A DNA stretch of 64,000 bases, from positions 8,365,246 to 8,429,245 of the forward strand of contig NC_087081.1 in assembly GCF_026151205.1 (NCBI RefSeq), given 5' to 3'. Under the pieces are notes generated by a model that did not search any database, had not been told where the DNA came from, and was given only the letters and a program-made list of their open reading frames with translations. The stretch is from Bolinopsis microptera. Taxonomy: Eukaryota; Ctenophora; Tentaculata; Lobata; Bolinopsidae. This document shows positions 1 through 64,000 of this stretch, piece by piece. The position numbers and the translations under genes were made by a program. Each line of letters begins with the position of its first letter. The first letter of the stretch is position 1.

Positions 1-3000
1 ATTCAATGTTAGGACCGCAGGTGTAAGCGATCTCAGATTCTCCCTCACAGTAAGAATTGTCATTGATGTATTGCCCGTAGTGTGAGCAGGTACAAATCCT
101 GAAAGGGTTGGTCAGGTACAGGAGCTGTGGACAAAACAAAGCAACTTTTTTCTTGTTGTAGGATCGTTATAAAGTTAGAACAAATCCAAGTTCGTAGCTA
201 ATGAGAAGTTTAAGAGAGACGTTGACCCAACTAAAACATCTGATTATCAATGTAACTACTGAGCGTGTGTAGACTCACCTGATCTTATATTCGGATGAAG
301 GGTAACACCTATCCTCCAGATCACACACCTCTGGTCCCCAAGGTCCCCACTGGAAGTCATTTGTTGCTGGACAGAACCTGCTTCTCACAAGCTGGTCATC
401 AGGACACTTGCTCCTGTCGTTTATACCATCACAGTAGCAGTCCCTGGTGTCGACAGTTTCTGAGGAGTAGCAGGACTCTGAGGCGCACTCTCCGTTCTGC
501 CAGCTGCCGACCAACCCTGATCGATCACTGTTATATTGGTAAGCTGTTTTTAGATTTCGACTGAATTTTTTTCTCGATTTCGATTTGCTTGGTTTGTACC
601 TTGTGTTTGCATGTTTTTTAGGTCGTTTCTTTGACAATGAAACACAATCATCTAAGTAACACGGTTTGGTTTTACTCAAAAATAATAAAAAGAAGCTTAC
701 ATGGTTTGGTTGCTGCACAATAATGGAGCTTTGCCAATTCGGCGTTGCCACATGAACTACCAGTGTCATCTTCGTATTGACCATTGCTATCTTGACAGTA
801 ACAGGTCCTGTAGGGGGAAAACATACAACAATAATATGTTCCCATCACTTTGTACCCCAGAATACAGATTAGTTTGAATATTTCTTGACTGTACCGAAAC
901 ATCTATCGAAGCGAAGCATGAAAATGTGCGTCGTGAGGAAGCACATAGTGTCCCCCAAGAATACAAATGAGCATCAAGAATATTGAAAGGTAATACCTCC
1001 TAAGGAACTTAGGGTATGGATAACACTGCTCTGAACTCTGGTCACAGACATCCTCAGGATTATCAAATCCTCCCAGCTCATCTGAGGATAGGAGTAGGAT
1101 TTCAGTTTAAGTACAGGATGGAATCTGTGAATAGGGATGAAACATATTTTCGTGGTTATATCTTAATCTTGTCAAAGTTCATAACACTGTACTAACAGTC
1201 TGCAGTAGCAGGACAAGTGAAGGTGAGTATCTCGTCTGGAACATCACACTCGGATATGTCAGCTAACTCATCGTTACAATAACAAGACCAGGTACGCTCC
1301 TGAATGTAGTCAAAACAGCTGCCTCGACCGTCACACACTGCCACATCCCATCTTGGTTGACATATATCCGGCTCTGTGTTCAGGGAGAAGAGGATTATTG
1401 GGGCTGAGTTTTTAAGAAACATTTCAAATATAATAGTGTTATTTTTAAAAATGTAGGTGAGAATTTGAACAATGCTTATCCTTTATTACAAACTGAGCCG
1501 TAAGATATAGACGTACCAGGAAGGGGAACCTTGACAACCTGTCTTCTGCAGTATTTATTGAACTCTGAGTACAGGCCTGCATGCAGAGACAAATCTGACA
1601 TATCTAACTGGTCAGCAACTTCTATGGGTACTTTTATTGTAGACGACGTTTCATCTTCAGAAACAGTTACAATGACACCATCTGCATTGACTCCAGGTCT
1701 GAGAATAATAAACATGACATTTCAATAAATATGTTCAATAATCATGTTCTTTTGTTACACTTTTATCAGTTAATTAGTTAAGTAGCCAATTAATAAATAA
1801 GCTTATTAGTTAATTAGCTAATTAGTCAATCAATTACTTAGTTAATCACTTACCTGTAAGTTCGGCCACTATCATCTAGCCATACGGGGTTCTTGATAAT
1901 TCCTCCATATACCCGTCCTGTTGCGCTGTAGTTATCTTCACTAACATCTAAGTCGCTGTCAACAGGGTCTCTAGCAACATCCATATCTGAAGAGTGAAGA
2001 GGTATCATAAAGGGATCTTCAGACTTATTTTAAAATACAAATTCTGCTAACATGTTCATAGGCACAGCTATGTATGTATGTCTAATCAGCGAAATTGTGA
2101 TTGTTAAGAAAGTATAGGCCAAAATGTTTGGTGGCTACAACTCGAGAAAAAAGTATCTGATTCGTTAGTTAAAAACGAAACGCTGCTGTTGTGATTGTTC
2201 AATCGCGGTCACGTGTTTTAAATCGCGGTCACGTGTTTTAAAAAATGTGGTCCACCTCTCCACCAGTATTCAGATCTTTTCCTATTTAATATGATTTGTA
2301 ACTTCAACTAACCCATAACGTTGAGCTCCAGGTTAGGTTCCACGCCTTCTTTACCCTCTGTTCCGGTGTAGGTGATGAAGAATTCACTACCCACCTCCTC
2401 AGTCATGTTGGGAGAGATTGTTAGCGTGACAACGATCTCCTCATCTTCATTGCGTGATAACCTCATCAGGAACCCATCTCTAAATGTAGCTGGGAAGTGT
2501 AGACTGTAGGTGTGATTTAACAGCCGATTTAACTTGATAGTTGCCGCTAAGAAGATTAACGGCTATTAACCGGCTATTAACCGGCTATTAACCGGTTATT
2601 AACCGGCTGTATAATAATAATTATGATCAATAAAAAAACTGCTCTGAGAGACTTACTTTCAGTAGTTACCATGGTGCCTTTAGTCAGAGATTCGATGATC
2701 CCGTCCGAGACAGAACTGATTTCTTTGGTTCCCAATACGGTAAACTTCAGAACAGCTTCATCTCCAGGATGAATACAATCAGTATCTGCAGTCACATCTG
2801 TAGAGCATGTTAACCTTTAAGTAAACGTCAATCTTAAATCGCAACAAAACTGAGGGTAAGAAAACCTTTTGATGAAGGGGATCATTATGTTAATCTAAAA
2901 ATAAACATACTGTGAGCATTGCCGAAGCGATTAAGATAAATGTCTAGTTCCACTAACCCCATACAATGAGTGTGCCGGTAGCGTCACCACTGGTGGAGTG

Positions 3001-6000
3001 AGGGATTCCACACTTGTCAACCGAGGAGTAATCCAGGACACATTGATAGTTCTGTGAACCGATCACTTGGTTCTCTGTGGAAAGATGTTGTCACAAATCA
3101 TGATTAGTAGAGAATAAAAAGTCTACCTAGAGTTTTAGAAATGAGAAGGCATGAAAGTCTTATCCAAACTCTTAGTCTGGGGGGGGGGGGGGGGCAAAAC
3201 TCGATGTCGACCTTACAGTTGGAACTCGTTACAGTAATGCAAATATCTCTAAATAATGCTTCGTAATTATATATATCGTAACAACTACATTCTGCCAATA
3301 TAGAATTTAGAAATGAGTTTGAGAAATGAGAAGACATGCAAGTCGTTTGCCAACTCTAAGTTTAGGGCAAACTATGGCGTTGACCCTGAAGTTGGAACAT
3401 GTATAAATAGTCAATCAAATCTAATGCTAAACAAAATCAAGTAATGAATGCATGTTATAAACTTTATGACGATAACCAAGCTGATTACCTGCAGGAATGG
3501 TAAGCACTGACACCCATTCACTGTTCTCAATTCTCAGCTCGGCGCTGAGGCTTTCCTGCAATTGCATGACCTTGATAAGGTGTGAAAGATATTTCAAGTT
3601 GCATCAATAAAGCTTTCCTTTTTAATTGTTCAAGCGGGGGACGTTAAGGTCGAATTTATTTTAGTTTCTTGCTGGCTCCTATAAGTTTATACTAAATCCA
3701 AGTGGTACCAACCAGGGCAGCTATTGGCATCTTCGTTCCAGACTCATTCCAGTAGTACCAAGAGAAAAAGTACCCCTGATCGTTCCTATCAGTCCCCACT
3801 CCAGTACATGTCAACTGAGCTTCTGATCCTACTCTCTGGTATTTGCTAGTAACTTCAATACCTGAGAAACAGCGTCGAGTTTATTGTGACAATACTCGAT
3901 TATGTCATTAAGTGACAAATCCAAACGAAGAGGGTCAATGTTTATATCTGTTATTTAATGCGATCTTTACAATCTGCCGTGTTATTGTAATATAGATAGC
4001 CATACAGAAGAATCACAGAATTCCCAGAAGCAAGCTACAAAAGCTACAAAAAGTATCTCCCAAAATACACATTTAAACATAATCCTAAAGTTAACGTACG
4101 TAGAATAACTCACCGAATTTATTGATTTGAGCAGGTTCCTCGGTATTTACGTAGTCCCCCTGACCCTCTAGTGCCCCTGATCCTCTAACTTGACATGTTA
4201 CCACGGCTGAATTTCCGGCTACTACCCACGAGTTCACTGGGGTGTTCCACGTCAGTATAATTTGGAGATATATTTAGCAGCTTAAATGATTGAAATAGTC
4301 ATAGTTCATTAAGCTTTGCTGCATACATTATGAATTGATGAGGACCTTTGGTGACGTTCGAAAATAGTCAGGAAAGTGAGTGTAAATAAAGAGTGATTAT
4401 AAACAAAACAAAGAAACAAACGTGAACATTTCTGACCTGTTAAGACAGATAGTAGTTTATCTTCCTGTATTTTGTAAGTTACACTCACTTCATACCCAGC
4501 AGTTCCTACCAAGTCAACACCGTCCGCATCAACCCAGCTAATCTGGACGATAATTCATTTATCAGTCGCCAATTCGTCATGTTTTTTTTAAAGATTATCA
4601 TTGAAAGAAAGCATATCTACACCATGCCATAATGACACATATAACTAGTTTACGAAGAGCACTCTCTGAGTGAAGAAGTTTCTTAACTCACAACTAAGTC
4701 GTCTATGACACGCCTGTCTGCTGTAACCACGCAAGGAACCTCATCCACATCATGCGCTCCACACACAGTTGTTCCAGTGGTTTCAGCCTCTGGAAAGGGG
4801 GTTATGAGAACAGGGACTCTAAAGATTGTTTAGTTAACAATAAACTAAAAGTTAGAAAATAAATAAAAGTCTACACTCTAAAGGTAACCAGACGAATAAA
4901 AAAGCTGCTAATTAACTAACTAGGTTTACAGCACCAAAGCCACATATCCTCAACATCACAATAACTCGGGTAACTGGCTCTCCAATTGAACTCGTGGCAT
5001 TCCTCATTGCAAGTCTCTACTACAATCCAATCATCTGTTCTACAACCATTTCCTCCTCTTCCTCCAACAGTGTCAGTTACTGGGGAAATATAGGTTAGTT
5101 ACTATTTACTAGGAGATTAGGGTCACATATATCGTGGTTACTGGGAATATAAGAGCTCAAAACTATTACCAAGGAAACAAGTGTCAGTTAGCTCGGGAAA
5201 ACAAGTGGTATTTGTTGAGAAAACATATGGCCATATTGAATGTCAAATGAAGGAAATAATTTAAGTTACTTGAAATATCAGTAAATGTGTCTTACGGTTG
5301 TTACGACAGAGTTGTTGGAGATTGAGATCAAGACCAGTTTGATAGGTAGCCAGGAAGGGATACTGATCTTTACAGTCTGAAACGCAAAACTTTTCCCCGC
5401 TATTTAAATTATCTAGAGAACTTCCAGAAGAGAAGAGTTCACTGTCTTCATCGTCTTCATCGTCTTCATCGTCTTCATCGTCTTCATCGTCTTCATTGTC
5501 TTCATCGTCTTCATCGTCTTCATCGTCTTCATCGTCTTCATCGTCTCCAACATCTCCAACGTCTATACTGTCGTCGCTGTCGCTATTTGAATTGTCTAGA
5601 GAACTTCCAGAAGATAAGGGTCCACTGTCTCCATCGTCTTCATCATCTTCATTGTCTTCACCGTCTTCATCGTCTACCATATTGATTTTAAAAACTAATC
5701 AAAATTATCACTAAACCTAAAAATGAGAAAACGAGAATTGTTTATTTGACGGTCAAAATATATAATCCTGGTTTTGTTGGAAATTGGCTTACAGCCCCAG
5801 AACCCATGTGATTGTCTCGAACAAGAGGTCAAAGAGAAAAGCGAACTGTAAAAAGGTGGTTGGGAAATGTTACTTTGTATCAACAATCTTACCACAGTCG
5901 CATAGCATAGTCCCAAACTGGTACTCCTCCTCGTCACCTTCACAAACTTTGAATACTGGCTGTACACAGTCTGTTCCATTGCTGAAAAACAGCAATTGTA

Positions 6001-6301
6001 TCAGTTTTTACACGTTTCATATCAAAATGTTTTTTAAAATGTTTTTTATAACATGGGTATCATGTTTGACCATCACGATTGTTATTTCATTATTTTATCA
6101 TTGCTGAGAGAAAGTGAGGTCAGCCGAGAAATAAAATCTGGAGCATACCGTATCCAAGGCAATAACATGGGTAATACAAAACTTAAAAACTCACTTTACA
6201 CAAGCTCCTATAGTTGACCAATCCCCACACACAGCCTCATCTTTCTCAGAGACAACCAGAGAGACGAGGACGCTAAGTCCTGCAACCAGTAACAACTTCA
6301 T
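1..6301 (-). CDS. Secreted acidic, Ig-like, Cys-rich multidomain protein (partial, about 19 exons)
   Basis: Exons read on the minus strand, all with GT..AG borders and matching phases where checked: 6195-6301, 5893-5981, 5296-5673, 4921-5080, 4692-4789, 4489-4542, about 4114-4258, 3713-3861, 3489-3570, 2958-3074, 2657-2797, 2313-2532, 1854-1986, 1517-1698, 1197-1373, 997-1081, 701-807, 279-527, and 1-98 running off the edge. The start is the first ATG, followed by a clear signal peptide (MKLLLVAGLSVLVSLVVS). Next come a short Cys module, a Glu/Asp/Ser run (exon 3), and a Cys/Trp-rich exon. Two Ig-like folds follow: one over exons 5-7 (C..W..VVTCQV) and one over exons 8-10 (LTCTG, SWYYW, NYQCVL). 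The last exons repeat a six-Cys module (for example WGPWGPEVCDLEDRCYP then a C-x-C pair) that resembles thrombospondin type 1. A role as adhesion or matrix protein is inferred. The acceptor of exon 7 is uncertain; no named family was recognised for the whole. Confidence 0.8.
2203..2241. repeat. 19-bp direct duplication in an intron
   Basis: Two head-to-tail copies of a unit beginning AATCGCGGTCACGTG lie in the intron between exons at 1854-1986 and 2313-2532. Each carries a CACGTG palindrome (E-box-like). No function can be shown. Confidence 0.7.
2562..2612. repeat. 13-bp tandem repeat (CTATTAACCGG)n in an intron
   Basis: Four to five copies of GGCTATTAACC lie just upstream (gene sense) of the exon at 2313-2532. 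Simple intronic minisatellite. Confidence 0.7.
5437..5553. repeat. 9-bp coding repeat (GTCTTCATC), Asp/Glu run
   Basis: About a dozen near-perfect copies of GTCTTCATC (plus strand) encode a (Asp-Asp-Glu)n run in exon 3 of the left-edge gene. On both sides of the run the protein has an SSGSSLDN motif, so a larger internal duplication preceded the short-unit expansion. Length variation between individuals is likely for such a repeat; this is inference. Confidence 0.9.
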
Positions 6302-6713
6302 GATTTGACCCAGGTTAGCAGCTCAAGGATAAGAGGAAGGTATAACTAGTTGTGGTGGTTTACTCGAGCTTTTCTGTAATCGGGACGGGTTTTGTTTTGA
6401 CGAGCTGGTAGGATTGTTTAGACTTGTGAAAGTTTGTTTAACAGAAAACACGTGCCCGTCAAAACAGTCCGGGACTAAATGTTTGGTGTTAAAATTATTG
6501 GCGAGAGTGCAGGTTTTTTACAAGAAATAAGCTACAAATATACTAAAATTATACCGCGACTTCCGTACTCGGAACTTATAAAAGGTTTTACTACAAAAAA
6601 TGTATAATTGTAGTAAAGTAGGATTAGGGTCAAATTATTAGGGTCAAGGGTTAAGTTAGGTTTTTAGTACAGTTTATATTATAGTTTAATGGTAAGTTCT
6701 TATAGTCCATTAA
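6302..6713. other. Upstream flank of the left-edge gene, no gene seen
   Basis: This stretch lies 5' of the signal-peptide exon and should hold its promoter and 5' UTR. I see no convincing TATA box at a fixed distance, no open frame with domains, and no long repeat. Confidence 0.4.
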
Positions 6714-7525
6714 CATTGATCGACCGGGATCCCGGCCCCGGCCCCGGATACGGCCGGGATTTGTGTTTTTTCCGGCCCCGGATTTGTGTTTTTTCCGGCC
6801 CCGGCCCCGGCAAAATAATTTTCAAAATCCCGGCCCCGGCCCCGGCCAGAGGCCCCCAATCCCGGCCCCGGCCCCGGCTGTTTTAGTCAATTTTTGCCGG
6901 GATTTCTCGTATTTTCTGCCTCAATTTAAACCGATAGATTATCTGAATTTATCTTGATTTTTAGACTTAAATTAAACACAACATTTTTGGTAACATGAGA
7001 TCGAGTGAAAAATATAAATACGATGACTTGACATCATTCCAGTTTGATATTCAGAAAATTTCAACTTTGAATTTACAAAGAATGTAAAATATTAATGTTG
7101 ATTAAAAAAGTTCGAGGTTGATTAAAAAGTTCGAGTAAAGTCATGTGTTCGTGTACCGTTTTCTTTCATATAACTAGTACAAACGTCAAACAATTCAGTT
7201 CAGGAGCAAAAAACAGTAGAGAGTGAGGCCGACTCAATGCAGATGATGATGCAGATGGTGTAATTATACTTAAACATTGTGTAGCTGCCTTCTAGGTTGA
7301 CCTTGAAGCTAGCTCACATTGATACGAGTTTCCGGAAACTTTTAAAAATTTTCAAAATTATATTAAAAAATCCCGGCCCCGGCCCCGGCCCCGGCATATT
7401 TTAGCCAATCCCGCCCCGGCCCCGGCCTTGGCAACAGTTCAAAATCCCGGTTAATCCCGGCCCCGGCTGATTCAACTTGGTCCCGGCCCCGGCCCCGGCT
7501 AAATTTCGTCCCCGGTCGATCCCTG
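6714..7525. mobile_element. C-rich MITE with hAT-like ends (family 1, copy 1)
   Basis: The ends read CATTGATCGACCGGG and, as reverse complement of the right end, CAGGGATCGACCGGGG. Blocks of CCCCGG repeats fill both flanks. A second copy in the opposite orientation at 20238-20856 has the same ends and a perfect 8-bp target duplication, which assigns the family to hAT. This copy has no clean duplication (tccattaa left, ctgtccat right), so its edges are decayed or slightly misplaced. It encodes nothing recognisable. Confidence 0.75.
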
Positions 7526-7830
7526 CTGTCCATAATTAGAGTAAAGTAATTTCGTAGGTTTTATATTGCAGCATCTTTTAGAATCCTTTTAGTGCTAGGT
7601 TACATCCATTTACATTTCTTATCTTTACATTTTACGTGTAAGTACGAGTACGCGGAAGCTTTACTCATGCGTGACTTATATTCACGCGTGAGAACAGCCT
7701 ATTTAAGGGCCGACTAGTTGAGTACGGGCGTCTCTGTGTCCGCCCCCCTTTTGGAGAGAATTTAATATTATTACGAACACTACGTTATTTGATCGAATTA
7801 TTCGATCACTATTTTCTATTCTATTTAGAC
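7526..7830. other. Spacer before the hairpin array; promoter-like stretch
   Basis: Holds CCTATTTAAGGGCC near 7698 followed by a C-rich stretch (CCGCCCCCCTTTTGG near 7740), a layout like the start of a transcription unit or of a transposon leader. No coding sequence is recognised. Confidence 0.3.
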
Positions 7831-7834
7831 ATTT

Positions 7835-8505
7835 TTAATGAGACACACTTCTCATGCACCTTTATAAGTTTACTGTTAAGGTTTAGACAGTTTAGTAAGG
7901 CACACTCCTTACTGTTGTATCAGACACGCTTCTGATACAACCAAATTGTAGAGACACACTTCTCTCCTTTACTGTTACGTATTTTTTATTGAAGTTTCTA
8001 GTAAGGCACACTCCTTACTGTTGTATCAGACACGCTTCTGATACAACCAAATTGTAGAGACACACTTCTCTCCTTTACCGTTACGTATTTGTTGTTGAAG
8101 TTTAGTAAGGCCCACTCCTTACTGTTGTATCGGACACACTTCTGATACAACCAAATTGTAGAGACACACTTCTCTCCTTTACTGTTACGTATTTGTTATT
8201 GAAGTTTAGTAAGGCACACTCCTTACTGTTGTATCAGACACGCTTCTGATACAACCAAATTGTAGAGAGTAGAGACACATTTCTCTCCTTTACTGTTACG
8301 TATTTGTTATTGAAGTTTAGCAAGGCACACTCCTTACTGTTGTATCAGACACGCTTCTGATACAACCAAATTGTAGAGACACACTTCTCTCCTTTACCGT
8401 TACGTATTTGTTGTTGAAGTTTAGTAAGGCCCACTCCTTACTGTTGTATCGGACACACTTCTGATTTGACCAAATTGTAGAGACACACTTCTCTCCTTTT
8501 CTGTT
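7835..8505. repeat. Six-unit tandem array of small hairpins with a common CACACT-type loop
   Basis: After a leader hairpin at 7837-7854 (ATGAGA / TCTCAT arms), about six units of roughly 105-118 bp follow. Each unit has three perfect hairpins: AGTAAGG-CACACT-CCTTACT, GTTGTATCAG-ACACGCTT-CTGATACAAC, and AGAGA-CACACT-TCTCT. Arms differ but all loops are CACACT or a close variant. In units where the second hairpin reads ATCGG against CTGAT the stem keeps a G-T pair. The unit ends with TTACTGTTACGTATTTG. No coding frame fits. It could be a transcribed structured repeat or a transposon leader; the function is unknown. Confidence 0.8.
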
Positions 8506-10095
8506 CTTGATATTGGGATATACTTCCCGATCGTTTGATACTTGTGAGTGTAGATTGACACAGTTAGGAACGCCCACTTTCACGTAGACCACTTATAATA
8601 TACTAGCAAGTTTACAACATAATAACGCATTTAAAAAATTCCATACTTCTTATATATATTAGCAATGATAATAAATTAAAGTTGGCAGAAGTATAATATA
8701 CAAATTGCAAACGCCGAATGAAAACGTATTTATGTACTTTTTATTTTAGTAGCTGCACAGTGGACAGCATGACGTATTTATATTCCCAACAGAGTAGCTA
8801 CATGACATTTTAGCTACAAAATTGTGAAGATCAGGGTCATTGAAAGTTGAATTTAATAATTTGAAAATACAAAATAGAACGTAAAAATGGATGATTGTGT
8901 ACTGCCCAAATGTATTGAAACATGACATTTGCTGATATTTATGTGTGTTTTTGGCCATCTCGCAGATTCGTGACGGGGCCGGGAGTATATCTCGAAATAG
9001 CTGCTTTGTTTTGAGCAACCCTCCGTCTTATACTTCAAAACAAAATACTTTAATCCTCGTAATCCTTTAATCGATCGTTGAAGACCTCTCTCTCTCACGC
9101 AGGAAGTGGTATTACATCACGAGAATACACAATGTCAACCCCCCCCCCCCCCCCCCCCCCTGGCCCACTTCCTGAAGCCCTCCTACAAAACTAAAACAAT
9201 ATGCCACTTAAACAGGTCTAGTTTCCGGGGTAACCAGGTACACAGGTACTGTATCTTTATAATATAGGCTCACTTTGTTTTTCATCGACACCCCTCCTGT
9301 CTTTAAGGGACAATGTCTTGATATCACCTGTTTGTTGCCATCCAAGGTTATTTCTTATTGAGCGGGTTAGCAACCCCTCGGAATATTTGACCACGTGTTT
9401 CGTATACTCGTCTCTATAAGAGTGTAAGCAGTGAAGCAAAGTGTTGCAATATAAGGAACAAATTAACGCACCTGTACGCATTTCCGGGGCAATGTAACGT
9501 CATGTGGCAGCTCCAATGACAGGACAGAGAGACACCCCAACAATAGCCCCCAATTATAAGGGGCTGCTATACTGGTGAAGGTGTGTGCAGGTTGCTGGAC
9601 CTATATAATTCTCTTGTCTAGTCGCGTAACACCAGGTGTTAACTGCATGTTAACTGTTAAATTTATGTTTATTAGCAAGGAACCTGGTGTTTCAGTTTTG
9701 TGTACTGTATTTTGTAAGGTCGATAGCTTTTCTTGGTAGGTCATGTTATCATTTCCATGACTTGTTTTTATTTATCAACCGTTATTTTCCGTATCTGTTA
9801 AAATCTGTAAGAGAATATCAATAAACGAAGTTAACGGAATTTTGGCGGTAAGAGATTTTTATGATTGTATATATATTGACCTATATTAGGACGCAGTGAA
9901 AATACCGGGACTTGCCACCCCATGGCAACATTACAATATATCAACTCAGCTGTTACATCGTTTCCTCAAATTATTTGTTATATAGTAGTATTAAAAGTAT
10001 TAAAACTATATATAGGCCGGAGCAAGATACGAATTAAATTGAACATTTTAATTTAGGAAAGACTGTAGAAGTATAAATGAGTTGCTGTATCGTAC
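8506..10095. other. Spacer with no recognised gene
   Basis: Contains a poly-C tract of about 22 bases (near 9139-9160) and short open frames without domain signatures or splice support. Immediately before gene A lies TATATATAGG near 10007, a possible TATA element. Confidence 0.35.
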
Positions 10096-13000
10096 ATGTT
10101 GGCAGCTCTGATAACACCAAGTCTAGCAGCCCCACTCAACTCTGCGGGAGTCAGCATCTCAAACCAGGGTGAAGCTGGTATCACTGCTTTCAACTCTAAT
10201 ACTCTCGAGCAGATACAAGTAGGACTTCAACTTAACTAAGAAATTTTTGACTTGTTCTGTAGGTCTCAAGGTCAAAAGGAAATCGCGGCACGTGCAGAAT
10301 CGCGATTTTCTCAGATCCTCGCGACAAATCGCGATTATTCCAGTTCTCTGAGGACCAAATTTGCGCATTCTCCTTTAAATACGATGGCCAAATATCACGT
10401 TCTTTATAATTATATGGAACTAATCACATCCACAGCCCGAAAAAGTAATTTCTGCTCATAATGATCAGGGCCATGAAACATGAACAAAAGTAGTTTCCAG
10501 AAAAACTTTGAAAATAATTTCGATTTAGAAAATTTTCGGTCCGAGTCATTCTCGATAGGTACAAGGAAAGTGCCTCGATATGTAATTAGTTACTCTCCTT
10601 GTTAGTTGTTTCTATAACATAACTTTTATAATAATTCTTATATAATAATTTTCTATTATCACTAGAAGCCGCACAGACCTATACTATTACACACTAAGAG
10701 TAAAGATTGTTATTGTTTTGCCTGACGAGCCTGTCGCTCCCTAATCTAACTAGACTGACAAGCTAGTTGACGAATTTATGACATCTAACTTAGCTCTGCA
10801 AATACATTATCTTTCGCTGCAAATTCACCGCGATTTTGCCTAGTTTGACTTGTCGCGGCGCCGTGATTTGTGGCCTAAATTATCGCGATTTTCTTTTGTC
10901 CTTGAAGTTGGTCTGTAGATCTCTAAACCTCGAGCCAAAGTCTTGACAATCAAAGTGTTTATTCATGGTTCAGATCCATCAGATATATATATATAATATA
11001 TATATATTATATGAATGTTGTCTTCAGTTGTCGATAGTTGGCATTTACGAGAAGTCAAAGTGGAACGTGGTATTGAGAAGCTATGATGTGGGAACCTATA
11101 AATTCACTCAAAGTATTCCCTACAACGTCTCCAACAAAGATGTACTGCTATCTGAGTGAGTAATTGCCATGGTGATAAACTTTATTTCGTGACTCTGAAA
11201 GTTACCATATGGTCAATTTAAAGATGCACGAGGAACAAAAATTTCGTCCCCAATACTTAACCCTTGCTATTCAATTAGTATTTTGGATTCACCTTTAGGC
11301 TCGGGTAATAGTAAAATCTGCAGGTTTCTAAATATTCAGTTATAGACTTACGGGTAAGTAACTAACATTACTTACAGGGTAAGTAACTTACAGTACTTAC
11401 AGGGTAAGTAACTTACAGTAATTACAGGATAAATAACGTACAGTACTTACAGTACTTACAGGGTAAGTAACTAACATTACTTACAGGGTAAGTAACTTAC
11501 AGTACTTACAGGGTAAGTAACTTACAGTACTTACAGGGTAAGTAACTTACAGTACTTACAGTACTTACAGGGTAAGTAACTTACAGGGTAAGAAACTTAC
11601 AGTACTTACAGGGTAAATAACTTACAGTATTTACAGGGTAAGTAACTTACAGTACTTACAGGTTAAGTAACTTACAGTACTTACAGGGTAAGTAACTTAC
11701 ATTACTTACAGGGTAAGTTATCACACGGACCTTACAAAGGACACTAAGCTGATAATTGGAGCCAATATAGTGAGAACACACGGTTACCTGCCCCTCACTT
11801 CAGACGTCAACATTGATGAAATGTACAAGGTTAGATTTCATGCTAATTCACATTGGACAATATTTCAGTATTGCCATAGTGATAATAATATTATGATAAA
11901 AAAGAGGCTGGCATTATTCAATCACATGACTTTTCAGGTGAACCGAGAAGATGTACTACTGTATTTCATGATCAGAAACTGGTGCAAAGAAGAAGCTTGT
12001 CAGACAGTAAGCTATAGCATAAAATTAAAAACCGGATTTATATTTAGTCACAAATTATACCAGCAATTCAAAGACTACGTTTTTTGTACATGTAACGGCA
12101 TTTTTACGGTGCAAATAAAATTACATGATTGATAGTATAATTTCGACACAGTTTTTTATTTCTTATAAATTTCAGTCGGATAGCACATTAGAATTTCGAC
12201 TCTCAATCAAGACAACTGATTCTATAAAAGCTTTTCAGGAAGTCAAAAATAATAATACCAAGTGAGTAACATACATTTTAAGATTTTAAGAGAAAGTGCT
12301 CACGCAGTGCAGTTATAACAATGAAACATGAGCTATAACTATAATAATAATAACACTACTATGAAACAATAGCCACTAGGACAAACAGGAAAACTAAAAT
12401 CACCCATCTCACAAAAAATCTATACCACAGGAACCAGACCAGTGCAAAAACACTGTTTTGTAACGAAAATAACTCGTCCTGTGGGGCCAAGTTTCAGACC
12501 TACCAGATAAATACGTGCAAGCTAGCTTTCTCTAATTATGTGAGTTTTTGTATATTTTTAAAAACCAGTTCGCAACTGTTTGTCAACTGTACAACTACAT
12601 GGACCGTTATCGGTAAAATACCGTATTGCTTTGAGCGATTGTCAAGTCCAATCATGACTCCCATCACTACCGATCATTGAAAGAACGAATCACAGCGACC
12701 TGTGCAAGACTGACAATCAAGCTCACCATAATAGCATGATAAGGATCAATGAAAACAGCGAAAGCTGTACTTATCACAGCACCTACTTGTTCTCCTACAT
12801 TCATCAAGGAACCACCCAAAGAGAGTCCTGGGAGTCCAAAATACTCCACATCGTAATGCAGGATGCTCTGCCCTGCCATATGCATCGAAAAACACATTTT
12901 ACCTATTCCTATCATCATGGATTCTACCAGTAAGCCAGGTCTTGCAAGGATGATCCCGTAGGATATGGAAAATCCAAGCAAGAATGTGATTTGGAGGGTT

Positions 13001-16000
13001 ATAAATTTGAAGTACGGTCTTAGACAAAATCCTATCGGCCTACCTAGGATGTTCGCAAGGCCATTGACTGCAGCAAGGATAATATATTGATTTCCATGTA
13101 CGACTTGCTCACATTTGGTGACGTCTACAGATTCGCTGGTAAGGTTGTAATTCCTGATAATTAATGGAAGAAGCATAATACTTCCATATCCTATGAAGCT
13201 GCTAAAGCCTCCGAAAAGGCTCGCTTTCAGAACTCTCACCGGAAAATTTTCAATAGATTTAGATCCACTATCATCTTTGAGCAGGCTTGTTGATTCAGTA
13301 GTTTCGTCTTCTTCGTCGATGAAACAATGTAGCATAATTATTGGTGGGATGAACGAAGGAATGGATGTTAAGAGGACAAACTCCCGCCAGCCTAGTGTAT
13401 CAAGAAGAAGCCAACCCAGCAGCGGAGCCCATGCGCATCCGAAAGTAAATGCAATGCAGTCATGGATGAAAGAAAAAGTCGTCAGAATCTTATCGGAGGA
13501 AATATTTTTAGCACCAAAGACTCCAATTATAGTCATGTTCGACCCACAGCCCAATCCTATGAGAGCTCTAGAAAGTAGAAAAGTGTAATAATTCGGGACC
13601 AACGAGCAGAATATGGTAGAAATGATGGAGCCATACAGTGAACAGTGCAAAGTAATTTTACCTCCAAATTTTTTTTCCAACGGGACAGCACCTAGTATAG
13701 CTATACCCATAAAGACATACAGAATGATGGAAAGGGTCCCTTCCTGGAAACTAGATATCCCAAGCTCACAGGATACTTTTTGTGTGATCACACCAGGCAG
13801 ATACATTTCCACTGCATCCCCAAACTTAACCATCATAGCTAGTACAAGGAGACTGTAGTCTCGTTTGGTCCATCTCGAATCAGTATTTGTTTGGGGCGTT
13901 ACTTCGGAATCTTCCTGAAGGGCCATTTTCCTGAATAAAATGTAAACGTTTATCATTATACTGAAACATATATCACTCGGAAAGTAATCTTGCTGTCTAC
14001 ATAGATTCAATACATTAACACACGCGGTGGCCCTGATTAATTTTTTTTTGCAAAACGCTTATCAGTGTGCTTGAATCGAAGTGGTTGATGCTTAATCACT
14101 CTACATTCGACTGTCACGTGAAATTTTTAACACGTTCTCTATGGTGGCCCTGAATGGCTATTCGTATTCGCTACCCTATTATAATCTGACCCAAACCCTA
14201 ACCCTAACTAAATCACCAACTGAAGAACATCCTGAACCTTAACCCTAACGAGAAATTAGACCAAATTCCTTATATGGTCGAATCGCGTGATCGATACAGT
14301 TTTTCGCCGATGGCGACAAGGACAAAAGAAAAGCACGATCCTTTAGGCCAAAAATTGTGGCGACAAGTCAAACTAAGAAAAATTGCGGTGAATTTGCGGC
14401 GAAAGATAATGGAATCAGCGTTCGAAAATACATCAGTTCAGTTAAACAAAAATTCAGTTAAACAAAAATTCAATTTTATGCCATTTATTACAGAGTAAAC
14501 AAGTTTACAATAAATCAATTTGATATTTAAAGGAATCCTAATTCAATGTGTTGTATGGTTGTCACTCTTTAAATACTTAAATAGATTAGATATAGGTTGA
14601 CGGGGCAAAGGAGTGTGCGTGCTGTTCGCTATTGCTCACACCAAACGGCAACCTAGTAAATGTTGTGTATGGACACCGGTCTCCATCACGATACAAAATT
14701 AGGATTGTAGAATTTATTGTATAACTTTTAGTGCAGTGGAGGTAGCGGTGTGGTGCATTAAAAGAGTGACAGCCTACTAATTTAGAGTTGTTTTTAAGTG
14801 AGCATAATGGGTATATTTTTGGACCTAAAGGTTTTAGTATGGCAACTTTAAAATTGGTTCTTTTAATCATTTATTAAATATCAGTTTAAAAATACATAAA
14901 TCTGGAATCTGTTCACACTGTGAACCAGTCCTATAAAAATTTCAAATAATCCTCTTAAATTACTATTATATTAAAAACGTCTCAATAATGGAAATAGTCA
15001 TACAATTAATAAATCTACCAAATTCTTAATATCTACCTAAGAGAAAAAAATACCTACCTAAGTCAATGTCTACCTGTAATACACTAAATATTAGGTTAAA
15101 TACATAGGTGGTGGAGTCAGCACACATTTACCAAAATCAAAAATTTTTTAATAGGAGGAACCTGTGGGCCGAGAACACTGGATTAAATTTGATGAAGGGG
15201 ATTGTTTTCAAATGATAGCTGCATTATGTCATAATCGCTTGAGATCCATGCTGAATCATTATAAGCATGTTGCAGCTTTAGAAGTGCCTTTTTCAGGCGA
15301 CTTTTAGCAAGGCTAATCTTGTAGGAGTAGTCAAAAAGCTTAAGTTTAGGTGCAATTGTGCTCCAAATTTTTGTGGATCTTGATATAAAGTCATTAGATG
15401 GGAGTTGTGAAATGAGAGTGGTTTCCTTTCTAGAAGATGGCTGATAATGATGTTGCAGTGATACTGGGCACCTAAATTTCAGTATTTTAAAAACTTCCAT
15501 AAATGTGTGATATGTATATAAATTTTTGAAAGCCAGGATGTTTTGTTGCTTGAAAAGTGGTTTACAGTGCTCTAGCTGGAAGAATGTATGGTCAAGTGCC
15601 TGGTTGTTAAACTCTCTTGTTCTTGCACATGTTAGAAACTTGTTTAGGTATGCCTCTTTATCACCAAAGAGGACCCGTACGCAGTGCTTCTGAGACAGCC
15701 AGATACTTGCTGTCCTAAAAAGTGCTGCATCACCCCAAACTGATATACAATATGTAAGGTGAGATTCAAATAGTGTGTGGTAGAGGTCTTTATGCTTTTA
15801 TGGAGTTCCTTCGGTACAGAGTCCCTAATTCTATTTAAGGTGTCAGAGGCATAGTTTAACTTTCGTTTAAGTGCTGTTATATGAGGCCCCCAGGAAAGCT
15901 GTTCGTCAATAACAACTCCAAGAAACTTTGTTGCTTTGCTTTTTTTAATTGGAAAGCCATCAATATGGAGTTGAAGCGAATCTGGCAATTCTACTGGTTT

Positions 16001-18540
16001 ACTAGCCTTTGGTTTAAAATGGTTGGTTTCATATCAAAATGTAGGGGGCCCTTTTAGAAAAATCTTAAAGTTCGAGTGTAAAGTGATTTAGCACGCCCGT
16101 ATCCAAGTATCAATTACAACATGTCTGTTTTGGATCAAAATTATGATCTATACAGGTATACTACCTAATCATAAAACGTTATTTGACCGGACATAGCGTG
16201 ATCAACGGACATAATTTTGAACGGAAATTAAAATGAACACTCGGAAGGCATTCATAATCAGTATTTAATTTAACTTCCCAATCCTTCATCGGACTTTATT
16301 AAAATGGACATTAAAATGAACGCTAGGGCCTCCAGCGCTCAACTAATGTCCGTTCAAATAAAGTCCGAGAAGGTAAACTGTATGAGAGCAATGTTTGATC
16401 GTTAAAATTAGCAAGAAAACTGAAAAGTTAAGTAGATCAAAAAGAGAACAAACTAATGAAGCGAACAAACTCCGAGTTCAATATGGTTTAGGTTATGAAA
16501 CCCATTATAGCATACGATGTGTAACTTAATAGACAAAAATTCAAGCAATTTATATTTACACATTGAAAATTGAACCCCATGAGCAAGGGACTGAGATAAG
16601 CAAGACTGCTAGACAAGGTAATTAACATTCAATAGCATCTTATGTACGGCTTATTGTTATGATTAATACGCAGTATGTGTATTTGCCCAATCACTCAACT
16701 TGTATACCTCAAATCACTGCCGGGGTTCAGTTTTCTATGTGGAAACGGGTACATGCAAAATCAGGTACCTTACTCGGGATTATTACGACGGGTTTATTAA
16801 CGACCGGTGAAAATGTGGTTCGGGAAAAATATGGCGAAATTACCCTAAACCCGCCACTTTATCCCGGTCATAATAATCCCGAGTAAGGTAAACACTTATA
16901 GAATTGAAGTCAACATACAAACAAACGTTAAAATAAAATTGCATGATGTTACAAGTTTATTATTGGTTCTTTATTAATTATTTGGGACAGTGTTTGGTTC
17001 CACCCTCTTGTCCACTTTCCATGTTAAAACTTAAAGTGAGCATCACGAGATTCGCCCTCGTGTCCACTCTTTTAAGAAAGTACTACCCTTGTGTCCGGGT
17101 ATAGTACTAATCAGACCAAAATTTCAGTAAAGTTTATAACATAGATTAATTGTCCTAACAATTGGTCAATGTTATCATTGTTCCGAATATCAGATTAACT
17201 GCTAACTAATTAACCTTATGCCTAACACAATTACACATTACATACATATTATGTTATTTCCTCATCTTTCCTTTGTTCATGAGAGGGTCTCTATGTATCG
17301 TCTTCTCGCACAATTCCTTAAGTGGGGTTATAAGTCATCGTCATGTGAATGTTTGCAGTTTTCCAGACATTGGTTGGTGTGTCTAGTGGTATAACTTTAT
17401 GTCTATTGGTAAACTATAATGTAGTGGTCTAAGTTCTTATGTCTAAGTTTTAGGGAAGAGGGATGTTTTTGACTAACTTAATGTTACGTCAGCAGACGAG
17501 TGGGTTAAGAAATGCTTGTGAATGTGGATTCCTGGAAACCAATTTTTCCACAGTTCATGCTACCCTGATCATTATGAGGCTAACAGATTTTTTTCGGTTA
17601 GCCTCATAATGATCAATACCTACCTCTCGATTTACGATTTTGGAAGTTTTTCCTGAAACTACTTTTGTTCGTGTTTCATGCTACCCTGATCATTGTGAAC
17701 TGAAAATATTTTTCAGTCTTCTGATGTCTGTACCTATAACATTCGGAAGGCTGTAGATGTGATTGGTTCCATATACTTATCTATATTATAATTCGAAAGA
17801 TTATCTTTGTATGTCTGTATCTCTGTACGACCGTCCACAATTTGTCGCGGAGAATTGAAAAAATTGTGATTTGTCGCGGAGAATGGAAAAAAACGCGATC
17901 CCGCACGTGCCGCGATTTCCTTTTGACCTTGTTAAATGGTTGGGGAAAAAGTTACTGTTAAACATTATAGCCCAAAAAGGTTCAGATAAGGCTATTAGGA
18001 TTCGCTAATGTCAATGATTTCATAAAATGCTCAACCCTTATGGAGTCTAAAAACTATTTTGTAAAGTTAAGTACATACAACTCTTCGCAGGTTAATTTTG
18101 ACGGAGGTTTCAGATTCAATGGTAACCCCGTTAAATTGTCTGACCCTATTGATGAAAAAAGTATAACCAAAGAGAAGTTTCTGACTATAGAAATGCCACT
18201 AAATGCATCAGAAATCCTTTACGGTCCAATACACATAACCTGGCAGGTAAACGTTTCATTTCTTGCAATTGAAAGAGATTCCAGAAAAATCATACTATAG
18301 CTGATTATCATGACGTTACCTAGAAATGTACCCTTTTTTCTTAGAGTAAGTAAATTTCGAATGTTCATCTTAGTATTTTACCCTGCAAATTCTTTATTAA
18401 TAAAACACTCTATAATACTCTTGTAACCCCGTACTGACTTATTATTTCAGCAATTCTACGTGAGCTCTACACATCTTCCTTCCATGGAAAACACCTGCTT
18501 GCTCTTGATACTTCTTTATACTATTTTCTCTGCCGGATGA
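10096..18540 (+). CDS. Gene A: unrecognised secreted protein with GPI-type C-terminal tail
   Basis: Exons: 10096-10218, 11028-11155, 11712-11829, 11938-12006, 12176-12261, one ending at 18245 (start near 17982 or 18091), and 18451-18540. Splice phases agree for the first five joins and the last join. The join from 12261 (phase 2) to the 18245 exon does not fit, so at least one exon is missing from the model. The protein opens with a weak leader (MLAALITPSLAAPLNSAG), continues with beta-rich stretches such as KWNVVLRSYDVGTYKF, has one Cys pair (WCKEEACQT), and ends ENTCLLLILLYTIFSAG-stop, a hydrophobic tail typical of a GPI-attachment signal. I do not recognise the family. Its largest intron holds gene B1 on the opposite strand and several transposons. 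A broken second copy starts at 28392. Confidence 0.6.
10267..10906. mobile_element. hAT-family remnant (CAAGGACAAAAG ends) in gene A intron 1
   Basis: Left end CAAGGTCAAAAGGAAATCGC and right end, as reverse complement, CAAGGACAAAAGAAAATCGC. The inside is rich in TCGCG words. The same ends, with CAGGGAC, bound the 22809-24994 element, which has an 8-bp target duplication, so this copy belongs to the same hAT family. No perfect duplication is seen here. Related fragments occur at 14313-14445, 26160-26270, 32850-32970 and 34066-34170. Confidence 0.65.
11344..11711 (+). repeat. Intronic minisatellite with splice-like units abutting exon 3 of gene A
   Basis: About 14 copies of a unit close to 24 bp, with core CTTACAGGGTAAGTAA. 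Each unit contains an acceptor-like TTACAG directly followed by a donor-like GGTAAGT. The last unit supplies the acceptor of exon 3 and its GGTAAGT becomes the first codons. The same array, shorter, precedes the exon 3 copy at 28310-28391, and a fragment sits at 26268-26325. Confidence 0.85.
12667..13926 (-). CDS. Gene B1: SVOP/SV2-like major facilitator transporter, intronless coding region
   Basis: Encodes 419 residues from the ATG at 13926. That start is preferred over one 28 codons upstream because protein homology to the family begins there and TTATTCAG sits just before it, which could be a 5' UTR splice acceptor. The N-terminal segment KFGDAVEMYLPGVITQ with the following CELGISSFQEG matches the first helix and loop of the SV2/SVOP branch of the major facilitator superfamily. 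Further marks are RALIGLGCGSNM, GWREFVLL and about twelve hydrophobic segments, with an acidic central loop (DEEDETTESTSLL). The likely role is proton- or sodium-coupled transport of a small organic solute; the substrate cannot be told. It lies antisense inside the large intron of gene A and has an open second copy at 31044-32303 with roughly 16 amino-acid changes. Confidence 0.85.
   Translation of the reverse strand: MALQEDSEVTPQTNTDSRWTKRDYSLLVLAMMVKFGDAVEMYLPGVITQKVSCELGISSFQEGTLSIILYVFMGIAILGAVPLEKKFGGKITLHCSLYGSIISTIFCSLVPNYYTFLLSRALIGLGCGSNMTIIGVFGAKNISSDKILTTFSFIHDCIAFTFGCAWAPLLGWLLLDTLGWREFVLLTSIPSFIPPIIMLHCFIDEEDETTESTSLLKDDSGSKSIENFPVRVLKASLFGGFSSFIGYGSIMLLPLIIRNYNLTSESVDVTKCEQVVHGNQYIILAAVNGLANILGRPIGFCLRPYFKFITLQITFLLGFSISYGIILARPGLLVESMMIGIGKMCFSMHMAGQSILHYDVEYFGLPGLSLGGSLMNVGEQVGAVISTAFAVFIDPYHAIMVSLIVSLAQVAVIRSFNDR
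14446..16019 (-). mobile_element. 5'-truncated LINE (reverse transcriptase C-terminal part)
   Basis: On the minus strand the frames at 15988-15644 and 15500-15183 read LQLHIDGFPIKKS, ATKFLGVVIDEQLSW, HCVRVLFGDKEAY and other non-LTR polymerase C-terminal motifs, with frameshifts between. The 3' end at the left is a short tandem (TTCAGTTAAACAAAAA)x2. The matching position in the other duplication copy (near 32980, CATCAGTTCAGGTTGG) is empty, so the borders 14445/16020 are exact to within a base or two and there is little or no target duplication. Confidence 0.85.
16020..17535. other. Intron sequence of gene A, duplicated; no gene
   Basis: Up to about 17130 this matches 32985-33925. It includes a degenerate GGACATTA-family repeat (16176-16375, matched at 33140-33345) with sequence words of the TA-flanked element at 21515-22579. 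I see no supported exon here, although one gene A exon must lie somewhere between 12262 and 17980. Confidence 0.5.
16768..16888. mobile_element. 121-bp MITE with TA target duplication
   Basis: Terminal inverted repeats CCTTACTCGGGATTATTA flank a short centre, and TA stands on both sides (16766-16767, 16889-16890). The duplicate block has a single TA at the same place (near 33709), so the empty site is visible in the window. Ends and TA target fit a Tc1/mariner-type MITE. Confidence 0.85.
17540..17935. mobile_element. Right-end fragment of the CAAGGAC hAT family
   Basis: Shares TTTCATGCTACCCTGATCAT and following sequence with the tandem units inside the 22809-24994 element, then TTTGTCGCGGAGAATGG and the inverted end CCGCGATTTCCTTTTGACC. 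The left part is missing. It lies in gene A between the exons at 12261 and 18245. Confidence 0.65.
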
Positions 18541-19084
18541 TAGGGGGGAATCTACAAACTCACTGACAGTCACACTTACAACTATACCATTTATCAAGTG
18601 GTACTAGAACGATATGTCATTTATGAAAGACAAATTATGCGGTTATTTTAAAGATAATAAAATACGATATTGAATCATGTAAAAAGTTTAAATAGATTAT
18701 CTTTAGGGATAATGTTATTTATTTATGAAACGTATTTCGTTGACAAAACAAGTTTACAAAAATTTCCCTCTACCCTTAGTATACATTTTTACTGAAGGTA
18801 AATAGAATTGTAAAATATGAATTAGTATCATATCAGTTGTGAAGAGTTTTGAGAGTTCAATACTTTTGAGAGTTCAAGCAAGTTCATTGAAGTTGAACAA
18901 CTACATGCAATATGCATACGTTGTTGCTTATTTCTCAGTCAAATTAGTGCCCGATTGAAATATTTCTTTCTGGTATGAGTGGTGGTGGGGGGGGGGTAAT
19001 TTTCCGCACCACCAGCTGATATTTTTTCAATCAGATTTGTGCACCTTGTGCTGCTGTGTATAATTATAGACCTCAAAGGGGTAA

Positions 19085-19223
19085 TGTAAAATCCGGATTG
19101 GAGTATTATTTATGAGTCGCATTGTTGTAATGTATTCTGTGTAAAATTATTTTTATCCCGGTTATCACTTGTCGCAACAACTGGGATATAAATAATTTTA
19201 CACAGAATACATCAAAGGGGTAA
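19085..19223. mobile_element. 139-bp insertion with 12-bp direct repeats and a near-palindromic core
   Basis: TCAAAGGGGTAA stands at 19073-19084 and again at 19212-19223. The core has inverted arms GTATTCTGTGTAAAATTATT and its complement. The duplicate block has one TCAAAGGGGTAA at 45777-45788 with no insert, so this is an insertion after (or between) the copies. Confidence 0.8.
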
Positions 19224-19651
19224 AGTAAATATTATTAGGTAAATTGAAAAGTACGACTAATACCACGTACTTTTTGGTACCAACATTTTATACGTTTATT
19301 GAATTTTTGAACTATGAAATATTGGACACAATATTTTGGAACTTCAAGTTTTTAGCCGATTTACAAATCAAAACTCGTATTTTTTAAAAGGTAAATATCA
19401 AGGTACTAAACAAGCAATATAATAATAAAAGTCAACTTAGCTCGTATTTTTATTTTCAAACAGTCCTATATCTATTTTCAATCAGTCGCAACTTTTCAAT
19501 AAAAATTTAAAAAGTTAAAAGTACGTGTGAGACTAGTCCGCGTACTTCTCATCTTAGACAATAACTCAACATTAAACTCTACATGAAACAACCATTAATG
19601 AACTGGAGATTAAGTCCATCACCAAAGAGTCTATTTTAAAAGTCTATATTT

Positions 19652-19802
19652 AGAAATTAGAAATTAGAAATTAGAAATTAGAAATTAGAAATTAGAAATT
19701 AGAAATTAGAAATTAGAAATTAGAAATTAGAAATTAGAAATTAGAAATTAGAAATTAGAAATTAGAAATTAGAAATTAGAAATTAGAAATTAGAAATTAG
19801 AA
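19652..19802. repeat. Heptamer array (ATTAGAA)n
   Basis: About 21 perfect tandem copies of ATTAGAA. It stands just outside the right end of the first duplicated block. Simple microsatellite. Confidence 0.95.
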
Positions 19803-20237
19803 AGATCATTACAAAATTACATGTGTCAGATCCCAATCAGTTATATGAAAGTTATACAACCAAAAAAAAACACATGACCCTAACCCGATCAATTGCTATT
19901 TTCACCATTTTCTTAGGGCCTGTCATGATATCATGGATCGCTTAGGTTCCACCAGGATCTGGTAGTCCTCATAATTCGGCGGCCACGCACAACTCTTTAA
20001 GACCCTTTTTTTTATTTTTAAAAAGAGGCTGGGCCAAGTAAAGTTAGCCCACGACTACGAGAGGAATGAGGATAGCATTGAGATGCTTTGCCTACCTTCG
20101 GGAAGGTTGCCAGTGAAATCAAAGTGAATGGTGGAGGATGGTGTAAAAAGTGACATGAGTGATGAGTCAAAATGATACGCTTAAGTGCCAGCTGGGTTTG
20201 GAAAAGTAAAATGAGACGAGACAGCATATAAGTTAAT

Positions 20238-20856
20238 CAGGGATCGACCGGGGACGAAATTTAGCCGGGGCCGGGACCAAGTTGAATCAGCCGGGGCCGG
20301 GAAAAACCGGGATTTTGAAATGTTGCCAAGGCCGGGGCCGGGATTGGCTAAAATATGCCGGGGCCGGGATTTTTTAAATCTAATTTTGAGAATTTTTGAA
20401 AGTTTCCGGAAACTCGTATCAATGTGAGCTAGCTTCAAGGTCAACCTAGAAGGCAGCTACACGAACACATGACTTTACTCGAACTTTTTAATCAACCTCG
20501 AACTTTTTTAATCAACATTAATATTTTACATTCTTTGTAAATTCAAAGTTGAAATTTTCTGAATATCAAACTGGAATGATGTATTTATATTTTTCACTCG
20601 ATCTCATGTTACCGAAAATGTTGTGTTTAATTTAAGTCTAAAAATTAAGATAAATTCTGATAATCTATCGGTTTAAATTGAGGCAGAAAATACGAGAAAA
20701 CCCGGCAAAAATTGACAAAAAACAGCCGCGGCCGGGGCCGGGATTGGGGGCCTCTGGCCCGGGCCGGGATTTTGAAAATTATTTTGCCGGGGCCGGGGAA
20801 AAAACACAAATCCCGGCCGTATCCGGGGCCGGGGCCGGGATCCCGGTCGATCACTG
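20238..20856. mobile_element. C-rich hAT MITE (family 1, copy 2) with perfect 8-bp target duplication
   Basis: Ends CAGGGATCGACCGGGG and, in reverse complement, CAGTGATCGACCGGGA. Both sides carry AAGTTAAT (20230-20237 and 20857-20864). Inverted relative to the copy at 6714-7525. It sits in the 3' UTR of the surrounding LINE, just past its stop codon. Confidence 0.93.
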
Positions 20857-21514
20857 AAGTTAATACTCTAAGTCACCCCGGTCTGATCCAGCTCTTCCGG
20901 CACAATTAGGCGTTTGGTGCGGTCTGCGAAATTGACAATCGTGGTGATGTGTTGGTTGTCGAATATGTCATTGACAGAGAGGTAGTAGTCCTGGAAATAT
21001 TGACCTCTTATTTGGGCAATAGCCGGACACTGTCCAAGGAAGTGTGAGACAGTTTTCTCTCCGTCGCTGCACATAGGACAAGCACTGGTGTTTGATTTGC
21101 AAATAGTGTGAAGGTGTTTGTTTAAGCCACAATATCCCGTGATGAGGTGCACTGCAGTTCTGTTGTTGCTGAGTAGAGTGTAGTGTCAAGATTTTGGATA
21201 ATGTTAGTGTGTTTGTGACCGAGTGTCAGTTTGGTGTGTCTGGGTCCATCAGTTATTCAGTTAACCAGGTTCCTGATTCAGTCTGTTGACTTTGTTCTCG
21301 ATTTGACGTTTGATGTAGGATTGTGGAATTGGACACTCTAAAGTGGATTCACTGATTGTACCAAGCTTGGCCAGCTCATCTGCTTTTTTCGTTCCCCCAC
21401 AATCCGATGTGTGCTGCAATCCATCGTATTTCTAACATGTTGTTGGATCCGAGTGCATTAAGAGATTCATAACAGTCTCTTGTAGTTCTACTCCGCGTTG
21501 TAAGCGCAGAGATA

Positions 21515-22579
21515 CCTTATTGGACCTTATTTGGACGGACATTACTTGAACGCTGGAGGCCCTAGCGTTCATCTTAATGTCCGTTCAAATAAAGTCCGTT
21601 CAATTAATGTCCGTCCAAGTTAAAGTCCGTTGAAATTTTTTCAAAAATTGTTTCATTTCGAACTTTTTGTCCAGAATATGACAACTTTGAGAACTTTATT
21701 GTGCCGTAAGTTAACGATGGAAAGGTTCTCCTTGGTCTGCCGGAGGCACAGAAAACTTTACTAGTATATGATATTTTCAAGGGTCACTTGGCGGAAAAAG
21801 GTCAAAGAAATTATGGCACTCAACAACATAGTTCATGAACTAGTCCGCCAACTATACTCCGCCAACATGACAAACTTGTTCAAGCCTCTAGATATTAGTA
21901 TTACGGTAAATCGTATTTCCAAGGACATTGCCCGACGTTGTTATAGTTCATATTACTCGGGGGCGGTAATGAAACAGTGCTAGGAAAGCTCCACGTGATG
22001 TTAAGGTTCACCTTAAGTTGTCTAAGATAAAACCACTTCACGCCGAATGGCTAGTAAAAGTTAACACTGAAATGCAGGACCGGGGTAGTTTGATAAAAAA
22101 GGTTTCCATAAACTTAAACTTTTATAAAGCTAGAAATCACTGATGCTTTAAGCATGGACTATTTCATGCACGAAACCCCATTTGATGAAGATGATATGTG
22201 ATATTAGACACTGATCATTTGATCAAGTACACATACTTTAACATTTTTACTGCTCAATGACTGCTTTTCTTACTTACTGTAAGTGTATAAAAAATGGATT
22301 GAAAAATCATTTGCTGAAATTTAATGTGATATTAGACACTGATCATTTGATCAAGTACACATACTTTAACATTTTTACTGCTCAATGACTGCTTTTCTTA
22401 CTTACTGTAAGTGTATAAAAAATGGATTGAAAAATCATTTGCTGAAATTTAAAAAACGTCAAAAAAATTGAAAAAATCCAAATTTTTGATGGTTTTGAAT
22501 GCCTTGGAGCGTTCATATTAATGTCCGTTCATAATTATGTCCGTTCATGTAATGTCCGTCCAAATAAGGTCCGATAAGG
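21515..22579. mobile_element. Noncoding TIR element with TA target duplication
   Basis: Left end CCTTATTGGACCTTATTTGG and right end in reverse complement CCTTATCGGACCTTATTTGG, continuing ACGGACATTAC on both sides. TA is duplicated at 21513-21514 and 22580-22581. Removing the element and one TA restores an in-frame stretch of the host LINE. The inside has a 127-bp direct duplication (about 22197-22321 and 22324-22449). A short relative stands at 59618-59706. The type resembles Tc1/mariner MITEs; the internal open frames are not recognised. Confidence 0.88.
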
Positions 22580-23412
22580 TAGCTTGTATAGATGATAGAC
22601 TCTCAGACCATATGATGATATGTGTGTTGGTATAATAGGTAAAAAGATATTTGCAAGCTTCGATGATGGCGGTGAACTTCGATCTGTTTGATACAGATAA
22701 ACAGTGCAATAATCAGGAAGCTTGAATGATCTTTCTTATAGGGTGGTGTTATCAGTTATTGTTGTCAGTTGTGATGATATAGCCAGCCCCGCTTCCTGAG
22801 TCTGTGAGCAGGGACAAAAGGATTTCGCGGTTATTTTGGCCAAAAATCGCGGCACCGCGACAAGCCAAACTAGGCTAATTCGCGGCTAATTCGCGGCTAA
22901 TTCGCGGCGGGAATTTCGAAAATCGCGGCATATTCGCGGCAAAAAATCGAAAAATCGCGGCGAATTCGCGGCAAAAAATAATGTATTTACAGTGCTTAGT
23001 TAGAGTTCACATATTCTTTGACTATTCTATTTGATCGGCTCATGTCCCATGAGGATGTGATCTCATCATATGATCTGATACAGGCTGATGGGGGTCCATA
23101 ACAACAAGAGCTGCCATAACTTTTGACATGATCTCAAATGTTGCAATGTCATACGTACTGTATGACATATCTCGTTATCGATACTATATAACTTTCAACA
23201 GACGACAGGAGACATCATCATGAACGACCATCTACACTTCACAACTATAGCAATGGAATACTACGAACTTTTCAACCCAATTCCCATATCCCTACCTAGT
23301 CTATCCCCATCTAGTATCCAACGCAACCTCTACCCCTTGAAGCTCACATCAACCTGGACGACATCCTTACCCCGGCCCCCTGCACGAACCTTCTAGAAAT
23401 TCTAACCACATA

Positions 23413-23628
23413 TCATCCCGAGGGAAGCCCATAATTGTTCCTTATGTGGTCTACGACGAGATTACATGCTCTACAAAATAGCTTCCCATTGTCAGCATAA
23501 AACGATGATTTGCCAAATTCAGCCACTCTCGTGGAAGCTGTTACATTGCCCTGTTTAGCCTGTTTCGAGCGTTTGCTAGACGAAGATCCAGCCGATTTGT
23601 CGGCAGGCCGTTTGACAAAGCGGTCCAT
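23413..23628 (-). pseudogene. hAT transposase N-terminal exon, CGGBP1-like zinc finger (fragment)
   Basis: The frame reads MDRFVKRPADKSAG, a basic Ser/Lys stretch (SSSSKRSKQAKQG), then RVAEFGKSSFYADNGK and LFCRACNLVVDHIRNN. The LFC-x2-C-N-x-V-x2-H pattern is that of the CGGBP1-type finger, which is known to derive from hAT transposases. The second histidine and the rest of the transposase are missing. Its position inside a bona fide hAT element supports the call. Confidence 0.75.
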
Positions 23629-23734
23629 TATAACAAGCGAATACAATACCAAGCGAATAACGATGACGAAATATCTGACTAGTGACGATTCAATAACAAC
23701 ACTGATTTAACATACTGTTCGACTTCTTAATCCA

Positions 23735-24725
23735 TTGTATGTCTTCTGGTCAACTTTATGTCGTTTGGTCAAGTTTTTTATGTCTACTGGTCAACTTTAT
23801 GTCGTCTGGTCAAGTTTTATATGTCTACTGGTCAACTTCCATATACGATCTCGGAAGGCAGACCTCCCTTTCGCAATACGAGCTCGGAAGCGGGAGCTCC
23901 GCCTTCAGAGGTACGTATCGAGAATGACTCGGACAGACAATTTTCTAAGTCAACATTTTTCAAAGTTTTTCTGGAAACTACTTTTGTTCATGTTTCATGC
24001 TACCCTGATCATTATGAGCCAAAAATATTTTTTCGGTTTTCAAAGGTCACACATACCCTTCGATACACGATTTTGGACTCGAGGGCTCCCCTTGTAATGC
24101 GATCTCGGAAGGCAGGCCTCCCCTTCCAAATACGAGCTCGGAAGCGGGAGCTCCGCCTTCAGAGGTACGTATCGAGAATGACTCGGACAGAAAATTTTCT
24201 AAGTCAACATTTTTCAAAGTTTTTCTTGAAACTACTTTTGTTCATGTTTTATGCTACCCTGATCATTTTGAGTCGAAAATATTTTTTCGGTTTTCAAAGT
24301 TCACACATACCCTTCGATACACGATTTTGGACTCGAGGGCTCCCCTTGTAATGCGATCTCGGAAGGCAGGCCTCCCCTTCGCAATACGAGCTCGGAAGCG
24401 GGAGCTCCGCCTTCAGAGGTACGTATCGAGAATGACTCGGACAGAAAATTTTCTAAGTCAACATTTTTCAAAGTTTTTCTGGAAACTACTTTTGTTCATG
24501 TTTCATGCTACCCTGATCATTATGAGCCGAAAATATATTTTTTCGGTTTTCAAAGGTCACACATACGCTTCGATACACGATTTTGGACTCGAGGGCTCCC
24601 CTTGTAATGCGATCTCGGAAGGCAGGCCTTCCCTTCGCGATACGAGCTCGGAAGCTCCGGAAGCTCGGAAGCTCCGCCTTAAGAGGTACGTATCGAGAAT
24701 GTACCTACAATCGGAACTCACGGAA
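23735..24725. repeat. Tandem array inside the hAT element (unit near 245 bp)
   Basis: Three to four head-to-tail copies share CTCGGAAGGCAGGCCTCCCC, TTTCATGCTACCCTGATCAT and CGATACACGATTTTGGACTC. Because the unit keeps a reading frame free of stops in places, it gives long open frames that I regard as artefacts. At its left border are three short copies of a GTCTACTGGTCAACTT word. Confidence 0.85.
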
Positions 24726-25099
24726 GGCTGTAAATGTGATTAGTTTCATATTATACTTAATACTTGTAGAAAACGTGACATTTGGCCCGCAGATTTTACG
24801 GAAAATACGCAAATTTGGTCTTCAGATTTAAAGGAAAATGCGCGATTTTTCGCGGAGGACTGAAAAAATCGCGATTTGTCGCGGAGAATGGGAAATTTCG
24901 CGATCTGTCGAGGAAAACGTAAAATATCGCGATTTGTCGCGGAGAATGGGAAATTTCGCGGTTTCGTACATGCCGCGAAATCCTTTTGTCCCTGTCTGTG
25001 AGTGACCCGTCTGTTATAGCAGGTGATCGTTTCACTTGTAATGTTGTCGATGGTGTTTTTAAGTGAATTTCTATATTCAATGTTATCACTTATCAGCTC

Positions 25100-25750
25100 C
25101 AGGAGTGACGGTGAATTGCCGTCCCAGCATCATGGTTGGTGTTGTTATGTCTCTCGTTGCTCTAGGTGGTATAATGAGATCTGCCATGAATTGTTTATTG
25201 ATGGGCTACGAAGCCCAGGTGGTCTCCGTCTTAATGTATAACTGTAGCTGCTGGGCTGCTTCAAAGCAGCTATTGAATAAACTGGAGATTTGCCACAGAA
25301 AGCATCTGAGGCAAATCATCAGAATGACTTACCCTAACATAATAAAAAATGACACCCTTTACAAGAGATTTGAAGTGGTTCCACTCAGTGAGCGTGTTGC
25401 ACGTGCACGATGGAGGATGCTCGGACATGTCCTTCGCAGTGATAACAACTCAACCGCACAGCTTGCATTACACTTTGCAGTAGAGAGTCAGAGTACTAAA
25501 AAGGGTAGAGTAGACAGACACCAGTCGAACTTGCTTAGGACTATTAAATTTGATTTAGGTATTAGGAACATTCCATTTGTAAATACAGACGATTTTTACA
25601 AGTTAAGACTTTTAGCCTCTGATAGAGCGGGATGGAAGAAATTGTCATAGCTTGTGTATCAGTATTTCTTTTTTTCTGGCTACTTATCAGATCTTTAAGA
25701 TGTTCATTTATGTTTTATTTTTGATTTGAATAAAGTTATGTAATAATAAT
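25100..25750 (+). mobile_element. 5'-truncated LINE, polymerase C-terminal part
   Basis: Frame to the stop at 25650 reads VSVLMYNCSCWAASKQLL, LEICHRKHLRQIIRMTYP and RVARARWRMLGHVLRSD, matching the conserved C-terminal segment of non-LTR reverse transcriptases (LE.CHRK.LR.I.., RWLGHVLR). A 3' UTR follows, ending in AATAAAG and a TAATAATAAT tail near 25745. It faces the split LINE at 20005-25090. Confidence 0.85.
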
Positions 25751-25756
25751 AGTGGT

Positions 25757-26130
25757 ATGATTTTTGATAGTTCCCTTCCTGTAGGCGATAGTTTCAAGAG
25801 TGAGGCTGCCATAAGCGCAGCATGCAGCCTGGCTGCACCCTTACGTATAACATGCTGGCGCGTATTTTGCGCAAATTTCTTTAAAACCTCCACATATAAA
25901 CTATTTCTTATTCCTGTCATCTTTAACATTGAATTAGAATGTTTTAAACTTAAATATACCTGCTGAACTACTCTCGATGAGTCTTAATGCCTGAAAAACA
26001 ATAAAGGGGTATAATAGTAAAGGGGGTATAATAGTAAAGGGGGTATAATAGTAAAGGGGGTAAATAGTAAAGGGGGTAAATAGTATTGTGAATATAAGAG
26101 GCACGGTCATGCTTGCCAGCATTGTGATAG
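25757..26130. repeat. Dispersed repeat with a TATTATACCCCCTTTAC tandem (copy 1)
   Basis: Shares, in inverse orientation, the words AAGATGACAGGAATAA, AAGAAATTTG, the GGGGGTATAATAGTAAA tandem and an end TGCTTGCCAGCA with 50628-50990. Copies have different numbers of the 17-bp unit. Class unknown; no clear TIRs or target duplication found. Confidence 0.65.
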
Positions 26131-26327
26131 ATGTTATTGTTTTGCCTGACGAGCCTGTCGCGGTGAATTTGGGGCGAAAGATAATGTATTTGCAGAGCTA
26201 AGTTAGATGTCATAAATTCGTTAACTAGCTTGTTAGTCTAGTTAGATTAAGGAGCGACTCGCTCCCTAATCTTAACTTACAGTACTTAATCTTAACTTAC
26301 AGTACTTACAGGGTAAGTAACTTACAG

Positions 26328-26940
26328 TACTTTTTTGTTTGTTGTTTGTTTATAGAACCCGTCCCCAATCTCGTATCGGGAAATGACTAAACTCAGGAAT
26401 TAAACAGGAATTAAACATGAAATTACCAAGGAGAACACTAACGAACTCGTTTTGGCTATACATCAATTCATAAATACGTTCAGATATAAAACAAAAGCCG
26501 AATAAAAGTATGAAAATAAAATCTTAAAATTTAACCGCGTTACAATATCACGAAGTGGAAATAAAATCAAATATAATAATTTAAATGCTAATAAAAGTTC
26601 TGGATGAGTGCATAAAAGCAAGTCCAAGGAGATAGGTTAGACTACAATAAGTTGATGGGACGATGAAGGAGATGAGTAGGGGACGTGAAGCGAGGATTAG
26701 GACTTATTCTTAGGATTTCGAAGGTTTGAAGAGTCTGTTAGGTATTTCCCGAATTCTTTTGTGTGACAAGAGTTCATTATGATCCTATACTCTTTTAGCA
26801 TTACAAGGCTTTTCAGGTTATCAGAAAGCTTTGAGCGGAGGGAGTGGTATCCAGGGCATTCGGTTATGACATGGTCCTCAGTTTCTAGGATAGATTGTGA
26901 ATACGGGTGGTACCGGCAAAAGTGTTCATTAAGCATTTAG
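26328..26940 (-). mobile_element. LINE 3' end fragment
   Basis: Minus frame 26936-26697 reads CRYHPYSQSILETEDHVI then TECPGYHSLRSKLSDNL, the C-terminal zinc-knuckle segment (ET..H....CP.Y...R) of RNase H-bearing LINEs. The 3' UTR runs to a reversed A-rich tail (TTTTTTGTTTGTTG) at 26330. Confidence 0.7.
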
Positions 26941-27095
26941 AGTTCTGTAAAACTGCAGTTACAATTGTGCTAGAGTATTTTTAGTATATACGATTGGTAT
27001 CAGATATATATCCCTACATGCTTCCAAAATTTGTAAAGCCGTAGTACATACATATCACATTACACCGGAGCCTACATAGTGCAATCTCCTCCATA

Positions 27096-27952
27096 GTAGA
27101 GGCTCTTACGGGCATTGTCTGCTCGATACGCTAGGGACCCCAGATACACCTTCCTAGACGTATTTTTGACCGTAGAATCGATTAAAAGTGGTTTCGAAAT
27201 GATTGGACTGAGTTAGTGCCGTTAAAATTGCAAAAAACCGATTTTGGGGCCAAAAATAAGCCAAAAAAGCATGTTTTTTGATAATTTGAGCAAGTTAATT
27301 TTGTTGGCATGTCGGCAAAATTTGCATGAAGGTAGCTAAAAGACAGCCGCACAAGATGGTATAAAAATAAAACAAATCCCTCTATTTTAGTGCAGGTAAA
27401 AACCCAAAAAAGTGGTAAACATTTTGAATTTTTTGCTTGAAGTTTAAATAATTATCTGCAGTTGTATTAAATCAACCCAAAAATAGTCACATCGTGTTTG
27501 CCTAAATTTTTCCTTTCCGAGCAGTACCCACTTCATATACTTTATCGAAGTTTGAATATTGTCACTCCGCAAGCGTTTTTGCCAAATTTTCGACGCGCAC
27601 TACGCGCAAAAGCATTTAGTTGTTATCAATTGGCACCTGCGCGTTCATCATAAATTTCAAACAGCTATAACTCAGCGAGATTATGTCCGTTCTAGCTCAT
27701 ATTTTCACACCAAATAGGAAATAATGTGATCTTATTGCTGACAAAATATGAATATAATTACTTTATTTGCCTTAGAGTAATAGACTGTCAAAGTTTAAAA
27801 CGCGCATTGGTATAGCACGTGACTAATAAGGCCAAATTTATACTTCTTAACATATTGTCGATCCTTAGACATCATACTATTGTGTCCAATTAGCGGTTAG
27901 GTCTCTAAACTCGTAGCAGAAAACACGTCTTTTTGCCCGTAAGAGCCTCTAC
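27096..27952. mobile_element. 857-bp noncoding TIR element with TA target duplication
   Basis: Perfect 19-bp TIRs GTAGAGGCTCTTACGGGCA, flanked by TA at 27094-27095 and 27953-27954. No open frame with recognisable motifs. Fits the Tc1/mariner type of MITE but the ends differ from the other TA-flanked families in the window. Confidence 0.8.
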
Positions 27953-27954
27953 TA

Positions 27955-28309
27955 CCAGTCGGTCTGCGCTGCGTATGTTTATATAAGCGCGCGGCGCAGA
28001 CTGGAGGAAACCACACTTTGGAGGAAACCACACTGTGCAAGTTCGATCCAGTGCAATGCTATATGTACGTACTACGGCTTTATCTCCAACTTTCTGCACA
28101 ATGTACTGGAATGTTTTGAAGGTATATATAAATAAAATCAGCGATTTAATGTTAGGAGGTAACTTTAATTCCCTGGTTTCTAGAATCAGCTTCTTTTTTT
28201 AAAAATAATAAACTCACAAAGTATGTAACGTCGATACCAAACCGATTATTGAGCGATGATAACTGAGTAGTTGATTCCTGGGTTGCGGAGTCATTCAGAT
28301 GTTTCAGTA
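27955..28309. other. Spacer with a TATA-like site, no gene seen
   Basis: Contains TTATATAAGCGCGCGG near 27980 and a direct duplication of GGAGGAAACCACACT. No exon supported. Confidence 0.35.
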
Positions 28310-28391
28310 CTTACAGATTAAGTAACTTACAGTACTTACAGGGTAAGTAACTTACAGTACTGACAGGGTAAGTAACTTACAGTAGTTACAG

Positions 28392-30645
28392 GGTAAGTTA
28401 TCACACGGACCTTACAAAGGACACTAAGCTAATAATTGGAGCCAATATAGTAAGAACACACGGTTACCTGCCCCTCATTTCAGACGTCAACATTGATGAA
28501 ATGTACAAGGTTAAATTTAATGCTAATTCACATTAAACAATATTTCAGTATTGCCATAGTGATAATAATATTATGATAAAAATGAGGCTGGCATTATTCA
28601 ATCACATGACTTTTCAGGAGAACCGAGAAGATGTTCTACTGTATGCATTTGACAGTGTATCACATGACTTAATCCTTCGCAAGCTAAAAAATTTATATGG
28701 TATTGATGGTCTGATGCTTAAATTTTTGAAGTCGTATTTACAAGACAGACGACAGCAGGTTGTTGTAGGCAGAGCTGTCTCAAGCACGCTTCCCGTGCAA
28801 TCAGGAGTGCCCCAGGGATCTATTCTGGGACCACTTCTGTTTCTTCTATTCATCAACGACATGTTCTCGTGTGTTTCGGAGGATACAAATGTAGCACTGT
28901 ATGCAGATGACACCAAAATTTGGAGGGTCATCGAATGCTTTGAAGACCACTATATTCTCCAAGGAGATATAGACAGGTTGTTTGCCTGGTCAATCGATAA
29001 CAAAATAACTTTTCACCCTTCAAAGTGTAAGGTGTTATCTGTAACTCTGCAAAGAAATGTATTAGACAATCTTCCTTTTAATATTTATTGGTATATTCTT
29101 AATCAAGTCATAATTGATTATGTGGCATCCCATACAGATCTTGGTGCAATAATGACCAACAGGTTTCTGTGGGGTGCACATTGTGATCAATTGATATCTA
29201 AAGCAAGCTCGAAGCTTGGGCTCTTAAAGAGAACCTGTCATTTTACCATTGATAAACGCCAAAAGAGGGCTTTCTACCTTACCATTGTAAGATCAATCTT
29301 TGAACATTGCTAAGTTATATGGTGTCCTCAGCGATCGACTCACCTGTCGAAGGTTGAGGCAATCCAGAAAAGAGCGATCAAATGGATCAATGGACAACAG
29401 TTTGATTATTATAGTGATATTGAATTCTATGAGAAGCAGAAGGAGCTTAAAATTCTACCGATTAGGTCTAAGTTCATCCATAATTCAATTACGCTCTTTT
29501 ATAAAATAGTAAATGATTTGGTAGGTATATCTCTACCTGAATATATTACTGTTGTTGAAGCTGGAACAATGAGGTACACAAGGAGCACGGCGTCAGTAAT
29601 TGAAGGACTTGACACCAGCACATATACCTGCTCTATTGTACCGAACTGCGATAGTTTCAGAAACAGCTTCTTTTATAGAACAATGCTTCTGTGGAATGCA
29701 TTGCCAGCCTATGTTAGACAGACTGAGAAAATTTCTATTTTCAAAACAAAGCTAACTGAATTTCTTTGGTCTTCTGACGTATGCTGGCTTGGAATATTAT
29801 ATATTTTATTTAAATTTATTCGCACCTGCAGTAGAACGCGCCGTTTTTCTTCTATGAAACGATTAGCGCGTCACGCAGTACTTGAAGGTCCATTGAGTGG
29901 TTAGATATATTGGTATATTATAATATATAATTATGTTATTTTGTTGTTATGTCGTGTAAGTTTGTGTAGTTGTGGCAAGAAGGTATCGTATACATTTTAA
30001 TTTGTTCTCTTGATTATTTATTAATGATTTTATGTAGGGTCGGCACCAATGTAATTATGGTTTTACCACCGTGTTTTGGTTCAGCCGAAATAAATTTTAC
30101 TTAGATGTTTACATAATGTTTCTCACTCCAGCTGCAGTCTGGTAGTGTTGAGTCTCATGAATATTTTTCTAGCTCTCTTTTTCCATGTTTTTGCCTCACA
30201 GGAGATATTGTGGTCTTTTCTATTGAATATAACTGTAATACATTGATGTAAAGTTTATTTGAATTTTGAAATAAAATTTCATGATCAGAAACTGGTGCAA
30301 AGAAGAAGCTTGTCAGACAGTAAGCCATCGCATAATATCAAAAACCGGATTTATATTTAGTCACAAATTATACCAGCAATTCAAAGACTAAGTTTTTTGT
30401 ACTCTTAAAAAAAGTACGAATATGATTAGTTTCTATTTAATTCTTTTTTAATATACGTGATGTTCATTAAAACGCCATTACATGTAGTAACGGCATCTTG
30501 ACAGTGCAAATAAAATGACATGATTGATAGAATACTTTCGACACAGTTTTTATTTCTTATAAATTTCAATCGGATAGCACATTAGAATTTCGACTCTCAA
30601 TCAAGACAACTGATCCTATAAAAGGTTTTCAGGAAGTCAAAAATA
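28392..30645 (+). pseudogene. Gene A copy 2: exons 3-5, broken
   Basis: Exon 3 copy (28392-28509) keeps its frame (GANIVRTHGYLPL) and borders. Exon 4 copy is split by a LINE after CTACTGTA (28644); its second half resumes at 30278 with TTTCATGATCAGAAACTGG. Exon 5 copy (about 30561-30645) has lost the AAGTGAGT donor, which now reads AATAATGAGT. Exons 1 and 2 and the exon matching 18245 are not found nearby. The copy cannot make the gene A protein. Confidence 0.85.
28645..30277 (+). mobile_element. 5'-truncated LINE with reverse transcriptase core
   Basis: Begins inside the polymerase at AFDSVSHDLILRKLK, then SGVPQGSILGPLLFLLF and ALYADDTKIWR (the catalytic YADD), then after an in-frame TAA at 29311-29313 continues IEAIQKRAIKWING-like and WNALPAYVRQTEKISIFK. 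The 3' UTR ends TTTTGAAATAAAA against the target. The matching site in copy 1 (11972, CTACTGTATTTCATGATC) is empty. Jockey/CR1-like by motifs. Confidence 0.93.
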
Positions 30646-31043
30646 ATGAGTAACATATATTTTAAGATTTTAAGAGAAAGTGCTCACGCAGTGGTTATAA
30701 CATGAGCTTTAATGTAAAATAATAACACTTCTATGAAACAATAACCACTATATATAATAGGACAAACAGGAAAACTAAAATCACCCATCTCCCAAAAATC
30801 TATGCCACAGGAAACAGACCAGTGCAAAAACACTGTTTTGTAACGAAAATAACTCGTCCTGTGGGGCCAAGTTTCAGACCTACCAGATAAATACGTGCAA
30901 GCTAGCTTTCTCTAATTATGTGAGTTTTTTGTATATTTTTAAAAACCAGTTCGCAACTGTTTGTCAACTGTACATGGACCGTTATCGGTAAAATACCGTA
31001 TTGCTTTGAGCGATTGTCAATTCCACAATCATGACTCCAATCA

Positions 31044-32303
31044 CTACCGATCATCGAAAGAACAAATCACAGCGACCTGTGCAAGACTGACGATCAAGCT
31101 CACGATAATAGCACGATAAGGATCAATGAAAACAGCGAAAGCTGTACTTATCACAGCACCTACTATTTCTCCTACATTCATCAAGGAACCACCCAAAGAG
31201 AGTCCTTGGAGTCCAAAATACTCCACATCGTAATGCAGGATGCTCTGCTCTGCCATATGCATCGAAAAACACATTTTACCTATTCCTATCATCATGGATT
31301 CTACTAGTAAACCAGGTCTTGCAAGGATGATCCCGTAGGATATGGAAAATCCAAGCAAGAATGTGATTTGGAGGGTTATAAATTTGAAGTATGGTCTTAG
31401 ACAAAATCCTATCGGCCTACCTAGGATGTTCGCAAGGCCATTGACTGCAGCAAGGATAATATATTGATTTCCATGTACGACTTGCTCACATTTGGTGACC
31501 TCTACAGATTCGTTGGTAAGGTTGTAATTTCTGATAATTGATGGAAGAAGCATAATACTTCCATATCCTATGAAGCTGCTAAAGCCTCCGAAAAGGCTCG
31601 CTTTCAGAACTCTGACCGGAAAGTTTTCAATAGATTTAGATCCACTATCATCTTTGAGCAGGCTTGTTGATTCAGTAGTTTCGTCTTCTTCGTCGATGAA
31701 ACAATGTAGCATAATTATTGGTGGGATGAACAAAGGAATGGATGTTAAGAGGACAAACTCCCGCCAGCCTAGTGTATCAAGAAGAAGCCAACCCAGCAGC
31801 GGAGCCCATGCGCATCCGAAAGTAAATGCAATGCAGTCATGGATGAAAGAAAATGTTGTCAGAATCTTATCGGAGGAAATATTTTTAGCACCAAAGACTC
31901 CAATTATAGTCATGTTCGACCCACAGCCCAATCCTATGAGAGCTCTAGAAAGTAGAAAAGTGTAATAATTCGGGACCAACGAGCAGAATATGGTAGAAAT
32001 GATGGAGCCATACAGTGAACAGAGCAAAGTAATTTTACCTCCAATTTTTTTTTCCAACGGGACAGCACCTAGTATAGCTATACCCATAAAGACATACAGA
32101 ATGATGGAAAGGGTCCCTTCCTGGAAACTAGAGATCCCAAGCTCACAGGATACTTTTTGTGTGATCACACCAGGCAGATACATTTCCACTGCATCCCCAA
32201 ACTTAACCATCATCGCTAGTACAAGGAGACTGTAGTCTCGTTTGGTCCATCTCGGATCAGTATTTGTTTGGGGCGTTACTTCGGAATCTTCCTGAAGGGC
32301 CAT
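31044..32303 (-). CDS. Gene B2: second SVOP/SV2-like transporter copy
   Basis: Open over the same 419 codons as B1 (12667-13926), with no stop or frameshift. Differences I count by eye are about sixteen residues, for example KKFGG to KKIGG, NLTSESVDV to NLTNESVEV, MAGQS to MAEQS, GEQVG to GEIVG, and a C-terminal RSFNDR to CSFDDR. The MFS signatures (FGDAVEMY, RALIGLGCGSNM) are unchanged. That the frame stayed open while the surrounding gene A copy broke suggests either recent duplication or retained function; a synonymous/non-synonymous count would tell. The upstream flank differs by an insertion at 32363-32509, so 5' regulation may differ between the copies. Confidence 0.85.
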   Translation of the reverse strand: MALQEDSEVTPQTNTDPRWTKRDYSLLVLAMMVKFGDAVEMYLPGVITQKVSCELGISSFQEGTLSIILYVFMGIAILGAVPLEKKIGGKITLLCSLYGSIISTIFCSLVPNYYTFLLSRALIGLGCGSNMTIIGVFGAKNISSDKILTTFSFIHDCIAFTFGCAWAPLLGWLLLDTLGWREFVLLTSIPLFIPPIIMLHCFIDEEDETTESTSLLKDDSGSKSIENFPVRVLKASLFGGFSSFIGYGSIMLLPSIIRNYNLTNESVEVTKCEQVVHGNQYIILAAVNGLANILGRPIGFCLRPYFKFITLQITFLLGFSISYGIILARPGLLVESMMIGIGKMCFSMHMAEQSILHYDVEYFGLQGLSLGGSLMNVGEIVGAVISTAFAVFIDPYRAIIVSLIVSLAQVAVICSFDDR

Positions 32304-32362
32304 TTTCCTGAATAAAATGTAAACGTTTATCATTATACTGAAACATATATCACTCGGAAAGT

Positions 32363-32509
32363 TGCTCTAACCAAAGCCCTCTCGGCGCTCTCGCTTGCAG
32401 TAGTTCGCGACCGTCGAAGGCGGCGAAGGATATATTATACTTGTGAAAGTGAAACAAGCGCGTCACGCAGTACGCGTATAGACATGGCTATAATGTGAAC
32501 TCGGAAAGT
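32363..32509. mobile_element. 147-bp insertion with 11-bp target duplication upstream of B2
   Basis: ACTCGGAAAGT stands at 32352-32362 and 32499-32509; copy 1 has it once (13976-13986). The insert includes GCGCGTCACGCAGTAC, a word also found in the LINE at 29866-29881. It could be a SINE or a LINE-derived piece; no A-rich tail is evident. Confidence 0.75.
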
Positions 32510-33925
32510 AATCTTCCTGTCTACATAGATTCAATACATTAACACATGCGGTGGCCCTGATTAATTTTTTTTTGCGAAACGCTTATCACTGTGCTTGTAT
32601 CGTAGTCGTTGATGATTAATCACTCTACATTCGACTGTCACGTGAAATTTTTAACAATAACACGTTCTCTAAGTGGCCCTGCGAATGGTTATTCGTATTC
32701 GCTACCCTATTATAATCTGACCCAAACCCTAACCCTAACCAAATCACCAACTGAAGAACATCCTGAACCTTAACCCTAACGAGAAATTATACCAAATTCC
32801 TTATATGGTCGAATCGCGTGATCGATACAGTTTTTCGCCGATGGCGACAAGGACAAAAGAAAAGCACGATCATTTAGGTCAAAAATTGTGGCGCTGCGAC
32901 AAGCCAAACTTTAAAAAATCGCGGTGAATATGCGGCGAAAGATAATGGAATCAGCGTTCGAAAATACATCAGTTCAGGTTGGTTTCATATCAAATGTAGG
33001 GGGCCCTTTTAGAAAAATCTTAAAGTTCGAGTGTAAAGTGATTTAGCACGCCCGTATCCAAGTACCAATTACAACATGTCTGTTTTGGATCAAAATTATG
33101 ATCTATACAGGTAAACTACCTAATTGAACGTTATGTGACCGGACATAGCGTGATCAACGGACATAATTTTGAACGGAAATTAAAATGAACACTCGGAAGG
33201 CATTCATGATCAGTATTTAATTTAACTTCCCAATCCTTCATCGGACTTTATTTGAACGGACATTAAAATGGACATTAAAATGAACGCTAGGGCCTCCAGC
33301 GCTCAACTATTGTCCGTTCAAATAAAGTCCGAGAAGGTAAACTGTATGAGAGCAATGTTTGATCGTTAAAATTAGCAAGAAATCTGAAAAGTTAAGTAGA
33401 TGAAAAAGAGAACAAACTACTGAGGCGACGATAAATCTCCGAGTCCAATATGGTTTAGGTTACCGTTATGAAACCCATTATAGCATACGATGTGTAACTT
33501 AATAATAATATAAAAGATTTCAAGCAATTATTTCCACATTGAAAATTGAACCCCATGAGCAAGGGACTGAGATAAGCAAGACTGCTAGAAAAGGTAATTA
33601 ACATTCAATAGCATCTTATGTACGGCTTATTGTTATGATTAATACGCAGTCTGTGTATTTGCCCAATCACTCAATTTTCTATGTGGAAACGGGTACATGC
33701 AAAAACAGCGTAGACACAAGAATTGAAGTCAACATACAAACAAACGTTAAAATAAAATTGCAGGATGTTACAAGTTTATTATTGGTTCTTTATTAATTAT
33801 TTGGGACAGTGTTTGTTTCCACCCTCTTGTCCACTTTCCATGTTAAAACTTAAAGTGAGCATCTTTTAAGAAAGTATACTACCCTTGTGTCCGGGTAGTG
33901 CTAATCAGACCAAAATGTCAGTAGA

Positions 33926-36337
33926 GCATATAATGGATTTACGTACTCTAGTCCGACACGCACTATAGTTCGACAATTTAAGTTCTCCAGATATCAACCC
34001 TGTTGAACTTCGGTACGTGTCGAACTTAAGTTATAGAAGATTTACTTAATAGGTTGGTAGGCAAGGACAAAAGAAAATCGCGATTATTTAGGCCAAAAAT
34101 CGCGGCGCCGCGGCAAGCCAAACTGAGCAAAATCTCGAAAATCGCGGCGAATTCGCAAAAATTTCCACGGTTCTTCAAGTGAACAATTGTTGTTTTTAGG
34201 CACATGGTTCTGGAACAAGAATTCCTAGCTATGTGTGTACTTCTTTATAAATAACATTCACTTTGAAAATTGAAATATAAAAGCGTTTTCGTTAAAGCAT
34301 TACAAAATATCAAAAGACTGAAAATTAGCTTCGCAACGAGCAAGAATGTCGTATTATTATCATCGGCCTCGGATTGGTTTTTACACTATATCCTCAAATC
34401 ATGGCATATAATACAGAAACTGATTATGACAGCATAGTTGGTTGTCGGATTGGTTGAAACTTAAATGCCCTCATATTATTTCATATAATTTGATTGTTAT
34501 TTTAATTTGTATTCCATCATTTGGGTTACTGTATCGGAAGTAATGAATAGATGGAAAGTGGCTTGTATCTGATTTACAAAAAGAAGTATAATTCAATAAG
34601 TATTTGAAACCGTGTTACTATTTCAACGGTGACTGGCGGCCACTTTCTGTCGCAATTTTTGCCGCACTCATGAATCCCGGATTTTGGCACATTGAGACAA
34701 ATTTGGGACAGAAATTTGAGGCAATAGGTATGCCAGGGCTGACTTGTAATCGATCTGGCATGGTAGAGAGGGTACCGGGTCTGTTGGCTTAACTGGACGC
34801 TTGGCCTAACTTGACTAATGGCCTAACAAGTAATAGTATACTGAACAAACGGACGGATGGCCTATTCCTAACTTAAGGCAGATTTTAGGCCGATAGTCTA
34901 CTTGAGGTCACCTGGCCTAACTGCATGAGTGATGTGACCCGTAAGTGCACTGTATTGCTCTTAACATGAGCTGACAGGGCATGCTATATCCTAGCTCGAT
35001 GACATGGACCAAATTAATTAGTCAAGTACATATTATATAAGTACTAGAAAGCCCATGGTAACAGGGACGAAGCTAGTAGTATTCTTTGAAAGACAGTTTT
35101 AATCGCATCAAAAAATATCCATCCCAACCGAAGATACAGCCGATTTAGATATAAAACACTTTGAACAAAACGTAATTACCACAAAACCGATCAAAATGAC
35201 GTTAAAACAATCTTTGCACGTGCATGTGTGCATTAAAACACCGTTGCTATGGAACGTTTTGGTTGTTACCTAAATTCCTATTTTTCACTTAATTTGCACG
35301 TGGGCGGTCGTACAGACAGACATTCTACATCAGAAATAATTCTCTGAATTATAGTAGAGATATAGCCGTTGAGGAAAGGGTCCTTTTGGATCCAGCGCAG
35401 CGTCCAGAAATATTGGTGATCCCCCTGAAAACAGCTGATTCCCTTGTGTATGTGTGAGCTAACGAGCTCTTTATTGATGAGAGATATAGACATGGATCAC
35501 GTCAGCATGGCCACTTACTCGTCGAAGCACGTCATCGGGCTCATATAGCATGCTTTGTCAGCTCATGGTGAGTAAAACGGTGCACGTACGGGTCTCATCA
35601 CACTGTAGCCCGTCAGTCCAGTTAGGCCAAGCGACTAAAGGTGGACTGTTGGTCTGTTAAACTTCAATTTAAAGTAGTATTAGACCCCAAACGGTCGCCT
35701 GAACTAACTGGTCTTATGGCCTAATTCATGGATTTAGGCGCTAGTCCAGTAAGGCAAAGAGACCTAGAATCATTAAAAACTGGCTGGAAAGGTTAGTTCA
35801 TATGCCACCTATCATACCAAAGCAAATTCAACTCAGTTTATAAACAAAATAAAGGATATCGGGCCTTAAAAATTGACAAATTTTTTTCGAAAACTAGGCC
35901 AAAATTTCGGATTAATTCTCTGCGCGCGGAAACCGAACCTGTATTTTATAAATAAACTTGATATTGACAACAATTTACGTGGCATTATTTGCGCGACGCA
36001 AAATTTATAAACCCTCATTATAATGGGGGTTAAACTGTCATTGCTAGCTGTCGTAGCTAGCTCAGTTTTTTAAGACAGCTACCTACGACAGCTAGCGCGC
36101 ATCAACCCTCATTTCTAGCTGTCTTAGAAATTGCCTCCTAAGACAGCTAGAGCGCGCTAGCTGTCTTAGATTTTTTGTAGGGCTATGGCATATTATTATT
36201 ATGGTCATCGGACAGAATGAGGTTTAAATCACTTATAAACATCTTTAATTCTATCGAGTAGTGGCACATCTCATCAATCTTACGCGGTTTTGTAACCCTT
36301 TGTCTCGCTGCAAAATGCTAACAATTTTTATAAACCC
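33926..36337. other. Repeat-rich spacer, no recognised gene
   Basis: Holds a CAAGGACAAAAG hAT fragment at 34066-34170 and a possible TIR unit at 34778-35764 with imperfect ends (GGTCTGTTGGCTTAACTGGAC against GGTCTCTTTGCCTTACTGGAC) and GGCCTAAC words repeated inside. A palindrome-rich stretch at 36040-36175 repeats CTAGCTGTCTTAG. Short open frames show no domains. Confidence 0.45.
34778..35764. mobile_element. Possible TIR element (imperfect ends)
   Basis: The two ends agree at roughly 17 of 21 positions in inverse orientation, and TTGGCCTAACT-like words cluster near both. No target duplication is clear, so the borders are tentative. Confidence 0.4.
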
Positions 36338-39300
36338 ATGGATCAACCGAACTCCATGACTAACGAACCAACAACATGGAGGAAGATACCGCCTAAAGGA
36401 CCTCTTCTAACTTCTATAACAGCTAAGTCATACTTTAACCATGATCTATGCACTACCGAAGTAATTAGCAGTCTATTCTACCTAGACTTGACGATTGCTC
36501 TCAGCCCAGTTTCTCACCCCCAGTTGCTACAGAACTCTGTCTACTGAAGCCGAACAAGCACAGCAGTACAACTTCAGAACTGGTTGGACAGAAAAAATGT
36601 TACTTACGAACATAGTGCAGAACTGAAGATGACACAACGTCCCGACAAGATCACAAAGAACACTGAAAGTATAAGTATAACAGACACCACACATTACTTG
36701 AACTTCTGGGCAGTCCCACCAAATGTGTGTAATACTAATAGTAATATGAACTTGTTATTTAACACATACTGTTTATATTAAGGTGTTCGTTTATATAGTA
36801 TTTGTACTGCTATTGTAATTATATGCGATTACATTACATTTACACGCACACTCACCATTTTATAACTCACATCAGGTAAAAATTCCTACAAACCTCCGGT
36901 GTCAAATTTATTGCCTGATCACTGCACATACAACAAAATATGTGACAATGAACGCAAAAGAGTGGTGCTTGGGCAGACCAGAACCGCAGTCTCCCACCCG
37001 GAGGTACAGCGCACGCCAGTGAGCCACCGTCCTGGGTATCAGATGAGAAAAACAGAACATTACATTCCATCTCTTCTTGTGGTACTTCTGGGAGTGCGAG
37101 CTGCTATGAGCAGACAGCCCCCTATACACGACATGTATTAAAAATAGAAATACATGATTTAGGATATACATTTAACTCTGCAGCCACATCAGTCGCAAAT
37201 CAGGACGGTGACGAGTCCTCAGGTAATGATACTGGCAAACAAAGCTCGTCTGACTCCACGAGTTCTAACACCTCACAACGACTCAGAGTCACCAGTAGAA
37301 AACCCTTAGGAAACCGTGCAAACTACAGTAAACCGATAAGAGACGATAGTGAGGAAGATGATGATGATGGAAATGGTCCGAAAAAGAGTAAAAGAAGATA
37401 CTCAGTCAGTGTGAAATGAATACAGATGTCAAAACCGAGGATAAACGCGATAGCAACAAAAAACGCATAGGTTTACCCGGTAGATTTGAAACCTCAAACA
37501 ACATCAGTATCAATGAAAAATCAAACGTCAGCATGGTGTCTGAAAAATCCTTTTTCAAGATACTTAGATTCGCCAACAACTGGGTTTTTGGCAACAGTAC
37601 TGACACAACCACCATCTCTGAGAACGATGGTGATCATCTGCTCACCCCACTGAAAAGAGATTGTCATCTCCCCGTATATATATAGTAGTTTCACCACTCA
37701 CTGAAGAAACCCCGACGACCGTCAGTGAGTCTCTCAAAAACAAAGTAATAGAATGCATAGAAAAGGATGATGATGAACAAGATTCTGAGAACAGAACACC
37801 ACCCTCCCCTCTTTATCAAAACCGACTTGATATCACAAAGTCCTGGCCAACCCCGAGCATTCACATAACTACAGCTAAGAGACCCAAGTCAGAAGCTGAT
37901 GAAGAAATCAATGGCCACTTCACAGGCATAGGAGCCCCTGAGATCACCCCACTGCCCATTCACTCGGGCAAGAAACGGATGTTGCTATCCCCTTACGACT
38001 CCCGTTTCAGTCGAATCCGACCGAGATCGAGATCAGTAGGCCCATACCTCCCTGCTGAAATTGTGAAGATACGTCTTCGGCTAAAGTCAAGGAAAGATGA
38101 AGGATCTGACCAATCCGGAACCAGAGAAGAGCTTTCGAATCATCACCAATCCCCCGCAACTAATGATGAACAGAAAGAGTTACTGACAGAGACCCAACTC
38201 ACTAAAATTGAAAACTCAGGTTCTGCTGAACAACGAGACAATGCTTCGAAAAAGGAGGCTTTCGAGAACCACAAAAAGCTCTCACAACTAATGTCTTCCT
38301 TCAAGAGAAAACCTGTGAACTCATTATTGAGGGACAAAATCAGCTGCGATTAAGAAGTGGCTTAAATTCTGCAACCTAAAGTCCCAAGGCAACAATTCGA
38401 AAAATCAGGCCTCCCTACTTCAGCTCGTAAAGCTGGTAAATCAACAACAAGTCCAACTCCAAGCTTCCAAATCGTTCATTTCAGGAATGGTAGAGAAAAT
38501 GAAATGTTCCTTGATTGATGGTGAACTCTTTCACTTGGGATTAGACTCTGAACAAACTGCATCCCTGACGGATGCAGCTAAGAAAAAGCTTCTCAGAGAA
38601 CGAATACTAGATATCCAAGAAGGTCGAGCCCAAAGCAATGATAAAAATACCTCCAAGCTTCTACCAATCATGCTGAGTGATAGCTCAGATGGTATCAGCT
38701 CGCAAGAAGATAGCGCAGATGAATGGGATACACCAGCAGAAAACTCAAACCCAGACGTAAAACTGAAAGAGCTCGAAAAGAAGAAAAAGGCACTTAAAAG
38801 AAATGAGAGGAATGTCCACCAAAGACAAATCTTTCGATCAAGCTAAAAGCAAAGTTGGAATAGAAAAGGAAAAGTCCTCAAACAACAATGGGGCTCAAAA
38901 TACCAGAGGCACTAATTAAATGAATAACATGAAGCACCACAACACAGAGTTGTCTTCATTCAGTTCAACGACCAAGGAACCACAAAAGGATACTTGTGCT
39001 ATGACGGAAACTCAGGAATCTTCAGAATCGCGGAAAAGGACCTCCCTCAAACTACCAACACATCAGAGAGAATAATCCTGAATAGCACAAAAACTAAGGA
39101 AAACGAAAAGAATAACGCCCCACCTGATGATTCGGCAGATTGGAATATGTCAACAAGCTCTGATTCGAGAAAACATCTAAATCCCAATCCTAAAACAAAC
39201 CAGCTGAGGAAAACAAACCTAACTAACTGCAAACCTAATCTTCCGTTTCCTTGGACCAAAGAGTAGTCATAGCCAAAAAGTTCAATACACACAAATGCCT

Positions 39301-39478
39301 CATTGTGCATGATGCTTAATTTGACAAATTCGAGCAAGACAAATTCTCACGAGTCTTTGACAATTGACATCAGCCGTCTAAAAGAAAAATCTGCTGAATC
39401 TACCATCAAGAACGGAAATCTGATTTCACGGATCAAGTCAGTCAAACCAGAAACTGTAGTTATTCACGTTGGTTTCGG
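36338..39478 (+). pseudogene. Degraded LINE ORF1 region
   Basis: A run of plus-strand open frames broken by stops and frameshifts: 37200-37420 and 37416-37685 (basic/acidic, KKSKRRYS), 37685-38353, 38487-38846 (DSSDGISSQEDSADEWD), 38994-39266, then 39300-39480. The last part reads LISRIKSVKPETVVIHVGFG, which resembles the start of the esterase-like domain in ORF1 proteins of CR1/L2-type LINEs. The sequence breaks off there and meets a copy of the last gene A exon. A 5' remnant without a 3' end is unusual for LINE insertion and implies later deletion or recombination. Domain match is from memory of the pattern only. Confidence 0.5.
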
Positions 39479-39616
39479 TGATTCTACGTGAGCTCATCAC
39501 ATCTTCCTTCCATGGAAAACACCTGCTTGCTCTTGATACTTCTTTATACTATTTTCTCTGCCGGATGAAAGGGGGGGAATCTACAAACTCACTGACAGTC
39601 ACACTTACAACTATAC
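39479..39616 (+). pseudogene. Detached copy of the last gene A exon
   Basis: TCTACGTGAGCTC to the TGA at 39566-39568 repeats gene A residues FYVSS, HLPSMENTCLLLILLYTI, then 3' flank up to ACTTACAACTATAC. The acceptor TTATTTCAG of the original (18442-18450) is replaced by LINE ORF1 sequence, so the exon is unlikely to be spliced. Confidence 0.85.
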
Positions 39617-39618
39617 AA

Positions 39619-39740
39619 CTTCCAGCTTTTGGCCGTCTTTGGATCTTTGGGAAACTTGAAAAAAGAAATTTCCTACCCTCCACTTTACTTTGAGATTTAC
39701 CTTGATTATTCTTGCACCACTGCACTGCACAATACACCAT
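39619..39740 (-). CDS. THAP-type zinc finger, first exon or fragment
   Basis: From the ATG at 39740 the frame reads MVYCAVQWCKNNQGKS, then GRKFLFSSFPK. The spacing C-x4-C and the downstream FSSFPK (usual F-x2-FP) match the start of THAP DNA-binding domains (C2CH fingers found in host regulators and in P-element-type transposases). The second Cys and His are not in this frame, which runs into the duplicated gene A tail at 39616, so a splice donor must lie before it or the gene is cut. It is divergent from the P2X7-type gene starting 113 bp away. Confidence 0.5.
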
Positions 39741-39852
39741 GATATAGGCTTTTGTGTAGTTAATAATGATAAGGTTAATAAGTAAGTTTATTTGTGATTA
39801 TATTCTAAAAGTTGTACATTGATTGTAAGTTATTTACTCCTATTTAGTAATC

Positions 39853-42800
39853 ATGTCTGACAGCGAGAGCGGAACAGAAAATGATGTTACAACTGATGAG
39901 GAATGGTTGCTAAAACATTAACAGAGGTATCTGATCAAAGAGTTTTACAAGACATCAGTTTTGATCCTAAAATTCAAGTAAGTGATCATGAGGATGATGC
40001 AGAACTCAGCACCAATGGATATGCATCTTGCGACACAGATGAAGATGAAGAAGTTAAAAAGGAAGAATTCAACCTTAGACTAGTCGATATGGACACGTTC
40101 ATTGAAGTTTGAGGATATTGGTAAATATTAGTGACCCTACTAAATGGCACGATGATGTAAAATGTGTCACACTATAAAACTATATAAACCATCAATGGTT
40201 AGGATAATCGTTTCATCCTCTAGATAAACTTTGTCGCATAACGATATCTTTATCAGACGACAATATATCGCTAAAATCCGGCCGGCAGTGAGTTGTAAAC
40301 TTTGTCACACTATAAAAATGTGACAGAGTTTATATGGACCCCTTGTTGCCGTGTTTGACCAAATTTTCGAATTTCAAATTTATAGGATAGTTGCATATGA
40401 CTATTATCTACATATTTAGCGACTTTTTTCGTTAAATGGTAGCACCATGTAAACTCAGTCACACATTTAAGAAATTTATATGAGGGATGTTTATGACATC
40501 CTGACAAGAAATGCCGAAGAGTCTAGCATTATTTTGTGAGCTGAATGTGTTTGGAATTGTTCACATATTTCATTGTTATAGGCAAATACAAATACAGAAG
40601 GCAGAAATAGGTAAATTTAGTCACATAAATTTGTATGATATCTCAACATGTGTGAAATTGAGTAAATATTAGTATACCAACTTAAACACCCTATATTACG
40701 TACTATGGATCAATTAACAATATTTTAACCATACGCCGGTCATATAAATTATTATATGGCAGTGATATGTTAACATTGGCAAAATTTCAACACCTGAACA
40801 GGGTAAAAATTTGTAAATTTCGTCACAAAAAAAATATTATAACTTTATTTGCTCCGTGTTGGCAAAATAACTAATTTATCGACATAGTGATGGTGATAAA
40901 GTAACATTATATACTAATTGAGGTATGATTCTTCAAAATAGGGGCAAGAAATGTAAATTTTGTCACATCAGCCATAGCATTAGTTAGATAGATTTTCTTT
41001 CATATCAACTGATCTTATTATAGCTAGAATGGATTTATACAGGAAATATAGAAACCCATGCCCATTTTTCATTACATTGAAATTATACTGTTGGGGCAGG
41101 AAAAGTAAATTTCGTCACATTTCGGTAAATTAGTGATATCAAACTCAGTATTGTTAAACTTGGGTTCTGATTTGCTGAAAAATAACCAACCAATAATTCC
41201 TGGAAGAAAATTGAATTTTAACTGAGGTATGGTTCTTTAAAATAGGGGCAAGAAATGTAAATTTCGTCACATACGTAATTTTAAAATTTAGATAGATTTT
41301 ATTTCCTACCAATAGTCCTTATTATAGTCGGAATGGATTTATACAAGAAATGTAGAAACCCATGCCAATTTTTCATCACATTGAAACTATACTGTTGGGG
41401 CAGGAAAAGTGAATTTCGTCACATTTTAATAACTTAGTAAAATTAAACTCAGCATTGTTAAACTTGAGTTCTAATTTGCTGAACAATAACCAACCAATAA
41501 TTCCTGGAAGAAAATTGAATTTTAACCGAGGTATGGTTCTTCAAAATAGGGGCAAGAAATGTAAATTTTGTCACATACGTCATTTTAAAATTTAGATAGA
41601 TTTTCTTTCATATCAATAGTCCTTATTATAGTTAGAATGGATTTATACAGGAAATATAGAAACCCATGCCAATTTTTCATCACATTGAAATTATACTGTT
41701 GGGGCAGGAAAAGTAAATTTCGTCACATTTCAGTAACTTAGTAAAATTAAACTCAGCATTGTTAAACTTGAGTTCTATTTTGCTAAACAATAACCAACCA
41801 ATAATTCCTGGAAGAACATTGAATTCTAACCGAGGTATGGTTCTTCAAAATAGGGTCAAGAAATGTAAATTTCGTCACATACGAGTACGTCATTGTAAAA
41901 TTTAGATACAATTTCTTTCACGTGAACAGTCCTAATTACAGTCCGAAATGATTAATACAGAGATACAGGAAATATAAAAACCCCTGCCCATTTTATAATG
42001 TATGTAATATGTTAATCACAGACTATTTCATTCTATAATCATTGCTTCCAAATTTAACCTATTTATGATGTCTTATCATTTTGTGACGATGTTTACATCA
42101 ACTGCCCTATACTTGAATCAACTGTATCCGTGTATCGTCCTTATATAGAGTTTTCCCGCAAAATTTAACTTATTTACGATGTCGTATCATTTTGTGACGA
42201 TGTTTACATCAACTGCCCTATACTTGAATCAACTGTATCCGTGTATCGTCCTTATATAGAGTTTTCCCGCAAAATGTAACCTATTTACGATGTCGTATCA
42301 TTTTGTGACGATGTTTACAACAACTGCCCTATACTTGAATAAACTGTATCCGTGTATCGTCCTTATATAGATTTTCCCCGCAAAATGTAACCTATTTACG
42401 ATGTCGTATCATTTTGTGACGATGTTTACATCAACTGCCCTATACTTGAATCAACTGTATCCGTGTATCGTCCTTATATAGAGTTTTCCCGCCTTCCACA
42501 CCAAAATCAGATATAAATGATTTCGGAAATTCACCCAGAATTTCAAATTCCATATAATGTGACAGAATTTACATCATTTCCCAATAACCAAGTGCATGTA
42601 TTAGCTAACTTTTCAAAACAACATATTTTAGGGCTATGATTGGCAGAAGAACCATCAAATAATGAGTTGAAGGGGTTTTGAGGACACCTCACAGTAGAAA
42701 AGAGGTCTCGTATTCTGAGTGTGACAAAGTTTACGAAATATTGCCTTAACGCCGTTCGATCCGTGCCCTATAACTAATGTTGTATCATAATTGTTAGATT

Positions 42801-43502
42801 GACCTAATCTACTATATTTCAGACCAAGGAATGATTATTGGGCAGCTATGGTAAACAATGTCACAAAAATGTGACATTTTTTACATTATAGTGCCTAAAA
42901 GCAATACATTTTATTTCTGAGCAGTGCATATGGGAGTATGGGTCACGTGGCTAATGTTCAGAACTTATGAACACGCTAGATTAATAGATGCTAAAATAAA
43001 GCCACTATCGTCGAAAACGCTATTTTAGAAATTTACCAATATCCTCAAACTTCAATGAACGTGTCCATATAAGTTAGCTTGGTGCAAGTGTGGTAATTGT
43101 GCTGTATCGGGCACGGAGATAGAATGTTATTGCTGCCAAGAAAGTACGCATATCAGCGAAATTATTTTGGATATTGAAAAAGTTTCATGTGTTACAGATT
43201 GCGAACTTTTCTCAGCTGGAATCAGTAACCGAAAGATGCTACAAATGTGCTCTTTCGGTATGATGCAGAAAAGTATTCCCGTCGACAAAGAAGGGAACAT
43301 AAAACCGGAAGGACTCCGTTATGCAGCCTACAGAAACTTTTTGAACATGTGCGAACTACGGTTCATCGGGAAAAATCGGAGATATGTCCTTCCAGCATGT
43401 GCTATTATGAAGATTAGATCTCTATACCCGTCAGACGACGGAAAATACAAAGCATTTGTAGCGTCGGAATTTTTTATGAGGATTCAAGTTGTTGGATTTT
43501 GA
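39853..43502 (+). pseudogene. P2X7-type cytoplasmic domain (P2RX7_C-like) protein, split by a transposon
   Basis: The 5' part starts MSDSESGTENDVTTDEEW at 39853; a stop at 39919 and a shift to the frame opened at 39903 (DEDEEVKKEEFNLRLVD) suggest a frameshift. The 3' part (43077-43502) reads WCKCGNCAVSG, IECYCCQES, LRYAAYRNFLNMCELRFIGK, RYVLPACAIMKIRSLYPS and DGKYKAF, which are the hallmarks of the Cys-rich, zinc-binding cytoplasmic domain of P2X7 receptors; in invertebrates this domain often occurs without the channel, as here. No transmembrane segment is present. A 2978-bp element (40090-43067) separates the halves, and the frames are out of step across it. The 3' domain itself is intact. 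Confidence 0.7.
40090..43067. mobile_element. 2978-bp TIR element with opposed GTAAATTT-GTCACA motif arrays
   Basis: Ends are a perfect 37-bp inverted repeat starting TGGACACGTTCATTGAAG, flanked by TA (40088-40089 and 43068-43069). No long open frame. From about 40155 to 41880 the motif GTAAATTTNGTCACA recurs some 13 times on the plus strand; from about 42070 to 42900 it recurs on the minus strand (TGTGACNATGTTTAC) some 7-8 times. Two tandem arrays carry most copies: four units near 305 bp or its half (about 40925-41890) and four units of 112 bp (about 42055-42492). It interrupts the P2X7-type gene. Confidence 0.88.
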
Positions 43503-43898
43503 TATATAGATTTATTTCCATATGTCAATTTAAATATTATTTCCTATGTCAATATAAACGCAGAAACTAAGGCCTTTTAAGAGTTAACAATCCGATGAGA
43601 TCTGCAAAAAATATCGAATTTCCACAAATTTTCATGAACTGTCTATATAAATATAAACAATAGTATCTTTCCCCATTATCTTATACTTACTGTTACACTA
43701 ACTGTTAATTAATTGCCTTATATATTCAATATAAACTATTATAATTCTTACTCAAGAAGTAAGTACATTCGGGTGTGTCAGTTGTACACATCGGACCAGT
43801 GGCGTAACGTTGCCTGTTGGCGCCCCCCTGCCGAAAATCATCGTGTAACAAAAACAAAACGTGAACAAGCACTGTCCAAATAACAAATACCAATTCAC
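43503..43898. other. 3' flank of the P2X7-type gene
   Basis: AT-rich, with CAGTGGCGTAACG near 43798, a word common at hAT-like ends but without a partner here. No gene. Confidence 0.35.
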
Positions 43899-44508
43899 CA
43901 GAGGCGGCTATTGAGGCCAGGGCGTCCAGGCGTCCGTGGACGCCTTAAAATTATTATCTGGTGGCTGGTGCTTAAAATAGAAATAGTAATTAGTAATAGT
44001 GTTAGGAAATAACAAATCGCAATATAAAGGTCTTCATTTACTATCATACGTTTTAATGTAAGCGCACGCATGATCTTCGTGAAATTTTGTGTTGTAGGGA
44101 GTCCAATTCTACCTCTGGACTACTCAGCCGCGCAGTTTTAACACATAGTTAATTGTAAACGTTACAAAGCACATCGTGCGCATCCCACTACAGGTAATCT
44201 ATTATGATTTGCCTCGATTTGGGGGTCCAGGACCCTTTGCAATTTGACTGCTATATGATACTGCGCGGCTGAGATCGTACACGTGTGGTGTCCTGTTTCA
44301 CCCATGTTATAAGTTTTTGTTTTCGTTTGCTGTCGCCTGTATATAAAGTGTTACACATAACATTTACAAGGCCCTGTGTGTAATGTAATCGGTAGTTTGG
44401 AGGGATCAGCTTGAGCCGGCTCCCAAGCCCCCCTCCCCCCCCCCCCCCCCCCAGTCCATCGATTGGACCCCAACAAAACTGCCAGCCAGCTCCCACGAGC
44501 CGCCTCTG
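43899..44508. mobile_element. hAT MITE with perfect 8-bp target duplication (CAGAGGCGGCT ends)
   Basis: Left end CAGAGGCGGCTATTG and right end in reverse complement CAGAGGCGGCTCGTG. CAATTCAC is duplicated at 43891-43898 and 44509-44516. A poly-C tract lies near the right end (44428-44452). No transposase frame was recognised inside. Confidence 0.92.
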
Positions 44509-44669
44509 CAATTCACACGCATCATTCTTACTGTAGTATTGTCTACGTCACAAGCTTGTCCCTAAGCCGTAATTAGATCAGCACCTAACTTAGAGTGTGA
44601 GTGAGCTAGAATGTTCGGAATTTCACTAAATGATACCATTTAACGAACCAAACAACTGGTTAAAAGCTT

Positions 44670-45341
44670 AGATAGCAAGTACGTACGGTACAGGGCTTTA
44701 AGTACGTACGGTACAGCTACTTTTAAAGTTACGTACCGTACAGGCACTGTAAGGTACAATTTTTTTTCAAATTTTTAGAATCAACTTCAGTGAATTACTT
44801 GCAATTTCTGATTAGTATTATCATCATAATTTTTAAGATAGAAGTCGAAAATTAACACAGTGGTTAAAACAATAAAAGATTTAAGAGGAAAATTTGTGTA
44901 CCGGATCGCTCTTAACCGGTACTACACTACTACTACTTGTAATTATCGTTAAACTCAAAGCTTCATCCTTTTGTTGCAGTATACGAACACCAGCTTTTCA
45001 GCTAGCTCAGGTCGCAACCTTAATCTACGCTTGTCCATAATATATTCGTAATCTCTAAAATTGGTCTCACAAATTGACGAAAACACTGAATACTATTTGG
45101 GCCAACTGTTTAAGCAGAAAAAGTTCTCCTCCAAAATATTTCCAGTATATTGACGGATTAATAAGCTTCATAGGTTCTGATTCCGCATCAGTGTAGGGTT
45201 TTACCCCTTCTCTGTCGCACGTACCGTCTAGTTTTTGTTTCCATTGCTATCAACTGGATTCAACCTTTCAGCCTATTTTATTAAGTACGTACCGTACAGT
45301 TAATTTAAAGGTACGTACCGTACGAACTTAAACCATCTTAG
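44670..45341 (-). mobile_element. hAT-derived element with transposase C-terminal (dimerisation) remnant
   Basis: GGTTAAAAGCT stands at both sides (44659-44669 and 45342-45352). Both ends carry GTACGTACGGTAC palindromic words in inverse orientation. On the minus strand about 45080-44958 reads CETNFRDYEYIMDKRRLRL, then RPELAEKLVFVYCN, matching the end of the hAT dimerisation domain (..F....I..KRR.RL.PE..E.L.F...N). The rest of the transposase is missing. Confidence 0.72.
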
Positions 45342-45384
45342 GTTAAAAGCTCATGGCATTCTAGGTGTGTCGTTGTGACCCTTC

Positions 45385-46175
45385 AAAGATAATAAAGTAC
45401 GATATTGAATCATGTAAAAAGTTTAAATAGATTATCTTTAGGGATAATGTTATTTATTTATGAAACGTATTTCGTTGACAAAACAAGTTTACAAAAATTT
45501 CCCTTAACCCTTAGGATACATTTTTACTGAAGGTAAAATGTAAATAGAATTGTAAAATATGAATTAGTATCAGATGTGAAAAGTTTTGAGAGTTCAAGTT
45601 GAACAACTATACATGCAATATGCATACGTTGTTGCTTATTTCTCAGTCAAATTAGTGCCCGATTGAAATATTTCTTTCTGGTATGAGTGGTGGTGGGGGG
45701 GGGATTTTCCGCACCATCGGCCGATATTTTTCAATCAGATTTGTGCACCTTATGCTGCTGTGTATAATTATAGACCTCAAAGGGGTAAAGTACATATTAT
45801 TACGTAAATTTAAAAGTACGACTAATACCACGTACTTTTTGGTACCAACATTTTATACGTTTATTGAATTTTTGTACTATGAAATATTGGACACAATATT
45901 TTGGAACATCAAGTTTTTAGCCGATTTACAAATCAAAACTCGTATTTTTAAAAAGGTAAATATCAAGGTACTAAACAATCAAGATAATAATAAAAGTCAA
46001 CTTAGCTCGTATTTTTATTTTCAAACAGTCCTATATCTATTTTCAATCAGTCGCAACTTTTGAATTAGTCGCAACTTTTCAATAAAAATTTAAAAAATTA
46101 AAAGTATACGTGTGAGACTAGTCTGTACTTCTCATCTTAGACAATAACTCAACATTAAACTCTACATGAAACAAC
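45385..46175. repeat. Third piece of the second duplication copy
   Basis: Matches 18650-19590 with small indels and lacks the 139-bp insertion found at 19085-19223. It shows that copy 2 was once continuous from 33925 through here and that the sequence from 33926 to 45384, apart from 39479-39616, arrived later or replaced part of it. Confidence 0.85.
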
Positions 46176-46720
46176 CACTATATTGAGAATGCGAGCTAAT
46201 AAGTTATCTGTTGTGCTAAACTCAACAATCTTGTAAAGCAAAGTTATACTACGCTGTTGAATAATCCAACCTGAAATTGCCTAAAGGGTGCACATTTTTG
46301 CGAATTGGTCAGCCCGATTGTGGTATTTTTGTCTCCAAATTTGCAGCATATACAAAATCTAAACATGCGCGGAATTGCACTACCTTACGAGACACGTGGA
46401 CCTAGAGGAATGCGCGATGCTTTTCAGGACACTGAACAGTTTGTAAGAGTGTGAGCTGAGCTGAGCAGGACAACAGTGTTGGCCCCTGCACCAACCAGGA
46501 AACGCTATACAATTCTCTGCTTGTCAGTGTGTTTTGTACAATCTTCTATCTTTCTCTCGCTTTGGATAATTTCATTCCGAACTTTGAGTGATTGCCATTT
46601 CACCGTGTCTTTAAATTATTTCGGTATACTTAATATAATAATCTCAGTCCTCAGTAGATAGATTTTATACTATTATATACTAGGTTAATAGCCTATGAAT
46701 TTAAAAGAATAAACTAATAG
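46176..46720. other. Flank upstream of gene C
   Basis: No gene or repeat recognised. Probably holds the regulatory region of gene C. Confidence 0.35.
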
Positions 46721-46728
46721 TATAAATA
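46721..46728 (+). promoter_or_regulatory. TATA box of gene C
   Basis: TATAAATA stands 37 bp before the first ATG of gene C at 46765, in a GA-rich leader (GACAGAGAGAGAGA). The distance allows a very short 5' UTR. Confidence 0.55.
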
Positions 46729-46764
46729 GCTCGACAGAGAGAGAGATTTTTCACGGTTTTAGCC

Positions 46765-49700
46765 ATGTCCAAGGCGGATATGAACGCCTACTGGAAAAAA
46801 ATTCTCGGTGGAAAGAAAGAACCCGCCCCTGAAGCCGTTAGTCCTTTTTTGTACAAGAAGTTTCCTTTTAAAATAAATCAATAGAATTATTTTTGGCTAA
46901 CCTTTAAAGCTTTAAGAAAAAGGAGCCGATATTCAGATATTGCATAATGAACTATATTAATACTTATCGATCGTTGACCATATTGATAATCGAGTACATG
47001 TTCCGATTGTTTCAGATTAAAAAGAGTGTAGTACAACAAGACGATATCGAAGAAATAATTGTAAGTTTCTTTAAACAGGCTGGAGTCCTGTTATTTAATA
47101 ACGTTGATGTTGGTTATTTATTATAAGTAACTGCCAACCATGGTACTTACAATCAGCATCATCGTGTGCGGCTCAAACCTTCTTTTAACATTTTTTCTCC
47201 GTCCTCCACTGTAACTTTATTTTCATACCTTACCCAGCAGCCATTCTTTCGTAATAATGTTTATATAAATATGATTATAAAAATAATCGATCACACCGTT
47301 TACATTTATAATTCTGGTTCAGTTCGCTTTTAACATTACAAATGGTTTTTAATCGTCTGCATTCATTTTTTGATTGATGTAATTAATGATATGACAACAT
47401 TGACCCCTCCATATTAAAGATAATGTGTATTGATAATAATTAATAATATGTCCATCATATATTAGATAACGAACTACGATCAACGCGAAAGTAAATGTGA
47501 ATTGGGTAAGCCAAACACGTAACCTCTAAATGGGCTTGCAGCTATTTGGTTGATTTGTATGCCTCACAAAGTATTTTTGTGATCGAATTGGCATTTTTCT
47601 AGTTTTAAATTACCACTACTTTGCTTTAGAGCTCCACAATTAGCCTGTTTTCATATAGAGTTGTAGTTGTTTGCTGAAGTGGAGAATGAAGTGATGTCCT
47701 CCGGACGTCATACGATGAATAAAGAGAGTTATGAGTCTTTTGAGACGTCTGAGACAGTAGCTGAGGAAGAGTTTAGTTACCGGTCGGAGAGACGCGCTGT
47801 AAGAGAAGTACAATATAGTTTTTAAACGTATAGCTGCATATTCAAGTTCTTATTGAATGACTGCTGTCGATGAAGACGTCAGTGGAATTTGTTTGTCTTC
47901 TATTATAGTGACCGTGCTATTGCGCGATTGCAAAGCTATATCGTTCCTACATTTAATTGCAGCTCCATATGTGGACGTGGTGCTGTTTGATTCGCTGCTA
48001 AGCACTTATACCACATCGAAATTACTTTTTTTATTTTTCAGATTGAAATCTTGTTGAGCGTGTAAACTCATCATCTATTTTGTAATTTGTACAATATAAG
48101 GTGGTAGGTCCCTCAGGATATGCTCTTGGATCTATCACCGATCATACTCCCGGGATAATTAGTTTGACAAGCTCTCTCTCTTTCTCCCAGGAGATCCAGG
48201 AGAGCTTAGAGCAACTAAGCTGGAACATGGCTGAGATGATGAAGAGCATGGCAAAACAGCAGAAAGAGATAGCAAAACAGTCCCAACAGCATGGTTGTAA
48301 CAGATGTGCTAGTAATGCTCATTGTCATTGTAACGGTTCGGACAATGTCCTGCTTGTTCAGCCGGCTCAGGTGAAATAATTTGTAGATTTGAAGGATTTA
48401 GGATAAATTCTGAGGCAGACTATAGAGTAAAGGCCTTTTTAGTTCATTTGATGAGTTGATAAGTATATTATTGGTTGTCACAATATCTAAAAAACTACTT
48501 CACAGAAAAACGTTCGAATTGCATCACCGGTAGAAACGGTTCATGTTGCCTCTCCAGTGCAGCATGTTAGGACAGCATCTCCAGTGCAGCATGTTCGAGT
48601 TGCTTCTCCAGTGCAGCATGTGCGAGTTGCTTCTCCAGTGCAGCATGTGCGAGTTGCTTCTCCAGTGCAGCATGTGCGAGTTGCTTCACCTGTCCAGTTA
48701 GTAGCTCCTTGTTCACACCACTGCAGTACTGGCTGCACTCAGAACACTGATACAGCGCCAGCTTCTAAACCTACAACTTGTGGACAATCTAAGGTACAGT
48801 TTATATGTTTTAGAGACATTGTGATTTATGGCTTAGGGGGATCGTTCACATATTACGTAATCACTTTTTGAACAATTTTCACCCCCCCCCCCCCCCCCTT
48901 CCCCCATATGCTATTCACCAAAGTTCCTTATTTCAGTGCCCTTTACACAGTTGTAACTGTATGATGCCAAAAGAGAAGGAACCAGAGCCTGTATGGGTAG
49001 GTCCACAGAATCATGGTTGTCAGCAACAAGGTAATGGAATTTTTGTAAACTTATTTACTTACTTATTAACTTATTTATTAACTCTTACGATATTGACTTT
49101 TAAATTCTAGATAAAACTACCCAAGATTATATTATCACATCACTCAGAAAACATTGATCGTGACCGCTAATTTCATTGTGTTACATGGTATTAGTGCTAT
49201 CTGAATTACTAAAGGAGTGGCTCCATTTCAGCTCCTTGTCAACAACACACACCCTGCTGCAGACCCAAATCACCTCTCTACGTCCTGCAGGAGTAAGTTA
49301 ACCAGACACGTTTTAATGTGTCGCTCAAATCTTAAATAATTCTTCGGTTTTGTAGATTTTTCGGTATTATATATATATCCCTGCCACTCTGTCAGTCTGT
49401 CATTTGTCAATGGATGATTTCACAATGACAAAGAGAATGTCATGAAACTGTATATAAATGTAACTCCCACCAACTAACAGCTCTATCGTCAGCAGCCCAG
49501 GGTTAATATCAGAGGATCTACCAGACGATGAGATTTCTGCCCTCAAGGAACGTGTCAAAAAACTTGAAGATCCTGACAACGAGTTAGTTTTTGATTTGAG
49601 AAAAGTTATTGCGCATATTTTTGTGAGTTTTTTTTTAAAGAATTTTGTGATGCCATAATTGAGTCTATTTATAATATGGACTATTTAATATACATATAAT

Positions 49701-52700
49701 ATGGCCGGATAAATTAATATGTAAATTAAATTTTCCTCAGGCCACTAGGAAAGCTGATGGACGGCATTGAAGATATTAAAAACCAACTGTTGGCCACTGC
49801 AGAGGCGCTCAACGACCGGATGAATCAAATAAATGAGAAATGTGACAAGGGAGACATCAACTCAAACAACATCATCAATCGAGTAAGTGGACCCTTCTTC
49901 AGCTTGATGTAAACTTGAAACAGTGAATAATTTGATTTGGACATTCAGTGATTACCATGAGACCGAATTTTAAAATCAAAATTATCAACCCAGAAATAAC
50001 CAGCATTATGAACATCAATAATATCAAGGATTAAAGTTATGTGGTTATATCTCTAGTTAATATAATATAACTATTAGATGTTTAAGTAATGACACAACTT
50101 TTCAAAGGTACAAAACAACGAAAACAACATCAATGGTCTCTGCAACGACATTAAAAATCTCAAAGATCTTATATCCAATGGTGGAAAGATTGATTCAGAC
50201 TTCTTTCAGAGGTTCTATTTTATATTTTAAATTTAAATTCTATTTATCGATCTCTTGAACCATTGTCTTGACATAAAGAAAATTGAAAAACCCCAAATTG
50301 ACATCCAAGATATTGTTGCAAGGAATACTGTTTAATTCAATTTTCCGAAGGTTGAAGGATATAAGCGAAGTCCATGAGTTCATAAAGCAGGAGCTGCAGA
50401 ACATCACAATGAAAATGGCAACCATGAATAACCTCGATAACATCGTAAGTACACCATCATTCAGTATCCAAAGTTCCAATTATTTAGAGTAACAATTTTA
50501 CAATGAATTTTTCCATAGAATCTGCCGTACCACAGCGTTTTTTATTCTTATCTGGGACTTAGGGGTTGCTTGGAACCTGTTATCAGAAATAATGAAACAG
50601 AAACCGCAAAATGAAAATATCTAATCGATGATCACAGTGCTGGCAAGCACGACCGTTGCATTTATTGTGGGTATACTATGTTCCCCATTTACTATTATAC
50701 CCCCTTTACTATTATACCCCCTTTACTATTATACCCCCTTTGGTACACGTTACAAGCCTCTTTTGTGCACGCGAAGCGTGCACTCCGGCCGGAGGCGGCG
50801 GCCGAAGGCCGCCGCCTCCGGCAGGAGTTTTCCAGGCATTAAGACTCATCGGAAGTCGTTAAGCAGAATTATTTTTAGTTCAAAACATTCTAATTTGATG
50901 TCAAAGATGACAGGAATAAAAAATAGTTATGTTGAGATTTTTAAGAAATTTGCATAAAATACTCGCCAGCACTGTTATACGAAATTCGGTAAAAAACCCA
51001 AAATCGCCATATTCAGGTGCCTTAAAAACCATGTTAAAATTGAGTTAGAGATCTGAAATTTTTCAGGGCGTCTAGACGTTGATCAAATCGACTGCAAAAA
51101 AAGTTTCAGGTTTCAGGAGTATCGGGAAATGGGTTTTCTAGAACCCCTGTTTTACGACAGATTGTCGTGATATATATATATATATATATATACATACATA
51201 TTCAGGGATAGACGCTTTGCCAGTCAATTGTAGCCTGTATTTAATTGTCCATAGATTCAAAAGTATAAAAGATAAAGCCATTTCCGACCACAGGTCTTGC
51301 AAATAATTGTTTACACTTTAGTTTACATTGTATAAAAAAATTATTTGACGTCATAAACACCCCTTGATGACGTCATCAAGTTAACCGTTTTTAAAACTTG
51401 ATTTTTGACAAAGTAATAACTTTTAAAATTAATTTTAAACCATTAAGGAGTAATTTTATTCAAAATCTGAGGAGATTTTTATCTTAGATAATTGTTCAAG
51501 CATTCTGAAAATCTACCGGAAAGTTTTTCTAGCTTGCTCCTTCATAAAGATATTCGTGATTGAAGTTTGTGCTTTTTTGAAGAATTATTTTATAAAAACG
51601 TCAATTTTGCGATTTAGTATTCTCTGGTGTTGGGCCATGCCTTGAGTTGAGGAGCTCAGTTCTGCTTCCTATAGGTATAAATTGTGCATTAGGCTAGTTT
51701 TGAAGTTGAAAATCGAAAAGTTGCACACGTGGGGACACGCCCAAATTGATAGAAAATTGCTAAAATCACTGAAAATTGCTGTTTTCGTCATTTTCTGTCA
51801 ACTTTAGAGTGCCGTTGTGATTACAGTTCTTCTTGAAATACTTTGAAACTTTGCATGCTTATCAAGCTATATATAAAACAATTACATGAAAAAATTTACG
51901 GCGATTCAATATTGGATGCGCACGCAACGTCCGCTCAAAGTTTGCACGTGCGAAAGGTGAGAATTTTGCTCATTCGTGATTTCCAACAAATTCTGCTTTG
52001 CCACGACAGTTTAATGTCATTATATATGAATTTAATGCCAACTTGAATGAGTATTAGGTGGCATATTCAGTCAGTGATCGACCGATATGCTTACCTAAAC
52101 ACAAGGAAATGTTTTTAAAGGAAAATTTCGAAATCGTTGAAACTTCCTCCTTATTAATTAATGAAGATATCAGTTTATATTTCGACTTTATAAAGTACCC
52201 TGACATTATAATCAAAAAGAGATGATATTTTACCAAAACCCATATTCATGGGTAGAGTGGACCGCTGCCAGTGGAAAAAGCGAGCGACCGATTTCATTCT
52301 CGGTATCATTTTGCATTTGAGAACGGTCAATCAAATTAATATCATTTCCTTTTGTTTGGGAAAGAGAGACACTGGCAGCGGTCCACTCTACCCATGAATA
52401 TGGGTTTTGGTAAAATATCATATATGAATAAAAGAAAAGAATGCTTAGATGCTAACTGTTCAAATTATTTATTATTGCTGATAAGATATCCCACTCCCTA
52501 CTCTTCTCCACCAGGTAGACGTGCAACGTGAGAGGCTGAGTGAAGCAGAAGATACTCTTCGTCAGCACTGTGATGAGGAGACCACTGCTAGAAATCAGTT
52601 AGCTCTCCTTCTTATCAGTTTCTTATCTATTGGAGTATTGGTGGTTTTATTGATCGTTTGCGTTCAAACACGATAAACGAGCCAAGCTTGATCATGCCAA

Positions 52701-54544
52701 GAGATCAAAGTTATCTGCCAGGTACGAATATCGTATTAATATAGATCAATTGACCCAAATCAATTATTTGTAGGTTCCTTCAAAAGCTGCAGGATATTGA
52801 GAACGCACTGAAGAAGTTAGAGCAAAATAAATCCGACTCTGACAGACGAACGGATAAGCTAACAGATAGACTCGATAGTCTGGCGAGGTCTATTCAGGTT
52901 TGTCAAAATTCTTACATTTTACCGAATAGAAAAAGAAGAAAAAAACCCGATTAACCGTAAACTTAATACTACATATTATAACAGTATAACCGCAGGATCA
53001 CTGATTTTGAGAACTATCAGCGATTTCTATTTATAGTTATATTTCTGAACGAAGCTCTCACGTTCGATTTCGATCCGTCTCCGTTACAGGAACAAAACTC
53101 AAAAGTTGACAGGATGAACTCTGATATTTCAACTGCTATAAAAGACTTTGACAAGCAAATAAACAAACTAGAACCACAATTGGACAGACAACGAGACTTG
53201 ATAGATGGTAGGTGCTTGCAGCTGCTCGGCAGAGCCTCAAATGTAGTATCAGAACTGTAACAGTACTGATAGGTTGGCATTTTATGGGGGTCACCTCGTT
53301 ATTTTCACTTACACGATGCCTTCCACTAAACCGGAAGAAAAATAAACAGTAAAATAATGTTATTGATTTTAACTCAGGTTTGAAAAATGAACGAGACAAC
53401 AACAAAAGTGATCTACAAAGATTGAGAGACAAGTTAGAAGGATTGGAGAAAGTTTTACGACAGTAATAATCTTTAATAACTTTGTTTTAATTTCACTCAT
53501 ATCTGTTTGTTTTTTAAAATCATGCTACAGAAATCCATTGTTCATTCGACCTCTTTTTGAATCTCACAAATTCTCCGTAGATTGAGCGAACTACCTAGTT
53601 CAAGTAAGCGGAGAGTTAGTACTAACAACATTGAGGAGATAACAGTAACAGAGGTGGCCACAACTGAATCAGGTAAAAGATAACTGTAACAGTGATACAG
53701 TGGTAACTGTAACAGTGGTAACTGTAACAGTGGTAACTGTAACAGTGGTAACTGTAACAGTGGTAACTGTAACAGTGGTAACTGTAACAGTGGTAACTGT
53801 AACAGTGGTAACTGTAACAGTGGTAACTGTAACAGTGGTAACTGTAACAGTGGTAACTGTAACAGTGGTAACTGTAACAGTGGTAACTGTAACAGTGGTA
53901 ACTGTAACAGTGGTAACTGTAACAGTGGTAACTGTAACAGTGGTAACTGTAACAGTGGTAACTGTAACAGTGGTAACTGTAACAGTGGTAACTGTAACAG
54001 TGGTAACTGTAACAGTGGTAACTCTAACAGTGGTAACTCTAACAGTGGTAACTCTAACAGTGGTAACTCTAACAGTGGTAACTCTAACAGTGGTAACTCT
54101 AACAGTGGTAACTTAGTGGTAACGCGTAAAATAACCCTATGTTCACTCATGGTGACCATTCCACTTATATGGGTCAGTCAAATAATGAGCTTGTTAACAT
54201 ACTTTATTCCCAGCAAGAGGAGGAGGCGGAGGAACTGGAGGAGGCGGAGGAGCTTCCAGTTCATCTGCCCAACAACAAAGCAGCTCCTCTAGCGGCAACT
54301 TAAAGGGATTCCTCCGTGAGTAGTCTGATAGTCCATGGATCTAAGGAATCTGATTTTGGGCTCTGTAAATCTACTTTACTAATCATTTTAATCGTCATTA
54401 ACTCGTCATTAACCGTCATTAATTCTGCTAATCCTATTTTCCCACTCAGAGAACGTCAACAGTGGCAAAGAAAATGATGCTCTGAAATCAGGCGCTATCA
54501 CCCCTAAAAGTAGACGAAGCTCGGTTCTTGTGATGACCACGTAG
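46765..54544 (+). CDS. Gene C: coiled-coil protein, 18 exons, tail-anchored and soluble forms predicted
   Basis: Exons, all with consensus borders and agreeing phases: 46765-46836, 47016-47060, 47667-47798, 48101-48370, 48506-48793, 48937-49030, 49232-49292, 49481-49582, 49741-49882, 50108-50211, 50351-50444, 52515-52676, 52774-52897, 53090-53207, 53378-53462, 53581-53672, 54214-54315, 54450-54544. Exon 12 ends with a transmembrane helix (LLISFLSIGVLVVLLIVCV) and a stop, giving a 521-residue tail-anchored protein. Exon 10 leaves phase 2 and exon 13 needs phase 2, so skipping exons 11-12 gives a 641-residue soluble form ending SRRSSVLVMTT. Exons 4-7 hold Gln/Lys coiled coil, Cys/His clusters and a 9-residue repeat; exons 8-11 and 13-15 are heptad-rich coiled coil. 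Exon 17 is Gly/Ser-rich. I recognise no named family; a scaffold or tether is a guess. Confidence 0.75.
48545..48690 (+). repeat. 27-bp coding repeat in exon 5 of gene C
   Basis: Five to six copies of a 27-bp unit encode QHVRVASPV; later copies are identical at DNA level, so they arose recently. The run lies between the first coiled coil and a Cys/His cluster (APCSHHCSTGC). Confidence 0.9.
50628..50990. repeat. Dispersed repeat with a TATTATACCCCCTTTAC tandem (copy 2)
   Basis: Inverse copy of 25757-26130, in the intron between exons 11 and 12 of gene C. Near its middle lies a GC-rich palindrome (GGCGGCGGCCGAAGGCCGCC) at about 50790-50820 that copy 1 lacks. The following stretch to 52221 is intron with no recognised gene and an (AT)n run near 51173-51192. 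Confidence 0.65.
52222..52421. mobile_element. 200-bp foldback element with perfect 52-bp inverted arms
   Basis: Arms begin ATGATATTTTACCAAAACCC and run through GGTCCACTCTACCC-type sequence to CAGTG; the two arms match without mismatch around a 96-bp centre. No clear target duplication. It lies just upstream of the transmembrane exon of gene C. As transcribed intron RNA it would form a long hairpin. Confidence 0.85.
53693..54113 (+). repeat. 15-bp intronic array (AGTGGTAACTGTAAC)n
   Basis: About 27 units between exons 16 and 17 of gene C; the last seven units carry CTCTAAC in place of CTGTAAC. Each unit joins an acceptor-like AACAG to a donor-like GGTAACT. The unit resembles sequence right after the exon 16 donor (GATAACTGTAACAG), which may be where it began. 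Confidence 0.9.
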
Positions 54545-54559
54545 AAATGTTACTAACTG

Positions 54560-55239
54560 ATTATTTAGTTAATTGTTACTAACAGCTGCAACGAATCTAG
54601 AAACTTCTCTGACATCCTTAAAATAATCTCTACCGAAATCTTTCATTGGCCATGATTTATAGTCGGAACCTAGATGCTGTTGACATGTTAAAGTATCAAG
54701 AACACCATATTGACTTTGAGTAATGAGTTACGGACTCTCCTCACGTTTTGAAAAACTTGGTTAAAATTCGGATTTTTAAAACTTGTATCTTTTACTTACT
54801 TAATTATGCTATTAAATTTTGACTTATGGAGCAGATCTGATAATTAGGTATACTTATATTTGATAGATTTTAAGTCTAATTCGAATAATTATAACTCGTG
54901 CAAGTCCGAAATGGGCCGTGTGCTGCTTCTAGGAAGTACATATGACAGTGCATATCAGCACACTGTTGGCTTTCTTAGAGACCTGATGAGTACCAAGCGG
55001 AAATCATGATTGCCTGGTAAGCAAGTTCACACTCATTCCGAATGGCGGTAGACTATTACAGCTACACTGCAGCTTACACTGTAGTGGGAATCGCGTCACT
55101 GATATCCTCCGAGCATAATTACCAGGATAAATCCTGTACCAATCACAGCTTGGTGACCTGGCCTGCCTGCCTCAGACGGGGTTTGAACCCCGGTCTTCCG
55201 CTTGGGAGGCGAGTGAAATACCACTACACCACCCGGCCC
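54560..55239 (-). mobile_element. Possible tRNA-derived SINE (tRNA-Gly-like head)
   Basis: On the minus strand 55239-55169 has an A box (TGGTGTAGTGG) and a B box (GGTTCAAACCC), a CTCCCAA anticodon-like loop and matching arm, but the acceptor arms do not pair, so it is not a working tRNA gene. A non-tRNA body continues to about 54900. The right size and layout suit a SINE; no second copy is seen in the window. 54560-54900 is the 3' flank of gene C. Confidence 0.5.
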
Positions 55240-56505
55240 AAAAAATTCGAATACAATTTTGATGTGATATACTCAACATTTTTGTCACTTTGAGCTGTAT
55301 ATCGCATAATTTTATCACGTAAAAATATTAGAACAATGAGGCAAACGATTACAAATTAAATAACAAATAAAAATCATGAAAAACTAGAGACAGGGTGATC
55401 TTGGATATAGTCTACCAAAAAAAAGAAACAGTTAAAGAACGTTATGACCGTGCTTTCAAATCAAAATCTAACAAATAACTGGAAAATGGACAGATAGGTC
55501 CTGTAACTGGGGCATCGGGCAGGAGTTCAAAACAAGCAACTCCATTAAATTTGACCAATCAAAATACTGGAAGTGCACTGACACGTGGCAAACAACGTGT
55601 GTAATAACGTGGCAAACCACGTGTGTTTTAACTCCCTGACGACAGAACCATTAATTCAACAATGCATCAACTGAGCCCTGACTGGGCTAATTTTACCGTT
55701 ATTGTAATAACTCAAATATTTATCAAATAAGAAGTTTACGACATTATCTAAATTAAATGGCTATTACAGAGCTACAATTATAGCCTTATTATTGATATTA
55801 GCATATTCATTCGTCAAAAGATATAAAAACAAAAGTAAAGTTAGAAATTCATGAGGTCCGCTTAATTCTTGCTTCTTTTTAGAAAATAAAACACTACATT
55901 AAAAACTTGGATACATTGTTGTTTCTCTAAGGTTTTAAAAACATCTGATTAATCGATAAGTATGATGTTTTCCTAAGTAATGTTAACAGACCCTAATTCT
56001 AATATCATTTTCTCGTTGTTCTGCAAGCATCTAGAACAGTTTAAATCAGTCCCACGGACGTATAATGGATGTTCTGATGCTAGTAAATGAATTGCTCCTT
56101 GCATTTCCATTGTGAACCTGCCATTTGGTTCCACCGAAAAAGTAAAAATACGTAAATCTATTTTAGTAGAATTCATCTCATTTGTAAATAAGATGACCAG
56201 GATATGAGCATCTATTCCTAAGCTGGCTGCCAAGCTGCCAGGCTGCTGGCATGGCAGACTGCCAGGCTGGTTCACCTAGCCGCACACGACATCTCAATAT
56301 AGCTCCTCAGTCAAACGCGCGTCATCAACTAAAACTGGCCACGGCCAATGATCACACAACTAGTGCAATTAGTTGCTAATTGTGCAATCAGTTGCTAATT
56401 GTGCAATTAGTTTCCTAATTGTGCAATTGTTTGCTAATTGTTTGATAGTTTAAAATACTCCGGGTGCAGAGTAAGGTGAGAAAGAGAAAGTGGAGAGGAG
56501 GCGTG
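55240..56505. other. Spacer between genes C and D, no supported gene
   Basis: A 100-codon open frame on the minus strand (56275-55973) has no recognised motif and starts in a repeat of CAGCCTGGCAG words. Short repeats of TTGCTAATTGTGCAA occur at 56365-56440. The 3' UTR of gene D should lie at its right end. Confidence 0.4.
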
Positions 56506-59500
56506 CTAACCATACTGCAGAGATATAAACATTGTGATTATCAGGACGAGGAGAGAGGAGCTGGTGGTAGTTCCACTGTTTTGCGTGTTGTTGCCCTGAA
56601 AGGATGTGAGTTGTTAGTTGGTTAAATAACAACTAATTGATAGACGTTTACTTGATTAATTACTGTGTTTCTTCAGAAATTGATCGTTGTGATCTGGAGT
56701 AATACTAACAAGAGGTATAAATGAACGTTTAAATTTTGAACGGCAGATTTAAATCTTGCACGGTCAAACTTAAATGATTGTGTGGCTGTGTGCTTACATT
56801 GAGGCGAGCGTTGACGGTAACGGTAATTTCGTTAACGTCCACCACATTAGGAATCTCAGTGGGTAGAAGTGGTGGGGGAGCCCAGTCAGAGGGGGGTATC
56901 AGCAAACACCCCTCCCAAACACCTCTACTGATCGCTATACGCTCGTCTTTTGGCTTAGGGCGAGAACCTGAGTTGGAGCAGCGTTACAGAGATTAGACAG
57001 GGTTCAAAAAAAGGGGGTTCAAGAAGGAAGTTGTTGAGAAATTGATAAATGGAGGGGAAAAAAACAATGATGATCGCATGAGGACATGATGACAATTACA
57101 ATATCAGATCAGCATTAAACATACCCATGGCCATGTCAAGTGTTCTGACATCGTTGTAGTTGAAGTCTGAGATGCACCCTCTGAAGCCATTTGTTCCGTA
57201 CGGAGACTTTCCAATGTAGATGTTCTCTAAGGAGATGATGTGATTAGCAAGTCGTGTCAGTCACACACAATATTTTCATTAAACTCATTACTTTACAGTA
57301 TTGTATATGATTAAGCCACTAGGTGTCCAGCTGCTTTCCCCAAAACGTGGTGTATAAATAATAAAACAATTGCACACCTGGAGCTGCAAATATTCCGTCT
57401 GATGTTACGGATTCTCTGATTACTGTTGAATAATCTTCTCCGTTTACTCTCATCGTTAAATTTCTTCCTTCTCTGTAACGAAACAAACGTAATGGTATTG
57501 TTATTGCAACAGGTATTTGTTTACAGATTTGTTTCATTAAAGCATAATTTGTAATAAAAGAGTTACAAATGTGCATCATGTCTGTTGCTGAATCAAGTCT
57601 ACCTTCAGTTTAACCACCACCTGATATATCAACTTATCAACTCAACAAGATAAGAAGATAAAATAAGAGAGTATAGAATGTTTACCTGATGACTTGTACT
57701 CTGACAATATCTCCAGTGGCTGCCATATCTGGGCGAGATGTTACCAGAACTTGTGGATTGTTTCGGCTGAATCTCCACTGAGAACAGAGACAAGGGTTAG
57801 ATAAGGGGGTACATTTAAAAGCAACATTATGCATTATATTCACAGCAAACCTTTAAAAATGTAGTCAGACGTTTCGTAAGATCGAAAATTCGGGAACATC
57901 TTAAATGGTTCTTTTGCGATAGTCAAAACGCGACAACTAGCGCTGGATGGCGACAACTAGCGCTGGATGGCGACAACTAGCGCTGGATAGCGACAATTAT
58001 CGAACAAATATATTTTGCGCTGGCCAGCGTTATCCAGCGCTGGATAGCGACAACTAGCGCTGGATGGCGACAACTAGCGCTGGATAGCGCTAGTTGTCGC
58101 CATCCAGCGCTAGTTGTCGCGTTTTGACTATCGCAAAAGAACCTCTTAAATATCCCAACCTGTAGTTTTATGACGTCGTTGACACCTTTCTCAGATTGGA
58201 TCTTAATGTCGAGCAGCTGGCCACTCTTCCAAGTGTTTACAGTCAGGAGGGTGGCGTCATTCTGACCCCGCCTAAAATCAGTCATGTTATATTTATGTTA
58301 TAATTCCGCAATCATGATAAAATCATAATCGAGTTATAACTAATATCATGATCATGATCGGGGCTACAGAGAATGATTTTAAACCCCAGTAATATTCATT
58401 TAGCTTTTAACTTTTTTTGTCATCACAGAAGGTGGATGGTTCTATTTTCGAATTTAATAGTGCAGCTTAGGTCGATGATATTATAAATATGGCAAACAAG
58501 TATACAAATATTACTTACTGATTCGTGTAAAAAGCGAAGGATATATTTTCTGACATGGTACTATTTAAACTATACAGATCGTGTTCTATGTTTCCCGTAC
58601 CATCAAACATCGCTGATGAGGCTGAAAGGGAACTTTTAGAACAATCAAATTTAGGTTCACATGAAATTGAAGAGATAAAATTAGGTCTTTATGAGGTGAT
58701 ATTATAATTTATATGGATTGACAATGTAATGGAATCTCAAAACATTTTCTCACGTAATGGTTGGTATTCTAATTTTTTTAAACTTACCACATTTGGGAAT
58801 GTTGCAGTATCGTCTCCTGCCATTTCTCGTTATACACCAAGGCCCTTTCATGTCCTTGTCGGGGTTCCGACAGAAGTTGTTCTCCATCGTACCGTCAACT
58901 GGTTATTGATGTGGGATTAACTTGAGTGGACAAGATACGCAGTTATTAGTAGAGATTAATTAATTAATTCAAGTAATAACAAACAAAGCGTATATACGCG
59001 TTCCTTAGTTTGTGGGTACGCGGTGGGCCACAATAAAGTTTCCGTTGTCAGTTTAGTTCACTATCCGCATGGGTCATGGAACACATGTAATTTATGTATA
59101 ACGGTAAGGTTTGTCAATCTTTGTTTAACTGTTTAAGTTAGATATTACATGATATTTAATAACAGTATACTAATACAGCAATTCTGAGCAAACAAATTTC
59201 CTCGTAGTTTTCACCCAAGTCGAAACAGGAGTAAGTGAAACAAAAGTAAAACTTACAGTCTCTGGAGGCCCAGGAAGTGTCCTGCCAGTTGAGACATCCT
59301 GCTCCTGTCTCCGTCATGTTCTCACTACCCAAGTAGTCTATGTTATACCCAACCGAAACATAGCAGGTCTTCGCTGAGGTGATTGTGTGTGTTAGTGTGT
59401 GTCACGTGCTGTGGATATTGTGCTGTGATTGGTTAGTGTGTGTCGCGTGTTGTGGATATTGTGCTCTGATTGGTTAGTGTGGTCGCGTGTTGTGGATATT

Positions 59501-60021
59501 GTGCTATGATTGGTTAGTGTGTGTCGCGTGTTGTGGATAATGTGCTCTGATTGGTTAGTTTGAGTCACGTGTTGTGGGAATTGTGCTCTGATTGGTTATA
59601 TTGTGTACTATGCGTTACCTTACCGGAATTTATTTGGTCGGGCATTACGTGAGCGCTTGAGGACTCAGCGTCCACATCATGTCTGCCCAAATAAGGTTCA
59701 ATAAGGTAGTACGTGTATTATAACTATACTTATAGTAGGTGAGACTAAAAACCCCATGTAACCTTGTTTGTATTGTTTAATAAAGCTAATAATTTGGATG
59801 ATAAATGTTTATATTTAAGATTCGAGAATAAAATGAATGTAAAACTATTGTTTCAAATTAAAGTTGGGAAATATTCTGTGAGATTAAATCCATTTAATCT
59901 GAGGCTTTGTATTTACAAAATTTGGCGGTAAAAGAAATGCTAAACGCTAAAAGAAGTAATAGTTTAGTTGACTAACCTTTTTTAAAATCTGGATTTGTAG
60001 CAAGCACACACATAAAACACA
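56506..60021 (-). CDS. Gene D: kringle + laminin G cell-surface protein with GPI-type tail (5' end missing)
   Basis: Exons on the minus strand, phases all consistent: 59977-60021, 59257-59373, 58788-58898, 58519-58621, 58160-58271, 57686-57777, 57378-57472, 57125-57226, 56798-56967, 56506-56595. Exons 2-3 form a kringle: KTCYVSVGYNIDYLGS, GAGCLNW, then NNFCRNPDKDMKGPWC and RRYCNIPKC, with the six-Cys pattern complete. Exons 4-8 form one laminin G domain: NISFAFYTNQ, DATLLTV, VNGED, ending IYIGKSPYGTNGFRGCISDF. A Pro-rich linker follows, then NNTQNSGTTTSSSLLVLII and a hydrophobic end (TMFISLQYG-stop), which suits a GPI-attachment signal or a C-terminal helix. Both domains bind extracellular ligands in known proteins, so an adhesion or matrix-binding role is inferred. 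No signal-peptide exon was found; the first exon listed has a splice acceptor and is internal. Confidence 0.8.
57907..58143. mobile_element. 237-bp MITE with perfect 8-bp target duplication, in a gene D intron
   Basis: TIRs of over 40 bp begin GGTTCTTTTGCGATAGTC and run into a tandem of GCGACAACTAGCGCTGGAT. TCTTAAAT is duplicated at 57899-57906 and 58144-58151. It ends 16 bp before the border of the exon at 58160-58271. The 8-bp duplication points to hAT. Confidence 0.93.
59385..59600. repeat. Four to five tandem units with CACGTG/GCGTG and ATTGG words
   Basis: Units of 55-60 bp read GTCRCGTGYTGTGGATATTG then TGCTCTGATTGGTTAGTGTG. ATTGG is the inverse of CCAAT. It sits in the gene D intron upstream (gene sense) of the kringle exons. 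It may be a simple minisatellite or an intronic enhancer. Confidence 0.7.
59618..59706. mobile_element. 89-bp MITE with TA target duplication
   Basis: Ends CCTTACCGGAATTTATTTGG and, inverse, CCTTATTGAACCTTATTTGG, flanked by TA (59616-59617, 59707-59708). A short relative of the element at 21515-22579, also in a gene D intron. Confidence 0.75.
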
Positions 60022-63000
60022 CTGAAAATGAGAAATTATTAATTTTTTAAGATTTTTTAAAATTTTATAGTTCACCACGATTATCAAGGTTCTATGCTTT
60101 TATTTCAGGTCATAGTTACGATAAAAATCACAGAATAAGTAAGTTTCAAGCATTGAAATTTATAATTTAGATTATCGGATTGGGGGCCCTTAGATATAAG
60201 TTTGTAAAGAATATCTCAGAGGAATCACAGGAATGGGGCATTCCTATCAGATACTTACTCAATAAAAAGAAGAGGGATTCCATATCAGGGTGGGTTCACA
60301 TCTTTAAGTCTTTGCTTCTCCATTGTCAACTACAAGTCATTTTCACTGGAAAATTGGCACTGCTTAATTTATTGTTCTACTTTCAGATCTGAAAGGCAAA
60401 TCTCGATAGCCGCCAGATAATTTTCAAATATCAATCACATCGGCTGAAAAATCAATAGAAGAGATAGAGGATCAGAAGAAACAAATGAAGCGATCTTTAG
60501 ATCAGATACACTTCTAATAATTAGCCATCTTTGTATATATTGTCTGGAAGAAGTAAGATTCATAATTTACAAGTAATTATGTGATCTGGATAATGCAAAT
60601 TAATGGCGAGCGGTTACGAAAGATAGTCATGGAGTAGAAACCCAAATACCGGGTGACCCTCTGCAAAGATATTTTCTCAATCTGCTCACAGAAATATCTC
60701 TGTCGAGGACTTATATTCAATTGAAATTTGGTACGAGGCACCGGTCTTATAGTGTATGTCTCGCAAACTCTAGATCTCCAAATTAATGACGTTTAGTAAA
60801 CTAAAACAATTGTTTGAAGAATGAAAGCTCATTACCAAATTCTTGATATTAATGAGACTTAAGGATTTACTAGTAACCTAAATTATACATGATTAGTAGC
60901 TGTAATTAGTGATCAGAATATTCTAAACGCTTGGAATACAGCTGAACCCCCAATAGGGCGCGGTCAGCTACCACACAGGAGGGAGGAGAGAGAGAGAGGG
61001 TCCGAAATTAACATGATAATTTTGTTTCTTCACAGTGAGTAAAATTAAAGGGGTATAAAATGACCCAAAACTGATTCCGGTTAAGATGGGAACGGCTCCA
61101 ATATAAACGGTTTTCTTGATGGAAGATTTCAGACCGCTTAATCAGGTTCATTGAGAGACCTTGTAATTGTATGCAGTATAATTCTGGGGCCCACCTAAAT
61201 CATTCATCTTTATACTAGTCTAACTTAAAATCATAATGTGAGTTTGATAAAATGGTTGAAAGCCCAATGTAAGATAGCACTTACAATTACATAATAAACC
61301 TATCGTAATGATCTCCAATGATGTCAGAACTATTAATAGCTAGTAAACTTCAATCATCTTCTTTTAATGATATTGCTGCTCAGTACTGACACATAACTCA
61401 AAGGAGTCGAATGATTCGAAACATGAATAGAGGGGGAAAACAAGAAGATGTTAGTACGATTTAAACTGACTAAGAAAGAGCCAAACGAAGGACACGCGTT
61501 GTTAATGTCGGTTTCATGTCTATGCCTAACAATTCCATTCGCTGTAAAACATAATGTTGAACCGCATAATAATTTTGAACCGTATCTGTATGAGGAACAG
61601 CTTGAAGTTGAATAAATATCATTGAAATGCTTAAAATGGAGTATGTAAATTCAAACACAATAAAATTTGAAGCGGAGCTTTTAACACTTCATCATCAAAG
61701 AAAGGTTATAAATTCAATGTGGACGAGGGACACCGTGTAAAAACATTATGATAACTGTTTGATGATATCAAATAATTATATAGGCTGACAGTATGCATAT
61801 ATACGTGGAAATGGAATAATTTGAGCTGAATGTGTTAGTTAAATGAGACTTGAGACGAGAAAACTTGATGCCTCGCTCATTTGACGGACTAATCAAGACA
61901 GGGAGAAAACTGATGTAAAAACTCTAATTGGGTGTCAGCTGAATGGCAATGTCGCAACTTGTATAAAACCTCTACACTAAAAGTTAAACTCTACTTGTAA
62001 ACCCAGCGAATTAAAACACACAGTCTATTTTACGTGAACCTTGTGAAAATTCAACCAACCAATCATCATGAAGTTCCCATAGAAACCAGCTATCTGGTTG
62101 GTTGGTTGTGATAGTAACCAGCCAATGAATGGCCAGCTTCCACCCACCTGTTGAGTCCTAAACCAAAGAACACCTGGGTAAAGCTCTAATTTAGATGGTT
62201 ACAGAGATTACCCGCAGCCGTCCGGCGAATGAATGAGATCTAACAGACGATGCATCAGCCAATCAAGTGGAGATATGTTGGCAGTGAGCCAATCAGTGGA
62301 AAAGGGGCGGCGGCAGGGTTAGCAACGAGGGTCCCGAGGACGGAAATAAGGGTCATATGAGGTTTGAGCAGTTTTCGATGGTGCAACAAATTCCGCGCGG
62401 TATCACTATCTGCGCAATCGAATTTTAGATGACTCCACAATAGTACAATGCTATTGACAGTGACTCCACCCAGTGGCTATGTCATTTATTCATTTTATCA
62501 TCATCTATTGAACTATGTGGCGCTATTCAGCGATAGCCGTGGCTCCAATGAATCACTTCTTTGTTTCAAGTATACCATTAAGACGATGACCACATAGCTT
62601 CGTTGAATCTGTTTATTTTATTTAGTGGTACAAATGGAACCGCAAACGCCACAACTAAAATGATCTTAGTGCCATCTTAACATATCACCAAAGATATAGT
62701 CTCCCCTGGTTGCACTAACACTGTATTATGATCTATGTACTAAAAAGTCTCAAAATAGTGTCATCGGTCATCCTCGATTCAATATCAAAAATTAAAAGTA
62801 TAAATATTGAAAATTAAAAGTTAATTAGCTTTGAAATTTAAGCCAGATGCGATATTAGCTCAAGAAACTCTCTTTGTGGCTGTTTAATTTGTTTTAGAGA
62901 TACAACGTTTCCTTTTTAATCGGCAAAAGAAGAGTTCTCAAATTGCGAGATCAAAAGGCTTTGCAACTATGAACATTCTGTTACCTTGTCATTCGCAAAC

Positions 63001-64000
63001 TAGAGCCGAAAGCTCTTAAAGTGCGCCAATGACAAGGTCATCGATATTTCCGAGTTCATAATCATAAAACCGTGATATGTGACGACTTGGCCAAAGTCTT
63101 GATACAGCTGAAAACATGATTGTAAACAGCTTAGGAGCTGTGCAACATCTTATTAAAAAATAGATTATTAAAAAATCTTATTAAAAATAAATGCTTTTTG
63201 GCAACATTTGTTCACAAAAATACCAAAATAACAATATAGTCGCGAACTAAAAAAGCGTGTTTCACACGTTGATTTAAGTAAGATTCACACCTCAACAAGT
63301 TTTATTAAACGTAACTTTGAGCGGTACAATACCCGCCACAAAGTGGCTTTGTTTCATTAGCAACTGGTAAGATAATTAATTGCAAAGACAGTTCTTGGCA
63401 TATTATGGTCATTCGCAGATTGGATTTGTTTTTGTGTAATACGGAAAGATACTGCGTTTTTTTTTCGCGGAACTTTTTATTTGAAAACAACTTTAAAATT
63501 GAAAATAAACGTTGATTCTATAATGATAACACTAAGTTATCTCCTGACTTGATTATTCTAGAACTTATAAGAGAAAAAACGGGATCCTTACAAAATATAT
63601 TGAAATTAATAAAATAATGACATAATCATTGGAAATGTTGGTTTAATTAAAGACTATCATAAGTTTTGAGGTTTGACATAATACAAAAATATAAATGTAA
63701 TTAATAAGTGGGAGGGGCATGTCACAAGCCGCAAACTTCGATATAAGTTTAATCTATGCGATAATAAGTATAACTATTTATATAGCTCTTTAGGACGTCG
63801 AGGGAGAAAAAACACAATTTCCTGATCTAACATACAAATTTATGAAGAATAGCCCGACGAACTAAGTACAGCTAACAAAAGGAAGAGGAAAAACAAAGAC
63901 CGTGAACAAATAACGGAATTACAGAATATCACCGAATATTGGTCGCCAGTTCACCCAGTTAACACATGCTAACACATGTTATGACTCTACTTGCCCGTAT
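60022..64000. other. Right-end region, no gene supported
   Basis: Should contain the 5' exons and promoter of gene D if the gene is complete. A minus-strand frame at 61658-61600 starts with a leader-like MFEFTYSILSISMIFIQL, but no donor follows in a fitting place. A plus-strand stretch at 60431-60519 (SAEKSIEEIEDQKKQMK) looks like a short coiled-coil end exon without a partner. Nothing else was recognised. Confidence 0.4.

Follow-up and report, generated by a model that had tools for sequence, protein, structure and literature searches.

Introduction

The core of the retroviral packaging signal psi lies between the primer binding site (PBS) and the start of gag. Some retroviral encapsidation signals consist of two hairpins in the 5' untranslated region that share a loop motif. 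Examples are the GACG pair of murine-leukemia-type viruses and the double hairpin of spleen necrosis virus (PMC5086612, in part). For LTR retrotransposons, the passages on packaging in PMC4974528 state that the NC domain of Ty3 is required for RNA packaging and that the packaging sequences and Gag sites of Ty1 and Ty3 are not precisely defined. Hairpins with a common loop were also described in RNA viruses. Several stems in the 5' region of coronaviruses (SL5) carry one hexaloop, UUYYGU, for which a role in packaging was proposed (PMC10927501, in part), and dispersed packaging signals are made up of many genome-wide hairpins with a shared motif for recognition by the coat protein (PMC6281560, in part), the RGAG loops of hepatitis B virus being such signals (PMC7612645, in part). 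Neither arrays of LTR hairpins that share one loop nor dispersed packaging signals of LTR retrotransposons were found among the open-licence papers listed.

The 64-kb stretch of Bolinopsis microptera DNA analyzed here (the window) contains an array of 20 hairpins within a long terminal repeat (LTR). The element to which this LTR belongs resembles yeast Ty3 and other Ty3/gypsy elements (Metaviridae) in its LTRs, its PBS-like site, its zinc-knuckle gag and its order of protease, reverse transcriptase, RNase H and integrase. It differs in having an array of hairpins with a common loop, of which the packaging passages of the Ty3 account (PMC4974528) make no mention. Like the retroviral pairs, the array presents shared-loop hairpins in an inferred 5' leader, but there are 20 in the window LTR instead of two, they lie upstream of the PBS and some hairpins of the element are located in coding sequence. 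Multiple 5' stems under one hexaloop are also seen in coronavirus SL5, where, however, a single junction carries two or three loops of another sequence and the virus group is unrelated. As in dispersed packaging signals, many hairpins with one motif are found along the RNA, coding sequence included; here, however, the sites are concentrated in the LTR and binding by a coat protein is putative.

Results

A row of hairpins with one loop

Tandem Repeats Finder delineated a 104-bp unit with 5.8 copies and 91% matches at positions 7889-8505 of the window. The six units follow each other at spacings of 106, 104, 111, 104 and 104 bp, which corrects the unit length of 105-118 bp given in the first-pass annotation to 104-111 bp. 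Three hairpins per unit (A, B and C), a leader hairpin (L) and a trailing hairpin (D) add up to the total of 20 (Table 1). The 19 hairpins that had been counted between 7835 and 8505 were all recovered, and hairpin D is located just beyond this range. The six A hairpins have AGTAAGG arms, with a C.A mismatch in one near 8314 and a CCCACT loop in two; the six B hairpins have GTTGTATCAGA arms, with G.U in two, the last of which has lost part of its stem; and the six C hairpins have AGAGA arms, with a CACATT loop in one. Owing to these deviations, the earlier description of the hairpins as perfect does not hold for all of them. The loop CACACT is nearly constant across the differing stems.

Table 1. 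Positions of the array and of the surrounding LTR in the window
Feature	Position	Strand	Remarks
Target-site duplication TAAT, left	6605..6608		LTR flank
Solo LTR, TGTAG...ACAACA	6609..8619	+	Aligned to the 973-bp LTR; C7 copies mutually 100% identical
Nested insertion, C/G-rich repeats	6711..7527		Gap in alignments to L005-L007; borders accurate to a few bases
TATA-like box TATTTAAG	7700..7707	+	Probable promoter element; most family copies have TTTAAGGGC at the corresponding position
Leader hairpin L, ATGAGA CACACT TCTCAT	7838..7855	+	Most other copies have GTGAGA/TCTCAC
Unit 1: hairpins A, B, C	7893..7965	+	
Unit 2: hairpins A, B, C	7999..8071	+	
Unit 3: hairpins A, B, C	8103..8175	+	A with loop CCCACT; B with one G.U
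Unit 4: hairpins A, B, C	8207..8286	+	C with loop CACATT
Unit 5: hairpins A, B, C	8318..8390	+	A with C.A mismatch
Unit 6: hairpins A, B, C	8422..8494	+	A with loop CCCACT; B degraded
Trailing hairpin D, ATTGGGA TATACT TCCCGAT	8512..8531	+	Aligned in 16 loci
U5-end motif GGAACGCCC	8567..8575	+	Sister families have the similar GGTACGCCC or GAGCGCCCC close to the end of their LTRs (by eye)
Target-site duplication TAAT, right	8620..8623		LTR flank

Folding of the region 7720-8600 yielded a z-score of -7.3, and none of 20 shuffled sequences was equally low. The motif CA[CT][AG]CT was flanked by a stem of at least 5 bp in 15 of its 16 occurrences at 7720-8619, the tandem copies among them not being independent, compared with 0.4-0.7% of positions. 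Stems accompanied the motif in one of 46 cases on the plus strand of the window outside the LTR and in one of 54 when the minus strand was scanned over the entire window. Matches to Rfam 15 families above the gathering score and tRNAs were not found in the 64-kb window.

Several further features of the window were recorded. Two nearly identical open reading frames on the minus strand (12667-14058 and 31044-32366) appear membrane-transporter-like by eye and probably reflect a segmental duplication. Tandem Repeats Finder also reported 27.8 repeats of the 15-bp palindromic unit ACAGTGGTAACTGTA with 99% identity at 53697-54113, and two arrays of the 17-bp tandem unit TAAAGGGGGTATAATAG in opposite orientation (26002-26085 and 50683-50741).

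The LTR and its longer copies

A search of the 264.65-Mb genome (232 contigs) retrieved at least 40 matches, four pairs of which are spaced by 7.4-7.5 kb on one strand each (C1, C6, C7 and C12). At C7, the two copies share 973 identical bases (TGTAG...ACAACA). Both this element and the window copy display the TG...CA ends of LTRs and a 4-bp target-site duplication, CGTT on the outer sides of the C7 pair and TAAT in the window. Neither a PBS nor gag follows the window copy, which identifies it as a solo LTR; the array probably occupies its R-U5 part, and the TATA-like box is probably a promoter element. This LTR membership had escaped the first-pass annotation. The insertion nested in the window LTR is missing from the other LTR copies, and a reversed relative of it, 88-96% identical in pieces, is found at 20238-20856.

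A genome-wide search for the stem-CACACT-stem pattern had been proposed earlier as a check. The pattern RGACACACTTCY, which covers hairpins of the L, B and C types but not A, occurred 248 times compared with 280 times for its reversed control. The motif is thus not enriched outside the element family, and a host-wide hairpin code beyond such elements was rejected.

Longer copies with gag and pol are present elsewhere in the same genome. In the C7 copy, the LTR is followed by TC and then by the PBS-like sequence TGGAGGGCCACGG, which starts 2 nt past the LTR, and the gag ATG lies 27 nt after the LTR. One CCHC zinc knuckle of Gag was detected by Pfam (PF00098) and a second by eye, the Retrotrans_gag match being under the Pfam cut-off. 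Pieces of L005 and L009 contain PF13975, PF00078, PF17919, PF17917 and PF17921 in this order (Pfam); in the pol piece, a protease is followed by reverse transcriptase, RNase H and the zinc-binding domain of an integrase, which is the Ty3/gypsy order. Judged from its LTRs, zinc-knuckle Gag and domain order, the element is a Ty3/gypsy-type LTR retrotransposon, referred to as family 1.

Two pattern searches of the genome did not reveal a primer tRNA matching TGGAGGGCCACGG. The first pattern gave three exact matches, each in or beside such an element (C1, C7 and C8), and three with one mismatch, and the matches to a tRNA-shaped pattern were rejected as palindromic repeats. At C7:574020-587473 (L005-L007), three identical family-1 LTRs follow one another at distances of 5.0 and 7.5 kb. 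As L006 equals L007 over all 3471 bases, part of the element is either duplicated there or misassembled. A related family (L022-L027 on C11, C10 and C4) agrees with family 1 at the beginning of U3, in the leader hairpin and over half of hairpin A, and differs thereafter; two of its copies are inverted, 8.3 kb apart, on C10.

Hairpins inside the element

Four internal pieces of the C7 copy (6660 nt) were searched for stems of at least 6 bp that enclose a 6-nt loop with at most one mismatch to CACACT. Five such hairpins were detected, three in gag (CAAGAA CACAGT TTCTTG, CTTGAG CACACT CTCAAG and GTAGCTA CACGCT TAGCTAT), one in pol (TTCGTCAC CACTCT GTGACGGA) and one close to where the internal region ends on its 3' side (TCTAGC CACACT GCTAGA), compared with a mean of 0.07 and a maximum of 1 in 60 dinucleotide shuffles. 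The antisense strand of these pieces contained none. Synonymous-codon shuffling of gag gave a mean of 0.11 and reached three hairpins in none of 1000 shuffles, while the pol hairpin by itself is not significant (reached in 62 of 1000 synonymous shuffles). No CACACT-type hairpin was detected on the sense strand of five internal regions from sister families (two copies of family 2 and one each of families 3, 4 and 5) or in a 2.7-kb internal piece beside L032; the family 5 region has one on its antisense strand. The limits of one mismatch and six pairs were set once the data had been inspected, a bias that this cross-family control and a strict count offset in part: with the LTR motif CA[CT][AG]CT fixed beforehand, three of five occurrences in the C7 internal pieces have a stem of at least 6 bp, and the two stemless ones are located in L097. 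The pol and 3' hairpins are also present in the C12 pieces. The C6 copy adds little, as its gag is 96% identical to that of C7; one gag hairpin is kept there and two are broken by small changes.

Hairpins with the loop types of families 2 and 3 were not found in the internal pieces of these two families. Dispersal of hairpins with one loop motif, coding sequence included, is therefore seen in family 1 but not in families 2 and 3.

Variation of the stems in family 1

The number of units differs between family copies (30 further loci scanned). Arms in relatives include AGTGAGG/CCTCACT (L030), AGTGAGA/TCTCACT (L032) and ATCGGGA/TCCCGAT (L036) with CAGACT or CACACT loops, and 13 of 14 loop motifs in L005 are flanked by stems. 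The single-unit relatives L030-L033 keep the order L, A, B, C, D with some hairpins broken in each, and in diverged relatives a 5-bp stem accompanies one of five (L032) or one of three (L030) loop motifs. The A-T pair that replaces G-C in the leader stem of the window was discarded as a clean compensation, as it is accompanied by a 4-nt insertion.

The last units were aligned for 16 of 28 inspected loci, leaving out L002 (no anchor), L028 (degraded), L034, L035, L037 and L040 (rearranged or without hairpins) and the near-copies L004, L042, L044, L045, L047 and L048. In this alignment, 90.8% of the cells pair, compared with 38-52% when one arm is slid. This percentage was reached by 12 of 500 shuffles and the covariation score by 27 of 500. 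Three pairs changed on both sides, a number reached by 163 of 500 shuffles, and the leader hairpin had no such change. The covariation check that accompanied the first-pass annotation thus gave a weak result within hairpins, and the case rests on the comparison between different hairpins. An undirected 4-mer loop statistic (200 shuffles) was significant in two of 12 stretches (L032, 0/200; L029, 1/200), with 100/200 for the window, 55/200 for L005 and no significance in families 2 and 3 (best value 15/200 for L062); the motifs of the later motif-anchored stem test were picked by eye.

Arm states in family 1 comprised 14 G.U and 14 A.C cells, a test without strand bias that is rough because the L and C hairpin classes overlap in the script. 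Arm changes that break pairing are consequently as common as those that keep it by wobble, which had been named earlier among the signs that together would speak against the hairpins but is partly due to the many copies that are relics. This lack of a preference for sense RNA would also fit a feature of DNA or replication, namely protein sites in the LTR, cruciforms or a structure of the minus-strand cDNA. LTRs often contain repeated regulatory sites, and R-U5 is copied into strong-stop DNA. On the other hand, a site recognized in duplex DNA would not require flanks that vary yet stay complementary, and the stem-borne loop in gag occurs on the sense strand only, which makes this explanation very improbable.

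Exposed constant hexaloops at repeated sites could instead act by base pairing, be it as RNA-RNA kissing loops, with the tRNA primer or with a remote stretch of the RNA that carries them. A candidate partner, GAGTGT, is located just behind the array (about position 8546) in the window and in most family copies. It is altered, however, in L032-L035 and L039, which retain CACACT loops; AGTGTG occurs zero times in three internal pieces, CACACU is not self-complementary and the primer tRNA escaped both pattern searches. Pairing of the loop with a partner, one of the options considered earlier, is accordingly the most improbable of all the explanations weighed here.

Sister families with other loops

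Sister families with their own LTRs (paired matches) show 49-52% identity to family 1 in reverse transcriptase and about 28% in gag. None of 12 stretches of approximately 2.5 kb that precede distant gag genes (L010-L021) contained a CACACT-loop array. When the LTR ends of those loci were read, arrays emerged at the same LTR place with the loops ACUUC in family 2 and YGUUU in family 3; the motif searches for both families were made post hoc with motifs picked by eye. Families 4 and 5 have no such array, as judged by eye from hairpin lists. Two short sequences recur at the LTR borders: a GGWACGCCC-like motif near the U5 end is common to families 1, 2, 3 and 5 (L010-L017 and L052-L068; by eye), and most of these families share the PBS start TC TGGAG, the remainder of the PBS being different.

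Between two and 12 hairpins per locus (at least 4 bp, loop starting with YGTT) were found in 17 loci of family 3, several of them truncated. Their stems include AGTCT, GTATCT, CGTAGCT, GACCT, ATATCT and AGTAGTT among others, and their loops read YGTTTnnnAC or CGTTYATC. A stem of at least 5 bp flanks YGTT[TC] in 10 of 17 cases in L070, 10 of 15 in L069, 8 of 13 in L062 and 8 of 14 in L076, against a background of 3-4%. An alignment of 14 of the 19 family-3 loci (leaving out L078, L081 and L082 as near-copies or short and L015 and L068 for a missing array) paired in 93.7% of cells, compared with 39-49% when slid. Covariation was again weak, with one double change (H10 omitted) that 375 of 500 shuffles reached. 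The 55 G.U and 12 A.C cells of this alignment were not used, since many G.U cells are a built-in closing pair and four distinct rows are misaligned in H10. Family 2 has three to five hairpins (by eye) with ACTTC in the loop, and stems accompany this motif in 4 of 4 (L052), 2 of 4 (L088) and 4 of 6 (L091) cases. As its GTACGA stem is nearly constant as well, family 2 is evidence for an array in this part of the LTR but not for the principle of varied stems.

The earlier proposition that unrelated stems share a loop to an extent beyond duplication is supported by these data, since the same loop recurs on other stems in gag, pol and the 3' part and family 3 repeats the arrangement with another loop. 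Such repeats might also be a by-product, palindromic repeats spread by template switching without a present role, and the varying unit number, the many relic copies and the weak covariation would be expected in that case. We consider this improbable, as the occurrence of one loop on different stems, also in coding sequence, exceeds both plain and synonymous shuffles and a second family does likewise with a different loop.

A probable 5' leader

The C7 leader, measured from 30 nt past the homologous TATA-like box up to the start codon of gag, spans 696 nt and contains no ATG, where 6.6 would be expected from its dinucleotides. Eight leaders of families 2 to 5 contain zero or one ATG, compared with 1.8-7.1 expected, their start points being guesses. 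The TATA-like box, the PBS-like site and the ATG-free stretch suggest that the array region is part of a 5' leader, and the ATG-free stretch fits a leader that would be transcribed and scanned.

In such a leader the hairpins could be targets of a host RNA-binding protein or contribute to the translation, export, stability or localization of the retrotransposon mRNA instead of its packaging. Scanning agrees with the zero to one ATG in all nine leaders of families 1-5, and the same LTR is also present at the 3' end of the RNA. The hairpins in gag and in the 3' part, however, need not matter for a leader function, a single host reader does not account for the different loops that sister families use within one host and the motif has no genome-wide excess. 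A role of this kind is regarded as rather unlikely, and a host protein fits the differences between families less well than Gag.

Discussion

The first-pass annotation had proposed that the constant loop is read as RNA or single-stranded DNA, either by a protein or by base pairing. The presence of the same loop on other stems in gag, pol and the 3' part of family 1, together with the parallel in family 3, favors a loop that is read on RNA, while the pairing partner found no support. We consider it highly probable, from the sequence comparisons, that the hairpins are functional RNA recognition hairpins of the element.

The sense RNA of the element is predicted to fold into a series of short hairpins whose stems differ but whose hexaloop, CACACU, is the same. 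The older set appears to have comprised five hairpins (L, A, B, C and D), of which the A-B-C block would have been multiplied in tandem in family 1. The loop would serve as the recognition letter and the stem as its holder. This anatomy requires a reader that recognizes a short loop, is largely indifferent to the stem, profits from multiple copies, is specific for the family and tolerates sites in coding sequence, which a Gag with zinc knuckles would fit. The element's own Gag could thus be the reader by means of its two CCHC zinc knuckles, and many equal sites per RNA might allow Gag to choose and gather full-length RNA for packaging. Of the explanations weighed here this is the most likely, although the chances that the hairpins are packaging signals on genomic RNA read by Gag appear evenly balanced.

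The retroviral psi offers a partial analogy. Hairpins with exposed shared loops in a 5' leader are a common trait, provided that the leader status suggested above is correct. The array is nevertheless not filed as a retroviral psi because it lies upstream of the PBS, with only the 27 nt mentioned above between LTR and gag ATG, and because binding by Gag is putative. By analogy with the known shared-loop hairpins, it may nonetheless work like a packaging-signal array.

Since the arrays of sister families carry other loops at the same place, the loop would be a family address. Tentatively, each family may possess a private loop along R-U5 (CACACU, YGUUU or ACUUC) that is read by its own Gag as an address code for self-packaging, and at least one family would have such sites spread over the LTR, gag and the 3' end. 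Short RNAs and a single protein domain would suffice to test the candidate, and a constant loop on varied stems in R-U5 provides a search recipe for other genomes. If true, the arrangement would be a candidate for how Ty3-group elements tell their genomic RNA from other RNA, and such an address code would let each of several related elements that share a cell package its own RNA to the exclusion of the others.
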